Source: Desulfurivibrio alkaliphilus AHT 2 (lineage in GTDB: Bacteria; Desulfobacterota; Desulfobulbia; Desulfobulbales; Desulfurivibrionaceae). From it: a stretch of DNA of 64,000 nt. Both the position numbers and the translations under genes were made by a program. The notes under the pieces are model-generated. The model did not search any database, was not told the DNA's origin, and was given only the letters and a program-made list of their open reading frames with translations. The stretch lies in contig NC_014216.1 of NCBI RefSeq assembly GCF_000092205.1, forward strand, positions 2,733,742 through 2,797,741, given 5' to 3'. This document shows positions 1 through 64,000 of the stretch, one piece after another (positions within the stretch are counted from its first letter, which is position 1; every line of letters starts with the position of its first letter).

Positions 1-521
1 TTGATGTCGCCCACCGCGGTGTCGATGTTGGTGCCGATATCCGAGCGGGCCCGGATGATCTCATCGTTCATGGTTTTAAAATGATCGGACAGCAGATGGC
101 CGTTTTGCAGCACATTCTGTCGGGCCGCCAGGCTTTCCGGGTTATCGCTGAGTTCCTGCCAGGAGTTCCAGAACTGGTTGAGCAGGTCGTTCATGGCCAG
201 GCCGCGGGCCTCGTTGAAAATCGGCTCCACCACCCGCAGGGACTGCTGCTGGGCCTGCAAATTACCCATCAGGGAAGACTGGCGGGTGATCCGCTCCACC
301 ATGAACTGATCGTAGCTGCGGGTAATGGTGTCTGGTGAGACCCCGCCGCCCAGCAGGGCATTGCCCATCTGCACCGCATGGTTGGCCCGGATATTGTGGG
401 TTTGCCGGGAATAGCCCGGGGTATCCACGTTGGCCACGTTGTGGCCGGTGACCTGGATCGACCGCTGCTGGGTCAGCAGGGCCTGTTTGGCGGTATTCAG
501 GACGTGCGTTAAGCCGGCCAT
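1..521 (-). CDS. flgK: Flagellar hook-associated protein 1 FlgK (partial, N-terminus)
   Basis: The first 173 codons of FlgK, the protein that joins hook to filament, are visible; the rest lies beyond base 1. The N-terminus has the rod/hook family pattern, with a short helix ending in VTGHNVANVDTPGYSRQ near residues 28-44, which matches the FlgK form NxANxxTPGYSRQ rather than FlgG or FlgE. The start ATG is at 521, four bases after the flgN stop, so the two genes are co-transcribed. The partner-chaperone arrangement (flgN then flgK) supports the call. Confidence 0.95.
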   Translation of the reverse strand, partial: MAGLTHVLNTAKQALLTQQRSIQVTGHNVANVDTPGYSRQTHNIRANHAVQMGNALLGGGVSPDTITRSYDQFMVERITRQSSLMGNLQAQQQSLRVVEPIFNEARGLAMNDLLNQFWNSWQELSDNPESLAARQNVLQNGHLLSDHFKTMNDEIIRARSDIGTNIDTAVGDI

Positions 522-525
522 GGTT

Positions 526-1029
526 TTATACCTCGCGGCTGATCAGGCTGGGGCGGGAGGCCCCCGGACGCTGTTGGTGGCCCGGCTTGCCGTACCCGGT
601 TTGCTCTTCCCCGGCGGCGCGGGTGATCAGGCTGATGGCGTCATGTAAATGACGCTTGGTGTCTTCCACGAAATTGTAGTTGATCACACTTTTGGCGGCG
701 ATATCCTGGCGCAGGGCCACCAGTTCGCGGCGTTGTTTTTCCAGGGTCTTTTTCTCTTCCCCGTCGGTCATCGCGGCCAGGTCGGAAAGCCGGACGGCGT
801 TTTCAGAGGGCTTGCCGGTGAACTCCTCCACCGACCGCCGCAACTGCTCGTCCACCTCCTTCAGGGTGGCGATCTGTTCGGCCTTGCGACGGCTCAAGCC
901 CACCAGTTCACGCATGTCCATGTTGACAATGGCCTGCTGTTCCCGGTCCAGCATGACCAGCAACTCGCGGGAGAGGGTAAACTCCTGCTCCAGAAGATCA
1001 AAGATGTTGGCTGGTATTTTATGCCGCAT
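526..1029 (-). CDS. flgN: FlgN-like flagellar export chaperone
   Basis: A 167-residue, mostly helical, charged protein. FlgN-family chaperones bind FlgK and FlgL in the cytoplasm and deliver them to the flagellar export gate. Sequence support is modest: a leucine-rich N-terminal helix (residues 8-30, LLEQEFTLSRELLVMLDRE) and long helices with heptad character, as usual in the family. The position directly upstream of flgK is the stronger argument. A purine-rich AGAGGA precedes the ATG. The C-terminal 30 residues are Gly/Pro/Arg-rich and look disordered. Confidence 0.8.
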   Translation of the reverse strand: MRHKIPANIFDLLEQEFTLSRELLVMLDREQQAIVNMDMRELVGLSRRKAEQIATLKEVDEQLRRSVEEFTGKPSENAVRLSDLAAMTDGEEKKTLEKQRRELVALRQDIAAKSVINYNFVEDTKRHLHDAISLITRAAGEEQTGYGKPGHQQRPGASRPSLISREV

Positions 1030-1051
1030 GGTCCTATCCTCTGCTGTAATG

Positions 1052-1098
1052 GTATCCGTTCACCAGGTTTACTAACTTAGCTGTCTGACGGGCCGTAA
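1052..1098 (-). repeat. Rep3 dispersed element, copy 1
   Basis: Read on the minus strand, this 47-base stretch matches 54119-54165 at about 39 of 47 positions, sharing blocks TTACGGCCCGT, GTTAGTA and CTGGTGAACGG. It lies between flgJ and flgN and shares its last four bases with the outer arm of Rep1 copy A. It may be a mobile repeat or a shared regulatory site; the sequence alone does not decide. Confidence 0.55.
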
Positions 1099-1202
1099 TC
1101 GTTCAGCAGTGCCGCAGATTCGGGTAAGCAGCCAGGCGCCGCGTACACCGGGTACTCAAGCCTGGCTGATCGCCCGAAGGTGCGGTGCTGCTGAACGATT
1201 AC
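1095..1202. repeat. Rep1 hairpin repeat, copy A
   Basis: A 108-bp imperfect palindrome. The outer arms GTAATCGTTCAGCAG and CTGCTGAACGATTAC are perfectly complementary, and inside them come the family core motifs (TGCCGCAG, GGCGCCGCGTAC, GATCGCC, TGCGGTGCTGC). It fills most of the flgJ-flgN gap, and the flgJ stop codon (1199-1201) lies inside the outer arm. It could form a long hairpin in the flg transcript. Confidence 0.9.
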
Positions 1203-1495
1203 CTGTAATGCTGCTGGTTGATCTGCCGGTAGAGCATTTCACCGAACCCCATCCCTTTGCCGGAGGCCAGGTGCCGGGCCAGCTCCTGGTCGTGGAGCGA
1301 CTGGTACATCTCTTCGGCATGCCCTCCGCCCAGCAGATCGCTCTGGGGCCCGGTCTGGCGGGCCATGCTGAGGAATTTCTGCAGGATGATGGCCTCGAAC
1401 TCGGCGCAGGCCTGCCGCAATTGGGGATTTCCTTCCTTATCGGACGTTGCGGTCGCGGGCTTGAATGGGCCGCCGGTCAGGCTGTTGATTTCCAT
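1199..1495 (-). CDS. flgJ: FlgJ-like rod-binding protein (no muramidase domain)
   Basis: A 98-residue protein that matches only the N-terminal rod-binding part of FlgJ. The family pattern is visible as ACAEFEAIILQKFLSMAR (residues 29-46) and a C-terminal MYQSLHDQELARHLASGKGMG. It caps the growing rod in the periplasm. The muramidase domain of enterobacterial FlgJ is absent, which is normal for this branch, where a separate enzyme digests peptidoglycan. It lies 26 bases after flgI in the same operon. The C-terminal YR and the stop run into Rep1 copy A. Confidence 0.9.
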   Translation of the reverse strand: MEINSLTGGPFKPATATSDKEGNPQLRQACAEFEAIILQKFLSMARQTGPQSDLLGGGHAEEMYQSLHDQELARHLASGKGMGFGEMLYRQINQQHYR

Positions 1496-1521
1496 GTCTT
1501 ACTCCCGTGGCTGGTTGGGTT

Positions 1522-2658
1522 TTAGATGATTTCCAGTTCGGCGTTCAAAGCGCCGGAGGCCTTGATGGACTGAAAGATGGCAATCAGATCCCGGGGGGCG
1601 ACGCCCACCGCGTTCAGGGCCTGGACCACCTCGCCCAGCGTGGCGCCGGGGTCAAGCCGTACCAGCTGGTCGCCTTCGGCGGCCATCGGTGCGGCATCCG
1701 GCTGCAGCAACTCTTCCGGGCCCAGGGCCGGTGCCACCTGCAGGTTAAGATCGCCATGGGCCACGGCCAACTCCCGGATGCGGACGTTTTCGCCCATCAC
1801 CACCGTCCCGGTGCGCTCATCCAGCACCACCCGGGCCCGGTTGTCGGGAACAATCTGCAGGTTTTCCAGTTCGGCCAGCAGGAAAATTTCGTTGTCGCGG
1901 TAATTCTCCGGCACCCTGACCACCACCGTGGCGCCGTCCCGGGGGTGGGCGGCGCTGTTGCCCAGGTGGTTGTTAATGGCCTGGGTCATGCGCTGAACGG
2001 TGGTAAAATCGGGGGAGTTCAGGCTGATCACGATCTCTTCCCGTTGGGCGAAAGAAACCGGAACTTCCCGCTCCACCGAGGCGCCGCTGGGGATCCGGGC
2101 CACGGTCTGATGGTTCTGTTGCCGGCCCGGTGCCGTCGGCCCCTGGGGCTCGAAGCCGCCGATGCTCAGCGGACCCTGGGCGATGGCGTAGATCTGGTTG
2201 TCCAGGCCTTTAAGGGGAGTGACCAGCAGGGTGCCGCCCTGCAGCGAGGAGGCGTCGCCCACCGAAGAAACGGTGACGTCAATATTCTGGCCGGACTTGG
2301 CGAAGGGGGGCAGTTTGGCGGTGACCATCACCGCGGCCGCGTTGCGGACCTGGATATCGTCGGGGTTGATGTTAAGGCCCATGTTGCGCATGGCGTTGGC
2401 CAGCCCCTGGATGGTGAAGGCGGCGTTGCGGCCGTCGCCGCTGCCGTCCAGGCCCACCACGATGCCGTAACCCACCAGCTGGTTATGCCGGACCCCCTGG
2501 ATGGAGGCCAGGTCCTTGAGCCGTACCGCCGCGGTGGCGTCGGCAATCACGAAAACCAGGCAGGCAAGGCCCAGCACCAGCCCGGCCACCACCGGCAAAA
2601 GCCCGGCCGGGGTAGCCGTAGTCGGCTTGCGGGAATATTTAACAGAAGCTGCGTTCAT
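1522..2658 (-). CDS. flgI: Flagellar P-ring protein FlgI
   Basis: 378 residues, the usual length for the periplasmic P-ring subunit. A hydrophobic export signal spans about residues 15-40, followed by the hallmark RLKDLASIQGVRHNQLVGYG and VVGLDGSGDG. Later blocks GLNINPDDIQVRNAAAVMVTA and the C-terminal GVAPRDLIAIFQSIKASGAL are also typical. The ATG at 2658 is preferred over an upstream TTG at 2691, which has no better ribosome site and would put charged residues before the signal. A strong sigma-54 site lies 85 bases upstream, so flgI probably heads its own transcript (flgI-flgJ-flgN-flgK). Confidence 0.96.
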   Translation of the reverse strand: MNAASVKYSRKPTTATPAGLLPVVAGLVLGLACLVFVIADATAAVRLKDLASIQGVRHNQLVGYGIVVGLDGSGDGRNAAFTIQGLANAMRNMGLNINPDDIQVRNAAAVMVTAKLPPFAKSGQNIDVTVSSVGDASSLQGGTLLVTPLKGLDNQIYAIAQGPLSIGGFEPQGPTAPGRQQNHQTVARIPSGASVEREVPVSFAQREEIVISLNSPDFTTVQRMTQAINNHLGNSAAHPRDGATVVVRVPENYRDNEIFLLAELENLQIVPDNRARVVLDERTGTVVMGENVRIRELAVAHGDLNLQVAPALGPEELLQPDAAPMAAEGDQLVRLDPGATLGEVVQALNAVGVAPRDLIAIFQSIKASGALNAELEII

Positions 2659-2742
2659 GGTCTCACCCGGATAATTTTTTTGTTCTTTCAAGGTTTATGG
2701 TGTGCGCTGCCGGTCACGAAAAAAAACTTTGTCAAGTTGTTA

Positions 2743-2758
2743 TGCACTATCCGTGCCA
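2743..2758 (-). promoter_or_regulatory. Sigma-54 promoter upstream of flgI
   Basis: On the minus strand the sequence is TGGCACGGATAGTGCA. It has the -24 GG and -12 GC elements with exactly ten bases between them and differs from the TGGCACG-N4-TTGCA consensus at one position. It points at flgI, with a predicted leader of about 73 nt. Sigma-54 control of rod, ring and hook genes is common in related bacteria. Confidence 0.8.
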
Positions 2759-2832
2759 GCAACCAAGGAGGAAACTTTTGCCGCCGGCAAAAGCCCCCGC
2801 CAGTGGCAAATCCCAAAAGCCATCCACCACCA

Positions 2833-2942
2833 GGAAAACGTCCGGCAGTGCCGCAGGTTGTGGCAAGCGAGACGGCGCCGCGTACTCCAGTACGCAAGCC
2901 GGCTCGATCGCCGCAAGATGCGGTGCTGCCGGACGTTTTCCC
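2833..2942. repeat. Rep1 hairpin repeat, copy B
   Basis: A 110-bp palindromic copy with perfectly complementary outer arms GGAAAACGTCCGGCAG and CTGCCGGACGTTTTCC, different from those of copy A. It begins at the flgH stop codon (2942-2944) and separates flgH from the sigma-54 promoter of flgI. It has no T-run, so it is not a classic terminator. The rest of the flgH-flgI gap holds the sigma-54 site and a short inverted repeat TTTTGCCGGCGGCAAAA (2778-2794). Confidence 0.9.
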
Positions 2943-3649
2943 TAGAAGGGCCAGATGGCCTGCACTGCCCGCGACAGCCAGCCTGGCCGTTGTTTGTCGG
3001 CCAGCAGCCCTTTGCCGCTGTACTCGATCCGGGCGTCGGCGATCCGGTCGGAGTTGACGGAGTTGCTGGCATTAATATCGTCGGGGCGCACCAGGCCGGA
3101 GAGGATGATGAACTGGGTTTCGTTGTTGACCCGTACCTCCTGGTAGCCTCGGATAACCAGGTTGCCTTCCATGGTTTTGTCCACCACCCGGGCGGAGATG
3201 GTGGCGGTGACGTCGCTGTCGCGGCTGGTACGGCCGCGGCCTTCGAAGTCGGTATTAATCCCGGCATTGATGGAACTGCGTTCGCCGACGAAATTGTCCA
3301 GCCCGAAGAAGGAACTGATCCCGGCGTTGATGCTGGAGTCACGCTCGGCAATGGTGGTGGCGTTTTTGCGGCCGCTGGAGGTTTCCACCACCCGTACCAG
3401 CAAAATGTCGCCCACTTCCCGGGCCCGGTTGTCGCGATAAAGGTCCAGCCCCCGGTTGCCGTTGTAAATCGTGCCCTCGGCCGGCGTTTCCGGCGGGCTG
3501 CCGGGGTCCGGCATGGCGAAGCGTTCCGGCAGGCGCTCGGAGGGGGGGGCGGCGGCCTGGTCGCTGCCGCCGCTGCCGCTGCTGCCGGTGGTGGCGCAGC
3601 CGGTCAGCCACAGCGACAGCAGGGCAATCAGCAAGATATAGTTACGCAT
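2942..3649 (-). CDS. flgH: Flagellar L-ring lipoprotein FlgH
   Basis: 235 residues. The N-terminus is a lipoprotein signal ending in LWLTGCATTG, with Cys18 as the lipidated residue, as expected for the outer-membrane L-ring. Family motifs follow: GTIYNGNRGLDLYRDNRAREVGDILLV, a threonine/serine-rich middle, and the C-terminal VRPDDINASNSVNSDRIADARIEYSG with GLLADKQ. It follows flgA by 14 bases. Confidence 0.96.
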   Translation of the reverse strand: MRNYILLIALLSLWLTGCATTGSSGSGGSDQAAAPPSERLPERFAMPDPGSPPETPAEGTIYNGNRGLDLYRDNRAREVGDILLVRVVETSSGRKNATTIAERDSSINAGISSFFGLDNFVGERSSINAGINTDFEGRGRTSRDSDVTATISARVVDKTMEGNLVIRGYQEVRVNNETQFIILSGLVRPDDINASNSVNSDRIADARIEYSGKGLLADKQRPGWLSRAVQAIWPF

Positions 3650-3663
3650 GACGGTTCTCCTTA

Positions 3664-4407
3664 TTACAGTTCGGTTTCAACCAGGCCGCTGTTGACCACC
3701 CGGGCCATGATTTCCCGCCGGCTCATCAGGTTGCGGACCCGGACCAAGTCACCTTCGGCGCCGATTTCCCGCACCTCGCCCGGCGCGTTGACCAGCACCC
3801 GGCCGGTGGAGGCGCGAATCGTTACCCGGTCGCCGCGCCGCACCAGGGGCGGTTTTTCCAGCAAATTCTGGTACACGATGGCCCCGGCCTGCAGGGTGGT
3901 GCGCAACTGCATGCCGGCTACCAGGGCGGGATCGTTGATGATGCTGCCGTCCAGCATGCCGATGTCGCGGCGATGCACGACCAGATCATCGCGGCTGATC
4001 ACCTCCCCCCTGTTGATGCGGCGGGCGGTCATGACCACCTGGCCCATGCGCTGCAGGTTGGCATTCAGGCGCACCCGGGCCTCGGCCTTGCCGTTGACCA
4101 GCAGGGTAACCTGAAGGCTTTGCCGACCCAGGTGGCCGGGGTCGAGGGCATTGTCCAACTGGTAGTCAAGGAGCCCGGCAGGAATGGTGACACTTGCCGG
4201 AAAGGCGGAAAAACCGCTGATCTCCAGCTCGTCCCGGGGCCAGATGCTCTCTTTGGCAATGATGGCGGCAAAAATTTCCTGCAAGTCGCTCTCCCCCAGG
4301 GTAATTGTGCTGCCGCCGCTCCGAGCCTGGACCGGAATGGCAGCCAGGATCAGCAGCAACAACAGCAGGGGGGCAATGAACAGGCGAAGACCGGGGCCGG
4401 TGGTCAT
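3664..4407 (-). CDS. flgA: Flagella basal body P-ring formation protein FlgA
   Basis: A 247-residue secreted chaperone needed for P-ring assembly. A signal peptide occupies residues 1-28 (hydrophobic LFIAPLLLLLLILAAIP, then VQARSGG). The SAF domain is visible in the C-terminal half: RINRGEVISRDDLVVHRRDI, then a stretch ending GDRVTIRASTGRVLVNAPGEVREIGAEGD. The final block RVRNLMSRREIMARVVNSGLVE is typical. It sits between flgG and flgH. Confidence 0.93.
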   Translation of the reverse strand: MTTGPGLRLFIAPLLLLLLILAAIPVQARSGGSTITLGESDLQEIFAAIIAKESIWPRDELEISGFSAFPASVTIPAGLLDYQLDNALDPGHLGRQSLQVTLLVNGKAEARVRLNANLQRMGQVVMTARRINRGEVISRDDLVVHRRDIGMLDGSIINDPALVAGMQLRTTLQAGAIVYQNLLEKPPLVRRGDRVTIRASTGRVLVNAPGEVREIGAEGDLVRVRNLMSRREIMARVVNSGLVETEL

Positions 4408-4475
4408 GGTTCCATCTCCTCTTTTCTCAAGCCTAAAATAATGTTTGTTACTCCGGTGCTGTTGGGCGTTTATGC

Positions 4476-5258
4476 CTAACGCTTCAAGGTGTTGGCCACT
4501 TCCAGCAACTGGTCGGCGGTCTGCACCGACTTGGAGTTCATCTCAAAAGCCCGCTGGGTGATGATCAGGTTCACCAGCTCTTCGGTAACATCGACGTTGG
4601 ATACCTCGATGAAATTCTGCAAAATCACCCCGGCGCCGTCGGTGCCGGGGTCCGACTCAATGGGGTCGCCGGAGGCCTCGGTGGGGCGGAAAAGATTGCC
4701 GCCTTCGGCCCGGAGCCCGCCGGGGTTGATAAAGTTGTGCAGGGTCAGTTGACCTTCGGCGATGATCTCCTGGGCGGCGTTTTTGGCCTGGATCAGCCCG
4801 TCGGTGCCGACACTAAGGGTGACGGTATCGGCGGGAATGGCGAACTCCGGCTGCAGCCGGTCGCCGTTCTGGGTGACGATGAAGCCGTCGGCGTCACGGG
4901 TGAAGTTGCCGGAGCGGGTGTAAAACTCTTCCCCGTCACGGATGACCTGGAAAAAGCCCCGGCCCTCGACGGCCAGGTCCAGGTCGTTGCCGGTTTCATG
5001 GATGCTGCCCTGGGTAAAGAGCTTCTGGGTGGAGGTGGCGATCACCCCCAGGCCCACCTGGATGCCCGAGGGCACCTGGCCGCCGTCCACGGTTTCCACC
5101 CCCACCGCCCGCATCTCCTGGTAGTAAAGGTCTTCAAACTGGACCCGGCTTTTTTTGAAGCCGGCGGTGTTGACGTTGGCCAGGTTGTTGGAGATGGTAT
5201 CCAACTGCAACTGCTGGCCCCGCATGCCGGTGGTGCCGGAGTAAAGTGCGCGGATCAT
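4476..5258 (-). CDS. flgG: Flagellar distal rod protein FlgG
   Basis: 260 residues, the standard FlgG length. The N-terminus MIRALYSGTTGMRGQQLQLD and the rod signature NLANVNTAGFKKSRVQFEDL are diagnostic, as is the C-terminal EELVNLIITQRAFEMNSK with AD-LEVANTLKR. The central D1 domain carries GSIHETGNDLDLAVEGRGFF. It follows flgF by 66 bases. A GGAGGAAC ribosome site precedes the ATG. Confidence 0.97.
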   Translation of the reverse strand: MIRALYSGTTGMRGQQLQLDTISNNLANVNTAGFKKSRVQFEDLYYQEMRAVGVETVDGGQVPSGIQVGLGVIATSTQKLFTQGSIHETGNDLDLAVEGRGFFQVIRDGEEFYTRSGNFTRDADGFIVTQNGDRLQPEFAIPADTVTLSVGTDGLIQAKNAAQEIIAEGQLTLHNFINPGGLRAEGGNLFRPTEASGDPIESDPGTDGAGVILQNFIEVSNVDVTEELVNLIITQRAFEMNSKSVQTADQLLEVANTLKR

Positions 5259-5324
5259 GGTTGTTCCTCCTTAATGGTTCAGCAAAAAATCATTTTTTTC
5301 GTTCAGCGGCCGAAAGCTGGTCAA

Positions 5325-6059
5325 TTACCGGTTGAAGCGGCCGACTCGGCTGATTGCCTGTTCATCCATGTCGTCGATGGCCTGGATCATCTTCTGTTGT
5401 GCTTCATAGCTGCGTTGCAGATCGATCATGGTGGTCATCTCTTCCACCGAGTTGACGTTGGACTTTTCCAGAAAACCCTGGCGAACCTGGAAATTCATGG
5501 CCTCCAGGGGCATTTCTTCGCCTTCTGCCGCCAGCCGGAAGAGGTTGCGGCCTTCCTTGATCAGGTTGGTCAAATCATTGACACCAACCACCTCCAGCTG
5601 GTTGACCTGCACGCCGTCCACCATTACTCGGCCGTCTCTTTCCACCGCAAAATTGTTGCCGTCAACCACGATGGGGCCGCCGTCGCCCAGCACCAGGCCC
5701 CCCTCCGGGGTGCGCAACTGGCCCATGGGGTCCAGCTGGAAGCTGCCGGCTCGGGTGTAGCGGATGCCCTGGTCGGTCTGGATCCGGAAAAACCCTTCCC
5801 CTTGGATGGCCAGGTCCAGCGGGTTGCCGGTGGGGTCGACGTGTCCCTGCTGGTGGTCGGTATGCACCCGCAAAGCCTTGCCCACCCGTTGGCGCTCGGC
5901 GTTGGCCTGGTAGAGCATTTCCCAGAAGCTCACCGCGTCTTTCTTGTAGCCGGCGGTGTCGACGTTGGCCAGATTGTTGGCCACCTGGTCCAGGCGGCGC
6001 TCCTGGGCCAGCATGGTCTCCACCCCTTCAATCATTCCCAGCCGATTATGGATATACAT
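5325..6059 (-). CDS. flgF: Flagellar proximal rod protein FlgF
   Basis: 244 residues. It has the rod/hook N-terminus (LDQVANNLANVDTAGYKKD), the central block GNPLDLAIQGEGFFRI and the C-terminal helix TTMIDLQRSYEAQQKMIQAID. It is shorter and more divergent than the adjacent FlgG, which fits FlgF. The reading frame stays open upstream into Rep1 copy C, so an automatic caller could start as far up as 6230. The ATG at 6059 is correct because GAGGAG lies seven bases before it and a sigma-54 promoter lies between it and the repeat. Confidence 0.93.
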   Translation of the reverse strand: MYIHNRLGMIEGVETMLAQERRLDQVANNLANVDTAGYKKDAVSFWEMLYQANAERQRVGKALRVHTDHQQGHVDPTGNPLDLAIQGEGFFRIQTDQGIRYTRAGSFQLDPMGQLRTPEGGLVLGDGGPIVVDGNNFAVERDGRVMVDGVQVNQLEVVGVNDLTNLIKEGRNLFRLAAEGEEMPLEAMNFQVRQGFLEKSNVNSVEEMTTMIDLQRSYEAQQKMIQAIDDMDEQAISRVGRFNR

Positions 6060-6113
6060 GGCACTCCTCACTTGCACTTGATTACCAGCGAAACATCTCG
6101 TGCCGGGAGCTAA

Positions 6114-6129
6114 TGCAAACAGCGTGCCA
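6114..6129 (-). promoter_or_regulatory. Sigma-54 promoter upstream of flgF
   Basis: The minus strand reads TGGCACGCTGTTTGCA, a full match to the TGGCACG-N4-TTGCA consensus. Transcription would start near 6102 and give a leader of about 43 nt before flgF, reading flgF-flgG-flgA-flgH. Its -24 element lies only 6 bases from the outer arm of Rep1 copy C. Confidence 0.9.
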
Positions 6130-6135
6130 AGAAAA

Positions 6136-6246
6136 GGTAAGCGATCACAGAGCACCGCATCTTGCGGCGATCGAGCCGGCTCACGTACTGATGTACGCTT
6201 CGCCGTCTCGCTTGCCGCAATCTGCGGCACCCTGTGACCGCTTACC
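6136..6246. repeat. Rep1 hairpin repeat, copy C
   Basis: A 111-bp copy. The outer arms GGTAAGCGATCACAG and CTGTGACCGCTTACC are complementary except for one G-T type mismatch. The core matches the other copies, but the arms are unrelated in sequence. It lies directly upstream of the flgF promoter and directly beside a Rep2 half copy. Confidence 0.88.
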
Positions 6247-6256
6247 CCGGTTTTAG

Positions 6257-6330
6257 TTAGGGGCGAACCCGTCGCTACCGGGTTTCGCGGCCCCCTTCCA
6301 GTTCCCAGGCGACTTTGACGTTGCCCTGGG
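6257..6330. repeat. Rep2 half copy
   Basis: Bases 6271-6295 are identical to the 25-bp inverted repeat found twice at 24188-24318 (it begins GTCGCTACCGGG and ends CGCGGCCCCC). Bases 6311-6330 (GACTTTGACGTTGCCCTGGG) match the outer flank of the full copy at 24151-24366. Only one half is present. Confidence 0.8.
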
Positions 6331-6362
6331 TCGGTGGGCTGAGTGGAGTTGCGGCTGTTCGC

Positions 6363-6677
6363 TTACTGGTATTCCTGGTTAGTGCGGTAGATGAAGGCGA
6401 GAATTTCCGCCACCAGCAGGTAGGTCTCGGGGGGGATTTCCTGGTAGAGGTCGAGGCGGGAAAGAATTTCCGTGAGGTCGGCGTCTTCATGGATGGGGAC
6501 GCCGTGTTCCCGGGCGATGGCGATGAGCTTTTCCGCCACCGTCCCGCTGCCCTTGGCCACCATTTGCGGCGCGCTTTGCTGCTCGGCGTCGTAGCGCAGG
6601 GCCACCGCCTTCTTGCGTGGCGGTGTTTTTTGAGGATTTTTGGGAGCCCCGGGTGTCTTGGGTGTCTTGGGAGCCAT
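6363..6677 (-). CDS. Small FlhB-like protein (cytoplasmic domain paralogue)
   Basis: About 104 residues. After a Pro/Lys-rich N-terminal tail, the protein matches the C-terminal cytoplasmic domain of FlhB, the export-specificity switch: KKAVALRYDAEQQSAPQMVA, GSGTVAEKLIAIAREHGVPI, then LDLYQEIPPETYLLVAEILAFIY. The transmembrane part of FlhB is missing, and the NPTH autocleavage site is not recognisable, because the match starts just after it. Small stand-alone FlhB-domain (FlhX-like) proteins are known beside flagellar genes. The start is uncertain: the ATG at 6677 has no clear ribosome site, and GTG 6782 or ATG 6746 are alternatives. Confidence 0.75.
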   Translation of the reverse strand: MAPKTPKTPGAPKNPQKTPPRKKAVALRYDAEQQSAPQMVAKGSGTVAEKLIAIAREHGVPIHEDADLTEILSRLDLYQEIPPETYLLVAEILAFIYRTNQEYQ

Positions 6678-6864
6678 TGTTTCGTTAACTTGCGGGGTGA
6701 AGTTGCTCGCTGCAGATAAAAAAAGAGTGGTTGGCCATGGTGACATTCCTGGGCAAAGGTCGTTTTTCGTGGTAGGAACCACTTTTATCCAAGCTGATCG
6801 TTAAATCCCTGTCAATGAAATTTGTCGACACTTACTCATCCTGGAAGTTTACGGGTAAAAAATC

Positions 6865-7590
6865 ATGCGCTTTGCCCAGCAGTTGATCGCCGGCCGGCTG
6901 GTGCGGCACTACAAACGTTTCCTGGCCGAGGTGGAGTTGGCCGAAGGTGAGATTATCACCGTGCATTGCCCCAATTCAGGCAGCATGCTGGGCTGCCGGG
7001 AGCCGGGCAGCCCGGTGCTGCTTTCGGTTGCCGCCAACCCCAAGCGCAAATATCCGCATACCTGGGAGTTGGTGCAAAGTGATGGCTACTGGGTGGGGAT
7101 CAACACCGCCCGCACCAATGCCCTGGTGCGGGAAGCCTTGGAAAAGGGGGTTATCGCCGAGTTGCAACCCATTGAGGAGATCCGGGCCGAGGTCAAGGTT
7201 TCCGCCCGCAGTCGGCTCGATTTTTGCCTGACTCACCCCGCTTTGGCGGCATCTGCCGGTCAGCGCGAAAAACGGCACACCTACCTGGAGGTCAAAAACT
7301 GTACCCTGGTGGAGCAGGGTCGGGCCATGTTTCCCGACGCGGTTACCAGCCGGGGGACCAGGCACCTGGAAGAGCTGTTGCGTCTGTGTCGGGAGGGCCA
7401 TGCCGCGGCGGTGCTTTTTTGCGTGCAGCACGGCGGCGCCCAATTCTTCACCCCGGCGGCCCACATCGACCCCGCCTATGCCGAAACCCTGGCCCGGGTG
7501 GCCGCCGGGGGTGTCGAAATATTGGCCTACCGGGCCACGCCAACCCCGGCGGGGATCACCCTGGACACCCCGCTACCGGTGCATCTGTAA
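6865..7590 (+). CDS. sfsA: SfsA family protein (sugar fermentation stimulation)
   Basis: 241 residues, a full-length match to the SfsA family. The nuclease-like core shows as GEIITVHCPNSGSMLGCREPG (residues 28-48), LDFCL, YLEVKNCTLVE and FPDAVTSRGTRHLEEL. SfsA has a nucleic-acid-binding OB-like domain and a PD-(D/E)XK-like fold; its cellular role is poorly defined. It converges with the antiporter operon with a 21-base gap and no clear terminator hairpin. Confidence 0.93.
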   Translation: MRFAQQLIAGRLVRHYKRFLAEVELAEGEIITVHCPNSGSMLGCREPGSPVLLSVAANPKRKYPHTWELVQSDGYWVGINTARTNALVREALEKGVIAELQPIEEIRAEVKVSARSRLDFCLTHPALAASAGQREKRHTYLEVKNCTLVEQGRAMFPDAVTSRGTRHLEELLRLCREGHAAAVLFCVQHGGAQFFTPAAHIDPAYAETLARVAAGGVEILAYRATPTPAGITLDTPLPVHL

Positions 7591-7611
7591 ATGATCACGG
7601 AGCGTGCCGCC

Positions 7612-9384
7612 CTACCAGATCAGGTAGAACAGCATAAGGATCAGCAGCACTGAGCAGCAACCGGCCACCGGCCAGGCGGTGAGTTGTTTTTCCCACCGCT
7701 GGGCCGGGTTTTGCCAGATGGTGGTGATGGCATGCCACAGCCGTTGCAGCAATTGGTCCAGTTTGCCCACCGCCCGGGCGCTAAAGGTGGCCCCGGCCTG
7801 CCAGGTGGTGGCCAGCAGCGTCAGCGGGGCGGATTCCCGGGGGTTGGTGTCCAGTCGGGTCGGCCAGCGGCGCTCAAGAGGCCGGGCCAGGGCCAGGGCA
7901 GCCAGCAGCGGCAGCAGGGCGCCGGTCAGTTTGCCCGGCGTCAGCAGCGGGCCGAGGGCCGGCAGCAAGGTGGAGGCCGTGGGCAGGTAAAGGTACCATC
8001 CCAGGGGCAGGCCGGAGAGTACCAGCAGGCCCCAGGGCAGCAGCATTGTCCGGGGAGCGGCGGCGGTGTCTGCGGCGTCGGTCTGGTTGTGTTGCCGCCA
8101 CTGTTGCCGCATCAGAGCCAGGAAGCGCAGCAGCAGCAGGGTGGTGGCCAGCCCGCTCAGTTTCAGCAGCCATTCCCACAGGGCCGGGTCCACCACAGTC
8201 CCGGCTCCGCCCAGGGCCAGCAACTGCTCTTTGGCGAAATAACCGCTGGTTAACGGCGCCCCGACCAAGGCCAGGGCCGGCAACAGCAGTCCCAGGGTCA
8301 GCAGTTTACCATTGGTTTTGTAAGCGGCCAGGGCCACCGCCAGGAAGAGGGCGCCCTTGGCCAGGCCGTGATGCAGGGCGTAGAGCTTGATGGTTTCAAT
8401 CGCCCGGGGAAAAAGCTCCGGCACACTCAGCCCCAACCCCAGGGCGGCGGTGATCAGCCCCATCTGGCTGATGCTGGACCAGGCCAGCACACTTTTGGGT
8501 TCCTGCCGGGTCATCCCCATGACCGCGCCGTAAAAGGCCGCCGCCACCCCCAGCAGCAGGCAGAGCAGGCCCCACTCCGGCAGGGCGGGGCCGCCGACCG
8601 TGGCCTGCTCCGCTGCGGCGGGTGGCGGCGGGGCCAGAAAACGCAGCCAGCCCAGCAGCCCGGCCTTGATCATGGCCCCGGACAGCACGGCGCTGGCCGG
8701 CACCGGCGCGGCGGGGTGGGCCAGCGGCAACCAGAAATGCACCGGCAGCATCCCGGCTTTAACCCCGAAACCAAGCAGGAAAAAGAAGGTAAAACTTCCC
8801 GGCGGCGGCCCCCCGGCCATGGCCGCCGGCAGGTTGATCAGCCCGTCGGTGGTAAAAATCACCCCCAGCAGCCCGAGGAAAATCAGCACCTCGCCGATGA
8901 TCACCAGGGTCAGGTAAACCCGCCCGGCCGCCAGGTCGCTTGGCCGGCGGCGGTGAATCACCAGGCCGTAGGCGGCCAGGCCCATGAGGGTGAAAAAGAG
9001 GTTGAAGCTGATCAGGTCGCCGGCCAGAATCAGGCCGAAATTGCCGGCCTGGGCCAGCAGAAAAAAGAGCAGAAAGTAATGCCCTCGCCGGTCGCTGGCC
9101 AGGTAACCGGCGGCAAACCAGGCGGCGATCAGCCACAGCCAGGCGGTAAAGAGCAGGAAGAGCCGACCGTTGGCATCCAACCGCAACTCACCTCCCAGCA
9201 GCAACCAGGGCAGCGGCAGCACCGCCTCGCCGCCGGTCAGCGCCAGGATCAGGGCCGGCAGGGCGGTTAGCGGCGCCAGCCGGCGCACTATACTTCTCGC
9301 CGCCGGCCAGACCAGCAGGGCGGCGGCCAGCAGCGGCGCGGTCACCGCCAGGGCGATGAGCAACGGTGGCGGCAGGGCGCTCAT
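7612..9384 (-). CDS. Mrp antiporter NuoL/M/N-like subunit, third copy
   Basis: 590 residues and about 14 hydrophobic segments, a proton-antiporter-like membrane subunit related to MrpA/MrpD and NuoL/M/N. Expected landmarks are present: FGVKAGMLPVHFWLPLAHPAAP with a conserved Lys and His, GAMIKAGLLGWLRF, and LAWSSISQMGLI followed by HHGLAKGALFLAVAL. It is the last gene of the operon; its ATG at 9384 overlaps the preceding stop (ATGA). With two similar genes upstream, the operon has three ion-channel subunits, as in group-2 Mrp or Mbh-type systems. Which copy equals MrpA or MrpD cannot be settled by eye. Confidence 0.85.
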   Translation of the reverse strand: MSALPPPLLIALAVTAPLLAAALLVWPAARSIVRRLAPLTALPALILALTGGEAVLPLPWLLLGGELRLDANGRLFLLFTAWLWLIAAWFAAGYLASDRRGHYFLLFFLLAQAGNFGLILAGDLISFNLFFTLMGLAAYGLVIHRRRPSDLAAGRVYLTLVIIGEVLIFLGLLGVIFTTDGLINLPAAMAGGPPPGSFTFFFLLGFGVKAGMLPVHFWLPLAHPAAPVPASAVLSGAMIKAGLLGWLRFLAPPPPAAAEQATVGGPALPEWGLLCLLLGVAAAFYGAVMGMTRQEPKSVLAWSSISQMGLITAALGLGLSVPELFPRAIETIKLYALHHGLAKGALFLAVALAAYKTNGKLLTLGLLLPALALVGAPLTSGYFAKEQLLALGGAGTVVDPALWEWLLKLSGLATTLLLLRFLALMRQQWRQHNQTDAADTAAAPRTMLLPWGLLVLSGLPLGWYLYLPTASTLLPALGPLLTPGKLTGALLPLLAALALARPLERRWPTRLDTNPRESAPLTLLATTWQAGATFSARAVGKLDQLLQRLWHAITTIWQNPAQRWEKQLTAWPVAGCCSVLLILMLFYLIW

Positions 9385-10898
9385 GGAAAACCTCCACCAA
9401 CGATAAACTTTGCCCACGACAACGGGCTGGCCGGGGCAGCGGCCAGCAGGCCGGCGATGATGACCAGCAGGGCGGTGATCAGCGAGGGGATCAGCAGCAT
9501 GTTGTTGGCCTCCTGCCCCCCTCGCCGGTGGCCGGCCTGGGTCGCCCGCCGTTCCCGTTCCGGCCGCAGCAGCGGTTCCTTAAACCAGATCCGGTGCACC
9601 ACCGGCAGAAAGTAGGCGGCGTTAAGCAGGGTGCTGATGGCCAGGATGGCCAGAATCCAGGGTTGCCCGACCTCCAGCGCGCCCCAGCCCAGGTACCATT
9701 TGCTGAAAAAACCGGCCATGGGCGGCAGCCCGATCATCCCCAAAGCACCGATGGTGAAAGCAGCCATGGTCCAGGGCATCCGCCGCCCCAGCCCGGACAT
9801 CTCGTCGATGCGATGGATACCCAGGGTTTCCGCCAGGTTGCCGGCGCAAAAGAAGAGGGTGATCTTCATCAGGCCCTGGTGCACCAGGTGGACCAGGCCG
9901 CCGGTAACCGCCAGCGGCCCGGCCAGGCTGACCCCCAGGCCGATATAGGAAACCTGGCTGACGGTGGACCAGGCCAGCCGTTTTTTGATGCTGTTTTCTT
10001 GCAGGGCCCGGATGGAGCCGTAGATGATGGTGGCGGCGGCCAGGATGGTAAGCAGCGGCAACACCCCCAGCATCTGGCAGAGTTCCAGGCCGTAAAGGTC
10101 GGCCACCACCCGGAAGATCCCGAAGGCCCCGGCCTTGACCACCGCCACCGCGTGCAGCAGGGCGCTGACCGGGGCCGGGGCCGCCATGGCCACCGGCAAC
10201 CAGCCGCAAAGGGGCACCAGCGCCGCTTTGACCCCCAGGCCGGCGATCAGCAGCACGAAGATCAGCTGCAGGGTCAGGCGATCACTTTCGCCGGCGATGG
10301 CAGCGATCATGCCGCTGCCGAAGGCAAGGTCGCCGCCCCAGCTCCAGAGCCAGGCGGTTCCCAGCAGCAGCAAAGCGCCGCCGCCCACGGTGTAATAAAG
10401 ATAGACCTTGCCGGCGGCCAAAGCTTCCGGGGTGCCGCGGTGAACCACCAGGGGGTAAGTGGCCAGGGTGAGCATTTCATAGAACAGCAGGAAAGTAAAA
10501 AGATCGCCGGCCAGCGAGACCCCCACCGTGGCGCTGACACATAAGCTGAAAAAACCGAAAAAACGGCTGCGGTTGGGGGAGTTTTCCAGATAGCCCACGG
10601 CGTAAATAGTGGTCAGCAGCCAGAGCACCGCCGACAAAGTGGCAAAGAAGACCGCCAGCGAATCGGCCCGCAGCACCAGGTTGATGCCCGGCAGCAACGG
10701 TAATACCGCCTGGTATTCAACTCCGGCAAAAAGGCCGCGGACCAGAATGGCGATCAGGATCAGTTTGCTCACCGAGCCGCCCAGGTTAAGGGTGGTGCGC
10801 AGGGCAACACTTTCTTCCCGTAAAAAGAAGATGACCACCCCGACTCCGAAGGAACTGAAAAGAATGGCCAACGGCAGCCAGGCGTTGATGTTGCTCAT
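9381..10898 (-). CDS. Mrp antiporter NuoL/M/N-like subunit, second copy (MrpD-like)
   Basis: 505 residues, the usual length for MrpD/MnhD. It has about 14 membrane segments and the antiporter motifs GLGVKAALVPLCGWLPVAMAA, LLHAVAVVKAGAFGIFRV and LAWSTVSQVSYIGLGVSL, with the LVHLVHQGLMKITLFFCAGN helix. The Lys and His residues expected along the proton path are visible in these motifs. It overlaps its neighbours by four bases on both sides (ATGA), which indicates translational coupling. Confidence 0.88.
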   Translation of the reverse strand: MSNINAWLPLAILFSSFGVGVVIFFLREESVALRTTLNLGGSVSKLILIAILVRGLFAGVEYQAVLPLLPGINLVLRADSLAVFFATLSAVLWLLTTIYAVGYLENSPNRSRFFGFFSLCVSATVGVSLAGDLFTFLLFYEMLTLATYPLVVHRGTPEALAAGKVYLYYTVGGGALLLLGTAWLWSWGGDLAFGSGMIAAIAGESDRLTLQLIFVLLIAGLGVKAALVPLCGWLPVAMAAPAPVSALLHAVAVVKAGAFGIFRVVADLYGLELCQMLGVLPLLTILAAATIIYGSIRALQENSIKKRLAWSTVSQVSYIGLGVSLAGPLAVTGGLVHLVHQGLMKITLFFCAGNLAETLGIHRIDEMSGLGRRMPWTMAAFTIGALGMIGLPPMAGFFSKWYLGWGALEVGQPWILAILAISTLLNAAYFLPVVHRIWFKEPLLRPERERRATQAGHRRGGQEANNMLLIPSLITALLVIIAGLLAAAPASPLSWAKFIVGGGFP

Positions 10899-12556
10899 GG
10901 TTGCCCACCTCCCGCAACGCTCACCGCCGGTGCTTGCCAGCCAGCCGGCAGGCCGCCGCCGGTAAGCTCAAGGCTGAGCCAGGGGAACAGCCCCAGCAGG
11001 ATGCCGGCTAAAGCCAGCAGCAGGGGCGCCCATTGCATTACCAGCGGGGCGGCCATAACGGTTATGGGTTGCCCGGTAACCACCGCCGTTTGCCGATGCC
11101 TGGCCGGGCGCATGAAAGTGGCGGTGATGGGGGGCAACAGGTAGGCCACGCTCAGCAGGGTGCCGCCGACAATGGTCAGGGTCCACCACCATTGGCCGCT
11201 GTCCAGGGTGGCCAGCAGCAGGTACCATTTACCAATGAAGCCGCCGCTGGGGGGCAGGCCCATCAGTATAACGGCGGCCAAAGAGATGGTTATGGCGGTC
11301 AGCGGCAAGTGCTGGCTCAAGGCCCTGAGGTCGGTGACCAACAAAGCGCGAGGTAAGCGGTCCTTCTGACCGGTTACCTCGGCGGTGCGGGCTTTGGAGG
11401 GGCACTCGCCGGGGGCCAGGCGGGGAGGGGGGGTGGTATACTGTTGCACGATACCGGCGGCCAGGAAGAAAGCGGTTTTGGCCAGGGCATGACCGGCCAG
11501 GATAAAGAGCAGGCCATAGAGGGCGGCGTGGGGGTTGGGGCCCAGCAGCAGCGGAAAGGCCAGGAACAGATAGCCCATTTGGGCAACGGTGGAGTAAGCG
11601 ATCAATTCTTTTAAGGCGTGGCTGCGCAGGGCCTGCACCGAACCCCAGAAAATTGCCGCCGCGCCCAGGCCGCCCAGCAGTTGAAAGGCGGCGTAAAGTT
11701 CCAGGTCGGCGTGTTGCCACAGCGGCAGCCATATCTTGAGCACCAGGTAAAGCGAGGCCTTGACCACCAGGGCGGAAAGCAAGGCGCTGGCCGGCGCCGG
11801 GGCGTTGGCATGGGCCGGCGGCAGCCAGAAATGCAGGGGAAACAGAGCCGACTTGACGATCATCCCCAGGGTCATGAAGGCCAAGGCCAGGCGGATCAGC
11901 GGGTCGGGGTCGGCAAGTTCGGCAAACAGGGCCAGGTTCAGCGAGCCGGTTTGGCGGTAGATCAAGACCACTCCCAGCAGGAAGCAAAACGAGCCGAAGA
12001 TATTGAGCAGCAGATAGCGCAGGGCGGCCTGCCGGGCGGCCGCCGTGCCCGACAGGCTTACCAGGCAGACTGCCGCCAGCCCCAGCAATTCCAGGCCGAC
12101 GTAGATGTTGAACAAATCGGCGCTGAGCAGCAGGCCGTTGAGCGAGGCCCAGAGCAGTAGCCAGAGCGGGTAGAAATAACGCAAGCGCCGGTTGGCGGAT
12201 GATGTTTGGGGCGTGGTTGCCCGCCCGGTGGCCGATGGGGGGTTAACATCGGTGAAATAGTGAGGGCTGTAGAGGCCCACCACGATGTTGACCAGCGCCG
12301 TCAGCCAGAGCAGCCACAGGCTCAGGCCGTCGGCCGCCAGGCCGATGCCCAGCTCCGCCGGCCAGCCGCCCAGGGGATAAAGCAGTTGCTCCTGCCCTTG
12401 CATACCGTAGGTCAGCGCCGCCAGCATGGCGGTCACGCCGGCCATTCCGGCCAGGGCAAAAAGGCGCCCCCGCCGGGGCGCGGCAAAGGCCAGGATGGCC
12501 GCAACCAGCGGCAGGACAATCAGCAGGATGGGCCAGGGGGGCGGCAGCGGGTTCAT
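10895..12556 (-). CDS. Mrp antiporter NuoL/M/N-like subunit, first copy
   Basis: 553 residues of membrane protein with the same family landmarks: GMIVKSALFPLHFWLPPAHA, LLSALVVKASLYLVLKIWLP, LIAYSTVAQMGYLFLAFPLLL and GHALAKTAFFLAAGIV. A charged hydrophilic stretch near residues 380-405 interrupts the membrane segments. It follows the mrpC-like gene with a four-base overlap. It transports protons or cations as part of the multi-subunit complex. Confidence 0.87.
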   Translation of the reverse strand: MNPLPPPWPILLIVLPLVAAILAFAAPRRGRLFALAGMAGVTAMLAALTYGMQGQEQLLYPLGGWPAELGIGLAADGLSLWLLWLTALVNIVVGLYSPHYFTDVNPPSATGRATTPQTSSANRRLRYFYPLWLLLWASLNGLLLSADLFNIYVGLELLGLAAVCLVSLSGTAAARQAALRYLLLNIFGSFCFLLGVVLIYRQTGSLNLALFAELADPDPLIRLALAFMTLGMIVKSALFPLHFWLPPAHANAPAPASALLSALVVKASLYLVLKIWLPLWQHADLELYAAFQLLGGLGAAAIFWGSVQALRSHALKELIAYSTVAQMGYLFLAFPLLLGPNPHAALYGLLFILAGHALAKTAFFLAAGIVQQYTTPPPRLAPGECPSKARTAEVTGQKDRLPRALLVTDLRALSQHLPLTAITISLAAVILMGLPPSGGFIGKWYLLLATLDSGQWWWTLTIVGGTLLSVAYLLPPITATFMRPARHRQTAVVTGQPITVMAAPLVMQWAPLLLALAGILLGLFPWLSLELTGGGLPAGWQAPAVSVAGGGQP

Positions 12557-12918
12557 GGCGGCGGCGCGTCCCCCAGGTTGAAACCGTCCGACCCACTTTC
12601 CCTGCGGGCCGGGGGGGGCTCCGGCGCCGGGTTATCTTCCCCTGAACCATCATCTTCACCGGCCTGGCCGGCCAAGGCCAGGGCAAAACCGGTGATGCTG
12701 ACGGTGATCACGATGCCGGTCAGCACCAGGGCGTGGATCACCGCGTCGGGTTCGCCGCCGGGGTTGTAAGCGACGCTGATCATCAGCAGGAAGATGCCGC
12801 TGCCGCTGATATTGACCGCCAGAATCCGGCGCAGCGTCCCTTCCGGGCCAAACAGCGCTACCAGCCCCAGCAGAAACAGCAGCAGGCCGGTAATCCCGAA
12901 AAGCAGGGCGGTGCTCAT
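12553..12918 (-). CDS. mrpC: Mrp antiporter subunit C (NuoK-like)
   Basis: 121 residues with three hydrophobic segments, the MrpC/MnhC/NuoK pattern. Visible family features are the N-terminal ALLFGITGLLLFLLGLVALF, the SGSGIFLLMISVAYNP loop and DAVIHALVLTGIVITVSITG. A Pro/Asp-rich tail of about 25 residues follows the last helix. Overlapping start and stop codons join it to both neighbours. Confidence 0.88.
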   Translation of the reverse strand: MSTALLFGITGLLLFLLGLVALFGPEGTLRRILAVNISGSGIFLLMISVAYNPGGEPDAVIHALVLTGIVITVSITGFALALAGQAGEDDGSGEDNPAPEPPPARRESGSDGFNLGDAPPP

Positions 12919-14009
12919 CGCTGTTCCTCCTCCGCCGGCAAGTGGCGCTGGGGGGAGGGCAACGGTTCATCGGGGGCAAACACCTGCTGCCGGGCGGCGG
13001 CCGGTGCACCGGCATCGGGCAGCAGGCAGAGCGCCAGGCCGATGGAGATGGCCGCCGCCGCCTCGATGGCCAGGATAAAGGCCCCGGCCTGTGCCGCCGG
13101 GTACTGGAAAAACAGCTTGCCCAGGGCCAGGGGCAGGGCGGCCAGCCCGAGAAAGATCAAGGTGCCGCCCACCAGGGTGGCCCGCAGCAGGGGCCGGGGA
13201 CAGAATTCCGGCAGGGGCCGGCCGGCCAGGGCCAGCAGAATGCCGGCCGCACCCAGTACCGCCCCGCCCTGGAAGGCGCCGCCCGGCGCGTGCTCCCCCA
13301 GCCAGACCAGGTAACCGGCCACCAAAATGGAAAAGGGTAAAATGCCCCGGATCATGGTCAGCAGGATGGGGTTAACCGCTATGCCCACCGGCGGGCGGGG
13401 CGCTTTGCCCAGGGACCAGATGCCGATCACCGCCAGCAGCAGCACCACCAGTTCCAGCAGGGTATCAAAGCTGCGAAAGTTGAGCAGTACGGCGGTCACC
13501 TGGTTACTCACCCCGCTCAAGGGCATGGCCTCGACGGTAACCACCGCCGGCCCCAGCCGCAAAGGCGGATAAGCCCACAGCAGCCAGCACCCAATCCCCA
13601 GCAAAACCAAAGCCCCCAGGCCGCAAAAAAACACCGCCACCCGAGCAAAGCGGGCCGAAGACCGTAAACGCTCAGCAGTGCCGCAGGTTGCGGCAAGCGG
13701 ACCGGCGCCGCGTACCCCAGGTACGCAAGTCGGGCCGATCGCCGCAAGATGCGGTGCTGCTGAGCGTTTACGATGAAGACGGCCGAGGAAGGAGAGTAGC
13801 AACGCTCCGCTGATTCCGGCGCCGATGGCCGCCTCGGCCAGGCCCACCTCCAGGGCGTCCAGGCGCACCCAGACCAGGGCCATGACCAGCCCCAGGGCGA
13901 TGAACAGCACCACGGCCCGGAATTCCTCCCGGCTGAAGAGCACCGCCCAGGCCAGGCCCAGCAAGGTGGCGGCCAGGGTCAGATCCATTCCCCAGGTCAG
14001 CAGCTTCAT
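12915..14009 (-). CDS. Mrp antiporter DUF4040/MbhE-MnhB fusion interrupted in frame by Rep1
   Basis: 364 residues with three parts. Residues 1-78 carry a DUF4040 (MbhD-like) segment, corresponding to the C-terminal domain of MrpA. A hydrophilic stretch of about 37 residues (79-115, from RKRSAAPHLAAIG to TAERLR) is encoded entirely by Rep1 copy D. The remainder is an MbhE-like helix region and an MnhB domain, with QVTAVLLNFRSFDTLLELVVLL and GILPFSILVAGYLVWLGEHAPGGAFQGG. Such DUF4040-MbhE-MnhB fusions are known in hydrogenase-related antiporters, so the fusion may be ancestral and the repeat a later insertion. The insert falls after a short basic segment between helices, where a loop could tolerate it. 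Confidence 0.85.
   Translation of the reverse strand: MKLLTWGMDLTLAATLLGLAWAVLFSREEFRAVVLFIALGLVMALVWVRLDALEVGLAEAAIGAGISGALLLSFLGRLHRKRSAAPHLAAIGPTCVPGVRGAGPLAATCGTAERLRSSARFARVAVFFCGLGALVLLGIGCWLLWAYPPLRLGPAVVTVEAMPLSGVSNQVTAVLLNFRSFDTLLELVVLLLAVIGIWSLGKAPRPPVGIAVNPILLTMIRGILPFSILVAGYLVWLGEHAPGGAFQGGAVLGAAGILLALAGRPLPEFCPRPLLRATLVGGTLIFLGLAALPLALGKLFFQYPAAQAGAFILAIEAAAAISIGLALCLLPDAGAPAAARQQVFAPDEPLPSPQRHLPAEEEQR
13663..13772. repeat. Rep1 hairpin repeat, copy D (inside an antiporter gene)
   Basis: A 110-bp copy with perfectly complementary arms CGTAAACGCTCAGCAG and CTGCTGAGCGTTTACG. It lies within the open frame of the MnhB fusion gene and adds about 37 codons without a stop. A GAAGAC hexamer occurs on both sides (13657-13662 and 13775-13780). 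It may be a target duplication, but it is short and not symmetrically placed. Confidence 0.92.
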
Positions 14010-14329
14010 GTTTTATTCCCCGTAGCGTGCGTCTGTTCCTGGTCGCGCCGGGCGGTGGCGCCCACCAGGTGACCGGCGGTGGCCCCGGCGGAGAGCACCA
14101 GCACCCAGATCAGCAGCAATTCGGCACTGACCGCCGGGCTCCAGTTGCGCAGGATCAACCCCGCCACCAGCAGCCCCAGGCCGACGTTATCCGCCTTAGT
14201 CACCGCGTGGATCCGGGTAAGGGTGTCGGGAAAGCGCAGCAGCCCCACGGTGCCGGCCAGAAAAAAGGGCATGGCCGCCACGATCAGCCCCAGGGCCAGC
14301 CAGTGTCGAATATCCGCCAGCAGTTCCAA
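14006..14329 (-). CDS. mrpG: Mrp antiporter subunit G
   Basis: 107 residues with three hydrophobic segments. The MrpG/MnhG signature is clear: GTVGLLRFPDTLTRIHAVTKADNVG (residues 27-51, with the conserved LLRFPD and H-A-x-TKA). A Lys/Arg-rich tail follows. It overlaps the next gene by four bases and follows mrpF by two. Confidence 0.93.
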   Translation of the reverse strand: MELLADIRHWLALGLIVAAMPFFLAGTVGLLRFPDTLTRIHAVTKADNVGLGLLVAGLILRNWSPAVSAELLLIWVLVLSAGATAGHLVGATARRDQEQTHATGNKT

Positions 14330-14331
14330 GG

Positions 14332-14667
14332 TTATACCTCGTTGTCGGCCTGGTTGGGCGCCGGCTCCATCACCCCTTTTGCCCCTGGCTGGTCCGTGGC
14401 GGCGACCTCCGCCCCCCGGTAGCGGCGAACGAAGGTGATCACCGCCACCGCCGCCAGCAGGGCGTAAACCAGGGCGATATGGCGCAGGGTGGGGTGGGTG
14501 AAAACCTCGGCAAGCAGCAAAAAAATACCCACGCCGGTGGTCCCGAAGAGCTGGGCGGTGAGCATCCGGTCCGCCGCCGTCGGTCCTTTGACCACCCGGA
14601 TCAGCCCCAGGCAGATGGTCAGCAGCAGAAAAAGCGTGCAGGCCAGCAGCAGAATTTCATCGTTCAT
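14332..14667 (-). CDS. mrpF: Mrp antiporter subunit F
   Basis: 111 residues. The MrpF/MnhF pattern is present: an N-terminal helix, then RVVKGPTAADRMLTAQLFGT, and the helix RHIALVYALLAAVAVITFVRRY. The ATG at 14667 is chosen because it starts at the conserved first helix and overlaps the end of mrpE by 11 bases. The frame remains open upstream, but only through mrpE sequence. Confidence 0.9.
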   Translation of the reverse strand: MNDEILLLACTLFLLLTICLGLIRVVKGPTAADRMLTAQLFGTTGVGIFLLLAEVFTHPTLRHIALVYALLAAVAVITFVRRYRGAEVAATDQPGAKGVMEPAPNQADNEV

Positions 14668-15187
14668 GGGCGCCTTCCCGGGTGGCAGATTCCGTTTCCT
14701 GCTTGAACAGCTCATCGATCCTGGTTTCAAGGCGGCGCAATTCCTGCTCCAGACCGGGGGAACGATCCAGGCTGTGAATCTCCAGGCTTTCCCGGTCAAA
14801 ACCCACGCTGAGGGTGCCCGGCAGCAGGGAAACGGCATTGGCGAAGAAGACCCGGGCCGGCCCCTCGGCCAGGCGCCAGCGAAAAGTTACCAGGGTGGGC
14901 GCCAGGCGCGGATCTGGGCTGAAGGCCCGGCGGGCCACGTCAAAACCGGCCAGCAGGGAGCGGATCATGAAAAAGGGGAGAAAGCGCAGCAGCCCCAGCG
15001 GCCGCCAGACCCAGGAATAACCCGGCGGCAGCAGCAATGAGGCCACGGCGGCGGAGATCACCACTATCAGGCCGGGCAAGAGGCCGTCGGGGGCGGCCCC
15101 GGTGAGGACCAGCCAGATGATGGCCAGCTCCAGGCTGCGGCGCAACAGCCGGCGGGCGAAATGGCGGTGGTCGGCAAAGAGGATCAT
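14657..15187 (-). CDS. mrpE: Mrp antiporter subunit E
   Basis: 176 residues, the first gene of the antiporter operon. Features of MrpE/MnhE are two N-terminal membrane helices (ELAIIWLVLTGAAPDGLLPG, and a VVISAAVASLLL region), then RFLPFFMIRSLLAGFDVARRAF and the soluble part PGTLSVGFDRESLEIHSLD. No convincing promoter was found upstream on the minus strand; the 286-base gap holds a promoter for the divergent gene. Confidence 0.9.
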   Translation of the reverse strand: MILFADHRHFARRLLRRSLELAIIWLVLTGAAPDGLLPGLIVVISAAVASLLLPPGYSWVWRPLGLLRFLPFFMIRSLLAGFDVARRAFSPDPRLAPTLVTFRWRLAEGPARVFFANAVSLLPGTLSVGFDRESLEIHSLDRSPGLEQELRRLETRIDELFKQETESATREGAHER

Positions 15188-15383
15188 GGCGGATATTCAA
15201 CCACAAACCTTCTTTCGTTGTCAATCGCCGCCGCGCCGGAATCAGCCAGGCTGCTCAGGCTCAAATGGCACGATGCGCGAATTCCTGCCGCGTCATTTTG
15301 CCGGAGGTCATGGGCTCGGGCCACTGCCCGCTGGAACTGCTCCTGATCGGCTCCCTCCCGTCCTGCGCGAAGCAGTATTTAGA

Positions 15384-15413
15384 TTGACAGCTCAGACGGC
15401 GATTCAAGATAAT
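15384..15413 (+). promoter_or_regulatory. Sigma-70-type promoter for the HD-GYP sensor gene
   Basis: A -35 TTGACA (15384-15389), an 18-base spacer and a -10 GATAAT (15408-15413) precede the gene at 15474. The roughly 54-nt leader contains a small hairpin (GGGCGC and GCGCCC, 15446-15464) just before the AAGGAGTGA ribosome site. Confidence 0.6.
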
Positions 15414-15473
15414 CAAATATCTGCTTTTATGCCCGCAAGGAAGGGCGCAGGGTAGGCGCCCAAGGAGTGAGTA

Positions 15474-18400
15474 ATGAATGACAAACTTATTGCTGGCCAA
15501 AACCCTGAAAACGATCAGGGCAAATCGACTTGGTTGCGACGCATGCTGCAGGACTCCTTGAGTGTGCAGTCCAAGTTTTTCCTGGTCACCGGCCTGATTC
15601 TGCTGCTCAACTGCCTGGGGACGGCCCTGATCATCTATAAGGCCGAGAAAAGGCAACTGGTGGAAAGGGCTTTTGGCCAGTCGGAGCTTGTAATGGCGGC
15701 GGTGGAGGCCAGCCGGGCCTATGTTCGGGAAGAGTTGCGGCCGGTGATGTACCGCCGGTTTGGGCCGGATATTTTTCTTCCCGAGGCCATGTCCACCTCA
15801 TATGTGGGGCGGTCGGTTATGGAGCGTTTTGCCCCGCTGGTGGACGATTATGACTACCGCCGGGTGGCCATTAATGCCCGTAATCCGCACTATGAAGCCG
15901 GTGAGTTGGAACGGCGGATGATCGCTTATTTTGTTGAGCACCCCGAGCAAACCGAATGGCGGGGGCTGTTGCAGGTTAATGGCAAGGACAAATTTAAACG
16001 GTTCCGGCCGGTCTATTTCGAAGAGGAGTGCCTGCTTTGCCATGGCCGGCCGGAACACGCTCCGCCGGGCCTGATTGAAATCTATGGAGACCGCCTGGGT
16101 TTCGGTCGAACGGCAGGGGAACTGGCCGGCCTGGTGGCGGTGGGGGTACCGGTGGCGGCGACCCTGGTCGAGGCCCGGCAAAAGGCGACCTTGATTTTCG
16201 TGGTGGTCGCCGGCGGTCTGGCCTTGGTGTTGTTGGCGCTGAATTTTTTCTTTCACCACATGGTGGTGACCAACCTGCGCGGGATCCTCGAAATATTTCG
16301 GGACCAGGAGGAGCTCCCCCAAGGGGTGAAGGAGCAAATTGTTGCCGACCCGGGCCAGAAAAGAAAGTTTTTTCAGCACCAGGACGAGCTGGCTGAACTG
16401 ACTGCGGCGGCCCACAGCATGGCCGCCAGCCTGAGGCAAAAAAAGGAGCAGTTGCACCGCTACAACCAGGAACTCGAACAGCGGGTTGAGGAGCGCACCA
16501 GTGCTCTGCAAAAATCGGAGCAGGCCTTGCGGGAGGCCCGGGATAATCTCGAAGTGCGGGTGCGGCAACGCACCGCCGAGCTGGAGCAGGCCAATGTTGA
16601 GCTGGAAGAGAGCCGGCGCCGCATCGAGATGGCCCACCGGGACTGGAATGACGCCTTCGACGCCATTCAGGACCCCATATTCATCCATGATCGCAATCAC
16701 CGGATCGTCCACGCCAATCCCGCTTATGTCCAGCGGGCCGGTCTGCCCCTGGAGGAGTTGCGGGGCCGCACCTATTACGAAATTTTCCCCAAGCTCTCCC
16801 AGCCGTTGCCATCTTGCCGGGATTTCCCGGAAAAACTTGCCCAGGAGAGTGGTGATGAAGTAACCCTGCCCCAGGGCGAGGTCTTGGTTTCCCGCTCCTT
16901 TGGAATTCGCCGGGCCGATGGGAGCTACCGCCACTCCATTCATATCCTGGAGGATCTGACCGAATTGCGCCGCTTCGCCCTGGAGCTGCAGCGCTTGAAC
17001 CGCTCTCTGCGCACCATCAGCCGGGGCAACGAGGCGCTGGTCCGGGTTACCGACGAGTTGGAATTGCTCAACGAAATCTGCCAAATTCTCGTGGAAACCG
17101 GCGGTTACCAGATGGCCTGGGTGGGCTATGCCGAGGCTGACCCGGCACAAACAGTCAAGCCGATGGCCTACGCCGGTCGCGAGGATGGCTTTCTGCAGGC
17201 GGTGCCGACAACCTGGGCCGATGAACCCCATGGCCGGGGGCCCACCGGAGCTGCCATTGTCCGGCGCCAGGCCGTTGCCTCCCGCGATCTGCAAAACGAC
17301 ACGGATTTTGCGCCTTGGCGGGACGAAGCCCTGGAGCGGGGCTATGCCTCGGTAATTGCCTTACCCTTGTTTGATGGGGATGAGCTGTACGGCGCCCTCT
17401 CAATTTATGCCGCCGAACCCAATGCCTTCGACACCCATGAAGTGGTGCTGCTCAGCGAGCTGGCCGATGATCTTGCCTTTGGCATCCATATGCTGCGGAT
17501 TCGTGCCGAACGGGAGGCGGCGGTCCGTGACCTGGCCGCCAGCGAAGCCCGGTTCCAGGAGCTCTTTGAGCACGCGCCGGCCGGTTATCTTTTGCTGCGC
17601 CTGCATGACGGTACTATCATCCAGGTCAACGAAGCAGCCATCCGGATGCTGGGTTACCAGCGAGGGGAACTGGTTGATCGCTCCCTGTTCGCCCTGTTCC
17701 CCCCGGGAGTAAACGGCCTGGCCCGGGCCGAGTCCCTGTTTGGCCTTTTCAGCCAAGGGGAACAACTCAGGGACCAGGAACTGCAGGTCAGGCGCAAAAA
17801 TGGTGAGACCATCTGGATCAGCCTTACCGCCCAACCGGTTTTCGACAAAGCGGGCCGGATCGTGGAGTGCCGAGCCAGTATCCTCGATATCTCCAAACGC
17901 AAAGAGGCTGAACAGGGGCGGCAGCAACTGACCGAACGCCTGCAACGCAGCCTGGTGCAGACCATCCAAGCCATTGCCACCACCATCGAAAAACGTGATC
18001 CCTACACCGCCGGTCACCAGCAACGGGTGGCGGAGCTGGCGGTGGCTATCGCCCAGGAGATGGGGCTTGATGAGCAGCGCATCGAAGGTTTGCGTCTTGG
18101 GGCGATGATCCACGATATCGGCAAGATTTATGTTCCGGCGGAGCTGTTGAACCGGCCGGGAGAGCTTGACGAGTTGGAATTTCGCTTCATTCGCACCCAC
18201 CCCGAGGTGGGTCATGAGATCATCAAGGGGGTGGATTTTCCCTGGCCGGTGGCTGAAATGGTGGTCCAGCACCATGAGTGGCTGGATGGCAGCGGCTACC
18301 CCAATAATTTGCGGGGCGATGAGATCGTCCTCGAGGCGCGGATCATCGCGGTGGCCGACGTGGTGGAGGCGATCACCAACCATCGCCCTTACCGCCCGGC

Positions 18401-18545
18401 CCTGCAACTGGAAAAAGCGATTCAGGAGATTCGGGAGCATGAGGGGCGGCGCTATGATCCGGCCGTGGTGGCGGCCTGTGTGCGCCTCTTTCAGGAAAAG
18501 GGGTTTCAGTGGAGTAAGGTCTGGGGCGCTGGCCCGGCCGGCTAA
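15474..18545 (+). CDS. Membrane heme-sensor / PAS / GAF / PAS / HD-GYP phosphodiesterase
   Basis: 1023 residues. A first membrane helix (about 35-57) is followed by a periplasmic DUF3365-type sensor domain with one CLLCH c-type heme motif near residue 186, then a second helix (about 240-265). The cytoplasmic part has a long coiled coil (320-390), a PAS domain (about 390-500), a GAF domain (about 525-680), a PAS domain (about 690-805) and an HD-GYP domain (about 810-1015) with HDIGK near 879 and GYPNNLRG near 940. HD-GYP enzymes degrade cyclic di-GMP. The whole suggests redox- or ligand-controlled c-di-GMP turnover. It has its own promoter and divergent neighbours. Confidence 0.92.
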   Translation: MNDKLIAGQNPENDQGKSTWLRRMLQDSLSVQSKFFLVTGLILLLNCLGTALIIYKAEKRQLVERAFGQSELVMAAVEASRAYVREELRPVMYRRFGPDIFLPEAMSTSYVGRSVMERFAPLVDDYDYRRVAINARNPHYEAGELERRMIAYFVEHPEQTEWRGLLQVNGKDKFKRFRPVYFEEECLLCHGRPEHAPPGLIEIYGDRLGFGRTAGELAGLVAVGVPVAATLVEARQKATLIFVVVAGGLALVLLALNFFFHHMVVTNLRGILEIFRDQEELPQGVKEQIVADPGQKRKFFQHQDELAELTAAAHSMAASLRQKKEQLHRYNQELEQRVEERTSALQKSEQALREARDNLEVRVRQRTAELEQANVELEESRRRIEMAHRDWNDAFDAIQDPIFIHDRNHRIVHANPAYVQRAGLPLEELRGRTYYEIFPKLSQPLPSCRDFPEKLAQESGDEVTLPQGEVLVSRSFGIRRADGSYRHSIHILEDLTELRRFALELQRLNRSLRTISRGNEALVRVTDELELLNEICQILVETGGYQMAWVGYAEADPAQTVKPMAYAGREDGFLQAVPTTWADEPHGRGPTGAAIVRRQAVASRDLQNDTDFAPWRDEALERGYASVIALPLFDGDELYGALSIYAAEPNAFDTHEVVLLSELADDLAFGIHMLRIRAEREAAVRDLAASEARFQELFEHAPAGYLLLRLHDGTIIQVNEAAIRMLGYQRGELVDRSLFALFPPGVNGLARAESLFGLFSQGEQLRDQELQVRRKNGETIWISLTAQPVFDKAGRIVECRASILDISKRKEAEQGRQQLTERLQRSLVQTIQAIATTIEKRDPYTAGHQQRVAELAVAIAQEMGLDEQRIEGLRLGAMIHDIGKIYVPAELLNRPGELDELEFRFIRTHPEVGHEIIKGVDFPWPVAEMVVQHHEWLDGSGYPNNLRGDEIVLEARIIAVADVVEAITNHRPYRPALQLEKAIQEIREHEGRRYDPAVVAACVRLFQEKGFQWSKVWGAGPAG

Positions 18546-18560
18546 GGCAACGTTATGATA

Positions 18561-20094
18561 CTGAACTTTCGGACTTGAGAAAAAAATAAACTCAAAGCCC
18601 TGATTTAACTAAATAAAACGTGAAACGCCCCTTGCTTTTTGATATATTGGGAATTGCCAAAAACTCAATAAAATCAAAAAGAAGAGGCGTGAATGCAAAA
18701 TATCACGGGCAGCCAAGAACAGCAAGCAGTAAGGCAACTGAACAGCAAAGTCGATCAGTTCTTTGACAACTTCTCCCTCGGCACCCTGCTCAACCGGGCG
18801 GGTATCCGTAAGCTGCGGGGCGCTTCGCCGGTTCGGCTGCTGAAGTCCATCTTCATGCTGGCCTTCAACCAGGAGAACTTCTTTCGCGGAATCGTGGAAC
18901 GGGAGCAGGGCTTTGGCAAGGACGCCGCCTATGACCTCCTGCAGGGGGCCAACTACAACTGGCGCCGGCTGCTGCTGCAACTGGCGGCCAAAATCGCCAC
19001 CGTTTTCTCCCTGCTGACCGAGGAGCCAAAACGGAAGGTGCTGATCATCGACGACAGCACCTACGAACGGCCCCATGCCCGCAAGGTGGAGTTGCTGGCC
19101 AGGGTGCGTGACAACTGCCGTAAACGGTTTACCAGGGGCTTCAAGCTGCTGACCATGGCCTGGTCGGATGGTTACAACACCTTGCCGGTGGACTTTGCCT
19201 TGCTTTCTTCGCGTGAACCGGAGAAACGTTTGTGGGGTGAGAAAAGACGACTTGACCGGCGTTGTTGCGCTGCCCGGCGCCGGCAAGAGGCGGTGACCAA
19301 GTCCACCGATCTGCTGGATGGTATGATCAAGCGGATCATGGCAAGCGGCATCGACTTCGGTTACATCCTGATGGACAGTTGGTTCGCCTTTCCCTCGATC
19401 ATCAGGAAACTGCACCGGCATAGGCCAGTGATCTGCATGCTGAAGGACATGCCCAATATCCGTTTCCGGCATCAGGGTGTTTCCCGGCGAGTGGGGGAAA
19501 TCTACCGGAACCTGCACAAACGACCGGGGCGGGCCAAAATCCTGGCCAGCACCACGGTGGAGCTGACATGTGGCTTGCCGGCCAAAATTGTCTTCGTCCG
19601 GCATCGCAGCACCAAAAACTGGCTGGCCCTGTTGTCCACCGATCTGGAACTCGGCGAGGAGGAGATCGTTCAGACCTACGGTAAACGGTGGGATATCGAG
19701 GTGATGTTCAAAGTGGTCAAGCACTACCTCAACCTGGAAAAGGAGGTGCAGATGCGGAATTTCGACGGACTGATCGCCCATGCCACCATAGTCATGATCC
19801 GTTACTGCTTCCTCTCCTTCCAGCAGCGGATGGACAACGATGAGCGGGCTTTGGGCTCCCTCTTCTACGCCTGTGCCGAGGAGATGCAGGACATCACCCT
19901 GCTCGAAGCGCTCCAGCGCATCATGACCCTGGCCCTGGACAAAATACGGCAACTCGGTGAGCTCACCGAAGATGCCGTGCGAAGAATCATCAATGTATTG
20001 ATGGATACAGCTTGTCATATGTTGTTATCCCCAGCGGGAAATGGCAGAAATAAAAACATTTTAACGGCCAGTTAGGTCAAGTCCGAAAGTTCAG
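18561..20094 (+). mobile_element. Intact IS4-type insertion sequence
   Basis: A 1534-bp element bounded by 18-bp perfect inverted repeats, CTGAACTTTCGGACTTGA at 18561-18578 and its complement at 20077-20094. The flanks repeat TTATGATA (18553-18560 and 20095-20102). If the element tips are placed two bases in, the direct repeat extends to 11 bp, GTTATGATACT. One intact transposase gene fills it. Clean ends and an intact gene suggest a recent insertion between the HD-GYP gene and the cysteine synthase remnant. Confidence 0.95.
18693..20075 (+). CDS. IS4-family DDE transposase
   Basis: 460 residues. The catalytic triad can be placed at KVLIIDDSTYERP (first Asp), YILMDSWFAF (second Asp) and TYGKRWDIEVMFKVVK (Glu). 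The last matches the Y-(2)-R-(3)-E-(6)-K signature of IS4-type transposases. No frameshift or internal stop is present, so the enzyme is probably active. The start ATG has AAGAGGCG just upstream. Confidence 0.94.
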   Translation: MQNITGSQEQQAVRQLNSKVDQFFDNFSLGTLLNRAGIRKLRGASPVRLLKSIFMLAFNQENFFRGIVEREQGFGKDAAYDLLQGANYNWRRLLLQLAAKIATVFSLLTEEPKRKVLIIDDSTYERPHARKVELLARVRDNCRKRFTRGFKLLTMAWSDGYNTLPVDFALLSSREPEKRLWGEKRRLDRRCCAARRRQEAVTKSTDLLDGMIKRIMASGIDFGYILMDSWFAFPSIIRKLHRHRPVICMLKDMPNIRFRHQGVSRRVGEIYRNLHKRPGRAKILASTTVELTCGLPAKIVFVRHRSTKNWLALLSTDLELGEEEIVQTYGKRWDIEVMFKVVKHYLNLEKEVQMRNFDGLIAHATIVMIRYCFLSFQQRMDNDERALGSLFYACAEEMQDITLLEALQRIMTLALDKIRQLGELTEDAVRRIINVLMDTACHMLLSPAGNGRNKNILTAS

Positions 20095-20153
20095 TTATGA
20101 TACTTGAAAAACAGCTCTGTCCCCTTTGCTACCCCCTTTGCTGCCCTGGCCGC

Positions 20154-20182
20154 TTGAGTTCTGCCCGGGGGTGGTCTATAAT
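20154..20182 (+). promoter_or_regulatory. Sigma-70-type promoter of the cysteine synthase remnant
   Basis: TTGAGT (20154-20159), a 17-base spacer and a perfect TATAAT (20177-20182). It lies 36 bases before the ATG at 20218, so the promoter has survived although the gene is deleted internally. Confidence 0.7.
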
Positions 20183-20217
20183 CCCGCCTTTCCTTTCCAT
20201 CACCGGAGAATAACGAT

Positions 20218-20511
20218 ATGAAGCTGTTGGAGAGCATTGGCAATACCCCCCTGGTCGATCTGGAGCGGATCTGGGACCCTGATCAAAGCGGGGTTCGTGT
20301 TCGGGTCAAGCTGGAAGGGGCCAACCCCGGGGGGTCGCTGAAGGATCGCCCGGCCTGTTTCATGATCCAGGAAGCGATCACCAGCGGCGCCATGAGCGTG
20401 GCTCGCGACCTGCCCCGGGGTTCCACGGTGGTGGCCATCCTGCCCGATCGCGGCGACCGCTATCTCTCCTCCCAGGTCTTTGCCAGCAAATGCGCCATCT
20501 GCCCACCATGA
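20218..20511 (+). pseudogene. cysM: Cysteine synthase (CysM/CysK-like) with internal deletion
   Basis: A 97-residue reading frame joins two distant parts of a cysteine synthase. Residues 1-59 are the normal N-terminus, with IGNTPLVDLERI and the PLP-lysine motif NPGGSLKDRPA. The remainder, from VARDLPRGSTVVAILPDRGDRYLS, matches the C-terminal end. About 200 central residues are missing, including the substrate loop and the phosphate-binding glycines, so enzyme activity is not expected. The junction is in frame. Promoter and ribosome site are intact. Confidence 0.85.
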
Positions 20512-20532
20512 GTTGCCGGACCGTTCGCGCTA

Positions 20533-20576
20533 GCGGCCCCCGACCCGGGGCAAAAAACAATGACTATAACGTGGCC
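20533..20576. repeat. Degenerate Rep2 fragment
   Basis: This stretch aligns with 24311-24354, the outer right part of the full Rep2 copy: both have GCGGCCCCC, a CCCGG box, GCAAAAA, CAATGACT and TTGCC/GTGGCC in the same order and spacing. It follows the cysteine synthase remnant and precedes queC. Confidence 0.6.
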
Positions 20577-20633
20577 CTCTGCTGTAACCACTTCATTGTT
20601 GACGATTTTATGGGGCGGGGGTAGTTTGGCGTT

Positions 20634-21410
20634 ATGACTGACGGGATTACTAACAGTGTTTTACCCGATGCCAAGGGGCAACCGGCGGTGGTGCTGCTTT
20701 CCGGCGGGCTGGACTCCACCACCGTGCTGGCCTTGGCCAAGGCGGCGGGTTACCGCTGCCACTGCCTTTCCTTTCGTTACGGCCAGCGCCACACCCAGGA
20801 GCTGGAACTGGCTCGGGCCAATGCCCGGCACTGGGGCGCGGCCCGCCACCTGATTCTCAATATCGAACTGGACGCCATCGGCGGCTCGGCCCTGACCGGG
20901 GATGAACTGGAGGTGCCAAAAGACAACCTGTCGCCTCTCGATTCCCCCGATGGTGCTGAAACCGACGCTCCCGGTATGGCCGGGGAGGTGCCGGTGACCT
21001 ACGTGCCGGGCCGAAACACCATCTTTCTGGCCTATGCCGCCTCCTGGGCCGAAGTGCTGGGGGCCCGGGATATCTTTATCGGGGTCAATGCCGTGGATTT
21101 CAGCGGCTACCCCGACTGCCGTCCCGACTATCTTGAGGCCCTGGCCGCCGCCTTGAACCTGGGCAGTCAATGCGGCCGGGAGGGGCGGCCATTTCGGCTC
21201 CAGGCCCCGCTGCTGCATTTGAGCAAGGCGGAGATTATCGCCAAAGGGTTGGCGCTGGGGGTAGATTATGCCCGGACCCATTCCTGTTACGACCCGGACC
21301 AGCAGCACCGGGCCTGCGGCCGTTGCGATGCCTGTATATTACGCCGCCGTGGCTTTGCCGCCGCCGGTTGTCCCGACCCCACGACCTATCAACCCGCCCG
21401 CTCCGAGTAG
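20634..21410 (+). CDS. queC: 7-cyano-7-deazaguanine synthase QueC
   Basis: 258 residues. QueC makes preQ0 from 7-carboxy-7-deazaguanine with ATP and ammonia, in the queuosine pathway. The ATP-pyrophosphatase P-loop is VVLLSGGLDSTTVLALA (residues 18-34). VPGRNTIFLAYAASWAEVLG and IGVNAVDFSGYPDCRPDYLEAL are family blocks. The zinc-binding cysteines appear as SCYDPDQQHRACGRCDACILR. A longer loop near residues 85-115 is unlike the E. coli enzyme. No other queuosine gene is adjacent. Confidence 0.95.
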   Translation: MTDGITNSVLPDAKGQPAVVLLSGGLDSTTVLALAKAAGYRCHCLSFRYGQRHTQELELARANARHWGAARHLILNIELDAIGGSALTGDELEVPKDNLSPLDSPDGAETDAPGMAGEVPVTYVPGRNTIFLAYAASWAEVLGARDIFIGVNAVDFSGYPDCRPDYLEALAAALNLGSQCGREGRPFRLQAPLLHLSKAEIIAKGLALGVDYARTHSCYDPDQQHRACGRCDACILRRRGFAAAGCPDPTTYQPARSE

Positions 21411-21416
21411 ATCCAG

Positions 21417-22412
21417 ATGAATGAAGCCACGCTGCCCCATCCCGGGGGGTTGTTCATGGTCGGCCTGCCCGGCCTGGCGCTTGATGATTCCACCCGTGAA
21501 CTGATCGTGCGCGAACGGATTAACGACTTTATCCTGTTCAAGCGCAACGTGGAAAGCCCCGCTCAGCTTGGCCGCCTCACCGCCGCCCTGGCTGACGCCT
21601 GCCGCACCACCGGCCTGGGGCCGCCACTGATCAGCATCGACCAGGAGGGCGGCACGGTGGCCCGCCTGGAGCCGCCTTTCACCGTTTTTCCCGATGCCCG
21701 GCAGTTGGCTGCGGAACCGGACCCGGAGGCCGCCTTAACCGCCTACGCCGAAACCTGTGCCCAAGAGCTGCGCTCGGTGGGGATCAATATGAACATGGCC
21801 CCGGTGCTTGATCTCTGCCCCGCCGGTCAGGGCTATTATATGGAAAGGCGGGTGCTGGGCGACGACCCGGCCGAGGTGGCCCGCCTCGGCCAATTGATCA
21901 TCGAAAAGATGCAGCATAACGGCCTGATTGCCTGCGGCAAGCACTTCCCCGGCCTGGGGGCGGCCCGGCTGGACCCGCACCGGGAAATTTCGGCCATCGA
22001 GCGCAGTCGGCAAGAGCTGGAGCAAGATCTGCTCCCCTTTCGGGCCGCCGTCGAGGCCGGGGTGGCGGCGCTGATGACCTCCCATACCGTCTATCCTGCC
22101 CTGGACCCGCAGCGTCCCGCCACCCTGTCGCCGTTGATCCTGGCCGACCTGCTGCGCCGTAAGTTGGGCTATACCGGGGTGGTGGTTACCGATGACCTGG
22201 AGATGGGGGCCATTGAACGGCAGCGAGGGGTGCCTGAGGCGGCCCTGGCCGCCTTTCAGGCCGGGGCCGACCAACTGCTGATCTGCCGGGATCATGACAA
22301 GGTAAGAAGGGCCCTGGCCCGCTTTAAACAGGCCCTGGCCGGGGGTGAGATAGCCCCGGCCAGGCTCCGGCAGTCCCTGGCCCGGATCGCCGCCCTGCGC
22401 TTACTTGCTTGA
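21417..22412 (+). CDS. nagZ: Beta-N-acetylhexosaminidase (glycoside hydrolase family 3, NagZ-like)
   Basis: 331 residues, a cytoplasmic enzyme that removes GlcNAc from peptidoglycan fragments. The GH3 blocks are present: PPLISIDQEGGTVARL (about 61-76), then GINMNMAPVLDL, GKHFPGLGAARLDPHR, MTSHTVYPALD and GVVVTDDLEMGAI, in which the Asp is the likely nucleophile. It starts six bases after queC, so the two are probably co-transcribed. Confidence 0.92.
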   Translation: MNEATLPHPGGLFMVGLPGLALDDSTRELIVRERINDFILFKRNVESPAQLGRLTAALADACRTTGLGPPLISIDQEGGTVARLEPPFTVFPDARQLAAEPDPEAALTAYAETCAQELRSVGINMNMAPVLDLCPAGQGYYMERRVLGDDPAEVARLGQLIIEKMQHNGLIACGKHFPGLGAARLDPHREISAIERSRQELEQDLLPFRAAVEAGVAALMTSHTVYPALDPQRPATLSPLILADLLRRKLGYTGVVVTDDLEMGAIERQRGVPEAALAAFQAGADQLLICRDHDKVRRALARFKQALAGGEIAPARLRQSLARIAALRLLA

Positions 22413-22576
22413 CCATTATTTGTTGCCCCACTATGGTGATAACGGGTGCGGTGCTGTTTTATGTGCTGATCAAACGTAACTGGCTTTTTGGTTGCAAGGG
22501 GGGCGAAGAGGGGGTAACCTTCCTGTTTTTCGCTCAAACATCATAATATAACAAGACCCCAACTGGGAGGAAGCGC

Positions 22577-22918
22577 ATGGAACTTCAGGTTGAAGGCCGT
22601 AACTTGGATATCCGTAAAGTATGGCAGGATAAAATTGACACCGAAAAAGCCCGGTTGGTGCGGCATCATGCCGGCCTGGTGCATCACCTGCGGGTGAGCA
22701 TCGAAGAAACCGCCAGCCACAAGAGCGGTGGTTACGAAGTGCGCCTGGTGGCGGGAGTTCCCAACGATACCGTGGTGGTGGGGCGCAAGGGCGAATCGGT
22801 ACGGGCCATTCTCGGCGAGGCCTTTGATACTTTAGGTTTGCAACTCAAAGAATTGCAGCGTAAGCGCCGGCAGGCCCACGCCAAGGTGCCGCCGACCCCC
22901 GAGCTTGACGAGGAATAA
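22577..22918 (+). CDS. Ribosome hibernation factor-like protein (HPF/RaiA family)
   Basis: 113 residues. The fold pattern of short HPF/RaiA proteins is recognisable: an N-terminal strand MELQVEGRNLDI, a helix with conserved basic residues, a central strand HHLRVSIEET, and a second helix after VRAILGEAFDTLGLQLKELQ. Such proteins bind the 30S decoding centre during stress. Similarity is moderate and the role is inferred. It has a strong GGGAGGAAGC ribosome site and precedes nadA by 11 bases. The 164-base gap upstream, after nagZ, shows nothing clear. Confidence 0.7.
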   Translation: MELQVEGRNLDIRKVWQDKIDTEKARLVRHHAGLVHHLRVSIEETASHKSGGYEVRLVAGVPNDTVVVGRKGESVRAILGEAFDTLGLQLKELQRKRRQAHAKVPPTPELDEE

Positions 22919-22929
22919 AATTCTCAGTT

Positions 22930-24024
22930 ATGGAAGTCTTAAAGCAAGCCGATATCGGCGAGGCCTATCTGGGGACTGAGCCCGAGGAGTTGCATCGCCG
23001 GATCATCGCCCGCAAGGAAGAGCTGGCCGATCGCCTGCTGCTGCTCTGCCATCATTATCAGCAGGAGGCGGTCTTCCGGCATGCCGACGCCACCGGCGAC
23101 TCCCTGAAGCTGGCCCGGATCGCCGCCGAGAACCGTGACCGCGACTACATCGTTTTTTGCGGGGTCCATTTCATGGCCGAGTCGGCGGATATCCTCACCA
23201 CCTCCGAGCAGCAGGTTTTCCTGCCCGATTTGCGGGCCGGCTGCCCCATGGCGGATATGGCCACCCGGCCGGAGGTGGAATGGGCCTGGCGGGAACTGGC
23301 CGAACACATCGACGTCGACCGCCTGGTGCCGGTGACCTACGTCAACTCTTCGGCCGCCATTAAGGCCCTGGTTGGGGAAAAGGGCGGTTCGGTCTGTACC
23401 TCATCAAACGCCGAAAAGGTTTTGCAGTGGGCCTTAAGCTGCGGCGAGCGGGTGTTTTTCTTCCCCGATGAGCACCTGGGGCGCAACTCCGCCGCCGCCA
23501 TCGGCCTGGCCGATGAGACCGTCATTCTCTGGCGCCGGGGGCAGCCCTTGGGCGGCAACACGTCGGAGCAGGTGCGTAACGCCAAAGTCATCCTCTGGGA
23601 TGGCTACTGCACGGTGCATATGCAGTTCCAGCCTCAGCATGTCGAGGCCTGGCGGCAGAGGGATCCGGCGGTGCGGGTCATCGTCCATCCCGAATGCCGC
23701 CGCGAGGTGGTGAAGCTGGCCGACCAGTACGGCTCTACCGAGATGATCATCAAGGCGGTGAGTGAGTCGCCGGCGGGCAGCAAGTGGGCCGTGGGCACCG
23801 AGATCAACCTGGTGCGCCGGCTGCAGGATCGTCATCCCGACAAGGAGGTGCATTCCCTCTCGCCCTTCCAGTGCCTGTGTTCCACCATGTACCGGATCAA
23901 GCCGGCCTATCTGCTCTGGGTGCTGGATAACCTGGCGGCGGGCAAGGTGGTCAACCGGATCACCGTGGACTCGGAAACGGCGGCCTTGGCCCGCCTGGCC
24001 CTGGACCGAATGCTCACCATGTAG
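22930..24024 (+). CDS. nadA: Quinolinate synthase NadA
   Basis: 364 residues, the iron-sulfur enzyme that makes quinolinate for NAD. Blocks typical of the longer NadA form are LCHHYQQEAV, FCGVHFMAESADIL, LPDLRAGCPMADM, VTYVNSSAAIKA, CTSSNA, FFPDEHLGRN and VHPECRREV. Cluster-ligand cysteine candidates lie in AGCPMAD, HPECRR and SPFQCLC. No nadB or nadC is visible nearby. The TAG stop is followed immediately by Rep1 copy E. Confidence 0.96.
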   Translation: MEVLKQADIGEAYLGTEPEELHRRIIARKEELADRLLLLCHHYQQEAVFRHADATGDSLKLARIAAENRDRDYIVFCGVHFMAESADILTTSEQQVFLPDLRAGCPMADMATRPEVEWAWRELAEHIDVDRLVPVTYVNSSAAIKALVGEKGGSVCTSSNAEKVLQWALSCGERVFFFPDEHLGRNSAAAIGLADETVILWRRGQPLGGNTSEQVRNAKVILWDGYCTVHMQFQPQHVEAWRQRDPAVRVIVHPECRREVVKLADQYGSTEMIIKAVSESPAGSKWAVGTEINLVRRLQDRHPDKEVHSLSPFQCLCSTMYRIKPAYLLWVLDNLAAGKVVNRITVDSETAALARLALDRMLTM

Positions 24025-24138
24025 CCTGTAAACGTCCAGCAGCACCGCATCTTGCGGCGATCGGCCCGGCTTGCGTACCTGGGGTACGCGGCGCCGAGCC
24101 GCTTGCCGCAACCTGCGGCACTGCTGAACGTTTACGGG
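24025..24138. repeat. Rep1 hairpin repeat, copy E
   Basis: A 114-bp copy that begins on the first base after the nadA stop. The arms CCTGTAAACGTCCAGCAG and CTGCTGAACGTTTACGGG pair except for two G-T-type mismatches. The core is nearly identical to copy D in the opposite orientation. Rep2 follows 12 bases later. Confidence 0.9.
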
Positions 24139-24150
24139 CGGTCCATTTGC

Positions 24151-24366
24151 GGGCCAGGGCAACGTCAACGTCGCGTGAATTCTGGACGGGGGCCGCGAAA
24201 CCCGGTAGCGACGGGTTCGCCCGCCGCCGGGCGCATGGACGCGCAGGAGGCGGCGGGCGCCTCGGAGGCCGACAGGATGTCGGCCGAGAATGAGTCGCTA
24301 CCGGGTTTCGCGGCCCCCACCCCGGTGCAAAAACCAATGACTTTGACATTGCCTTGTTTACGGGCC
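24151..24366. repeat. Rep2 palindromic element, full copy
   Basis: A 216-bp stretch with a 25-bp perfect inverted repeat at 24188-24212 and 24294-24318 (beginning GGGGGCCGCGAAACCCGG). Outer flanks GGGCAACGTCAACGTC and GACTTTGACATTGCC are also roughly complementary. The interior holds smaller hairpins, including GCCGACAGGATGTCGGC (24268-24284). No protein of its own is apparent. Its right edge carries TTGACA (24343-24348), which with CATACT 17 bases later could form a promoter for the downstream cysteine desulfurase. Confidence 0.8.
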
Positions 24367-24418
24367 ATACTATATGGTCTTGGAGGTTGTGTTACCGTGT
24401 AGGAGTTTTACTTTTATT

Positions 24419-25567
24419 ATGCGGCGAATATATTTGGATAACAACGCCACCACCCCGCTGCTGCCGGAAGTGGTAGAAGTGATGCAGCAATGCCTGGCGG
24501 AGGATTTTGGTAATCCTTCCAGCGGCCACTCCTTTGGTGAAGCAGCCCGGCGGCGGGTGGAAACGGGCCGGCAACAGGTGGCCGGGCTGTTGCAGTGCGC
24601 TCCCGATCGGGTGGTGTTTACCAGCGGCGGCAGCGAGGCCAACTGCCAGGCGATTTTCAGTGCCGTCATGGCACGGCCCGAGGGGCGGCACCTCATTGCC
24701 TCGGCGGTGGAGCATCCATCGGTGACGGCGCCGCTGGAGTTTTTGCGCCGGCAGGGTTATGAAATTGAACTGCTGCCGGTGGACGGCGCCGGCCGGTTGG
24801 ACCCGGCTTTGCTTAAAAACGCCATCCGCCCCGACACCGTGCTGGTTTCTTTGATGGCCGCCAACAATGAAACCGGGGTTTTGTGGGATGTGGCCGAGGT
24901 GGGGGGCATCTGCCGGGAACGGGAGGTGCTCTTTCACTGCGATGCGGTGCAACTGGCCGGCAAGGAAGAGATCGACGCTGAACAGTGGCCGGTGGATTAT
25001 CTCAGCCTGGCCGCCCACAAAATGCATGGTCCCAAGGGTTGCGGCGCCCTTTACGCCCGCCGCTCGGTCCCGGTGACCCCGCTGGTGATGGGGGCCGGCC
25101 AGGAAGCGGGGCGGCGAGCCGGGACCGAAAATGTGGCCGGGATTGCCGGCTTTGGCCTGGCCTGCGAACTGGCGGCGGCATACCTGGCCGCCGGGGGTCG
25201 TGAGAGCATGGCGGCCATGGGGCGCCGCCTGGAGGAAGGACTGTTGCAGGCCTGTCCCGAGGTCAGGATCAACGGCGAGGGGGCGCCGCGCCTGACCAAC
25301 ACCGCCAATGTAAGTTTCGAGTACTGTTCCTCGGCTCAGATGATCCAGGACCTGGATGAACTGGGTTTTGCCGTTTCGGCCCATGCAGCCTGCCACAGCG
25401 GGGATCTGGACCCATCCCCGGTGCTGGCGGCCATGGCGGTGCCGGAAACTTTCAGGCACGGTACTTTGCGGATCAGCTTGAGCCGGCTCAACACGGCTTC
25501 GGAAATAGAGGCCTTGCTGGCGGTATTGCCGAGGGTTGCGCAAAACTCACGCCAGGGTTTTGTGTAA
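24419..25567 (+). CDS. Cysteine desulfurase (NifS/IscS-like)
   Basis: About 382 residues, a PLP enzyme that takes sulfur from cysteine for cluster or thiolation chemistry. The N-terminus MRRIYLDNNATTP is typical. FTSGGSEANCQAI, MAANNETG, HCDAVQLAGK and LAAHKMHGPKGCGALY (PLP lysine) follow in order. The catalytic cysteine is in SAHAACHSGDLDPSPVL. The ATG at 24419 is chosen because it begins at this conserved N-terminus. An upstream in-frame ATG at 24374 would add 15 residues not seen in the family. No iscU-like gene is adjacent. Confidence 0.93.
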   Translation: MRRIYLDNNATTPLLPEVVEVMQQCLAEDFGNPSSGHSFGEAARRRVETGRQQVAGLLQCAPDRVVFTSGGSEANCQAIFSAVMARPEGRHLIASAVEHPSVTAPLEFLRRQGYEIELLPVDGAGRLDPALLKNAIRPDTVLVSLMAANNETGVLWDVAEVGGICREREVLFHCDAVQLAGKEEIDAEQWPVDYLSLAAHKMHGPKGCGALYARRSVPVTPLVMGAGQEAGRRAGTENVAGIAGFGLACELAAAYLAAGGRESMAAMGRRLEEGLLQACPEVRINGEGAPRLTNTANVSFEYCSSAQMIQDLDELGFAVSAHAACHSGDLDPSPVLAAMAVPETFRHGTLRISLSRLNTASEIEALLAVLPRVAQNSRQGFV

Positions 25568-25591
25568 AAGAAAACGGAGGGAGTTGGGGAA

Positions 25592-27448
25592 ATGTGCGGA
25601 ATAGTCGGTTATGTCGGCTCTCGGCGGGTGGTGCCGGTGCTGCTGGAAGGACTGAAACGCCTCGAGTATCGGGGCTATGACTCGGCGGGCCTGGTCTATC
25701 TGGGCAAAAACGGCCTGGTCAAACACCGGGCTCAGGGCAAGCTGCTCAACCTGGAGGCCAAGCTTGACCAGGTCCGCCAAACTCCCAGCCATATCGGCCT
25801 GGGGCATACCCGCTGGGCCACCCACGGTTCGCCCTCCGAGCTCAACGCCCATCCCCACAGCGATTGCCACGGTGAACTGGTGGTGGTCCATAACGGGATC
25901 ATCGAAAACTTTCGTACCCTGCGGGAAGAGTTGCAGGCCGAAGGGCATGTCTTTCGTTCGGAGACCGACACCGAGGTGCTGGCGCACCTGATTGAAAGCT
26001 TTCTTTGCGGCAGCCGTTGCGACTTGGTGGGTGCTGTGCGGCGGGCCCTGAAGAAGGTCAAGGGGTCTTACGCCATCGGCGTGCTCTGGACCGGCGAGCC
26101 CGACAAGCTGGTGGCGGTCCGCAGCCAGAGCCCGCTGGTGCTGGGGGTGCAGGAAAATGATGAGCGCGGCTGCCTGCTGGCTTCCGATATTCCTGCCCTG
26201 CTGCCCTATACCAACCGGGTGGTGTACCTGGAGGACCAGGATCTGGCGGTAATCCGGGCCGATGGTTTTGAGGTGCGCAAGCTGAGCAACGGCCGTAAGG
26301 TTAAAAGGCCGATCCACACCATCGACTGGAACCCGGCCATGGCCGAAAAATCCGGCTATACCCACTTCATGCTCAAGGAGATCTTTGAGCAGCCCCAGGC
26401 GATTTTAAATACCTTTCGCAGCCGGATCGACCCGGAACATGGCCAGCTCTGCCTGCCGGAGTTGGGCCTGTCCGATCGCGACATCAAAGGGATCGGGCGA
26501 ATCGTGCTGCTGGCCTGCGGTTCTTCCTGGCACGCCGCCCTGGTGGCTAAATACTGGCTGGAGCAGTGGGTCGGCATTCCGGTGGAGGTGGATATCGCCT
26601 CGGAATTCCGCTATCGCCGGCTGTTGCTGGATAAAAACGTGCTGGTGATCCCCATCACCCAGTCGGGAGAAACCGCCGACACCCTGGCCGGCACCCGCCT
26701 GGCTCTGAAGTCCGGCGCCAAGGTGGTGGCGATTTGCAATGTTCTCGGCAGTACCATTACCCGCGAGGTCCATGGCACCCTTTACACCCATGCCGGGCCG
26801 GAAATAGGGGTGGCTTCCACCAAGGCCTTCACCTGCCAACTGGTGGCGCTGTTTCTCCTGACCCTCTATTTGGCACAGGTACGGGGCACCATGGCGTCCC
26901 GGGAGCGGCTGACCATGATCGAATCGCTGGTGGAGCTGCCGGTGGTGCTGGAGCGTGAATTGCCCGGCTGGCAGGAGGAAATGGAGCGGCTGGCGGAGGA
27001 GTTCGTTAAAAGCCGGGATTTTCTCTTTCTGGCCCGGGGTGAGAATTTCCCCATCGCCCTGGAAGGGGCCCTCAAGCTCAAGGAGATCTCCTATATCCAT
27101 GCCGAGGGTTATGCCGCCGGCGAGATGAAGCACGGCCCCATTGCCCTGATTGATCGTGACATGCCGGTGCTGGCCCTGGTGCCGCAAAACGGGGTTTACG
27201 ACAAGGTGGTTGCCAACGTGGAAGAGGTCAAGGCCCGCCATGGGCGGCTGATTCTGCTGGGCAGCCGGGGCGATGCCAATATCGGCCGGATTGCTGATCA
27301 TGTGGTTTACCTGCCGGTGATTCTGCCGGATTTGAATCCGATTCTATACACTGTTCCTTTGCAGCTTTTGGCCTATCAGGTGGCCCGCTTGCGGGGCTGC
27401 GATGTCGACCAGCCCCGGAACCTGGCCAAAAGTGTCACCGTGGAGTAA
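25592..27448 (+). CDS. glmS: Glutamine--fructose-6-phosphate aminotransferase GlmS
   Basis: 618 residues, which makes glucosamine-6-phosphate for cell-wall and lipopolysaccharide synthesis. The N-terminal CGIVGYVGSRR supplies the Cys2 nucleophile. The glutaminase domain shows HTRWATHGSPSELNAHP and VVHNGIIENF, and the two sugar-isomerase domains show CGSSWHAALVAKYWLE, ITQSGETADTLAG and KEISYIHAEGYAAGEMKHGP. The C-terminal DQPRNLAKSVTVE is standard. It follows the desulfurase by 24 bases. I see no glmS ribozyme in that short gap. Confidence 0.97.
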   Translation: MCGIVGYVGSRRVVPVLLEGLKRLEYRGYDSAGLVYLGKNGLVKHRAQGKLLNLEAKLDQVRQTPSHIGLGHTRWATHGSPSELNAHPHSDCHGELVVVHNGIIENFRTLREELQAEGHVFRSETDTEVLAHLIESFLCGSRCDLVGAVRRALKKVKGSYAIGVLWTGEPDKLVAVRSQSPLVLGVQENDERGCLLASDIPALLPYTNRVVYLEDQDLAVIRADGFEVRKLSNGRKVKRPIHTIDWNPAMAEKSGYTHFMLKEIFEQPQAILNTFRSRIDPEHGQLCLPELGLSDRDIKGIGRIVLLACGSSWHAALVAKYWLEQWVGIPVEVDIASEFRYRRLLLDKNVLVIPITQSGETADTLAGTRLALKSGAKVVAICNVLGSTITREVHGTLYTHAGPEIGVASTKAFTCQLVALFLLTLYLAQVRGTMASRERLTMIESLVELPVVLERELPGWQEEMERLAEEFVKSRDFLFLARGENFPIALEGALKLKEISYIHAEGYAAGEMKHGPIALIDRDMPVLALVPQNGVYDKVVANVEEVKARHGRLILLGSRGDANIGRIADHVVYLPVILPDLNPILYTVPLQLLAYQVARLRGCDVDQPRNLAKSVTVE

Positions 27449-27469
27449 TCCCTCCCTGGGAGGACGCCT

Positions 27470-27937
27470 ATGACGCAGCAAGAACAGGTGGGTAAAGATA
27501 TCCACCAGGATCCGATGATTGCCGGCATTCTGAGCCGGCTGCCGGGCAGAGTGGCCGCTTCCTTTTCCGAGGAGCAGTTGCTCAGCTTAAAGGCGGCGTT
27601 GGGGGCCCAGCGGGGCCATCGCCACCCCTTTGATGTGCGCGGGGCCGTCGGCCTGGGGCGATGGCGCTGGTATTATATTTTTCTGTCCGGCCGTGACCAC
27701 CGATTCACCCACCGCCGGGAGGGGCGCTGCAATCGCAAGGCCCTGCTGCTGTTCTGGTTTCTTTTCCTGCTGTTGAGTCTGGCCTTGGGCACCGTATTGC
27801 TGTCGGCCCTTAAACTAGGACTGGGGCTTGACCTGCCGGCTTACGCCAGCGGCCTGCTGGCGGGTTTGCTGGGGGCCTCGTTACCCTGGCCGCTTGACTT
27901 GCCCACCGCCATGTTATGGTTCGGGGCCGGGGCGTGA
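27470..27937 (+). CDS. Hypothetical membrane protein
   Basis: 155 residues that I do not recognise. The N-terminal 60 residues look soluble and helical. A central block with DVRGAVGLGRWRWYYIFLSG and basic residues is followed by two hydrophobic segments (about 85-112 and 120-140). It lies between glmS and the GDP-mannose pyrophosphorylase gene, overlapping the latter by four bases (GTGA), so it belongs to this sugar-nucleotide transcript. A clear GGGAGGA ribosome site precedes the start. Confidence 0.6.
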   Translation: MTQQEQVGKDIHQDPMIAGILSRLPGRVAASFSEEQLLSLKAALGAQRGHRHPFDVRGAVGLGRWRWYYIFLSGRDHRFTHRREGRCNRKALLLFWFLFLLLSLALGTVLLSALKLGLGLDLPAYASGLLAGLLGASLPWPLDLPTAMLWFGAGA

Positions 27938-29076
27938 TTGTCCCGGTGGTGTTGGCCGGCGGCTCCGGCACCCGCCTCTGGCCGCTGTCGCGGGAGCTTT
28001 GTCCCAAGCAGCTTTTGTCTTTGGACGGGCGGGAATCCATGTTCCAGGAGACCCTGCGCCGGCTGGAGCGGCTGGGCGAGGTTGGCCGGCCGGTGGTGGT
28101 CTGCACCGAGCCGCACCGCTTCCTGGTGGCGGAACAGATCCGGGCCTTAGGGCAGGCGGCTGATATCGTGCTGGAGCCGGCGGATCGGGATACCGCCCCC
28201 GCCGTCGCCATCGCCGCTCTGCTGGCCGGCGGTCAGGATGATGACCCGCTGCTGCTGGTACTCCCCTCCGATCATCAAATTTCCCAACTCGATGCCTTTC
28301 TTGCCGCCGTCAAGACCGGGATGGTGCCTGCCGCCGCCGGCAACCTGGTTACTTTCGGGATTTGCCCGGAGCAGCCCGAGACCGGTTACGGCTATATTCA
28401 GCCGGGGCAGCCAGGGGACAGCCCCGCCCCCGCCCAGTCCGCCGATGCCGGGGCCGAAGGCGAGTATTTTACCGTGCGGCGCTTTGTAGAAAAACCCGAT
28501 GCCGCCACCGCCCGGCAATATCTTGCCCAGGGCTATCTCTGGAACAGCGGCATCTTTCTTTTTCGGGCTTCGGTGCTGCTGGCCGAGGTGGCCGCCCATG
28601 CCCCGGAGATCAGCGCCCGGATGCTGGAGGCCTACCGGGGGCGGCAGCGGGAGCGGGATTTTATTCGCCTGCCGGAGGAACCCTTTACCGCCGCCCCGAC
28701 CCTTTCCCTTGATCGCGCGGTGATGGAGCACACCGGCAAAGCGGTGGTGGTGCCCATGGCCTGCGGCTGGCGGGATATCGGCTCCTGGAGTGCCTTGTGG
28801 GACGGCGGTGCGGCCGATGCCCAGGGTAATGTGCTGCTGGGGCGGGTGGTAAGCCGGGACAGCCGCAACTGCTACGCCCGCTCCACCGGCCGCCTGCTGG
28901 CTCTGCTGGGGGTTGATGACCTGGTGGTGGTGGAAACCGCCGACGCCGTGCTGGTGGCCCGCCGGGAGCAGGCGCAGGAGGTCCGGGAACTGGTCCGGGA
29001 ACTTAAAAAGCGGGGCCTGGAGGAAGCTTTCCGGAGCGTGGCAGCAGCAGAAAAAGCTCCACCGGATGCCGGGTGA
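27934..29076 (+). CDS. manC: Mannose-1-phosphate guanylyltransferase (short form, no PMI domain)
   Basis: About 380 residues. It makes GDP-mannose from GTP and mannose-1-phosphate. The nucleotidyltransferase signature VLAGGSGTRLWPLSRELCPKQ opens the protein, and RDTAPAVAIAALLA, PSDHQI and FVEKPDAATARQYL with WNSGIFLFRASVLL follow. The C-terminal phosphomannose-isomerase cupin of bifunctional enzymes is absent. A GTG start at 27934 overlaps the upstream stop and begins just before the conserved core; an ATG at 27916 is possible. Its last 74 bases overlap the 3' end of mltA on the other strand. Confidence 0.9.
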   Translation: MIVPVVLAGGSGTRLWPLSRELCPKQLLSLDGRESMFQETLRRLERLGEVGRPVVVCTEPHRFLVAEQIRALGQAADIVLEPADRDTAPAVAIAALLAGGQDDDPLLLVLPSDHQISQLDAFLAAVKTGMVPAAAGNLVTFGICPEQPETGYGYIQPGQPGDSPAPAQSADAGAEGEYFTVRRFVEKPDAATARQYLAQGYLWNSGIFLFRASVLLAEVAAHAPEISARMLEAYRGRQRERDFIRLPEEPFTAAPTLSLDRAVMEHTGKAVVVPMACGWRDIGSWSALWDGGAADAQGNVLLGRVVSRDSRNCYARSTGRLLALLGVDDLVVVETADAVLVARREQAQEVRELVRELKKRGLEEAFRSVAAAEKAPPDAG

Positions 29077-30187
29077 CCCCGGCGGCGATGGCGGCGTAGC
29101 GGTCGTCGCCCCAGAACAGATCGGCCCGCCCCCGCCCCCGGATGGCCGAGCCGCTGTCCTGGTTGAAGACCAACCGGCCAAAATCACGCCAGCCGACGAT
29201 CTCTTCTTCATCATTCAGTTCCGGCCGCTGGCCGGCCAGGTAGGCCGGAACCCCGGGGGGGTAATAGCTCTGGTCCAGGGCCAGGGAACGGCCGGGGGTG
29301 ATGGGCAGGCCGAAGGAGCCCAGCGGGCCGGGCTGCTCATCGTTGCCCCAGCGGAAAAAGATGTAAGATTCATTGTGGTGCAGCACCCGGCGGAGCTGCT
29401 CGGGGTGCTGCCGCAGGTAGCTTTTTATCCCCGGCAGATCGGCCTCTTTCCGGGTCAGCCGTCCTTCCTCCACCAGCAGGCGGCCGATGCTGCGGTATTC
29501 CCGGCCGCTACGGGCGGCGTATTGCACCGGCCGCACCGTGCCGTCGGGCAGCCGGACGCGGCCGGAGCCCTGCACATGGATGATGAAGGCGGCCAGCGGG
29601 TCATCCAGGTAAACCAGCTCATGGCCGGCCAGCAGGTTTTGGTTTTCAATTTCCGCCCTGGTCCAGTAAGGTACGAATTCTTCCCCCTGCCAGCGCCCTT
29701 CCCGGCCCTCATGGCGTGCCAGGTCCGGGGGCGGGGAGTAGAGGGGGTAGCGAAAACGCTGGTCGGGCACCAGGCTGCCGGCCAGCTCCGGCTCGTAATA
29801 ACCGGTGAGAAAGGCCTTGCCCGACCATTGTTCGCCGGCGGTGCGGCAGAAGGTGAAGTTGTCCTGCACAAAGGCAATCAGCTCCGCCGGCCCGGCGGCC
29901 CGGCGGGAGGCGGCCAGCAACTCCGCCTGGGCCTTTTGCAGCTGGGCCAGGGTGTACTCTTGGCTGCAGAAGCGGTAAGTGGCGGCGCCGTCCCGCCGGG
30001 CCATGATCTCAAGGCTGATCTCGGCGGCGGTTGCCAGCCCGGCCAGTTGCAGATCATCTTCTACCGGCAGGGTGGGGCGGTCGGCGGCCGGGGCCCATCT
30101 GGCCCCGAGCAGCAGGAGCAAAACGATGGCCGCTGGCAGCAGGAGCTTTACAATAATGGTGGGGCGACGAAGAAGCATGGTGGCCAT
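29003..30187 (-). CDS. mltA: Membrane-bound lytic murein transglycosylase A
   Basis: 394 residues with an N-terminal signal (hydrophobic residues 12-30). MltA cleaves the MurNAc-GlcNAc bond in the periplasm. Family blocks are FLTGYYEPELAGSL, IEFAYLDDPLAAFIIHVQGSGRVRL-like sequence near 180-200, and the C-terminal NQDSGSAIRGRGRADLFWG containing the catalytic Asp, followed by HPVELFLLLP. No lipobox is evident. The gene converges with manC and overlaps it tail to tail by 74 bases. Confidence 0.94.
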   Translation of the reverse strand: MATMLLRRPTIIVKLLLPAAIVLLLLLGARWAPAADRPTLPVEDDLQLAGLATAAEISLEIMARRDGAATYRFCSQEYTLAQLQKAQAELLAASRRAAGPAELIAFVQDNFTFCRTAGEQWSGKAFLTGYYEPELAGSLVPDQRFRYPLYSPPPDLARHEGREGRWQGEEFVPYWTRAEIENQNLLAGHELVYLDDPLAAFIIHVQGSGRVRLPDGTVRPVQYAARSGREYRSIGRLLVEEGRLTRKEADLPGIKSYLRQHPEQLRRVLHHNESYIFFRWGNDEQPGPLGSFGLPITPGRSLALDQSYYPPGVPAYLAGQRPELNDEEEIVGWRDFGRLVFNQDSGSAIRGRGRADLFWGDDRYAAIAAGVTRHPVELFLLLPRSGKLPPGPAF

Positions 30188-30272
30188 GGTGGTTATGCTT
30201 GACAGTCTTAAGCAGGCTTTCTATATTGCCAGCTTCCGCCGGAGCACCGGAACAGGGGTTATGGCGGTAAAA

Positions 30273-30359
30273 GCCGGAGTGGTGAAACTGGTAGACGCAC
30301 GGGACTCAAAATCCCGCGACCGCAAGGTCATGTCGGTTCGATTCCGACCTCCGGCACCA
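30273..30359 (+). tRNA. tRNA-Leu (CAA)
   Basis: An 87-nt class II tRNA. The acceptor stem GCCGGAG pairs with CTCCGGC, followed by discriminator A and an encoded CCA. The anticodon stem CGGGA/TCCCG encloses loop CTCAAAA, giving anticodon CAA. A long variable arm (CGACCGCAAGGTCATG region) and the T loop GGTTCGATTCC are present. Confidence 0.97.
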
Positions 30360-30368
30360 GTTATTGCA

Positions 30369-30404
30369 AGGGGTTTTCAGGTTGCGGCCTGAAAACCCCT
30401 TTTT
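30369..30404 (+). terminator. Intrinsic terminator after tRNA-Leu
   Basis: A perfect 13-bp stem, AGGGGTTTTCAGG with CCTGAAAACCCCT, closes a six-base loop and is followed by a T-run. It begins ten bases after the tRNA and separates it from the convergent stomatin-like gene. Confidence 0.93.
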
Positions 30405-30428
30405 GCTTGGCTCCTTACCCGATTCCCC

Positions 30429-31313
30429 TTACGGCTTGTCGGCGCCGGTGGGGCTGGGGATCGCCTCTTCCAGGGCTTCGGGGCTGACATCCGGCACTTC
30501 GGGAACTTCTTCGTCAGAGCTTTCGTCCAGGCTCGGCGCTGGCGGCCGGACCATGGCCTTGCCGGTGATGGCCTGCATAATCGGGCCGATGATGTCGGTG
30601 GGGACCGGGAAGACGATGGTGGAAGTCTTGTCGCCGGCGATGTGGCTCAAGGTCTGCAGGTAGCGCAACTGCATGGCCTCGGGCTGGGTGGCCAGCACCT
30701 GGGCCGCTTCCCGCAGCTTGCGCGAGGCCTGCTTTTCGCCCTCGGCGTGGATTACCTTGGCCCGCCGTTCACGTTCGGCCTCGGCCTGGCGGGCGATGGC
30801 CCGGATCATCGTTTCATTGATATCCACATGCTTGATCTCGACACTGGAGACTTTGATTCCCCAGGAGTCGGTCTGCACGTCCAGGGCCTGCTGAATGTCC
30901 ATGTTGAGCCGGTCCCGCTCGGAGAGCATTTCGTCCAGTTCGTGCTTGCCCAGCACCGCCCGCAGGGTGGTTTGGGCCAGCTGGCTGGTGGCCACCATGT
31001 AGTTTTCCACCTGGATGATGGCCTTGGCCGGGTCCATGACCCGGAAGTAAACCACCGCGTTGACCTTGACCGAGACGTTGTCTCGCGAGATCACGTCCTG
31101 GCTGGGCACGTCCATGGTCAGGGTCCGCAGGTCCACCCGCACCATCTGTTGCAGGCCGGGGACAACGATGATCAGGCCCGGTCCCTTAACGCTCCAGAAA
31201 CGGCCAAGCTGGAAAATTACCCCGCGCTCGTACTCCCGCAGGATCCGGAAGGTATAGCCCGCCAGCAGGACCAGACCCACGATCACCATCATAAAAAAAT
31301 AAGCGTCAAACAT
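30429..31313 (-). CDS. SPFH/stomatin-like membrane protein (slipin)
   Basis: 294 residues. One N-terminal membrane helix (about 5-22) precedes an SPFH/band-7 domain with [40 protein letters not shown] and [20 protein letters not shown] coiled region rich in Ala, Glu and Arg follows (about 190-230), then a Ser/Pro/Glu-rich tail. It is the usual partner of NfeD, whose gene lies 42 bases upstream. Together they are thought to form membrane microdomains or guide a membrane protease. Confidence 0.93.
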
Positions 31314-31355
31314 GATATCCTCCGTCTTTTTTGTATCCTGCCTTGCTATTCCACG

Positions 31356-32858
31356 CTATTGAACGTCCAACTCCAGGCCGCGCACGCCGGTGACCTTCAC
31401 CTTCCGGCCCTTGTTTACCGGCCCTTTGGCCTGGGCCAGCCAGTTTTCACTGTGCACTCTGATCCAGCCGCGGTTTTGGTCGTCGAAGTCGGCCAGGGCT
31501 TCCCCTTCGGCTCCCACCATTTCCTCGTTGCCGGCCACCACCGGCCGCTTCCGGGCCTTAAGGGCCATTCCCACCACCACTACCAGAAAGAGCACGGTGG
31601 CCACCGTTACCCCGATGATCAGGGGCCAGGGCAGGGTAAATCCGGGCGCAGTTGTATCCATCAGCATCACCGATCCGATTATGAAAGCCACCAGCCCGCC
31701 CATGCCCATGATCCCGAACGATGGCATCATCATCTCGGCGGTCATAAAGGCCACCCCCAGCAGGATCAGCCCCATGCCGGCGTAGCTGATGGGCAGCAGT
31801 TGGAAGGCGTAAAGCGCCAACAGCAGGCTGATGGCTCCGATTACCCCCGGGATCATGAAGCCGGGGTTGTAGAATTCCAACAGTATACCGTAAACTCCCA
31901 GCAGCATCAAAATATATGCTACGCTGGGGTTGGTGATGACGGCCAGGAAACGGTTGCGCCAGTCGGGCTCGATGAAAATCAGTTCCGCCTCGGCGCTGGT
32001 CAGCACCACCGTGGCCTGGGGCACGGCCAGTTCCCGGCCGTCGATCTGGCGCAGCAGATCGCGGATGTCTTCCGCCACCAGGTCCACCACATTGATCTCC
32101 GCCGCCTCCGAGGCCGACAGGCTGACCGCTTCCCTTACCGCCTTTTCCGCCCATTCCACGTTGCGTTCCCGCAACTGGGCCAGGCCGCGAATGTAGGCGG
32201 TGGCGTCTTCGATCTGCTTGCGGGCGAGGGCATCGGCCGTCGGCGGTTCCTTATCCTCTTTTTGCTCCTGGTCGTCGCTGTCTTTATCATCGTCGGCGGG
32301 CGTTCCCGGCGCCCCGCCGGGGCCGCCGATGGCCACCGGGGTGGCGGCCCCCAGGTTGGTGCCCGGCGCCATGGCGGCCACATGGCTGGCATAGAGAATA
32401 TAGGTGCCGGCACTGGCGGCCCGGGCCCCGGAGGGATGGACAAAGGTGGCCACCGGCACCGGCGAGGCCAGGATGTCCTTAATGATCTCCCGCATGGCGG
32501 TATCCAGCCCGCCGGGGGTATCCATTTGCAGCACCACCAGTTGGGCGCCCATGGCGGCGGCCTGGTTCAGCCCCCGTTTAAGGTAATCGGCGGTGGCCGG
32601 CCCGATTGCGTCGGCTACGGTCAGCACCACCACCGGCGCCACCTTGGCCTTCACCTCATCGGGCATCTTTTCCCCCAGGGTAATCTCCCCGGGCGCCGTT
32701 GCCCCATTGCCATTGTTGCCGTTACTGCCGACCGCATTGTCTCCACCGCCGGCCATTCCCGGCGCCAGGGCGGCGGCCCACAGGGGGGCGGTCAGCAACA
32801 GCAGCAAAAACAGCCGCCTGATAAGGGTAACGGGGGCGTGCAGGAATAATTTATTCAT
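31356..32858 (-). CDS. NfeD-type membrane serine protease (ClpP class)
   Basis: 500 residues: signal or first helix (12-30), a ClpP/SppA-like protease domain (about 75-300), four to five membrane helices (about 315-440) and a C-terminal OB domain (about 440-500). The nucleophile region is PSGARAASAGTYILYASH, and a candidate catalytic Lys lies in LARKQIEDATAYIRGLA. An acidic insert (DDDKDSDDQEQKEDKEPP) precedes the Lys region. It pairs with the stomatin gene. Confidence 0.92.
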   Translation of the reverse strand: MNKLFLHAPVTLIRRLFLLLLLTAPLWAAALAPGMAGGGDNAVGSNGNNGNGATAPGEITLGEKMPDEVKAKVAPVVVLTVADAIGPATADYLKRGLNQAAAMGAQLVVLQMDTPGGLDTAMREIIKDILASPVPVATFVHPSGARAASAGTYILYASHVAAMAPGTNLGAATPVAIGGPGGAPGTPADDDKDSDDQEQKEDKEPPTADALARKQIEDATAYIRGLAQLRERNVEWAEKAVREAVSLSASEAAEINVVDLVAEDIRDLLRQIDGRELAVPQATVVLTSAEAELIFIEPDWRNRFLAVITNPSVAYILMLLGVYGILLEFYNPGFMIPGVIGAISLLLALYAFQLLPISYAGMGLILLGVAFMTAEMMMPSFGIMGMGGLVAFIIGSVMLMDTTAPGFTLPWPLIIGVTVATVLFLVVVVGMALKARKRPVVAGNEEMVGAEGEALADFDDQNRGWIRVHSENWLAQAKGPVNKGRKVKVTGVRGLELDVQ

Positions 32859-32900
32859 CTTCTGGTCAGTCCTCTAATAATATGCGCAGTTGCCGCAAAA

Positions 32901-34259
<1,359 letters not shown>

Positions 34260-34542
34260 TCAGAATTTAAAATAAGGTGGTAAAAAAGCTTGGCCGGGCG
34301 GAATCGTTGCGAACTCACTGCCGGCTGCCTCGGTCAGGTTTATACTTTCACAAGTTGGCGGGAGAATGTCAACATTGAAGAGGAATAAGGGTATGCTCGG
34401 CAAGGGTTGTTTTTTCTTGCGGTGGTCTGTTGGCTGTGCAAAATGGAGGTGAGCCAGGGCGCCTGCTTTTTTGCCGCCGGATCACGGCCCTGTTGTAACG
34501 CTGCATGGGGGAGCCGCCGTCGGGCAGGTATTGCAAGATAAA

Positions 34543-34572
34543 TTGACAAATAATTGCAGTCCGAAGTATAAT
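34543..34572 (+). promoter_or_regulatory. Sigma-70-type promoter of the MSHA pilus locus
   Basis: Perfect hexamers TTGACA (34543-34548) and TATAAT (34567-34572) with an 18-base spacer. Transcription would begin near 34579 and give a leader of about 87 nt before the first pilin gene. The rest of the 418-base gap between metY and this operon shows no gene. Confidence 0.8.
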
Positions 34573-34665
34573 CATAATTATTGTGGCAAAGGCAACCAGT
34601 GCGATGGTGGCTGGCTGCCGCAGAACGGCTTTCGACTACTACCTGCCGAGGATGGCGGACAACTT

Positions 34666-35148
34666 ATGGCAGCAGCAAATCGGCTAAACAGTAAGGCCGG
34701 CTTTACCTTGGTGGAAGTCATCGCGGTGCTGGTGATTATTGCCATCCTGGTGGCGGTGGCGGTCAGCCGGGTGGGGGATAACCGCAGCCGGGTGGTGGCG
34801 GCGGCGGACAAGCTCAAGGTACATCTGCGCCACGCCCAGCTTCTGGCCATGCACTCCGAGACCTCCTGGGGGGTGAGTAGTGACGGTTCCAGCTACTGGC
34901 TTTTTACCGATGGCGACACCGGCAACCAACGAATTTTTCTGGGAGAAGAGGCCGTTACCGTGAACCTGCCCGACGGGGTGAGTTTGGACGGTGGTTTTAC
35001 CGTCTCTTTCGATAGCTGGGGCAGGCCGTACGACGTAGCTGACCCGTCCGGCGCCAGTCCAGTGGATACAAACCAGACATTATCCGTTAACTCTCCCGGG
35101 CACTCCATAGCCATCACCATAACTCGTGAAACGGGGTTTATTCCATGA
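34666..35148 (+). CDS. Minor prepilin, GspH/MshC-like
   Basis: 160 residues. A short basic leader ends at KAGFTLVEV, the prepilin peptidase site with Gly at -1 and Glu at +5, followed by the hydrophobic stem VIAVLVIIAILVAVAVSRV. The C-terminal part has the GspH-like pattern of MshC proteins (LKVHLRHAQLLAMHSE, then a FDSWGRPYD strand and a TGFIP end). The ATG at 34666 gives a normal leader; the open frame extends upstream to 34471. It is the first gene of the pilus operon and has a paralogue at 50161. Confidence 0.88.
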   Translation: MAAANRLNSKAGFTLVEVIAVLVIIAILVAVAVSRVGDNRSRVVAAADKLKVHLRHAQLLAMHSETSWGVSSDGSSYWLFTDGDTGNQRIFLGEEAVTVNLPDGVSLDGGFTVSFDSWGRPYDVADPSGASPVDTNQTLSVNSPGHSIAITITRETGFIP

Positions 35149-35519
35149 AGCTATCGGGTTGCAAACAAGGCTTCACCCTGCTGGAGATTATCATCACCCT
35201 GGTGGTGGCGGCCCTGGCCGGACTGGTGACCTTTACCTTTGTCAGTCACACCGTGGTCCGCAGCGGTGAGCCGGTCCATTCCGCCCAGGCCTTGGCCCAG
35301 GTCAAGGCTCCCCTGGAGGAGTCGACCGCCCTGTATAACGGTTATTTGCGCGAAGAGCTTACCTGGAGCGAATTCAAAAGCGAACTGGATATTCTCCTCG
35401 CTGCGCACAATGGCCCGGAACCGGAACCAGTTAATATTTCGGGTGAAGATTTTGAGATTCTGCAGGTTACCTTCACCGGGGCGCACGGGCAGGAACTGAC
35501 GGCGCTTTTCTCGCAATAG
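35145..35519 (+). CDS. Minor prepilin (MshD/MshB-like)
   Basis: 124 residues with the prepilin site KQGFTLLEI and a hydrophobic stem (about 9-32). The remainder is short and acidic with no family I can name. The ATG overlaps the previous stop (ATGA), which implies coupled translation. It is probably a low-abundance pilus subunit. The exact MSHA counterpart is unclear. Confidence 0.8.
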   Translation: MKLSGCKQGFTLLEIIITLVVAALAGLVTFTFVSHTVVRSGEPVHSAQALAQVKAPLEESTALYNGYLREELTWSEFKSELDILLAAHNGPEPEPVNISGEDFEILQVTFTGAHGQELTALFSQ

Positions 35520-35528
35520 GGGGAGAAA

Positions 35529-36011
35529 GTGTTTGCATCATCAGCGAAAAACCGCCGCCAAAGGGGTTTCACCCTGATTGAGGTGATCGCGGTGCTGGTA
35601 CTGGCGGCCATGCTGGCCGCCATCGCCGGAGCGGGCCTGACTTCCATTGCCCGGGGCTACCTGATGGCCCGGGAAAGCACCGCCATGGCCCAGAAGGCGC
35701 AACTGGCCCTGACCCGCTTAAGTAATGAGCTGAAGGTTTGCTACGACTGTTTTGGCGATAACGACCTTTCTTTGCCGGCTTCCTTCAATAATACCCAGGG
35801 CCACAGGGAAGTAGCTTTCAACGATAAAGGTGAGATCACCCTCAACGACGGGATTCCCCTGATTGACCGGGTGAGCAGCTTTTCTCTGGCCTACGACGAC
35901 GACAACGGCAACCCGGATTTGGTGATAATTACCTTCGAGCTGGAACATCAACAGACGGGTGGAACACTGAAATTCAGCACCAGTGTGCTGCCCCGCAATT
36001 CATACAGGTGA
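35529..36011 (+). CDS. Minor prepilin (MshO-like)
   Basis: 160 residues from a GTG start nine bases after the previous gene. A basic leader ends at RRQRGFTLIEV, followed by a hydrophobic stem (15-40). Residues LARGYLMARESTAMAQKAQLALTRLSNELK-like helix continue the stem, as in GspJ/MshO-type minor pilins. Two cysteines (in VCYDCFGD) could form a disulfide. It overlaps the next gene by GTGA. Confidence 0.8.
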   Translation: MFASSAKNRRQRGFTLIEVIAVLVLAAMLAAIAGAGLTSIARGYLMARESTAMAQKAQLALTRLSNELKVCYDCFGDNDLSLPASFNNTQGHREVAFNDKGEITLNDGIPLIDRVSSFSLAYDDDNGNPDLVIITFELEHQQTGGTLKFSTSVLPRNSYR

Positions 36012-37972
36012 TTGGCATGGGCAAGGCCGGGCAAAATAGGGTCGTACAGCGGGTATGTTCCGTAATCGCCCCCGATCGCTTAATGGGCGGGCAAAATCGG
36101 CCGCCAGCGGTAAGCTTGTTGGGCAACCGCCAGGGTGGGGTGTTGCTGGGGCTGGTGGCGGCCATGCTGATGGCCGGGGTGCTGGGGGCGGGAGCCGCCT
36201 CCATGCTGGGTACCTCCTCGTTGCACGAGGTACGGGCCAATTACGGTGAGCGTGCTTATTACCTGGCCGAGTCCGGCTTCCGCTACGCCGCTTCCGTTTT
36301 ACGGCATGATGGGGCCGAGGAATTCTGGGCTATGGACGGAGAGAAATTTGATGTTCCCGGCGGTGGTTCTTTCTTCCTGGAACTGAACGAGCTCACCGAT
36401 GATGAGGATTATGATTCAGAATATGAGGTTGCAGGAGAGCAGGCTGTTGAACCGCACGGCAGTCTCGAATTGGCCGGCGGGGCTAATCTGGCCCCTCGCA
36501 ACGGTTTGTTCAGTTACCAGGGCGGTTGGTACCGCTACCGTGAGTTTGTTGATGATACCTTGGTGGAGGTGATCGCTGCCCCCCCCAACCGGCGAGAGGC
36601 GCAGGGGGAGCAAACGATTGACAAAGGGGAGAGTCTGCAGCTGAAGTCCGGTTCGGAAATTCCGCCCGAAGGCCATTTTTACTACCAGGACACGAAATAC
36701 ACCTATGAAAACTTGTCCGGCGGGGCGTTACTCGGCATCAGTGGTGATGCCGACGATTTTCCGCTTACGGTGGAGGATGGTGAACAACTTCGTTTCCCGG
36801 CGGCTTTTCCCCTGAAGGTTGCTGTCGGAGAGAGCATCAGGTTTGCCTCGATCTTAGAGGTTCGCTCCACCGGTGAATACCCCGGTGACACCAGCAATTT
36901 GAACGTCAAGCGCACCGTCACCTACTGGTTTTACAGCGCCGACGCTTTTCCCCCCATGGTGGATGATGACGGTTTTTATGGTGACGGGGAAATGATTGCC
37001 AGTGACATGGATAGTTTTGGCGAAGGGCCGGGGGCTAAGGGTAAAGGTGCACCGTTGGGGAAATTTGGTGCCGTGGAGGTGGATGGCGCGCCGGCCATTC
37101 AGTTGCAGGGCATGAATCCTGGCGGGCAGCACCCCATGACCTCGTTGATTTATGACGGTCAGGTCGGGCCCGAATACGAGGTGCAGGTTAAAATAAAAAT
37201 TGAACAAGACCTTGAGCCAATGGCCTATATGGCCGGAATTACATTTCGCCTGCAAGGAGGTGGAAATACGCCGGGGCAACTGGGGCAAGGTTTTTACGGA
37301 GTTTCTTTTGTCAAGGGGCATCCCGATGCCAGCGGTAATAACGCGCCACCTGCTGGTATTGTTGATAACATAGGTGAAGGACCACACATTGTATTGTGGA
37401 AACCAGATAGTGGGGGGGCCAATTTTGGTGCCAAATTGTTAGCCTCGCATTCTCTGGTTGGGTCATCCATTGTCGATGAAGATGGGCGCCTGAAAGATTG
37501 GAGCACCTTGCTGGTCAGGGTTCGACAGCTTGGTGAGCCGGGTGAAGAGTATAACAGCATTCTGGTGATGTATGGTGATCATGCCCTGGCCTCGGTCATC
37601 GGTGACGACAATGCCTACAACGATGATGTCAGGCTCAGTTCGACCAGGGGGGGAGTCCAAAGTAACGGGGCCCAGGTTTTGCCATGGCCGCCAAATGAGA
37701 TAGGGCAATGGAAAGAGGATGTCGATTACTTTACGGTTACCACCATTGATAAAACTGACGATGATGAAAACCTCGGTTATGAGTCCGAATCGGTAGCGGA
37801 GGTCGGTCTGCACACTTGGGGCCACAATCTAGTTGTATGCACGGGGCAAGGGGCCAACGAAGTTTGTGACGGCTTGGTTTACTTTGACAACTTCGGAATT
37901 CGCGAAGCCGGGCAGGCCCCCGTTTCCGGCGGCGTCTTCGGCGGCGGTTACATTCCGCCCATTCAGCAGTAA
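36008..37972 (+). CDS. Large pilus-associated protein (PilX/MshP-like N-terminus)
   Basis: 654 residues from a GTG overlapping the previous stop; ATG 36017 is also possible. An unusually long hydrophilic leader (about 40 residues) precedes GGVLLGLVAAMLMAGVLGAGAASML, a pilin-like stem without the +5 Glu, and RAYYLAESGFRYAASVLRH, which matches PilX/MshP-type proteins. The remaining 550 residues are acidic, rich in Gly and Asp, and contain a repeated motif (GGxxLxxxxGxF/HxYYQ-type, near 150-250). A C-terminal lectin-like domain of the MshQ kind is possible but not proven. GC content falls in its second half. Confidence 0.65.
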   Translation: MIGMGKAGQNRVVQRVCSVIAPDRLMGGQNRPPAVSLLGNRQGGVLLGLVAAMLMAGVLGAGAASMLGTSSLHEVRANYGERAYYLAESGFRYAASVLRHDGAEEFWAMDGEKFDVPGGGSFFLELNELTDDEDYDSEYEVAGEQAVEPHGSLELAGGANLAPRNGLFSYQGGWYRYREFVDDTLVEVIAAPPNRREAQGEQTIDKGESLQLKSGSEIPPEGHFYYQDTKYTYENLSGGALLGISGDADDFPLTVEDGEQLRFPAAFPLKVAVGESIRFASILEVRSTGEYPGDTSNLNVKRTVTYWFYSADAFPPMVDDDGFYGDGEMIASDMDSFGEGPGAKGKGAPLGKFGAVEVDGAPAIQLQGMNPGGQHPMTSLIYDGQVGPEYEVQVKIKIEQDLEPMAYMAGITFRLQGGGNTPGQLGQGFYGVSFVKGHPDASGNNAPPAGIVDNIGEGPHIVLWKPDSGGANFGAKLLASHSLVGSSIVDEDGRLKDWSTLLVRVRQLGEPGEEYNSILVMYGDHALASVIGDDNAYNDDVRLSSTRGGVQSNGAQVLPWPPNEIGQWKEDVDYFTVTTIDKTDDDENLGYESESVAEVGLHTWGHNLVVCTGQGANEVCDGLVYFDNFGIREAGQAPVSGGVFGGGYIPPIQQ

Positions 37973-37975
37973 CCC

Positions 37976-38830
37976 ATGCAATACTACCAACTCCTCGATC
38001 TGCAGCGGGAACCCTTTGCCAACTCGCCGGACCCGCGCCTGCTCTATCTTTCCGAGCAGCATCACGACTGCCTGCAGCAACTGGAACTGGCGGTGCGGCT
38101 GCGGCGGGGGTTGAGCGTGGTAATCGGCGAGGTGGGCACCGGCAAGACCACCATCTGTCGGCGGTTGATCCGTAACCTGGGCGGGGAGGGGGACCGCCGG
38201 ACCATCACCCGGCTTTTTCTCGACCCCAACTTCCGCTGCAGCCAGGAATTTCTGGCCGATATCGGGCGCTCCTTCAAGCTCGGCGGCGATGAACTGAAAG
38301 AGCTTAACGAGCGGGAACTGCGGGAGCGGCTCTACAACTTCCTGCTGCAGGAAAGTCTCGAGGCCGACCGCAATGTGCTGCTGATCATCGACGAAGGCCA
38401 GAAGCTGCCTGACTTTTGCCTGGAGGTGTTGCGCGAGCTGCTCAACTACGAAACCAACGACCGCAAACTGGTCCAGGTGCTGATTTTTGCCCAGGAAGAG
38501 TTCAAAGCGCAGATCAGGCGGCATAACTATTTCCAGGATCGCATCGCCTTTTTCTTTCATTTGCGCCCGCTGGGTTTTCGCGAAACCAAGGCGTTGGTCA
38601 ACTTCCGGCTGCGGCAGAGCCACCGCCGCCCGGCCACCGCCGACGATCTTTTCACCACCCCGGCCCTGTGGCTGATCTACCGCTACAGCGGCGGTTATCC
38701 CCGGCGCATTGTCATGCTTTGTTCCCAGATTCTGCTGGCCTATATTGCCCGCGGCAGCCTGGAGACCGTCGGGCCCCGCCGGATTCGCGCCTCCCTGGTG
38801 CGCGCCTGTGCCCGGCGGGTGTTTAGTTGA
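37976..38830 (+). CDS. mshM: MSHA AAA ATPase MshM (ExeA-like)
   Basis: 284 residues. The N-terminus MQYYQLLDLQREPFANSPDPRLL is typical of ExeA/MshM. Walker A is GEVGTGKTTICR (about 48-59), and Walker B is NVLLIIDEGQKL (about 128-139). The family uses ATP to help assemble secretin or pilus machinery at the cell wall. It begins four bases after the large pilus protein. Confidence 0.92.
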   Translation: MQYYQLLDLQREPFANSPDPRLLYLSEQHHDCLQQLELAVRLRRGLSVVIGEVGTGKTTICRRLIRNLGGEGDRRTITRLFLDPNFRCSQEFLADIGRSFKLGGDELKELNERELRERLYNFLLQESLEADRNVLLIIDEGQKLPDFCLEVLRELLNYETNDRKLVQVLIFAQEEFKAQIRRHNYFQDRIAFFFHLRPLGFRETKALVNFRLRQSHRRPATADDLFTTPALWLIYRYSGGYPRRIVMLCSQILLAYIARGSLETVGPRRIRASLVRACARRVFS

Positions 38831-39007
38831 GCAGGGAAGATTATAAAAAAGAAAAATAGGTTGATATTTCGTTTGGGTTGCATTATCAGGGGAAAGCTGC
38901 TTTAACAGACAGTTGTAGGCTGAGCCGCCGACGTTCGGTGGTTTACAAGAGGTTTATAATAATATTTCCCGCCTGGTAGTTTTACGGCACAGGGTCGGTT
39001 ACAGTTG

Positions 39008-40990
39008 ATGGGTCGCCGCACAGAACTTTCCGCCACCGAAAAATTGCTGGACCTGATTCGTTCCGGCGAGGACCACGACGGTCCGTCCCCGCGGGAGAAT
39101 GCCGCGCCGCCGTCCGCCGCCTCGCCGCCTCCCGCCGCCGGACCGGCCCGGGCCGAGGCCGCCGGGCAGCGGCCGGAGCACTGTCCCGTACCGTCTTCAC
39201 CCAAACTCTCTCCCTGGTGGTCCACTGTTGCCGCCAAGCTGCCGGGCTTGAGCCGGCGGCACCGCCAGCTTACCGTGGGGGTTGCCCTGCGCCCCGATAC
39301 CGTGGAACTGGCCGTGGTGGGGCATATCCATGGCCGCCGGTTGTTGCAGGAGCACCAAGTTTACAGCGTACAGCAGGAAACCGGCGGCGGCGCGGCGGCC
39401 CCGGATGACCGCTGGCTGGATTCCGCCGCCATGCAGGCAACCCTGCGCCGGGCCCTGGCGGTGGTTCAGGCCGGCCCTGACGGCGGCTCCCGGGCCCTGG
39501 AAATCTGGACCGAATTGCCCTGGCACCAGGTGGATGTGCATTTGCTGACCATCCCGCCGACGGCGGCGGCGGAAGTGGCCAACGCCGTGTTCTGGGCGGC
39601 CCGGAAAAATATCGAGCATTTTAACCCCAAGGCCCATATCCTCGACTTTGTGCTCCAGCCGAAGGCCGAGGCCGACGGCAAGAGACAGGCGGTGGTCTTT
39701 CTGGCCCCCCGGGCGGTGGTGGAGCGCCTGCGCAAGCTGTTCCGCTCGCTGGGGTTCTCTCTGGCCGGTATTACCGCGCCCTCTACCGCCCTGCGCCATC
39801 TTTGCCTGCAGGAGCGACTGAGCGGCGGCGACCGGGCTTTTTCCCATTTGCGCCTGGAGGAGCACAACTCCTTTATCTCCTTGTTCCAGGACTGCGACCT
39901 GGTCTTCAGCCGGGACATCAAAACCGGCCTGCAAAGTATTTTGGAAGTTGAGCCGGTGGTCGTCGGCGGCCGGGAGATCGTGCTGCCGACAACGGCCGGC
40001 AACGAAGAGGAAGCGGGGGAGCCGGCGGGCGAGGGGAGTGACGAACTGGTCCTCGATGCCGCCGGCGAGGTACAGGAAACGGAGCCGGCCCGGTTTGATC
40101 CCCGGGCCCTTACCCGCCTGGTGCGCCAACTGGAGCGCACCTTCGATTACTGCCAGGCCAACCTGGGGCTTCCCCGGCCGGAACGGATTTACCTGTCCAG
40201 CCCGATCAAGCTCGATTCATCGCTGTTGGAAAAAATTGAAGATGAACTGGGCCTCGGCTGTGACTGGCTCGATCCCTTTGCCAACGATCAGGGCTGCGGG
40301 CCTCTGGCGGCCGCCCCCCCTTACGAGGCCTTTGCCCGCCAGCAGTTGGCCCCGGCCATCGGCCTGGCCTTTGGCGACCGCCGACACAGCCTCAACTTCC
40401 TGCTGACCTATCCGGACAAGGAAAAACAGCAGTTGGCCCACCGGGCCAATCAGGCCGTGGTAGGGCTGTTCATTGCGCTGGCCCTGGGGCTGGCCGGACT
40501 TTACGGCTGGCAGCAGCAGGTGATAACCGAACTGGACCGGGAATATTCCGCCCTGGAGCAGCAGCGCCGGCAACTGGCCGTTACCCAGTACGACGAGGCT
40601 TACCTGGCGGCGCTGGCGGCGAAAGCCGGCCGCTATCAGGATGAAATTCGCCAGGGTGCCCGGCGGCAGCAGTTGTTGTTGCTGCTCACCGAGGTGCAGG
40701 AGCTGGCCCCCTCGGGTGTGGCCCTGCTCTCGGTGCAGGCCCAACGTCCGGCGGTGGCAGCAGACGAAAAAGGCCCGACCCTGGAGTTAAGGGGGGTGAT
40801 CGGCGGTCGCCCGGCGGAACGGGACTTGCAATTGGTGCGCTATCTGCGGCGGTTGGAGGGTTCCGAGCTGGTGCGGGAGGTCAGGGTGGTGCGGCGGGAA
40901 GAGCGGGAAACCACCGCCCAGGTCAATGTGCTTTATTTCCAGTTGCAGGTTGCCGCCCACCGGCTGTTTGAGGGAGGGCAGGGCCGATGA
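39008..40990 (+). CDS. MshI-like PilM-PilN fusion protein
   Basis: About 660 residues. A low-complexity Ala/Pro N-terminus (1-75) is followed by a PilM-like actin-fold region (about 80-470), with GVALRPDTVELAVVG and EIWTELPWHQVDVHLLTIP. A membrane helix (about 480-503, VVGLFIALALGLAGLYGWQ), a coiled coil and a PilN-like C-terminus then follow. MshI is usually a PilM-like protein of about 300 residues with a separate PilN partner, so this is a fused form that resembles GspL in plan. It overlaps the next gene by four bases. Confidence 0.82.
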   Translation: MGRRTELSATEKLLDLIRSGEDHDGPSPRENAAPPSAASPPPAAGPARAEAAGQRPEHCPVPSSPKLSPWWSTVAAKLPGLSRRHRQLTVGVALRPDTVELAVVGHIHGRRLLQEHQVYSVQQETGGGAAAPDDRWLDSAAMQATLRRALAVVQAGPDGGSRALEIWTELPWHQVDVHLLTIPPTAAAEVANAVFWAARKNIEHFNPKAHILDFVLQPKAEADGKRQAVVFLAPRAVVERLRKLFRSLGFSLAGITAPSTALRHLCLQERLSGGDRAFSHLRLEEHNSFISLFQDCDLVFSRDIKTGLQSILEVEPVVVGGREIVLPTTAGNEEEAGEPAGEGSDELVLDAAGEVQETEPARFDPRALTRLVRQLERTFDYCQANLGLPRPERIYLSSPIKLDSSLLEKIEDELGLGCDWLDPFANDQGCGPLAAAPPYEAFARQQLAPAIGLAFGDRRHSLNFLLTYPDKEKQQLAHRANQAVVGLFIALALGLAGLYGWQQQVITELDREYSALEQQRRQLAVTQYDEAYLAALAAKAGRYQDEIRQGARRQQLLLLLTEVQELAPSGVALLSVQAQRPAVAADEKGPTLELRGVIGGRPAERDLQLVRYLRRLEGSELVREVRVVRREERETTAQVNVLYFQLQVAAHRLFEGGQGR

Positions 40991-41529
40991 ACACCGTGAT
41001 CTGGCGAGAAAAACTGAAGGTAGCCTTCAATGCCCACAACCTGGCGGTGCTGGGCATGAGCTCCCTGCTGCTGGCGGCTTTTGGCTTTGGGCTGGTGTTG
41101 CCCTCTTTTAAGGAGGCCGACCGGCTGGCGGCGGAAATTCCGGTGGAGCGGGTGCGTCTTGAGCAGACCCGGGAGATTCATCTGGTGGCCCAGGCCCTGG
41201 ATGACCAACTGGCCGTGCTGCGCGAGGCGGCCGCCATGGCCCCCCGGGAATTCGGCCCGCAAGACCGGGAATCGCCGGTGGCGGTGCGCCGCCTGGCTGC
41301 AGAATACCGGGTGGCGGTGCGGGAGTTGAGCCTGGAGATCCCCGATAACCTGGCGTCGTCGGAGACGCTCAAGTTGTGCCTGCAACTGGTCGGCGGGTTG
41401 GAGTCGTTGCGCCGCCTGGCCCTGGATCTGGTTTGGCTGCCTTCCCTGGTGGAACTGGCGGAGATCAAGGTGGAACGGGACCTGGATGGTTTTCTGCTGA
41501 CGGCGCTGCTGCTGGTTGATGACCAATAG
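40987..41529 (+). CDS. mshJ: MshJ-like PilO-type protein
   Basis: 180 residues with one N-terminal membrane helix (about 17-37) and a periplasmic coiled coil, the PilO/MshJ plan. The sequence AADRLAAEIPVERVRLEQTREI-like helix and VRRLAAEYRVAVRELSLEIP are consistent with an alignment-complex subunit. It lies between the PilM-PilN fusion and the MshK-like gene, as expected for MSHA order. Confidence 0.8.
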   Translation: MNTVIWREKLKVAFNAHNLAVLGMSSLLLAAFGFGLVLPSFKEADRLAAEIPVERVRLEQTREIHLVAQALDDQLAVLREAAAMAPREFGPQDRESPVAVRRLAAEYRVAVRELSLEIPDNLASSETLKLCLQLVGGLESLRRLALDLVWLPSLVELAEIKVERDLDGFLLTALLLVDDQ

Positions 41530-41559
41530 ACCGGTGACTATCGTGCAGAGGAGAGAGTC

Positions 41560-42072
41560 TTGAAAACCACGCGGGAAAAGATCATAGTCGGCCTTATGGG
41601 GCTGGCGGTGCTTTATTTCGTTTACGATTTTTTCCTGGTCGCCGAGCCCGAGCCGCCGGCCCCCACCGCCAGGCATGATGCCGCGCTGATCATGGCCGTG
41701 GAGTTGCAACGGGACTTGGCGGCGGGCAAGTTCGAGCCGCCGGAGTCGGCGCTGCAGGCCGTGGCCGAATTGCAGCAGACCTTATGGTCGGCCGATCTTT
41801 TCGTCTCGTCGGACTTTCTGCTGCTGGATGAACTGCCGAAAGAGCCGCGTGAGCATGTGGTCCTGGAGGAACTGCGGGCCGCCGCTGAGCGGCTGGTTTA
41901 TTCCGGCTACCTGAAAATGGGCGACCGGCGGCTGGCGGTGATCAACGGTAAAGAGTACCAGCGCGGCGATACCGTGGTGGGCGATATCCGCCTGCAGCGG
42001 ATCGAGCCCCAATACCTGGAGCTTGGCCTGGGCGGGCACGCGGTGCGGCTGGCCATCATCGATCCGAACTAA
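41560..42072 (+). CDS. mshK: MshK-like pilus alignment protein (PilP-like)
   Basis: 170 residues from a TTG start with a GAGGAGAGAG ribosome site. One N-terminal helix (about 8-25) is followed by a C-terminal PilP/GspC-like domain: YLKMGDRRLAVINGKEYQRGD and LQRIEPQYLELGLGGHAVRL. It would link the inner-membrane alignment complex to the secretin MshL. The stop codon overlaps an in-frame ATG of the following gene. Confidence 0.8.
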   Translation: MKTTREKIIVGLMGLAVLYFVYDFFLVAEPEPPAPTARHDAALIMAVELQRDLAAGKFEPPESALQAVAELQQTLWSADLFVSSDFLLLDELPKEPREHVVLEELRAAAERLVYSGYLKMGDRRLAVINGKEYQRGDTVVGDIRLQRIEPQYLELGLGGHAVRLAIIDPN

Positions 42073-42119
42073 TGGGAACGGTTACAGGCAAATCAATGGT
42101 CAGAGAGGTAGGCCTTACC

Positions 42120-43640
42120 ATGAAATCACGTGCTGTCGTATTGCTGTTGGCGCTGCTGCCCCTGCTCTGGCTGGCCGGGGCCTGCTCAACCTTGCCGGAG
42201 CCCAAACCCGAGCGGGATGAATTTTTTGAGCAGTGGCGGGAGCTGGTGGAAACCTCGCAACCGGTGATCCGGCCCGAACGGCTGGCTGAGCCGGAGGTGG
42301 AGGCGCCGGCGCCGGAAGTGCTCCCGCGTCGGCCGCCGCGCACGGTGGCCGAACGCACCTCCGAACTGCACACTGCCCTGCCCACCACCCCCACCTCCAT
42401 CAACCTGGTGGATGTGCCCATCGGCACCGCCATGCGCTCGCTGGCCCGGGTGGCGCAGCAGAATATCATCATCAACCCCAGTGTGACCGGTAACGTCAAT
42501 ATCCATGTGGAGCAGGTGCCCTGGAACGACGTGTTCATGAGTATCATCGAAAGTTACGGGCTGGTGGCGGTGGTTGAAGGCGGGGTGATTCGGGTGATGT
42601 CGGTGGAAGACCTGCGCCGCCAGGTGGAGCGCCAGGGCCTGTACCTGGAGGAGGAACATGTCAGCCCGCTGCAAACCCGGGTGGTCCCGGTCCGTTTTTC
42701 CGAGCCGGCCTCCCTGGCCGAATCCCTTACCCCCATGCTGAGCCGCGACAAGGAAGGCAACCCCCGCGGCTCGGTCACCGTGGATCGCCACACCCGCTCC
42801 CTGGTGATCCGCGATACCGCCGAAAATCTGGAACGGCTGACCTCCTTCCTGCAAGAGGTCGACCAGGCCACCCCCCAGGTACTGATCGAGGCCCATATCA
42901 TTGAGACCAACCAGGAGGTGGCCCGGGAACTGGGAGTGCAGTGGGGCTCTTTCTGGCGGGGGCAACAGCGGGTCAGCGATGCGGCCGGCGGTTTTACCTA
43001 CCAGGCGGGCAACCCCATCGGCGAGCAGTACAGCCTGGATGTTTTAACCGGCGAGGTGGGCTTCTATACCGCCTCGGTGGCCGGCAATATCCTGGAGATG
43101 CAGCTGCAGGCCCTGCAACGGGAGGGCAAGGTCAACATCCTCTCCCGGCCCTCGGTGGCCACCCTGGACAACCACGAGGCGGTGCTGGAAAGCGGCACCG
43201 AGGTGCCCTACCAGTCCATCGAAGACGGCACCACCAGCGTTCAGTACAAAGACGCGGTGCTGCGGCTGCTGGTCACCCCCCAGGTGATCTCCCGGGAGAA
43301 CATCAAGCTTAAAATCGAGGCCCAGAAGGACGAGGTTGATCTTACCCGCACCGTTATGGGCAATCCCTTCATCATTAAAAAACTGGCCCAGACCAACCTG
43401 ATCGTGGAAGATGGTTCCACCGTGGTGATTGCCGGGCTGGCCAAGGAGCGCCAGGCCAGCAGCAGCACCGGGGTGCCGCTGCTCAAGAATATCCCGGGGC
43501 TCGGGGTGTTTTTCCGCAGCGATGCCCGGGCCGGTGAGTTTGAAGAGTTGCTGATTTTCATCACCCCGCGGATTCTAAGCGCCGACAACCTGGAAAACCG
43601 GGATTACGGGCAGCTCCGCGAATTGCCCAGCCTGCGCTGA
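42120..43640 (+). CDS. mshL: MSHA secretin MshL
   Basis: About 506 residues, the outer-membrane pore of the pilus. The start at 42120 gives a lipoprotein signal LPLLWLAGACS with a lipidated Cys; an ATG at 42072 would add 16 residues. An STN-type domain (INLVDVPIGTAMRSLARVAQ, about 95-160) precedes the secretin domain (about 230-500) with SRPSVATLDNHEAVLESGTEVPY, the VTPQV block and the conserved GVPLLKNIPGLGVFF motif. Confidence 0.93.
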   Translation: MKSRAVVLLLALLPLLWLAGACSTLPEPKPERDEFFEQWRELVETSQPVIRPERLAEPEVEAPAPEVLPRRPPRTVAERTSELHTALPTTPTSINLVDVPIGTAMRSLARVAQQNIIINPSVTGNVNIHVEQVPWNDVFMSIIESYGLVAVVEGGVIRVMSVEDLRRQVERQGLYLEEEHVSPLQTRVVPVRFSEPASLAESLTPMLSRDKEGNPRGSVTVDRHTRSLVIRDTAENLERLTSFLQEVDQATPQVLIEAHIIETNQEVARELGVQWGSFWRGQQRVSDAAGGFTYQAGNPIGEQYSLDVLTGEVGFYTASVAGNILEMQLQALQREGKVNILSRPSVATLDNHEAVLESGTEVPYQSIEDGTTSVQYKDAVLRLLVTPQVISRENIKLKIEAQKDEVDLTRTVMGNPFIIKKLAQTNLIVEDGSTVVIAGLAKERQASSSTGVPLLKNIPGLGVFFRSDARAGEFEELLIFITPRILSADNLENRDYGQLRELPSLR

Positions 43641-43667
43641 ACGGCTCTTACAAGCGGTTGACAAGGA

Positions 43668-45368
43668 ATGCTTAAGACCAGAAAAAAATTGGGCGACATG
43701 CTGGTGGAATCCGGTCTGCTGACCGCCGACCAGCTCCAGCAGGTGTTGAGCGGTCAGCGCCGAAGCCAGTTGCGCCTGGGTGATTACCTGATCCAGCAGA
43801 ACATCGTGCCGGAAGAAGAGATCATCCGGGTGCTGGGCACCCAGCTGCATATCTCCCGCTACGATAGCGATAAAAACCCGGTTACCCCCGAAGCCGCCAA
43901 GATTCTGCCCCGGGACATGGCCATGAAGTACAAGGTGGCCCCTTTGGGCCAAGATGCCTTTGTGGTCCGCATCGCCATGGTGGACCCGCTGGACATCGCC
44001 GCCCTGGACGCGGTGGAAGGCCACACCGGCCTGGAAGTGGAGCCCCTGATCTGTGCCCAGTCCGAGTTTCCCCTGCTGATCAACGGCATCTACGGCTTCC
44101 ATTCGGCGGTCAGCGAGGTGCTGCGCGAGGTGGAAGGCGAGGTGGAGGTCGGCCCGGAAGAGCAGGAGAGCGACGCCGTGGCCCTGGGGGTGCTGCAGGA
44201 TATCGCCGGTGCCGCCCCGGTAATCCGCCTGGTCAACTCCATCCTCAGCCAGGCGGTGCAGGAGGGGGCCAGCGATATCCACATCAGCCCGGAAAAAAAC
44301 CGGGCCCAGGTGCGGCTGCGCATCGACGGCAAACTGCACGAGATCCCGCCGCCGCCCCGCAACCTGATTCCCGGTATCATCTCTCGGATCAAGGTGCTGG
44401 CCGGCATGGATATCGCCAATGTCCGCATTCCCCAGGACGGTCGCTTCAATATCAAGGTGGACAACAAAGAGATCAACATCCGCGCCTCCACCCTGCCCAC
44501 CATCTACGGGGAAAACCTGGTCCTGCGGCTGCTCTTTGTCAGCTCCGGGCCGCTGACCATGGACAACCTGGGGCTCTCCGGCGAGGATCATCGCAAGATC
44601 ATGCGGATGATCAAGCAGCCCTACGGCCTGGTGTTAAGCGTCGGCCCCACCGGCAGCGGTAAATCCAGCTCCCTGTGCGCTTTTCTGCTGGAAATCATGT
44701 CGCCGGAGATCAATATCGTCACCCTGGAAGACCCGGTGGAGTACCGCCTGGACGGGGTGCGCCAGGTGCAGCTCAACCGCAAGGCCGGCATGACCTTCGC
44801 CTCCGGGCTGCGCTCCATCCTGCGTCAGGACCCCGACGTGGTGCTGGTGGGGGAAACCCGGGATGCGGAAACGGCCCAGATCACCACCCAGGCGGCCCTT
44901 ACCGGTCACCTGGTGTTCACCACCCTGCACACCAACGACGCGGTGAGCACTATCTCCCGGCTGCAAAACATGGGCATCGAACCCTTCCTGGTGGCCTCCA
45001 GCCTGGTGGGGATCATCGCCCAGCGCCTGGTGCGCCGGCTCTGCCCGCAATGCGCCGAGCCCTACCAGCCGGCCCCGGAGATCCTGGAGTTCTGGGATCT
45101 CCATAACCGGGCCGGAACCCAGTTCAAAAAGCCGGTGGGCTGTTCGCTCTGCATGAACAGCGGCTACCGCGGCCGGGTGGGGATCTATGAAGTTCTGGTG
45201 GTGGACGGCGAGGTGCAGGAGATGATCCTGAACCACAAAAGCAACGCCGAGATCGTCAGTCATTTGCGCGGCCAGGGCAAGCTGGTGCTGCTCAAGGAGG
45301 CCGCCGCCGACAAGATCGCCGCCGGGGTTACCTCCTTCGAGGAAGCCGCCCGCACGGTACTGACCTGA
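43668..45368 (+). CDS. mshE: MSHA pilus assembly ATPase MshE
   Basis: 566 residues. It is a GspE/PilB-type ATPase that drives pilin polymerisation from the inner membrane. An N-terminal MshEN-type domain (1-150, with LGDYLIQQNIVPEEEI) precedes the ATPase core, where Walker A is GPTGSGKSS near residue 325 and the Walker B region is RQDPDVVLVGETRDAETA. A zinc-binding four-cysteine motif (CPQC and CSLC) lies near residues 460-505. The N-terminal MshE domain of this family binds c-di-GMP. The two HD-GYP genes in this window could in principle affect it. Confidence 0.94.
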   Translation: MLKTRKKLGDMLVESGLLTADQLQQVLSGQRRSQLRLGDYLIQQNIVPEEEIIRVLGTQLHISRYDSDKNPVTPEAAKILPRDMAMKYKVAPLGQDAFVVRIAMVDPLDIAALDAVEGHTGLEVEPLICAQSEFPLLINGIYGFHSAVSEVLREVEGEVEVGPEEQESDAVALGVLQDIAGAAPVIRLVNSILSQAVQEGASDIHISPEKNRAQVRLRIDGKLHEIPPPPRNLIPGIISRIKVLAGMDIANVRIPQDGRFNIKVDNKEINIRASTLPTIYGENLVLRLLFVSSGPLTMDNLGLSGEDHRKIMRMIKQPYGLVLSVGPTGSGKSSSLCAFLLEIMSPEINIVTLEDPVEYRLDGVRQVQLNRKAGMTFASGLRSILRQDPDVVLVGETRDAETAQITTQAALTGHLVFTTLHTNDAVSTISRLQNMGIEPFLVASSLVGIIAQRLVRRLCPQCAEPYQPAPEILEFWDLHNRAGTQFKKPVGCSLCMNSGYRGRVGIYEVLVVDGEVQEMILNHKSNAEIVSHLRGQGKLVLLKEAAADKIAAGVTSFEEAARTVLT

Positions 45369-45442
45369 GATGAAAGCGATGGTGCAGGGGCAGTCGAGAT
45401 ATCGACCGAGGGTTCTGCCAAGAGTTCTGCAGCGAGTTTTTC

Positions 45443-46657
45443 ATGGCTAAATTCGATTACCAGGCCACCACCGAGAGCGGCCGCCGCCTGGCCGGCACCA
45501 TCGAGGCCGCCTCCCCGGATGAGGCCACCGAACTGCTCTGGGCCCAGGGCATGGCCCCGGAAAAGGTGACCCGGGCCAAGGAAAGTGACACTTCCAGCTT
45601 GCTGGACTTGCTGCTGGCCGGCAAGCCGGTAAAGCCCCAGGACGTGGTGCTGTTCACCAAGCAGTTGCGAACCCTGCTGAAAGCCGGGGTGGCCATCACC
45701 CGTTCCTTAGAGATTCTACAGGATCAGAGCGAGCACCCCCAGATCAAGCGCAGCCTGGAACGGATGGTGACCGATATCGAGGAAGGCGCCACCTTGGAGG
45801 CGGCCTTCCGCCGGCACCCTAAAATCTTTTCCAAGCTCTACTGCAGCATGATCCGGGCCGGCGAGGCCAGCGGCTCGCTGCCCGAGGTGCTGGACCGGCT
45901 CAGTTACATCCTGGAGCACGAAAACAAGGTTAAAAACGATATCAACACCGCCCTGGCCTATCCCAAGATCGTCAGCCTGGCCCTGCTCGGGGCCTTTCTC
46001 TTTCTGCTGACCATGGTGATTCCCCAGTTTGTCTCCACTTTCGACCGGGCCGGGATTGAGCTGCCCCTGCCCACGGTACTCAGCATTGCCATGTACCGGC
46101 TGCTCACCGAGCACTGGTTGGTGCTGCTGGTAGTTCTGGCGGCGGGTTTTTTCGGGCTGCGGGCGTACTTTAATTCGGCGGCGGGCTATGTGGTCAAGGG
46201 GCACCTGCTGTTGCGCCTGCCCATTGTCGGCCCGCTCTTTTTGCGCAGCGCCATGTCCCGTTTTTCCAGCATCTTTGCCATTCTGCTGGCCAGCGGGGTA
46301 ACGGTGATGGAGTCGCTGGCCATTATCTCCGAGGTCATCGGCAACGGTGCCATCTCCCGGGAGTTTGAAAAGCTCAAGGCCAAGATCGAAGAGGGGCGGG
46401 GAATCGGCGGCCCCCTGCGGCAGGCCCGCTATTTCCCGCCGCTGGTGATCAACATGGTGGAAATCGGCGAGGAATCCGGCTCGCTGGATGAAATGCTGCA
46501 GGCGGTGGCTAACCACTACGACTCCGAGGTGGAGTACGCGGTCAAACGCCTCTCCGATGCCCTGGGCCCCATCCTGGTGGTGGGCCTGGCGGCGGTGGTG
46601 GGCTTTTTCGCCCTGGCCATCTTCATGCCCATGTGGGATCTAACCCAGATGGTGTAA
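45443..46657 (+). CDS. mshG: MSHA inner-membrane platform protein MshG
   Basis: 404 residues, a GspF/PilC-type platform protein with two repeats of the T2SSF domain (about 70-190 and 270-395). Blocks include FTKQLRTLLKAGVAITRSLEIL, FSKLYCSMIRAGEASGSLPEVL, FSSIFAILLASGVTVMESLAII and a C-terminal GEESGSLDEMLQAVANHYDSEVE. Three membrane helices are visible. It lies 74 bases after mshE. Confidence 0.95.
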   Translation: MAKFDYQATTESGRRLAGTIEAASPDEATELLWAQGMAPEKVTRAKESDTSSLLDLLLAGKPVKPQDVVLFTKQLRTLLKAGVAITRSLEILQDQSEHPQIKRSLERMVTDIEEGATLEAAFRRHPKIFSKLYCSMIRAGEASGSLPEVLDRLSYILEHENKVKNDINTALAYPKIVSLALLGAFLFLLTMVIPQFVSTFDRAGIELPLPTVLSIAMYRLLTEHWLVLLVVLAAGFFGLRAYFNSAAGYVVKGHLLLRLPIVGPLFLRSAMSRFSSIFAILLASGVTVMESLAIISEVIGNGAISREFEKLKAKIEEGRGIGGPLRQARYFPPLVINMVEIGEESGSLDEMLQAVANHYDSEVEYAVKRLSDALGPILVVGLAAVVGFFALAIFMPMWDLTQMV

Positions 46658-46670
46658 CACCCTAAAAAAC

Positions 46671-46699
46671 TTGGCTTAGTCACCGATAGCTGGTATCAT
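46671..46699 (+). promoter_or_regulatory. Putative sigma-70-type promoter of mshA
   Basis: TTGGCT (46671-46676), a 17-base spacer and TATCAT (46694-46699) match the consensus at 4 of 6 and 5 of 6 positions. The leader to the ATG at 46794 holds a short hairpin (GCCCC and GGGGC near 46739-46752). A separate promoter would suit an abundantly made major pilin. Confidence 0.5.
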
Positions 46700-47077
46700 G
46701 AAAAAAGTAACTTATATTAACAAATGAAAACAGTTTGGCCCCGCTTGGGGGCAGACACGGGAAGGTAGAATCAATTAGACAGGAGGCGAAAAGATGGCAC
46801 AGAGAAAGTTAACCCGCTCCCAGGGAGGTTTTACCCTCATTGAAATCATCGCCGTGCTGGTGATCTTGGGCATTCTAGCCGCGGTGGCGATACCGCGGTT
46901 TATTGATTTGCAGAGTGAATCACAAGAAAAAGCGGTGGAGGCTGCTTTAGGGGCAGCTAGTTCTAACGTGACCATGAGTTACGCACGGTTTCTGCTTGTC
47001 AATTCTGCTGCTCCTACGGGTATAGATGGAAATGCCTGGACTGGTGCGGCTGGGACTACTAATCAGACAATTGAAAC

Positions 47078-48923
47078 CAGTCGTTCCCGATTTGGCCGCC
47101 TGCCCAACAACTTGATGCCACTGGCAGCCGGTTTCACATTTTTTCGGTGGTTATTCAGGGCTGATAGCACCCAATCGCCACTGTTATTGGCCGAGCTGGC
47201 CGAAATATAGTCGATTTGGCCGTTTTTTGGCAACAGCACTCCGCTGCAGCCGTCGGCAGTGTCCGACAGACGTTCTGATCTTTGACAAAATATTCCCCCG
47301 GCCGGGTGGCCGGTGCCGGTCATTCCAACTGCGGCAGGGGTTTGCCCCGGCCGACGATGTGGAGCAGGATCGCCTCCATGGACGGGCAATCCAGCAGTTC
47401 AAAACGGTTTCTGATCCCCGACCAGAGTCGCCGTTTACGTTTACGGAAAACCAGCGCCTCCCTGAACAGCGGACAACAGAGCTGCTGAACCTGGTCCACC
47501 AGAAAGGCCAGTACCGTGAGGTGAACGAAGACGGCGGAAAGGTGCTTTTGCCCCAGGCCGTAGTTGTGCTCCAGGTTGTAGCCCTGGTTCTTGAGGGTGT
47601 TGAAGGTCTCGTTTTCAATCCGCCACCTGGCCCGGCCAGCCCGCATGATCTGGTAGACGTTGGCGGCGGTGATTTCCAGGTCGGTGACCCAACTGAAGCG
47701 GATGACCTTGCCCTTGCCGTCAAGCTGCCAGTACTCCAGCAGGTTTACCCGAACCTCCGGATTAGACTTGTTGAGCGCCAGATCGTTAACGAAACGGTAG
47801 GTGTGGAGAATATCCGGCTGCTGCTCGTCGGCCCGGGATAACTCCACCGCCTGGCCAGCCCTGAGTGCCTCATCCATCTGTTCGAAGAGATGACCATGAT
47901 CTCCCGGCTTGGCCCCCAGGATGAAGTGGTGACCATCCTGACGCAGATCCTCGATATGGGGTGCGTTGGAGCTGAGACCATCTTCGATCACCACGCACTT
48001 AAGGTGGGGATGCTCCCGCCGGAACTCGGTCAAAAATCGCCGGGCGGCCTTGCGCTCGCAGTCCTGCTTCTTGCTGCCATCCTGCTGGACGATCATCTCC
48101 GGACAAAGCGGAATCACTTCCCGCTGCTCGGGATGAACAATGGCCGCCCCCAGCATCTGCTGGTAGTATTCCACCTGCCCGTTGCGCTTGCGCTTCTTCA
48201 GGCAGTATGGCGAGCCGACCTTCTCCGAGGAGTAGATGCCGGTGCCGTCCAGGGCCAGCAGATAGTGGCCGTCTAGCCAAGTCATCTTTTCCAGCACCTT
48301 GCCTCGTTGAAGCTGGCGGAAGATGCTGCGGAACGGCCGCCGCAGATGCCGGGGGTCCACCTCATCGCAGATGGTTCGCATCTGGCTGTCGCTGGGGATA
48401 TCGTTTACTTTGTACACTCCGTGCAGGCAGGTGGGGTCTTCCCGCCACTCATCCTCGAAGGCCAGCAGGGAGGGATGCTTGAGGGAGAACATGGCAAAGC
48501 CGCTGGTCAGCGCGTCCACCAGGGAGATACTGGCGTTGGCGGCCCGGTGGTCGGCGATCTTGCCGAAATCCTCCCGAATAGTGGTGATGAGGGCGTCGAA
48601 GTTCAAGTGCTTGCGCTGGCTGATTTTATCTTGACGACGGCTGGCGAGTTGCTTTTGGCGAATGAGTTGGTGGACATTCATGGCGATCTCCTTGTAGGTT
48701 GTTGATTTTCCTACAAAAATCGCATCCACCCTCTCAAGGATTTGTCAAGCTGAAAATCGCCTCCGGCGTAAATTTATCATTTTGTTTTATCGTTGTTATT
48801 GCTTATGGCCGTATCCGGCAAACACTACTTGCCAGACGCATCATGCCATGGTTAAAAAGTTTACGAAAGACAGAAAATTGTATAACGTGAAATCAATGAG
48901 TTATATTAAGTTGGGAACTGCTG
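47078..48923 (-). mobile_element. 1846-bp insertion sequence inside mshA
   Basis: The ends CAGTCGTTCCCGATTT (left) and CAGCAGTTCCCAACTT (right, complemented) form imperfect inverted repeats matching at 12 of 16 positions. The target duplication is AATTGAAAC, at 47069-47077 and 48924-48932. One transposase gene lies on the minus strand, opposite to mshA. The family was not identified with certainty; a 9-bp duplication and a DDE enzyme are compatible with IS4-like elements. Confidence 0.92.
47320..48681 (-). CDS. DDE transposase of the mshA insertion sequence
   Basis: 453 residues with no internal stop. Candidate catalytic residues are the Asp in YLLALDGTGIYSSEK, the Asp in CVVIEDGLSSNAP and the Glu in ARWRIENETFNTLKNQGYNLEH. 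The last is a motif seen in several IS4/IS1380-like transposases. The ATG at 48681 is preferred because AAGGAGAT lies six bases before it; the frame remains open to 48729. It is unrelated to the transposase at 18693. Confidence 0.9.
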   Translation of the reverse strand: MNVHQLIRQKQLASRRQDKISQRKHLNFDALITTIREDFGKIADHRAANASISLVDALTSGFAMFSLKHPSLLAFEDEWREDPTCLHGVYKVNDIPSDSQMRTICDEVDPRHLRRPFRSIFRQLQRGKVLEKMTWLDGHYLLALDGTGIYSSEKVGSPYCLKKRKRNGQVEYYQQMLGAAIVHPEQREVIPLCPEMIVQQDGSKKQDCERKAARRFLTEFRREHPHLKCVVIEDGLSSNAPHIEDLRQDGHHFILGAKPGDHGHLFEQMDEALRAGQAVELSRADEQQPDILHTYRFVNDLALNKSNPEVRVNLLEYWQLDGKGKVIRFSWVTDLEITAANVYQIMRAGRARWRIENETFNTLKNQGYNLEHNYGLGQKHLSAVFVHLTVLAFLVDQVQQLCCPLFREALVFRKRKRRLWSGIRNRFELLDCPSMEAILLHIVGRGKPLPQLE

Positions 48924-49195
48924 AATTGAAACAGATTTAGGCGATTTTACCGCATCCTACTCGTATGAAGATGGAGAAGTAACTATAGAGATTACAGGTG
49001 GTCCTGATTGGTTTGATGCTTATACAGGGGAAGATGAAAAGACATTCACAGTGCAATAAAGGCTGGTTGAGGTCAACTCTTGTAATGCAACACCTCTGAT
49101 CTGAGGAACAAAGGGGGACGTACATAAAATTATAAGTTTCCCAACCTGACCCTGACCTTTTCAGTGAACGGTCAAGAGCGTCAAACACGACATCG

Positions 49196-49266
49196 AAGCC
49201 CCAACTCCGGTTGCATTCTGCACTGGAGTTGGGGCTTTGACGTGCAAAAGGGGTCTGACCCCTTTT
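49196..49266. repeat. Two adjacent hairpins downstream of mshA
   Basis: A 13-bp stem (AAGCCCCAACTCC at 49196-49208 with GGAGTTGGGGCTT at 49225-49237) is followed by the palindrome AAAAGGGGTCTGACCCCTTT (49246-49266). The first could end transcription of the pilus operon. The second is a GGGGTCTGACCCC type found in many genomes as a dispersed palindrome. The remaining bases between mshA and 49328 show no gene. Confidence 0.65.
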
Positions 49267-49327
49267 CTGTTTCCCGCCAGGGGAAAGCATCCGCTGTTTT
49301 CCGGGCGGCAAAAAAGGGGGCCAGGCC

Positions 49328-50032
49328 ATGCGTGTTTGGGATATTCACCCCGGTTACCTGAACCGGCAAAGCCTGTTGGGTGAACACCGGGAGTTGCACG
49401 GTATTGTGGCCATTATCAGCCAAGGCAAAAAGGGCTACGCCAACCATCCGGAAACCAGGCGCTGGCAGAGTTACGGCTGGGCGCTGCAGCAACGGCACCG
49501 CCTGTTGGCCTGCGAGATGGCCCTGCGCGGCTTCACCGATCGCAGCCCGGTTGCATTGACCGGCAGTGAAGGCAACTGGCCGGCCGTTTACCTGGATGAG
49601 CCGGCCGCCCAGTATCGGCTGCTGGGCCAAAAATACCAGCATAAGGAGCAGGGCCGGATTCCACTGCCCCGCAACAGCCAGCAACTCTGGGCCCAGCACA
49701 AGTATTCGGTGCTGGCCCGCGACCCAGGGCTGTACCAAAAGATCGGCGCCAGCCTGGCCCGCCCGGGCAACCGGGGCTTCGCCCCGCTGGCCCGGCTGCT
49801 GGCCGAAACCCTGCGCTTGCCCCCCAGCCCCGGCGGCATCGGCAATGCGGCACAACACCTCTGGGGCTACGTCTCCGGCCCGGACTGCGGTGGCAAGCCC
49901 CCGGAGCTCGCCTCCTGGTCGCCGGCCGAACTGCTCCGGGAAACCCAGCAAAGAACCATGGCCAACCAGGTAACTTACCTCCTCCACTCCACCGCCCTGA
50001 GCGACCTGGCAGCCTGGCCGGATAGCCCTTGA
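49328..50032 (+). CDS. Pyrimidine dimer DNA glycosylase / endonuclease V-like protein
   Basis: 234 residues. The N-terminus MRVWDIHPGYLNRQSLLGEH followed by RELHGIVAII and GKKGYANHPETRRW resembles the PF03013 family, whose T4 member excises UV photoproducts. The protein is much longer than T4 endonuclease V (138 residues), and the C-terminal 100 residues have no counterpart I recognise. The T4 catalytic Thr2 is not conserved (Arg2 here), so activity on dimers is uncertain. The gene lies inside the pilus region but is not obviously part of it. Confidence 0.65.
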   Translation: MRVWDIHPGYLNRQSLLGEHRELHGIVAIISQGKKGYANHPETRRWQSYGWALQQRHRLLACEMALRGFTDRSPVALTGSEGNWPAVYLDEPAAQYRLLGQKYQHKEQGRIPLPRNSQQLWAQHKYSVLARDPGLYQKIGASLARPGNRGFAPLARLLAETLRLPPSPGGIGNAAQHLWGYVSGPDCGGKPPELASWSPAELLRETQQRTMANQVTYLLHSTALSDLAAWPDSP

Positions 50033-50160
50033 ATTTGTCCTGCCGATCTACAGCATCGGCGGTGCGCTTTTGGATGAAAACGGTTGACGCCCCGGTGATT
50101 TTGCCTTAAATCCTTAGGCTGTTCTGGTGGTTTTTCCCTTTTGTCTGCAAGGCGAGTTTT

Positions 50161-50640
50161 ATGGCTAAAGAAACTTTTATGAGCAAGTGGGGCCTGGTGA
50201 TCAGGCAGTTTGTGGCCATTGCGATCCTGCTGGGTTTGCTGACGGCGGTGGTGGTGAGCCGGATGGAAGGCGGCGGGCCCGAGTATAACGCGCAGGTGGC
50301 CGAGCTGAAAAGTCACCTGCGCCATGCCAAGCAGCGGGCCGAGGAGGCCGCTGTAACCGGAGATTACCAGTTCTGGGGGATCAAAAGAAACGGGAGCAGC
50401 TACCAGTTGGTGGTCATCGATGCCGAAGGCAACCGGTTCCACCGGCTGCTGCCGGGGCAGGAGCGGATTTACATAGAGGCCGACCGGCTGAACTTTGTCG
50501 ATGCCTTCCGGGTGGTTTATTTCGATGACCAGGGCCGCCCCCATGTGGGCGAACCGCCGCGCCCGGCCACCCGCGACGTGGCGATCACCACCGGTTACCG
50601 GCCGGTTAGGGTGATTAGCAACACCGGGGTTATTCCCTAA
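50161..50640 (+). CDS. Pilin-like protein without the prepilin cleavage motif (MshC paralogue)
   Basis: 159 residues, homologous to the minor pilin at 34666: both have a hydrophobic N-terminal stem ending AVxVSR, then LKxHLRHA, a WGI/WGV strand, GSSYxL, an FDxxGRP motif and a TGxIP end. The stem here (GLVIRQFVAIAILLGLLTAV) lacks GFTLxE; Gln stands where the +5 Glu should be, so peptidase processing and normal assembly are unlikely. It may be an anchored regulator, a plug or a decaying pilin. It has a plausible ribosome site and no stop, and its last bases overlap the next gene's end. Confidence 0.75.
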   Translation: MAKETFMSKWGLVIRQFVAIAILLGLLTAVVVSRMEGGGPEYNAQVAELKSHLRHAKQRAEEAAVTGDYQFWGIKRNGSSYQLVVIDAEGNRFHRLLPGQERIYIEADRLNFVDAFRVVYFDDQGRPHVGEPPRPATRDVAITTGYRPVRVISNTGVIP

Positions 50641-51154
50641 CCTGGCGTACCAGCAGTTCCCGTACCGCCGCCCGGCCATCCAGGCCCTCCGCCTCCAGCC
50701 AGTAATTATGGCGCCCTGCCAGCCAGTAGTAATGTTCCCGCCCCTGGCCATGCACCCGGATCACCTGCCGGCCGTCAAGCAGCAACTCATGCCGGTCGCT
50801 GAAAAACGGGGTGTCGGGCATGCGCCGATCCATTTCCCGATATAGAAAAAGAGCCTCTTCCTCGGAAGGGGAAATCCCCAGCCAGACCACCAGCTTGCGG
50901 CCCGGTTCGCCATAGCTTACCTGGTAGGCCTCGGTAAAACCGATGGCTGTGCCGTGCAGGCGGCCCAGGCGCCGTTGGGCCGCCGGGCCGCTGATCAGCT
51001 CGGTTTGCTCCAGCCCGGCCAACTGTTGCGGCAGGGGGGGCGGCTCGGCTGCCCGCTGGTGAGGGTAGAAAATAAACCAGGCCATAACGGCCAGTGCCCC
51101 CAGGGCAAAGAGATAAAAAAAGCGGCGAGTGTCGGTGCTGGTTGGAGTTGGCAT
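50630..51154 (-). CDS. Hypothetical protein with N-terminal membrane anchor
   Basis: 174 residues: a short Thr-rich start, one hydrophobic helix (about 12-29, FFYLFALGALAVMAWFIFY), a Pro-rich linker and a soluble domain of about 120 residues. That domain contains AIGFTEAYQVSYGEPGRKLVVWLGIS and VIRVHGQGREHYYWLAGRHNYWLEA, a pattern seen in proteins that weigh a charge or redox partner, but I cannot name it. Its 3' end overlaps the pilin-like gene by 11 bases on the opposite strand. Confidence 0.55.
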   Translation of the reverse strand: MPTPTSTDTRRFFYLFALGALAVMAWFIFYPHQRAAEPPPLPQQLAGLEQTELISGPAAQRRLGRLHGTAIGFTEAYQVSYGEPGRKLVVWLGISPSEEEALFLYREMDRRMPDTPFFSDRHELLLDGRQVIRVHGQGREHYYWLAGRHNYWLEAEGLDGRAAVRELLVRQVRE

Positions 51155-51162
51155 GATTAAGT

Positions 51163-51215
51163 CCGTAGGTAAGCTTGGCTGATCGCTCGAAGATGCGGTG
51201 CTGATGAGCGATCAC
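51163..51215. repeat. Rep1 half copy F
   Basis: This 53-base stretch matches the right half of Rep1 copy A (GTAAGCTTGGCTGATCGCTC, then a TGCGGTGCTG core and arm ATGAGCGATCACG). The left half is missing. It lies three bases after the stop of the HD-GYP gene, again directly behind a stop codon. Confidence 0.8.
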
Positions 51216-51218
51216 GTT

Positions 51219-52448
51219 TCAGGTAACTTCCAGGGCTTTAAGGGGGTTGATACCCCAGCGGGCCGGCAGCTCATGGCAGATGATCCGGTCGGCTCCTCCC
51301 TTGCCCGGTTTGGCCAGGTCAAGATCCCGGGGAAAAACCGCCCAGTCGCGGTTGGTATCATATACCAGGCGCACCACCGGCTGCAGCAGATTCTGGCCGG
51401 ATTCCACCACCACCGCCAGCATGCCGCTTTCCAGCCGCACCAGGGTGCCCGGCGGGAAAATGCCGATGCACTTGATGAAACGCTGGACCAGTTCGGCGTT
51501 AAAATGGCTGTGGCGCCAGCCGTAAAGCCGGCGCAGCACTTCGGCCTGTTCCATCCCCCGGTGGTAGCAGCGGTCGGCGCTGAGGGCGTCGAAAACATCG
51601 GCGATGGAGGCCATCTGGCCGCCCCGGCTGATGGCCTCGCCGTTCAACCCGTATGGGTAGCCGGTGCCGTCGAATCTTTCATGATGCTCCAGGGCGATCT
51701 TGGCCACCGGCAAGGAGATGGCTGCGGTGGCGGCTAAAATTCTGCGGGCCTTCAGGACATGCTCCTTGATCTGCCGGAACTCTTCCTCGCTGAGCTTTCC
51801 TGGTTTGTTGAGAATATGCGGGGGAACGGCCATTTTTCCCACATCGTGCAGCAGGCCGCCCAGCCCGATGGTGCGGGTGGTCTCCCGGTCGAAACCCAGC
51901 GAGTGGCAGAAGGCCAACAGCAGTACCCCGACGTTAACCGAATGCTCGAAAGTGTATTCGTCGGTGTTGCGCAGGCGCATCAGCAGCAGTAGGGCGTCCT
52001 TGTTGTGGCTGATGGAGGTGTCCAGGCCGCTGACGGCGGTCTCGGCCTCTTTCAGTTTTAGCTCTTTGCCCTCCCGCACCGAGCGCAGCAGATCCTTGGC
52101 CACGGTTTTGGCCTGGCGCCGGGCCTTTTCCGCCCGCACCAACTCCCGGCTCAACGGTACTTGCTTGCCAGCACCCATCTCCGGCAAGTCGGCCATGGGC
52201 AGCGGCCCGGGGGCAGGCGGTGGCTGAACGGGCGCCGGTTCGGGTGCGGGCCGGGCAGGGCGGGGGTGTTCTACTTCAACGTAGACATGGCGGACCCCCC
52301 AATTTTTCAGGCGCTCGATATCCGCCGCACTTTTAACTTTGCGCCGGTTGAAGAGAAAGGGGTGCTGCAGCCAGCCACAGTCGAAACGGCGGACATACAT
52401 GCCCGGCTGCAGATCGCTGACGGGGATTTTGACGATCATGGCCGCCAC
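51219..52448 (-). CDS. HD-GYP phosphodiesterase with DUF3391 domain
   Basis: 409 residues. The N-terminal DUF3391 domain (about 5-60, VSDLQPGMYVRRFDCGWLQH) is followed by a Pro-rich linker (65-95) and an HD-GYP domain (about 165-345) with HSVNVGVLLLAF, GGLLHDVGKMAVP and FDGTGYPYGLNGE. The HD pair and GYP motif are intact, so it may degrade c-di-GMP. It overlaps the upstream HTH gene by 13 bases, which places it in the MinD operon. Confidence 0.93.
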   Translation of the reverse strand: MAAMIVKIPVSDLQPGMYVRRFDCGWLQHPFLFNRRKVKSAADIERLKNWGVRHVYVEVEHPRPARPAPEPAPVQPPPAPGPLPMADLPEMGAGKQVPLSRELVRAEKARRQAKTVAKDLLRSVREGKELKLKEAETAVSGLDTSISHNKDALLLLMRLRNTDEYTFEHSVNVGVLLLAFCHSLGFDRETTRTIGLGGLLHDVGKMAVPPHILNKPGKLSEEEFRQIKEHVLKARRILAATAAISLPVAKIALEHHERFDGTGYPYGLNGEAISRGGQMASIADVFDALSADRCYHRGMEQAEVLRRLYGWRHSHFNAELVQRFIKCIGIFPPGTLVRLESGMLAVVVESGQNLLQPVVRLVYDTNRDWAVFPRDLDLAKPGKGGADRIICHELPARWGINPLKALEVT

Positions 52449-53107
52449 CAGCTTTTTTTCCTGGTTACCGGTTGCTCATCCGGTTGTTCCTGTCCATAAC
52501 GGCGCAGGTAGTCCGCCACCACGCGCTCCGGCTGGTAACCCAGGGCCTGGGCGAACAGGGCCAGGTAGCCCCGAAGGTAAACCCGCACCGGCAGGCGGTA
52601 AAAGTTTTCTTCTTCGATGGCTTCCAGGTAGCGGGTGCCGATATTGGTCATTTCCGCCACGTCCTTGATGGTCAGGTCGCGCTGGATCCGCAGTTGGCGG
52701 AGGACAGCGCCGGTGAATTCCTTAATCTCCGCCGGGGGCGGGGCCAGCTTGTCCGGCAGGTGCGGCCTGGTGTGGTCATCGGCCTGGTCGGTAGCCGGCT
52801 CGTCACTGCCGGTGGCTGCAACAATTTCGTCGGCTTTCTCCCCTTCAGCTTTTTCTGCTTCCGGCCGGGCCAGCAGGATGTCGTATTCTTGCCGGCGGCG
52901 GGGGTCGATCAGGGTCCGGTAGGCGGTATCCAGCTGTTGCCGGACCTGTTGCAGTTCCGTGGCCGAGAGCAAAGAGTAGATGGCGTTGGAGTCGTCGGCA
53001 AAGGTCCGGCGGGCCCGGGCGTAGGCCTGCTCGATCTCCTGGGCGGTGGCCCGGGAGGTTAGTTCGAGCAGTTCGTAGTGATTTAACTCCGCCATTTTTG
53101 GAGACAT
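52436..53107 (-). CDS. J-domain and helix-turn-helix protein
   Basis: 223 residues. An N-terminal DnaJ-like helix bundle (MAELNHYELLELTSRATAQEIEQAY, with a QEYDIL end near 75) lacks a clear HPD motif, so it may not stimulate Hsp70. After an acidic linker comes an RodZ-like HTH_25 domain (about 130-195) with LRIQRDLTIKDVAEMTNIGT and YLEAIEEENFYRLPVRVYLRGYL. Such proteins pair with MinD-like ATPases in related genomes. The ATG at 53107 has AGAGG upstream; ATG 53095 is an alternative. Confidence 0.8.
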   Translation of the reverse strand: MSPKMAELNHYELLELTSRATAQEIEQAYARARRTFADDSNAIYSLLSATELQQVRQQLDTAYRTLIDPRRRQEYDILLARPEAEKAEGEKADEIVAATGSDEPATDQADDHTRPHLPDKLAPPPAEIKEFTGAVLRQLRIQRDLTIKDVAEMTNIGTRYLEAIEEENFYRLPVRVYLRGYLALFAQALGYQPERVVADYLRRYGQEQPDEQPVTRKKSWWRP

Positions 53108-53135
53108 GCTTGCCTCTGTTTGGCCTTTGACCGCT

Positions 53136-54080
53136 TCAGGCGAAAGGGCTTTCCAGTTGCCGGCAAAGCAGCAGGTTCTGCACGATGTGTTCCAGGGAAC
53201 GATGGGGCCGGGAATCGGGGTGTTCCAGGGCCAACGGTCGGCGCCGGCGAATCGATTGCCAGACACAATCATCATACTCAATATAGCCCGGATATTCCAA
53301 GTCGATGCCGAAGTAGAGCTTGGCCGCGCTCCGCATGGAAAAGCCCAGCCGGATATCTTCCCGGGAACGAACCTGGTTGATGATCAGCTTCGGTTTAAAG
53401 GTTTTTATCTCTGCTTCCAGCCGCCGGCCGGCTTCCGGTTCCATGCCCTTGATGCACTGCAACAGATCGTGGGGGGTTTTGAGGCCCAGGGTGTTTTTCT
53501 GGTCTTTGGCGGCCTCTACCACTTCCTTGAGGGCATGATTTTCTACGGTTGCGCGAAATTTGCGGTAAAAAGCGCTCTTGATAAAACGGTAGACATTTTC
53601 AATGGAGGTCGGTTCCGGCAGTACCACCAGCAGGCCGTGATCCGAGAAGAGGAAAAAGTCCAGCACATTGAAAGAAGTGCCGGCTCCCAGGTCCAGAATG
53701 ATGTAATCGGCCTCGATTTTGCCCAGGTGCCGTAGCAGGCGGTCTTTCTGGCCGTGCACCGGGTTGGCGGCATCGAGGAAATCCCGGGCGCCGCTGATAA
53801 TTTGCAGGTTGCTGATGCCGGTGTCGGTGATTACCTCGTTGAGGTTTTCGGTGCGCCGCTTGATAAAGTCGGAAAGGGTTACTTCCGGGGTTTCCAGGCC
53901 CAGGGTGGTGTGTACGTTGGCGCCCCCCAGGTCGGCGTCCACCAGCAGTACTTTTTTGTTGAGCCGGGACAGGATGATCGCAATGTTGCAGGCGATCAGG
54001 CTTTTGCCGATCCCACCTTTGCCGCCGCCGATGGACCAGATCTCCTTTTGCTGCAGAGCGCTTTGGTTGCTGGCTGTCAT
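53136..54080 (-). CDS. MinD/FlhG-like ATPase
   Basis: 314 residues, a ParA/MinD-superfamily ATPase. The deviant Walker A is GGGKGGIGKS (about 18-27), switch I lies near KVLLVDADLGGANVHTTLG, and DYIILDLGAGTSFNVLDFFL holds Walker B. The C-terminal extension of about 80 residues is unlike MinD, and no amphipathic membrane-targeting tail is obvious. It heads a three-gene operon with the J-HTH and HD-GYP genes. A role in polar localisation or flagellar number is an inference. Confidence 0.88.
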   Translation of the reverse strand: MTASNQSALQQKEIWSIGGGKGGIGKSLIACNIAIILSRLNKKVLLVDADLGGANVHTTLGLETPEVTLSDFIKRRTENLNEVITDTGISNLQIISGARDFLDAANPVHGQKDRLLRHLGKIEADYIILDLGAGTSFNVLDFFLFSDHGLLVVLPEPTSIENVYRFIKSAFYRKFRATVENHALKEVVEAAKDQKNTLGLKTPHDLLQCIKGMEPEAGRRLEAEIKTFKPKLIINQVRSREDIRLGFSMRSAAKLYFGIDLEYPGYIEYDDCVWQSIRRRRPLALEHPDSRPHRSLEHIVQNLLLCRQLESPFA

Positions 54081-54118
54081 TTTTCCACCTTGCCCGAACC
54101 TGTGGCACGGATATTCGC

Positions 54119-54165
54119 TTACGGCCCGTTATACCGTTAGGTTAGTACCACTGGTGAACGGTTAC
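54119..54165 (+). repeat. Rep3 dispersed element, copy 2
   Basis: Similar to the element at 1052-1098. It lies in the 220-base region between the divergent MinD operon and the hybrid kinase gene. That region shows no open reading frame, and I saw no strong sigma-70 promoter in it. Confidence 0.5.
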
Positions 54166-54301
54166 AGACCGCACCGGCGACGCTGGTGTTGCCCGGCTTG
54201 ATTGAGGCTGCAAAACAAGATAGCATAAATATACTGGCGTTTCCGGTTAAATTTTAGTGGCTCAAGTTTGCCGTTGCCGACCAATCTGCTTGAGGTGTCA
54301 G

Positions 54302-55903
54302 ATGAAAAACATTCTGGTGGTGGATAATCATCCCCTTATCCGCCGACTGCTCAGCGCCCGCCTGGAAAAACTGGGTTATACCGTGCGCACCGCCGCCGAT
54401 GGCCTGGACGCCCTGGAAACTCTGCGTGAGTTTGTGCCGGAATTGATCATCGTCGACCTGGTGATGCCCAATATCGATGGCGCCAAGCTGTGCCGGATTG
54501 TCCGTTCCCGCCCGCAACTGGCGGGTGTTTGCCTGGTGGTGCTTTCCGCCGTGGTGGCCGAGCAGGGGTTCGAGCTGGCAAGCTGCGGCGCCGATGCCTG
54601 TATCGCCAAGAGCAGTGCCGACCGGATTTTTGCCCATCTTGATATGGTGCTGGCCGACCTTGCCGGCCATGGGCGGATTCTGGAGGAGCATCGGCTGCTG
54701 GGTGGGCAAGAGGTGTTCCGGCGGGAAATCAGCTGGGAACTGCTCTCCCTGCAAAAGCACCATGAGATGGTTTTGCAAAACATCGCCGACGGGGTGCTGG
54801 AACTCAGCCCCAACGGCAAGGTTATTTACGCCAACCCCCGGGCTTTGCTCTTTTTCGACTGCCGGGAGGAAGAGATGCTGGGCCGCAGCCTGCCGGAGGT
54901 CTTGGAGCAGGAGACGGCGGAAATCCTGACCCGGGCGCTGGCCGGCCCGCCCCAAACGCTATGTCTGGCGGAGCCGGTCTACCTGCCCAGCCGGCAGGTG
55001 CAGATGTCACTGCATCCAGTGGAGGACGACGGCCAGTACACTTATGTCGCTTTGCTGCACGATGTCACCGCCGCCCGAGCCGCGGAGCTGGCCCTGCGGC
55101 GCACCTCCGACCATTTGCGGCAGTCGCTGGCCGAGCTGCGCAGCGCCCAGAACGTGCTGGTCCGCCAGGAAAAGCTGGCCTCCATCGGCACCCTGGCCTC
55201 GGGGGTGGCGCACGAGATCTTAAACCCTCTCAACATCATCGGCACCATTGTGCAGGTGATGCAAATGGAGGAGTTGCCGGAAATAATTAGTGAGCAGTTG
55301 GACGAGGTGATGGTGCAGATCAGGCGGGCCACCAAGATTACCAACAGCCTGCGGATGTTTTCGCACCGGGGTAAAGCGGAGATTGAAGAGTTGGATATCC
55401 ACGCTTTGCTTGACAATACCCTGGAGTTGGTGAAGCATAGCCTGGCGGATGATCACATCGAGGTGGAGAAAAAATACACCCCGGGCCTGCCGGCGATTGC
55501 CGCCGACCCGGACCAGCTGGCCCAGGTGTTGCTGAACCTGATCAACAACGCCCGGGATGCCATGCGCGGCCGCCCCACGCGGCGGCTGTCGCTGACCACC
55601 CGGCGGGTGGAACAGGGGGTCGGCCTGACCGTGTCCGATACCGGCTGGGGGATCGCCCCCGAGCATCTGCATAAAATTTTTGATCCTTTTTTTACCACCA
55701 AGGATCCCGGCAGCGGCACCGGCATGGGGTTGGCGGTGGTCTATTCCATCGTTGAAGGGATGGGGGGGATGATCGAGGTTGCTTCCAGGCCGGGCCGGGG
55801 AACCGATTTCTTTATGGTGCTGCCCTTGCCGGAGCAGGGGGTAAAAACCAGGGGGAGGGAAGATGAGCGCGGACAAGGGGAAAATCCTGATCGTCGACGA
55901 TGA
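54302..55903 (+). CDS. Hybrid histidine kinase (REC-PAS-HisKA-HATPase)
   Basis: 533 residues with no membrane helix, so it is cytoplasmic. A receiver domain (1-120) has the phospho-acceptor Asp in [10 protein letters not shown]. The second acidic residue of its metal pair appears as Asn (VVDNHP), which may weaken phosphorylation. A PAS domain (about 158-265) and an H-box at [20 protein letters not shown] (His near 304) precede an HATPase domain with NNARDAM and [20 protein letters not shown]. The next gene, a lone receiver, overlaps it by 41 bases. The start at 54302 begins with MKNILVVDN; the frame is open to 54257. Confidence 0.92.
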
Positions 55904-56231
55904 ATATGTTTTTTGCAAATCGCTGAAACAGTACCTGGATAAGATCGGGTACCAGGCCGTGGTGGCCACCAGCGGGGAGCACGCCCTTGATCTGGCCCAG
56001 GAAGAGGTGCCGGACCTGATGACCCTGGATATCCGGATGCCGGGGCTTAACGGTTATGAAGTGCTAAGCCGGATCCGCCGGCTGGCCCCGGAGATGCCGG
56101 TGGTGGTGATCACCGCCGTCGACGTGCCGCGGATGGAGGAGATGCTGCAGCACTCCGGTGCCCAAGCGGTGCTGCACAAGCCCGTCAACCTGGAAGAAGT
56201 GAGGCGGGTGCTGGAGCAACTGCTTAACTGA
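55863..56231 (+). CDS. Single-domain response regulator
   Basis: 122 residues, a stand-alone receiver. Acidic pair DDE (in [10 protein letters not shown]), phospho-acceptor Asp in LMTLDIRMPG, Thr in VVITAVD and Lys in VLHKPVN are all present. It is presumably the partner of the overlapping hybrid kinase. No output domain is present, so it may act by protein contact or as a phosphate relay. Confidence 0.94.
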   Translation: MSADKGKILIVDDEYVFCKSLKQYLDKIGYQAVVATSGEHALDLAQEEVPDLMTLDIRMPGLNGYEVLSRIRRLAPEMPVVVITAVDVPRMEEMLQHSGAQAVLHKPVNLEEVRRVLEQLLN

Positions 56232-56263
56232 ACATCAGGAATATTGCGTTGAAGCGTGCATGG

Positions 56264-57280
56264 TTACAGCTTTATGGCGCGGGCCGGGCAGAATTCCCGG
56301 CAGAGGCCGCAGGCGCTGCAGCGCCAGGGGTCGAAGTTGAGTTGTTTAAGCTCGTCGTCACTGCTGATGGCGCCGCTGGGGCACAAGCCGATGCAGGCGC
56401 CGCAGAGATTGCATTCCGGGCTGAAGCTAAGCTCGCTCAGCAGCGCCGCCACCAGCGGCGCGTGGGCGGCGTGCTGTCGCCCTGCTTTTTGCAGTAGCAT
56501 CAGGCGGTCGGGCAGGTGCTTGCTGGCCGCCCACTCCTCTTCCTGGCGCTGTTCCTCCCGCAGGGTGGTCCAGGTTTCGGCCGCGGCATGAAGGGAAACT
56601 TCCTTGAAGGCCCGGAAGAAATCGCGCCGGTCCGGGGGGGCTGACCCGGCCGTGCCGTGGCGCTGCTTTCCTTCCCCTTCCGCCGGTTTTTTGGTTTTGC
56701 TTAAGCCCGGCGGCGGCTCCGCTTCCCGGTGCAAAAGGATCGGCGGCTGGTTGGCCAGACCCTGCCAGTGCTGTTGCAGTTCATCCAGCCTTTGCTGCAG
56801 GACCTCCGGCACCCAGGGCGAGTGGCACTGCCGGCAGGGGTGGAGCAGCAGGATGAGCCCGCCGCCAAGCAGCGCGTAAGCGGCCAGGTGTTCGCGGGAA
56901 AGCCCCCCCAGGCAGGGGAGGATAATTTCGGTGCCGTGCCGCAGAGATTTTTCGCAACAGAGCAGCGCCGGGCCGGGCTCAGCCAACTGGGGGGCCGGAG
57001 TGCGGGCGGTAATTTTAGCCGCCGCCTTGGCCAGGCGGGAATCCCGGCCGCTCAGGGCCCCGGTGGGGCAGGCGGCGGTGCAGACCAGGCAGCCGGTACA
57101 GCGCTCGCTCTCCAGCCGTACTGTGCCTTCGCCCGGGTAAATGGCCTGGGGCGGGCAGGCCCGGGCGCAACGGTCGCAGGCGCTGCGGAGAAAACGGCGG
57201 CGCAGGCAGCGGGCACCGGTAAAGTCCACCGTGGTGCCGGGCCGCGCCATGCGCCGGAGCAGCCGGTCGGCCAGGGTCAT
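56264..57280 (-). CDS. Polyferredoxin-like iron-sulfur protein
   Basis: 338 residues. Two N-terminal 4Fe-4S motifs (CDRCARACPPQAI and CTGCLVCTAACPTGA, about 34-70) and two C-terminal ones (CNLCGACIGLCPSGAI and CSACGLCREFCPARAI, about 290-335) flank a middle domain with cysteines in LLCCEKS, LPCLGG and HPCRQC. The middle domain resembles the cysteine-rich part of hydrogenase/heterodisulfide-associated proteins such as MvhD-like subunits, but this is tentative. The last residues overlap the MOSC gene by four bases. An electron-transfer role linked to molybdenum-enzyme genes is plausible. Confidence 0.82.
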   Translation of the reverse strand: MTLADRLLRRMARPGTTVDFTGARCLRRRFLRSACDRCARACPPQAIYPGEGTVRLESERCTGCLVCTAACPTGALSGRDSRLAKAAAKITARTPAPQLAEPGPALLCCEKSLRHGTEIILPCLGGLSREHLAAYALLGGGLILLLHPCRQCHSPWVPEVLQQRLDELQQHWQGLANQPPILLHREAEPPPGLSKTKKPAEGEGKQRHGTAGSAPPDRRDFFRAFKEVSLHAAAETWTTLREEQRQEEEWAASKHLPDRLMLLQKAGRQHAAHAPLVAALLSELSFSPECNLCGACIGLCPSGAISSDDELKQLNFDPWRCSACGLCREFCPARAIKL

Positions 57281-57756
57281 GGCGCGGTTTTCTCAGGCGC
57301 CCCCTGCGGGCTGCCGGTTCCCGGTCGGACCTCAATGCTCTGACCGGCTTTCACCGTGCCGCCCTTGAGCACCTTGCTGAAAATCCCCTCCCGCGGCATG
57401 ATGCAGTCACCGGTGGCCTTCTTGATGGCGCAGCCGCTGTTGTGGCATTCCTTGCCGATCTGGGTGATCTCCAGCAGTACTTCCCCATTGATCAGCAGCT
57501 GGTCGCCGATCTTCAGCCCCGCCAGGTCGACTCCCCGGGTAACGATGTTTTCGGCAAAAACCCCATGGCCGATCTGGGGCAGCTTGTCTTTCACCCCGTC
57601 GATGCTCTCGCCGGCCAGCAGGGAGACCTGGCGGTGCCAGTCGCCGGCGTGGGCGTCATCGGCAATCCCCCAGTTTTCCTTCAGCTCGACTTGCTCCACC
57701 GGTTTTTTGATGATCCCTTTTTTGGCGCTGATACAAACTGCTTCAACCGTGCCCAT
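57277..57756 (-). CDS. MOSC domain protein
   Basis: 159 residues, a MOSC (molybdenum cofactor sulfurase C-terminal) fold. Blocks are NWGIADDAHAGDWHRQVSLL, FAENIVTRGVDLAGLKIGDQLLI and the conserved cysteine region ECHNSGCAIKKATGDCIMP. Stand-alone MOSC proteins are linked to molybdenum cofactor biosynthesis or sulfur transfer. The ATG at 57756 is chosen because it begins the conserved part; the open frame runs upstream through moaA sequence. It follows moaA by 29 bases. Confidence 0.88.
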   Translation of the reverse strand: MGTVEAVCISAKKGIIKKPVEQVELKENWGIADDAHAGDWHRQVSLLAGESIDGVKDKLPQIGHGVFAENIVTRGVDLAGLKIGDQLLINGEVLLEITQIGKECHNSGCAIKKATGDCIMPREGIFSKVLKGGTVKAGQSIEVRPGTGSPQGAPEKTAP

Positions 57757-57785
57757 AGTTCTATTCCTCGGTAAAAAGTAAACGT

Positions 57786-58808
57786 TCAGCCGCCGATGGT
57801 GGCCATGGAGGCGCAACTTCCCGGCAGGTGGCCTTTTTTTCGTTTTTCCGCGGCGGCAAAGCCGTCGATTTGCCGGCGACCCAGGCAGGACCGAATCAAC
57901 TCGGTAAGCTCCCCGTCGTCGGCCCCGGCGCGCAAGGTTTCTCTCAAGTCCAGCACCCCGTCGTCGTACAGGCAGGTTTTCAGTATTCCCTGCGGGGTGA
58001 TCCTTATTTTGTTGCAGGTGGCGCAAAAACAGCGGGAGTAGCCGCCGATCAGGCCGATGCTGCCCTTGAAGCCGGCCACCTGGAAAACCCGGGCGGTGGA
58101 GCCGGCAAGCGGTGTTTCGGTGAGTGCCGGCAGGTTGTTGCGGAAGTATTGCTCCAGGCGGGCCAGGTTCCAGTTGCCGGCGACGAAGCTGCTGCCGCCG
58201 TCAAAGGGCATGGGCTCGATAAAGCGCACCTGAATGGGGCGTTTTTCCGCCAGTCGGGCCAGCTCCAGCAGCTCATCGGTGTTGATTCCTTCCTGGACCA
58301 CGGCGTTGATTTTCACCGGCATGCCGGCGGCCACAGCCGCTTCGATCACCGCAAAAACCCGGGCAAACAAATCCTGGCCGGTGATGGCGGCGAAACGTTC
58401 CGGTTGCAGGGTGTCCAGGCTGATATTAAGACCTGAAAGCCGGAGTTGGCGCAGTTCCGACAGGTGGGGAGCCAGCAGGGTGGCGTTGGTGGTCAGGGCC
58501 AGTTGCTGCAGCCCTTTGATGTCGCGCAGTTGGCGGAGAAAACCCAGCATACCGTGGCGCACCAAGGGCTCACCCCCGGTAACCCGTACCTTGCTGATCC
58601 CCATGGCCACCAGCAGGCGGCAGATACGCTCCAGTTCTTCATAGCTCAGCAACTCCCGCCGCGGTTCGTTGCAGGGGCCTTTGGGGCGGCAGTAGCGGCA
58701 GTTGAGGTTGCAGCGGTCGGTGACCGCCAGCCGGACATAGTTGACCATCCGGCCATGATTGTCGGTTAAACCGGAAACCGGCTCTACAGGGGCAAGCGGT
58801 TGCGTCAA
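57786..58808 (-). CDS. moaA: GTP 3',8-cyclase MoaA (molybdenum cofactor biosynthesis)
   Basis: About 340 residues from a TTG start. The radical-SAM motif is CNLNCRYC in VTDRCNLNCRYC. The second cluster appears in CFCATCNKIRITPQGILKTC, and the C-terminus ends in ATIGG, the GG tail needed for activity. LTDNHGRMVNYVRLAVTDRC is the normal N-terminal block, so the start must precede it. TTG at 58808 has GGGAG eight bases upstream; an ATG at 58889 would add 27 atypical residues that include hairpin-encoded sequence. Confidence 0.9.
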   Translation of the reverse strand: MTQPLAPVEPVSGLTDNHGRMVNYVRLAVTDRCNLNCRYCRPKGPCNEPRRELLSYEELERICRLLVAMGISKVRVTGGEPLVRHGMLGFLRQLRDIKGLQQLALTTNATLLAPHLSELRQLRLSGLNISLDTLQPERFAAITGQDLFARVFAVIEAAVAAGMPVKINAVVQEGINTDELLELARLAEKRPIQVRFIEPMPFDGGSSFVAGNWNLARLEQYFRNNLPALTETPLAGSTARVFQVAGFKGSIGLIGGYSRCFCATCNKIRITPQGILKTCLYDDGVLDLRETLRAGADDGELTELIRSCLGRRQIDGFAAAEKRKKGHLPGSCASMATIGG

Positions 58809-58821
58809 GATTTCGTCTCCC

Positions 58822-58883
58822 GTGGCGGGGCAAGGGGCAAGACCCCGCCACTTGTGCTTATTATCCCGGCAGCCAGGCTGCCG
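58822..58883 (-). promoter_or_regulatory. Leader hairpins upstream of moaA
   Basis: Two strong stems sit just before the proposed TTG start: GTGGCGGGG with CCCCGCCAC (58822-58830 and 58843-58851) and CGGCAGC with GCTGCCG (58867-58873 and 58877-58883). The nearer stem ends one base from the GGGAG ribosome site. They could control translation, but I do not see the full consensus of the molybdenum-cofactor riboswitch. Confidence 0.5.
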
Positions 58884-58995
58884 TAACATCATATTAATGT
58901 AATGTATTGCATAAAATAAAAAGTACAAGCGGCAGTTTGCCGCCGGCATTTTTTTTGTCGCTTTGCCTGGCGTAAAAATTATGCAAAAAACCGCC

Positions 58996-59025
58996 TTGAC
59001 AGCATTTGTTTATATTGCCTATGCT
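58996..59025 (+). promoter_or_regulatory. Putative sigma-70-type promoter of the cytochrome gene
   Basis: TTGACA (58996-59001), an 18-base spacer and TATGCT (59020-59025). It would give an unusually long leader of about 215 nt before the ATG at 59249. That AT-rich leader shows no gene and has GAGAGGAGA just before the start. Confidence 0.55.
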
Positions 59026-59248
59026 GATCAATGTGGCATGGCCGCATGGCAATTTTTAATTCCTGCCTGCGACAATTTGTCACTTTTCACGGTGAGCTGG
59101 AAGGTGCTAAATGTTCACCAAGTGATACTTAGGTGTGATGTTCTTATTCTTTCAACCAAAACATAAGCAGATCAAGGAGGTGGTGAACAGCAAAAAATGA
59201 CAATTAACAGGGGGTAATATGCATCTAAATCTAGAGAGGAGAAAATCG

Positions 59249-60481
59249 ATGAAGCACTGGATGATTGCTTTGGTCGTAGCCGCCCTTGCCCTGCCGGGCA
59301 TGGCGTTTGCCGGCCAGAAAGCCACCACCATTGATGAGCTGGCGCAGATGTTCGATGCCTCGCGCTGCAAGGCTTGTCATGGTGAAATTTACAGACAGTG
59401 GGAAACTTCCCACCACGCCCGACCGCTGATGGGGGTGCACGGCGGCCTTAAAGATACCCCGCTGGCCATGGCCGGGGCCACTCCCTGGTCGCCGGAGCAC
59501 CCTTCCGAGGCCACCCTGGAAACCTTTCCCTGTTTCAAATGCCACCTGCCCCAGGCCCTGACCCATGCCGAGGATTCGGTGGCGGCGGAGTATGCCCAGG
59601 CGCTGCTGGATCAGGATCGGCGCAAAATCGGTCAGCTTAAAATTACCTGTATCGTCTGTCATAATCACCGGGCGATCATCCACCGCCTGCAGGAAGGCGA
59701 GCCCGAGCCCAACGTGCTCTACGGCACCCGGGATATTCCCAACCATCCCGATCCGGTCTTTACCGAGATCCGCCAGAGCCCGGTGATGAAAGAGCCGCTG
59801 TACTGCGGCCAGTGCCATGGGGTCGGGGTCAACCTGGAGTTTGGCAACCCGGTGCAGTGCGCCACCCTGTACGGCAGCTATCAGCACGCCTACATTCCCG
59901 CCGGCGGCACCCAGAGCTGCCAGGACTGCCACCTCTATCCCAAAAAGGACGGCTTCGCCGATCATCGGATGCTGCCGGACTGGAATGATACCGAGTTGAT
60001 GAGCCAGCGCCTGGCTGAGTCGCTTTCGCTCAACATGCAGGCCATGGGCTATGAGTGGCTGCGGGCCGGCGGCGATCGCCCCAACCGGCTGGTAATCGAA
60101 ACCAAAATCGATTCCAAGGCCGGGCACCGGATTCCCGACGGCTGACCGTCTCACAACCGAGTGGTCCTGGAAGTGACCGCAAAAGATCTGGACGGAAAGC
60201 TGATTGCCAATGATACCCGCCACTACCATCCCCAGGCGACCACCCAGCGGGGGGCCAACGTGATGGTTTACGGCGCGCAATGGAAGGCGAGCTACGTGCG
60301 CGACACCAGCATTCAGCCCTTCCGCACCAAGGAGGAAACCTTCGAGTTCCTGCTGCCGGAAGGCACCCGCTGTGCCGACGTGGAAGTGGAGTTACGCTAC
60401 GAACTGGGTAATCCCAATCAGATTATCCCCATTCATAAACGCACCAAACGGGTAACTCTCGACCGCTGCCCGCCCCTGTAA
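59249..60481 (+). CDS. Five-heme c-type cytochrome with predicted selenocysteine (ExtKL-like)
   Basis: 410 codons if TGA at 60143-60145 is read as selenocysteine (position 299). A signal peptide (1-21, ending GMAFA) precedes five CxxCH heme motifs: CKACH (40), CFKCH (95), CIVCH (134), CGQCH (186) and CQDCH (224). The reading frame continues past the TGA without shift (GHRIPDG, TGA, then PSHNRVVLEV) for 111 residues to TAA at 60479. The sequence is conserved-looking on both sides. A candidate SECIS follows. ExtKL-type cytochromes are linked to extracellular electron transfer; I recall family members with this UGA, but the assignment here is from sequence pattern. Without UGA readthrough the protein would stop at 298. 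Confidence 0.8.
60143..60180 (+). promoter_or_regulatory. Candidate SECIS element after the in-frame UGA
   Basis: The UGA is followed by a possible stem-loop with TCAC (60151-60154) paired to GTGA (60173-60176) and GGTC (60163-60166) in the loop, 17 bases after the UGA. A loop guanine-rich motif at this distance is typical of bacterial SECIS hairpins. The stem is short, so the assignment is tentative. Confidence 0.5.
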
Positions 60482-60483
60482 TT

Positions 60484-60532
60484 GTTAAACGAACGCTGGC
60501 GCCGCATCTTGCGGCACCAGCGTTCGTTTAAC
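60484..60532. repeat. Rep1 miniature hairpin, copy G
   Basis: A 49-bp stem-loop: arms GTTAAACGAACGCTGG and CCAGCGTTCGTTTAAC are perfectly complementary and enclose GCCGCATCTTGCGGC-like core bases that match the inner Rep1 hairpin. It starts two bases after the cytochrome stop and lies between convergent genes. It may stop transcription, though no T-run is obvious. Confidence 0.75.
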
Positions 60533-60552
60533 CGCGCTAGGTTTATTCAACC

Positions 60553-63500
60553 CTATTCGTTTACCAGATCTTCGTGGACTCTTTTGGCCTGTAGGGCGAA
60601 GGCCTCCAGGCGGGCTTCGATGATTTGGGGGAAGGCGTTGCCGTCGGTTTCCAAGGCCAGGAAGGGCAACTTGCGCTCTTTTTGCAGCAGAGCCGGGATA
60701 TGCCGGTGGCCTTCCGCCTCCCAGACCTGCCGCTTTTCGCCGCTGGTGAACTTTTCATTGAGGATCGACTCCGCCAGCCGGGTGGGCATGCAGCCGAACG
60801 GCCCGATGGAGATGATGCCGCAGGAGGGGTGCAGGATCTCGTGCAGGGCCGCACCCACAGTCAGGATCGCTTCGCCGGCAAGCTCGGGGGCGATGTGGCG
60901 GCGGCCGGCGGCAATCAGCGGTTCCACCTCCACCTTTTCCTCGTAGTGAAAGAGCCCGCAGGGGGCCATGAGCTTGCGGATCTTGGCGTCGAAGTAGCGC
61001 TTGACCCAGTAGCGGGTCCACCAGGGGAAATCCGGTTTGCCCTCGATGCGGTTTTTCACCAGCCAGTCGCAATACTTGATCCATTCCGATACCTGCGAGG
61101 TGCGAACGATAAAGCCTTCCGCCGCCAGCCGCTCGATCAGGCGCTGCAGCGAGATGGGGTCGTGGCGCACGTAAATCTCGCCCACCAAAGAAAGCTTGGG
61201 GATCTGTCCGTGCGGGGTGTGCAGCTCGATTTTGCCCAGCTCCCGGGCCGTGGCTTTAAGCTGCCGGGCGATGGTGGCCCAGCCGCTGGCGATAACCTGT
61301 TCCAGCTTTTGCTGCTCCTGCCAGAAGATCGCCTCCGCCGCTTCCTTGTCTTTGGCGCCAGCCTGGATGGTGGACCAGATCTCGTTGAGCAGGTCACCGA
61401 TGATGATGGCCCGCCAGGCCGCCAGGGTGAACTTGTTGCCCAGGCCGCCATAGCTATTGGTGGAGGTCAGCGACATCACCGCCGCGTCGGGAATCTGGTG
61501 GCGGACGATGGTGCGGTGGGAGAAGACGTGGTACTGGCCAAAGCGGCAGGGGCCTTCGGTGGTGGCCATGAAGTAGGCGGTGATTTCACCTTCGGGCCGC
61601 TTCTGCTGCAGGTATTGCAGCATGGTGCCGACGGTGGTCTGCAGGGGCAGGCATTCCTTGCAGGAGGAGTTGCCCCGGCCCAGTTTCAGGGCCTCTTCGT
61701 CGGCCGGCGGCAGGGCCTCGGCCCTGATTCCGCGCCGCCCGAAGGCCGCCGCCACCAGGCTGGTGCCGAATGGCCCCATGGCCGGCACCAGCACCTTGAC
61801 CCGGGGGTCGGTCATGGGCACCCAGGAGCCGTCGGCCAGCCGGATGCCCAGCTCATCACCGCGCATTTCGGTCACCGCCGGCTTGAACTCCTTGCTTTGC
61901 GGGGTCGGGCCGCTGACCGTCGGGCCGGGGTCGACTTGCGGGGCCGGCTGCTCCGGTTGCGTTGGCTGCTCCGCTTCCGCCGCGTCGGCGTTGTTGGTTT
62001 GTATCTGTCGGTAGTAGCGGACAATATCCAGAAAAGCCTCGATCCTGGTTTCCAGCCCGGCGTCGGCGGTATGGCTGTCCAGCTCCAGGGTGAGCGAAGG
62101 CTTGCTGCCCATCATGTCCCGGAAGTAGGTGAGCAGGAAGGAGTCCGGTCCGCAGGAGAAGTTGGTGATATAGGTGCCGTACAACTGGGGGTGGTTTTTC
62201 ACCAGCCGGGCCGCCTTCATGATCATCCGGCCCATGGCCCAGTACATGTTCATGTCGGCACTCAGCGGTTCGTCTTCAAAGGGCAGCATGTCGATTGGGA
62301 TAATCCGGATGCCCCGGGAGGCGAACTTGGCGGGAATGCCCTTGTTGGCCTCCCGCACCAGGCTGTTGTAGGGCCGGCCGAAGAGCACCACCGCCGTGCT
62401 TTCCGGGTCCCGCTCCAGTTCGGCCAGGGCTTGGCGACCCATCTCCTTGAGATCGTTGCGGAAAGACTCCTGGTCGGCGATGGCCGCCTTTAGCGCCGCT
62501 TCGGCCCGCCTGGGGTCGGCCCCCAGTTGCCGGGCCAGGTCCTGGAAAACCGTCAGGTTGGCGGCAAAGCCCTGGCTGAAATCAAACACCGGGGTTAGAA
62601 TCGGCCGTTGCTCCGCGGCGGGGAAGGTGGCCCGCAGGTAATAGGGTTCCCCCTGCACAAAGGGGCAGATGCAGGAGGTGGTGGCGTCGTCGGTTACTTT
62701 TACTGCCCGGATATGGGGCAAAAACAGGTAGTCAGGCTTTTTGTCCAACAGGTCGGCAAAAAGGCCGTGCGCCAGTTCCACTGGGTAGCAGAAAGGGGCG
62801 TTGCGCTTGTCCACCCCGTTGGGGTCGAGCTTTTCCGAGAGCACCGGCTTGAAGCCCAGCTCCTGGAAGAAACGGTTAAAGAGCGGGAAGAAGGTGTTGA
62901 TCAAAAACGAGCGGTTAATGCCCACCGTTTTTTGTTCGGCCGGCGGTGAACCCGCGTCAACCGGGGCGCGGAACCCCTGGTCAACCTCGGGGGTTGTGGC
63001 TTGGGGCGCATCCCGGAATGCCCGGCGTTCCCGTTGCACCACCAGGTCCAGACCGCTGCTTTCCACCTTGCGGCGATGGATGATGTTGTCGTAGCGGTTG
63101 CAGATGCCGCCGAAGGGGTAGCTTTTGCCGTTGATGATGATCCGGGAGATCTCGCAGCCCCGGTCGCAGTCCTTGCCGCCGCCGCACTTGAAGGGCTGGC
63201 CGTATTCCACCTCCCGCACCGCCAACTCGTTAAGATCGAAGCGGTCGGGTTCCAGCAGGCCCTGTTCCAGGCGGCGTTCCGCCTCCAGGGCTACCCCGAA
63301 GGCGCCCATCAGGCCAGGGTCCGGGGGTACCACCATCTCCTTGCCGGTGAGCGCCGCCATGGCCGCTGGTACCGCCTCGTTGTAGCAGACCCCGCCCTGG
63401 ATGAAAACCTTGCGGCCCACCGGGCGGTTGCCCTTGACCCGGTTGGTGTAGTTCATGCAAATGGAATAAACCAGCCCGGCCACGATATCCTCCAGTGGAA

Positions 63501-64000
63501 CCCCTTCCTGGGCCGCGCTTTTGATGTCCGAGCCGATGAAGGCGGCACACTGGTCATTGAAGTTGGGCGGGCTGGTGGCGCGGTAGGCGGTTTCCCCGAT
63601 CTCGGTTACCCCGATGCCCAGGCTCTCCTTGGCCGCCTCTTCGAGAAAGGAGCCGGTGCCGGCGCTGCAGGCCTCGTTCATGGCGTAGTCCGAGGGCACC
63701 CCGTTGGTGATGTAGGTGTACTTGGCATCCTGGCCGCCGATTTCAAAAATGGTGTCTACCTCCGGGTCGAAATGCACGGCGGCGGTGGCGTGGGCGATGA
63801 TCTCGTTGATTACCCCTTCGCTCAAGGCGTGCAGGCCGGCGATCTGGCGACCGGAACCGGTTACCCCCAAAGCCTCGATGATGATCGAGCGGCTCAACTC
63901 CGGGCCCAGTTGCTGGGCCAGCGAGGCGTACACCCGGCGGGAGGCGCCCACCGGGTCGCCGTCGGTGCGCAAGTAATCGGCGGCGATGATGGCTTTGTCG
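60553..64000 (-). CDS. Large BadF/DUF2229 acyl-CoA dehydratase activase-like protein (partial)
   Basis: At least 1148 residues; the N-terminus lies beyond base 64000. The visible start is the second half of a BadF/BcrA-type ATPase domain (GVTGSGRQIAGLH, then EIGGQDAKYTYI and CSAGTGSFLEEAAKES). A CGGGKDCDRGCEI cysteine cluster, a DUF2229-type region with PFCYPVELAHG, and a Pro/Gln-rich linker near 690-720 follow, then a further activase-like domain. In 2-hydroxyacyl-CoA systems activases use ATP to inject an electron. Fused two-part forms of about 1400 residues occur in deltaproteobacteria; their substrate is unknown. Confidence 0.85.
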   Translation of the reverse strand, partial: DKAIIAADYLRTDGDPVGASRRVYASLAQQLGPELSRSIIIEALGVTGSGRQIAGLHALSEGVINEIIAHATAAVHFDPEVDTIFEIGGQDAKYTYITNGVPSDYAMNEACSAGTGSFLEEAAKESLGIGVTEIGETAYRATSPPNFNDQCAAFIGSDIKSAAQEGVPLEDIVAGLVYSICMNYTNRVKGNRPVGRKVFIQGGVCYNEAVPAAMAALTGKEMVVPPDPGLMGAFGVALEAERRLEQGLLEPDRFDLNELAVREVEYGQPFKCGGGKDCDRGCEISRIIINGKSYPFGGICNRYDNIIHRRKVESSGLDLVVQRERRAFRDAPQATTPEVDQGFRAPVDAGSPPAEQKTVGINRSFLINTFFPLFNRFFQELGFKPVLSEKLDPNGVDKRNAPFCYPVELAHGLFADLLDKKPDYLFLPHIRAVKVTDDATTSCICPFVQGEPYYLRATFPAAEQRPILTPVFDFSQGFAANLTVFQDLARQLGADPRRAEAALKAAIADQESFRNDLKEMGRQALAELERDPESTAVVLFGRPYNSLVREANKGIPAKFASRGIRIIPIDMLPFEDEPLSADMNMYWAMGRMIMKAARLVKNHPQLYGTYITNFSCGPDSFLLTYFRDMMGSKPSLTLELDSHTADAGLETRIEAFLDIVRYYRQIQTNNADAAEAEQPTQPEQPAPQVDPGPTVSGPTPQSKEFKPAVTEMRGDELGIRLADGSWVPMTDPRVKVLVPAMGPFGTSLVAAAFGRRGIRAEALPPADEEALKLGRGNSSCKECLPLQTTVGTMLQYLQQKRPEGEITAYFMATTEGPCRFGQYHVFSHRTIVRHQIPDAAVMSLTSTNSYGGLGNKFTLAAWRAIIIGDLLNEIWSTIQAGAKDKEAAEAIFWQEQQKLEQVIASGWATIARQLKATARELGKIELHTPHGQIPKLSLVGEIYVRHDPISLQRLIERLAAEGFIVRTSQVSEWIKYCDWLVKNRIEGKPDFPWWTRYWVKRYFDAKIRKLMAPCGLFHYEEKVEVEPLIAAGRRHIAPELAGEAILTVGAALHEILHPSCGIISIGPFGCMPTRLAESILNEKFTSGEKRQVWEAEGHRHIPALLQKERKLPFLALETDGNAFPQIIEARLEAFALQAKRVHEDLVNE

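Follow-up and report, generated by a model that had tools for sequence, protein, structure and literature searches.

The window analyzed here, a stretch of 64,000 nucleotides from Desulfurivibrio alkaliphilus AHT 2, contains a gene for a multiheme cytochrome with a TGA codon inside its reading frame. This raises the question of whether the cytochrome ends at this codon or continues through a selenocysteine (Sec), as the original prediction from the DNA proposed for a five-heme cytochrome. Based on computation, which covered the protein family, the Sec site, the decoding machinery, a selected hairpin and an uninterrupted fold, we consider it almost certain that the gene encodes a selenoprotein. 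The selenocysteine call is correct, and the kind of protein was already known: it was proposed in 2007, was named ExtKL by 2018, and has a solved structure.

The 2007 study proposed the selenoprotein nature of ExtKL/MccSep-type cytochromes, but still allowed for a conserved operon instead; SECIS elements were not found, and non-Sec homologues were unknown for the ExtKL-type family (PMC1914089). The SECIS and the non-Sec homologues described below address both of these gaps. Subsequently, gsu2937-2936 of Geobacter was described as extKL, encoding a cytochrome with five hemes and a proposed selenocysteine, and preliminary work ties Geobacter ExtKL to selenite reduction (PMC5877670). The ExtKL selenoprotein is also tabulated in PMC13188914. 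The comparison with Geobacter ExtK and ExtL as a similar split gene, which accompanied the original prediction, is right according to this description and to the equivalog match reported here.

A single reading frame across the TGA codon

The gene occupies one frame at 59249-60481 on the forward strand, comprising 410 codons with a lone in-frame TGA at codon 299 (60143-60145) and a TAA at the end, and it is preceded by a ribosome-binding site, AGAGGAG, at 59235-59241. Downstream of the TGA, the same frame runs on for 111 residues, as had been claimed. Translation table 11 gives two ORFs of 308 and 106 amino acids instead of one gene, which is the split that had been anticipated from an automatic caller. 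Relative to its counterpart in Desulfurivibrio sp. AMeS2 (L020, 96% identical), there are 84 synonymous and 13 nonsynonymous differences in the 298 codons before the TGA, and 21 synonymous and 4 nonsynonymous differences in the 111 codons after it. Because synonymous differences dominate both before and after the TGA, the earlier description of a frame with unbroken coding character holds. In a comparison with the more distant L021, selection was likewise unchanged at the TGA. As judged from these sequence comparisons, purifying selection is alike on both sides of the codon.

A probable signal peptide of the Sec (secretion) pathway, MKHWMIALVVAALALPGMAFA, is read at the start of the frame (59249-59311, forward strand), suggesting that the protein is periplasmic. 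The neighbors of the gene are a MoaA-like (radical SAM) gene upstream on the opposite strand and a BadF/BadG-like gene that converges on it from downstream. Based on these two flanking genes, the Geobacter ext cluster, with its porin and rhodanese genes and its further genes for multiheme cytochromes, is not beside the window gene, and there was no common partner gene among the few neighbors sampled in relatives.

Between the convergent genes, just past the stop codon, lies a long inverted repeat (60484-60532), whose stem can be seen in the sequence and in the alignment that a chance hit to Rfam produced. It is near-perfect, about 22 bp long with a short loop and no clear T run, and is possibly a transcription end. 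Upstream of the gene, within 58996-59047, a hairpin that resembles a terminator and has a run of T comes directly behind a sigma-70-like promoter (TTGACA-18-TATGCT); this arrangement may be due to chance or possibly represents a leader with attenuation.

Family membership, hemes and fold

In a profile search, the translation matched NF040886, "multiheme c-type cytochrome (seleno)protein ExtKL", with 483.5 bits, compared to a curated equivalog cut-off of 250 bits. The match extends over residues 17-404, and thus across the TGA, and spans positions 24-422 of the 423 positions of the profile. The protein possesses the five CXXCH motifs and the Sec or Cys in a PDG-U motif expected of this family. 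Geobacter sulfurreducens ExtKL (GSU2937-GSU2936) is similar in having five CXXCH motifs and an in-frame TGA proposed as Sec, in being split into two ORFs by gene callers, and in being covered by NF040886 over both halves. By contrast, the Geobacter gene lies within the extHIJKLMNOPQS cluster, whereas the window gene stands alone.

The best match in the PDB was MccSep, a multiheme cytochrome c selenoprotein (9wt8, 9wta and 9wtb; E 8.4e-66 or better). MccSep is a divergent member; its sequence matches the window protein over most of its length and carries Sec at the equivalent position, with U325 of 9wt8 aligned to codon 299 (GHSIPDG-U-P in 9wt8, GHRIPDG-U-P in the window protein). The 9wt8 entry was deposited as a selenoprotein, with a continuous chain and a nonstandard residue at the Sec site, and 9wt9 is the U325A mutant of MccSep. 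The collection of papers searched contained none on MccSep, and 9wt8 was absent from the matches of our fold search, the library for which ends in April 2026.

All five heme motifs are invariant in the 41 aligned members: CKACH (C40-H44, 59366-59380), CFKCH (C95-H99, 59531-59545), CIVCH (C134-H138, 59648-59662), CGQCH (C186-H190, 59804-59818) and CQDCH (C224-H228, 59918-59932), all on the forward strand. Beyond these motifs, only H56, H239 and H293 are invariant histidines among the same members, which would leave up to two hemes lacking a conserved histidine in the position of the second ligand. Sec299 follows H293 by six residues. Outside the heme motifs, Cys204 (59858-59860, forward strand) is found in every one of the 51 members, also where Sec is absent.

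An AlphaFold2 model built from 41 sequences reached a mean pLDDT of 83.5 and replaced a model from three sequences (pLDDT 46). It contains a C-terminal, Ig-like beta-sandwich domain encoded by 60014-60460 (forward strand), with strands predicted at residues 259-269 and 279-289 before residue 299, and from 304-312 to 392-403 after it. Since strands of the sandwich flank residue 299 on both sides, the two ORFs are predicted to form one domain. The closest fold in the library was the penta-heme cytochrome c552 of Thermochromatium tepidum (5ze8; Z 22.3, rmsd 3.6 over 315 residues, model residues 17-402). The two proteins share the overall fold at 22% identity, but T. tepidum c552 has Ala where the window protein has Sec.

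Residue 299 among homologues

Homologues were sampled as 51 members read from 395 genomes of the phylum and two named contigs. One of these is a fragment that ends before the Sec site; among the remaining 50, the site is TGA in 44, Cys in four, Ile in one and Val in one. The alignment called for in the original prediction thus yielded U or C in all but two homologues, which have an aliphatic residue. On a tree, Sec and Cys must have interchanged independently three times or more, and there was one change to Ile/Val, in a paralogue arranged in tandem with a Cys copy in G027; Cys is the commonest replacement of Sec. The Cys-coding homologues are single fused frames. Across the order, 96 of 258 genomes contain an NF040886 match above the cut-off, nearly all of these matches having exactly one TGA and seven having no stop at all.

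Some genomes contain two copies of the gene. Tandem ExtKL paralogues are found in L053 (G027) and L041/L071 (G203), where Ile or Val replaces Sec and PDS replaces PDG in one copy, and the adjacent copy carries Cys in G027 and is truncated in G203. G289 and G327 (L055, L054) each contain the family in two forms, one with Sec and one with Cys, which are neighbors in the tree. The Cys copy of G289 carries an in-frame TAA and may be broken.

A conserved hairpin downstream of the UGA

The candidate bacterial SECIS lies at 60161-60180 on the forward strand. In its core stem, GGUC (60163-60166) pairs with GACC (60175-60178), enclosing an 8-base loop, CUGGAAGU, in which GG occupies 60169-60170; the stem may be extended outward by pairing of 60161-60162 with 60179-60180. 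The 5' arm begins 17 bases past the TGA, roughly where a SECIS had been predicted, but GGTC forms this arm and is not in the loop as had been proposed. A hairpin with GGTC in its loop was considered, given that the formate dehydrogenase genes of this genome carry GGUCU in the loop at a nearly equal distance. It was rejected because most wobble positions ahead of GGTC vary freely, whereas those of the downstream GTGACC are fixed.

We compared, without gaps, the DNA after the TGA from 71 distinct Sec genes with a null distribution obtained from 500 trials of synonymous recoding according to the codon usage of each gene. All four core pairs were present in 63 of the 71 genes and missing as a complete set in eight, compared to a mean of 10.1 genes (sd 3.0, maximum 19) under recoding. 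Sliding the 3' arm by 1-9 bases in either direction left pairing in only 0-3 of the 71 genes. Third codon positions are variable from codon 300 to about codon 303 and then nearly fixed in GUG GUC CUG GAN GUG ACC. Here the wobble bases were, in order, G in 71/71 genes (39% expected from codon usage), C in 60/71 (34%), G in 69/71 (51%), G in 66/71 (28%) and C in 61/71 (55%). In two genes (L064 and L065), a C-G pair of the stem is swapped for G-C, and the Cys, Ile and Val homologues have no GGUC/GACC stem.

With pairing far above the recoding null, specific to its position and lost in the Cys, Ile and Val homologues, the sequences argue that the GGUC/GACC hairpin is real and probably guides Sec decoding. 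Folding of the single sequence, suggested earlier as a check, gave no unusual stability for the 48 or 73 bases after the TGA (z -0.19 and -0.93), and a search of Rfam returned chance matches only. The case for the SECIS therefore rests on the comparison, in which the hairpin is under strong selection.

Selenocysteine machinery and other selenoprotein genes

A selenocysteine at codon 299 had been said to require the Sec machinery elsewhere in the genome, and this machinery was found in its entirety. The genome, searched as one contig of 3,097,763 bases, contains selA, selD, selB (over the family cut-off) and a tRNA-Sec with the anticodon TCA (UCA in the tRNA). Machinery, a conserved TGA with Cys homologues and, by comparison, a SECIS hairpin, as expected of a bacterial selenoprotein, are present.

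The selD gene (L018, genome 2436357-2437286, minus strand) has an in-frame TGA near its start, in MAHKLTSTVKAAG-U-AAK..., and on this reading is itself a selenoprotein gene. Its UGA is followed by a strong GGUCC/GGACC hairpin similar to the GGUC/GACC hairpin of ExtKL. Four formate-dehydrogenase-type genes have a TGA at the CARxUH motif, the usual Sec motif: L100 (genome 1635058-1638039, as QARIUH), L101 (3055587-3056315), L102 (2328326-2329060) and L103 (983346-984080). The hairpins of these genes are fdhF-like, with GGUCU or AGUCU in the loop.

Discussion

The observations at this locus are very probably best explained by a periplasmic pentaheme cytochrome of the ExtKL/MccSep type in which UGA 299 is decoded by means of a SECIS, from which we infer electron transfer and a role for Sec. 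According to this mechanism, SelB and tRNA-Sec would decode UGA 299 as directed by the SECIS hairpin, and the pentaheme cytochrome would transfer electrons in the periplasm. Sec299 would adjoin the heme held by H293, where it might help to bind or reduce a substrate, perhaps an oxyanion of selenium, tellurium or sulfur.

The output of translation table 11 corresponds to a different view, in which a cytochrome ends at the TGA and a separate protein of approximately 106 residues starts from GTG at 60161; the conserved operon left open as an alternative in 2007 (PMC1914089) is in line with it. However, the start of this second ORF would fall inside the SECIS hairpin and a predicted beta-strand, and strands of the modeled beta-sandwich both precede and follow the stop. 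In addition, the Cys homologues are fused, and the chain of 9wt8 is continuous with Sec at the site. We therefore regard two genes as very improbable. A single premature stop can also be produced by a sequencing error or in a pseudogene, but independent genomes throughout the phylum share the TGA (44 of the 50 homologues sampled first), and it is bordered by purifying selection on both sides. Judging by the homologous sequences, this explanation is already refuted, and its probability is negligible. Near-cognate read-through, in which UGA would be read as another amino acid, is exceedingly improbable considering the complete Sec machinery of the genome, the replacement of Sec most commonly by Cys, which arose at least three times, the retention of the hairpin in UGA-bearing genes only, and the Sec at the site in the solved relative 9wt8.

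Given a true selenoprotein, the function of Sec299 is a separate matter. From the sequence, a specific catalytic role beside the heme, in the reduction or binding of a substrate, is possible but rather doubtful. That Sec is noncatalytic, and instead ligates a heme, has a structural function or forms a redox switch with Cys204, is a serious possibility somewhat short of an even chance, and rivals the proposed role only. It is in agreement with the invariance of Cys204 in 51 of 51 members, with up to two hemes being without a conserved His ligand, with the persistence of a tandem paralogue that has Ile or Val at the site, and with the Ala of T. tepidum c552 at the aligned position. On the other hand, the repeated replacement of Sec by Cys suggests that its chemistry is kept. 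We considered a Sec299-Cys204 pair, but Cys204 is retained in members that have lost Sec, and a fixed pair is thus not supported. Through the naturally occurring variants with Cys, Ile or Val, the role of selenium can be tested.

Speculatively, and with low probability, the family SECIS could be a single ancestral element of unusual shape (GGUC/GACC stem, 8-base loop, GG some 23 bases past the UGA, and a bulged U on the 3' side), unlike the fdhF-type hairpins of this genome, and might constitute a second class of SECIS for one and the same SelB. In the same proposal, Cys204 and Sec299 at an open-site heme would form a selenium-assisted reductase center unlike known heme enzymes.

Selenocysteine in cytochromes is rare. 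The present analysis makes small additions to what was known, namely the conserved SECIS, the naturally occurring variants with Cys, Ile or Val, and a likely reason for the split gene of a cable bacterium. Where C-terminal halves of such proteins are annotated as separate small genes, they should be joined before modeling. The small pentaheme cytochromes (sPHC) of cable bacteria are ExtKL homologues, encoded in one genome by what was described as two genes, and are listed among the cytochromes with pentacoordinated hemes; the relation of their fold to T. tepidum c552 was seen there as well, and selenocysteine is unmentioned (PMC11976967). Our analysis suggests that this "two-gene" sPHC is one selenoprotein with an unrecognized Sec codon.
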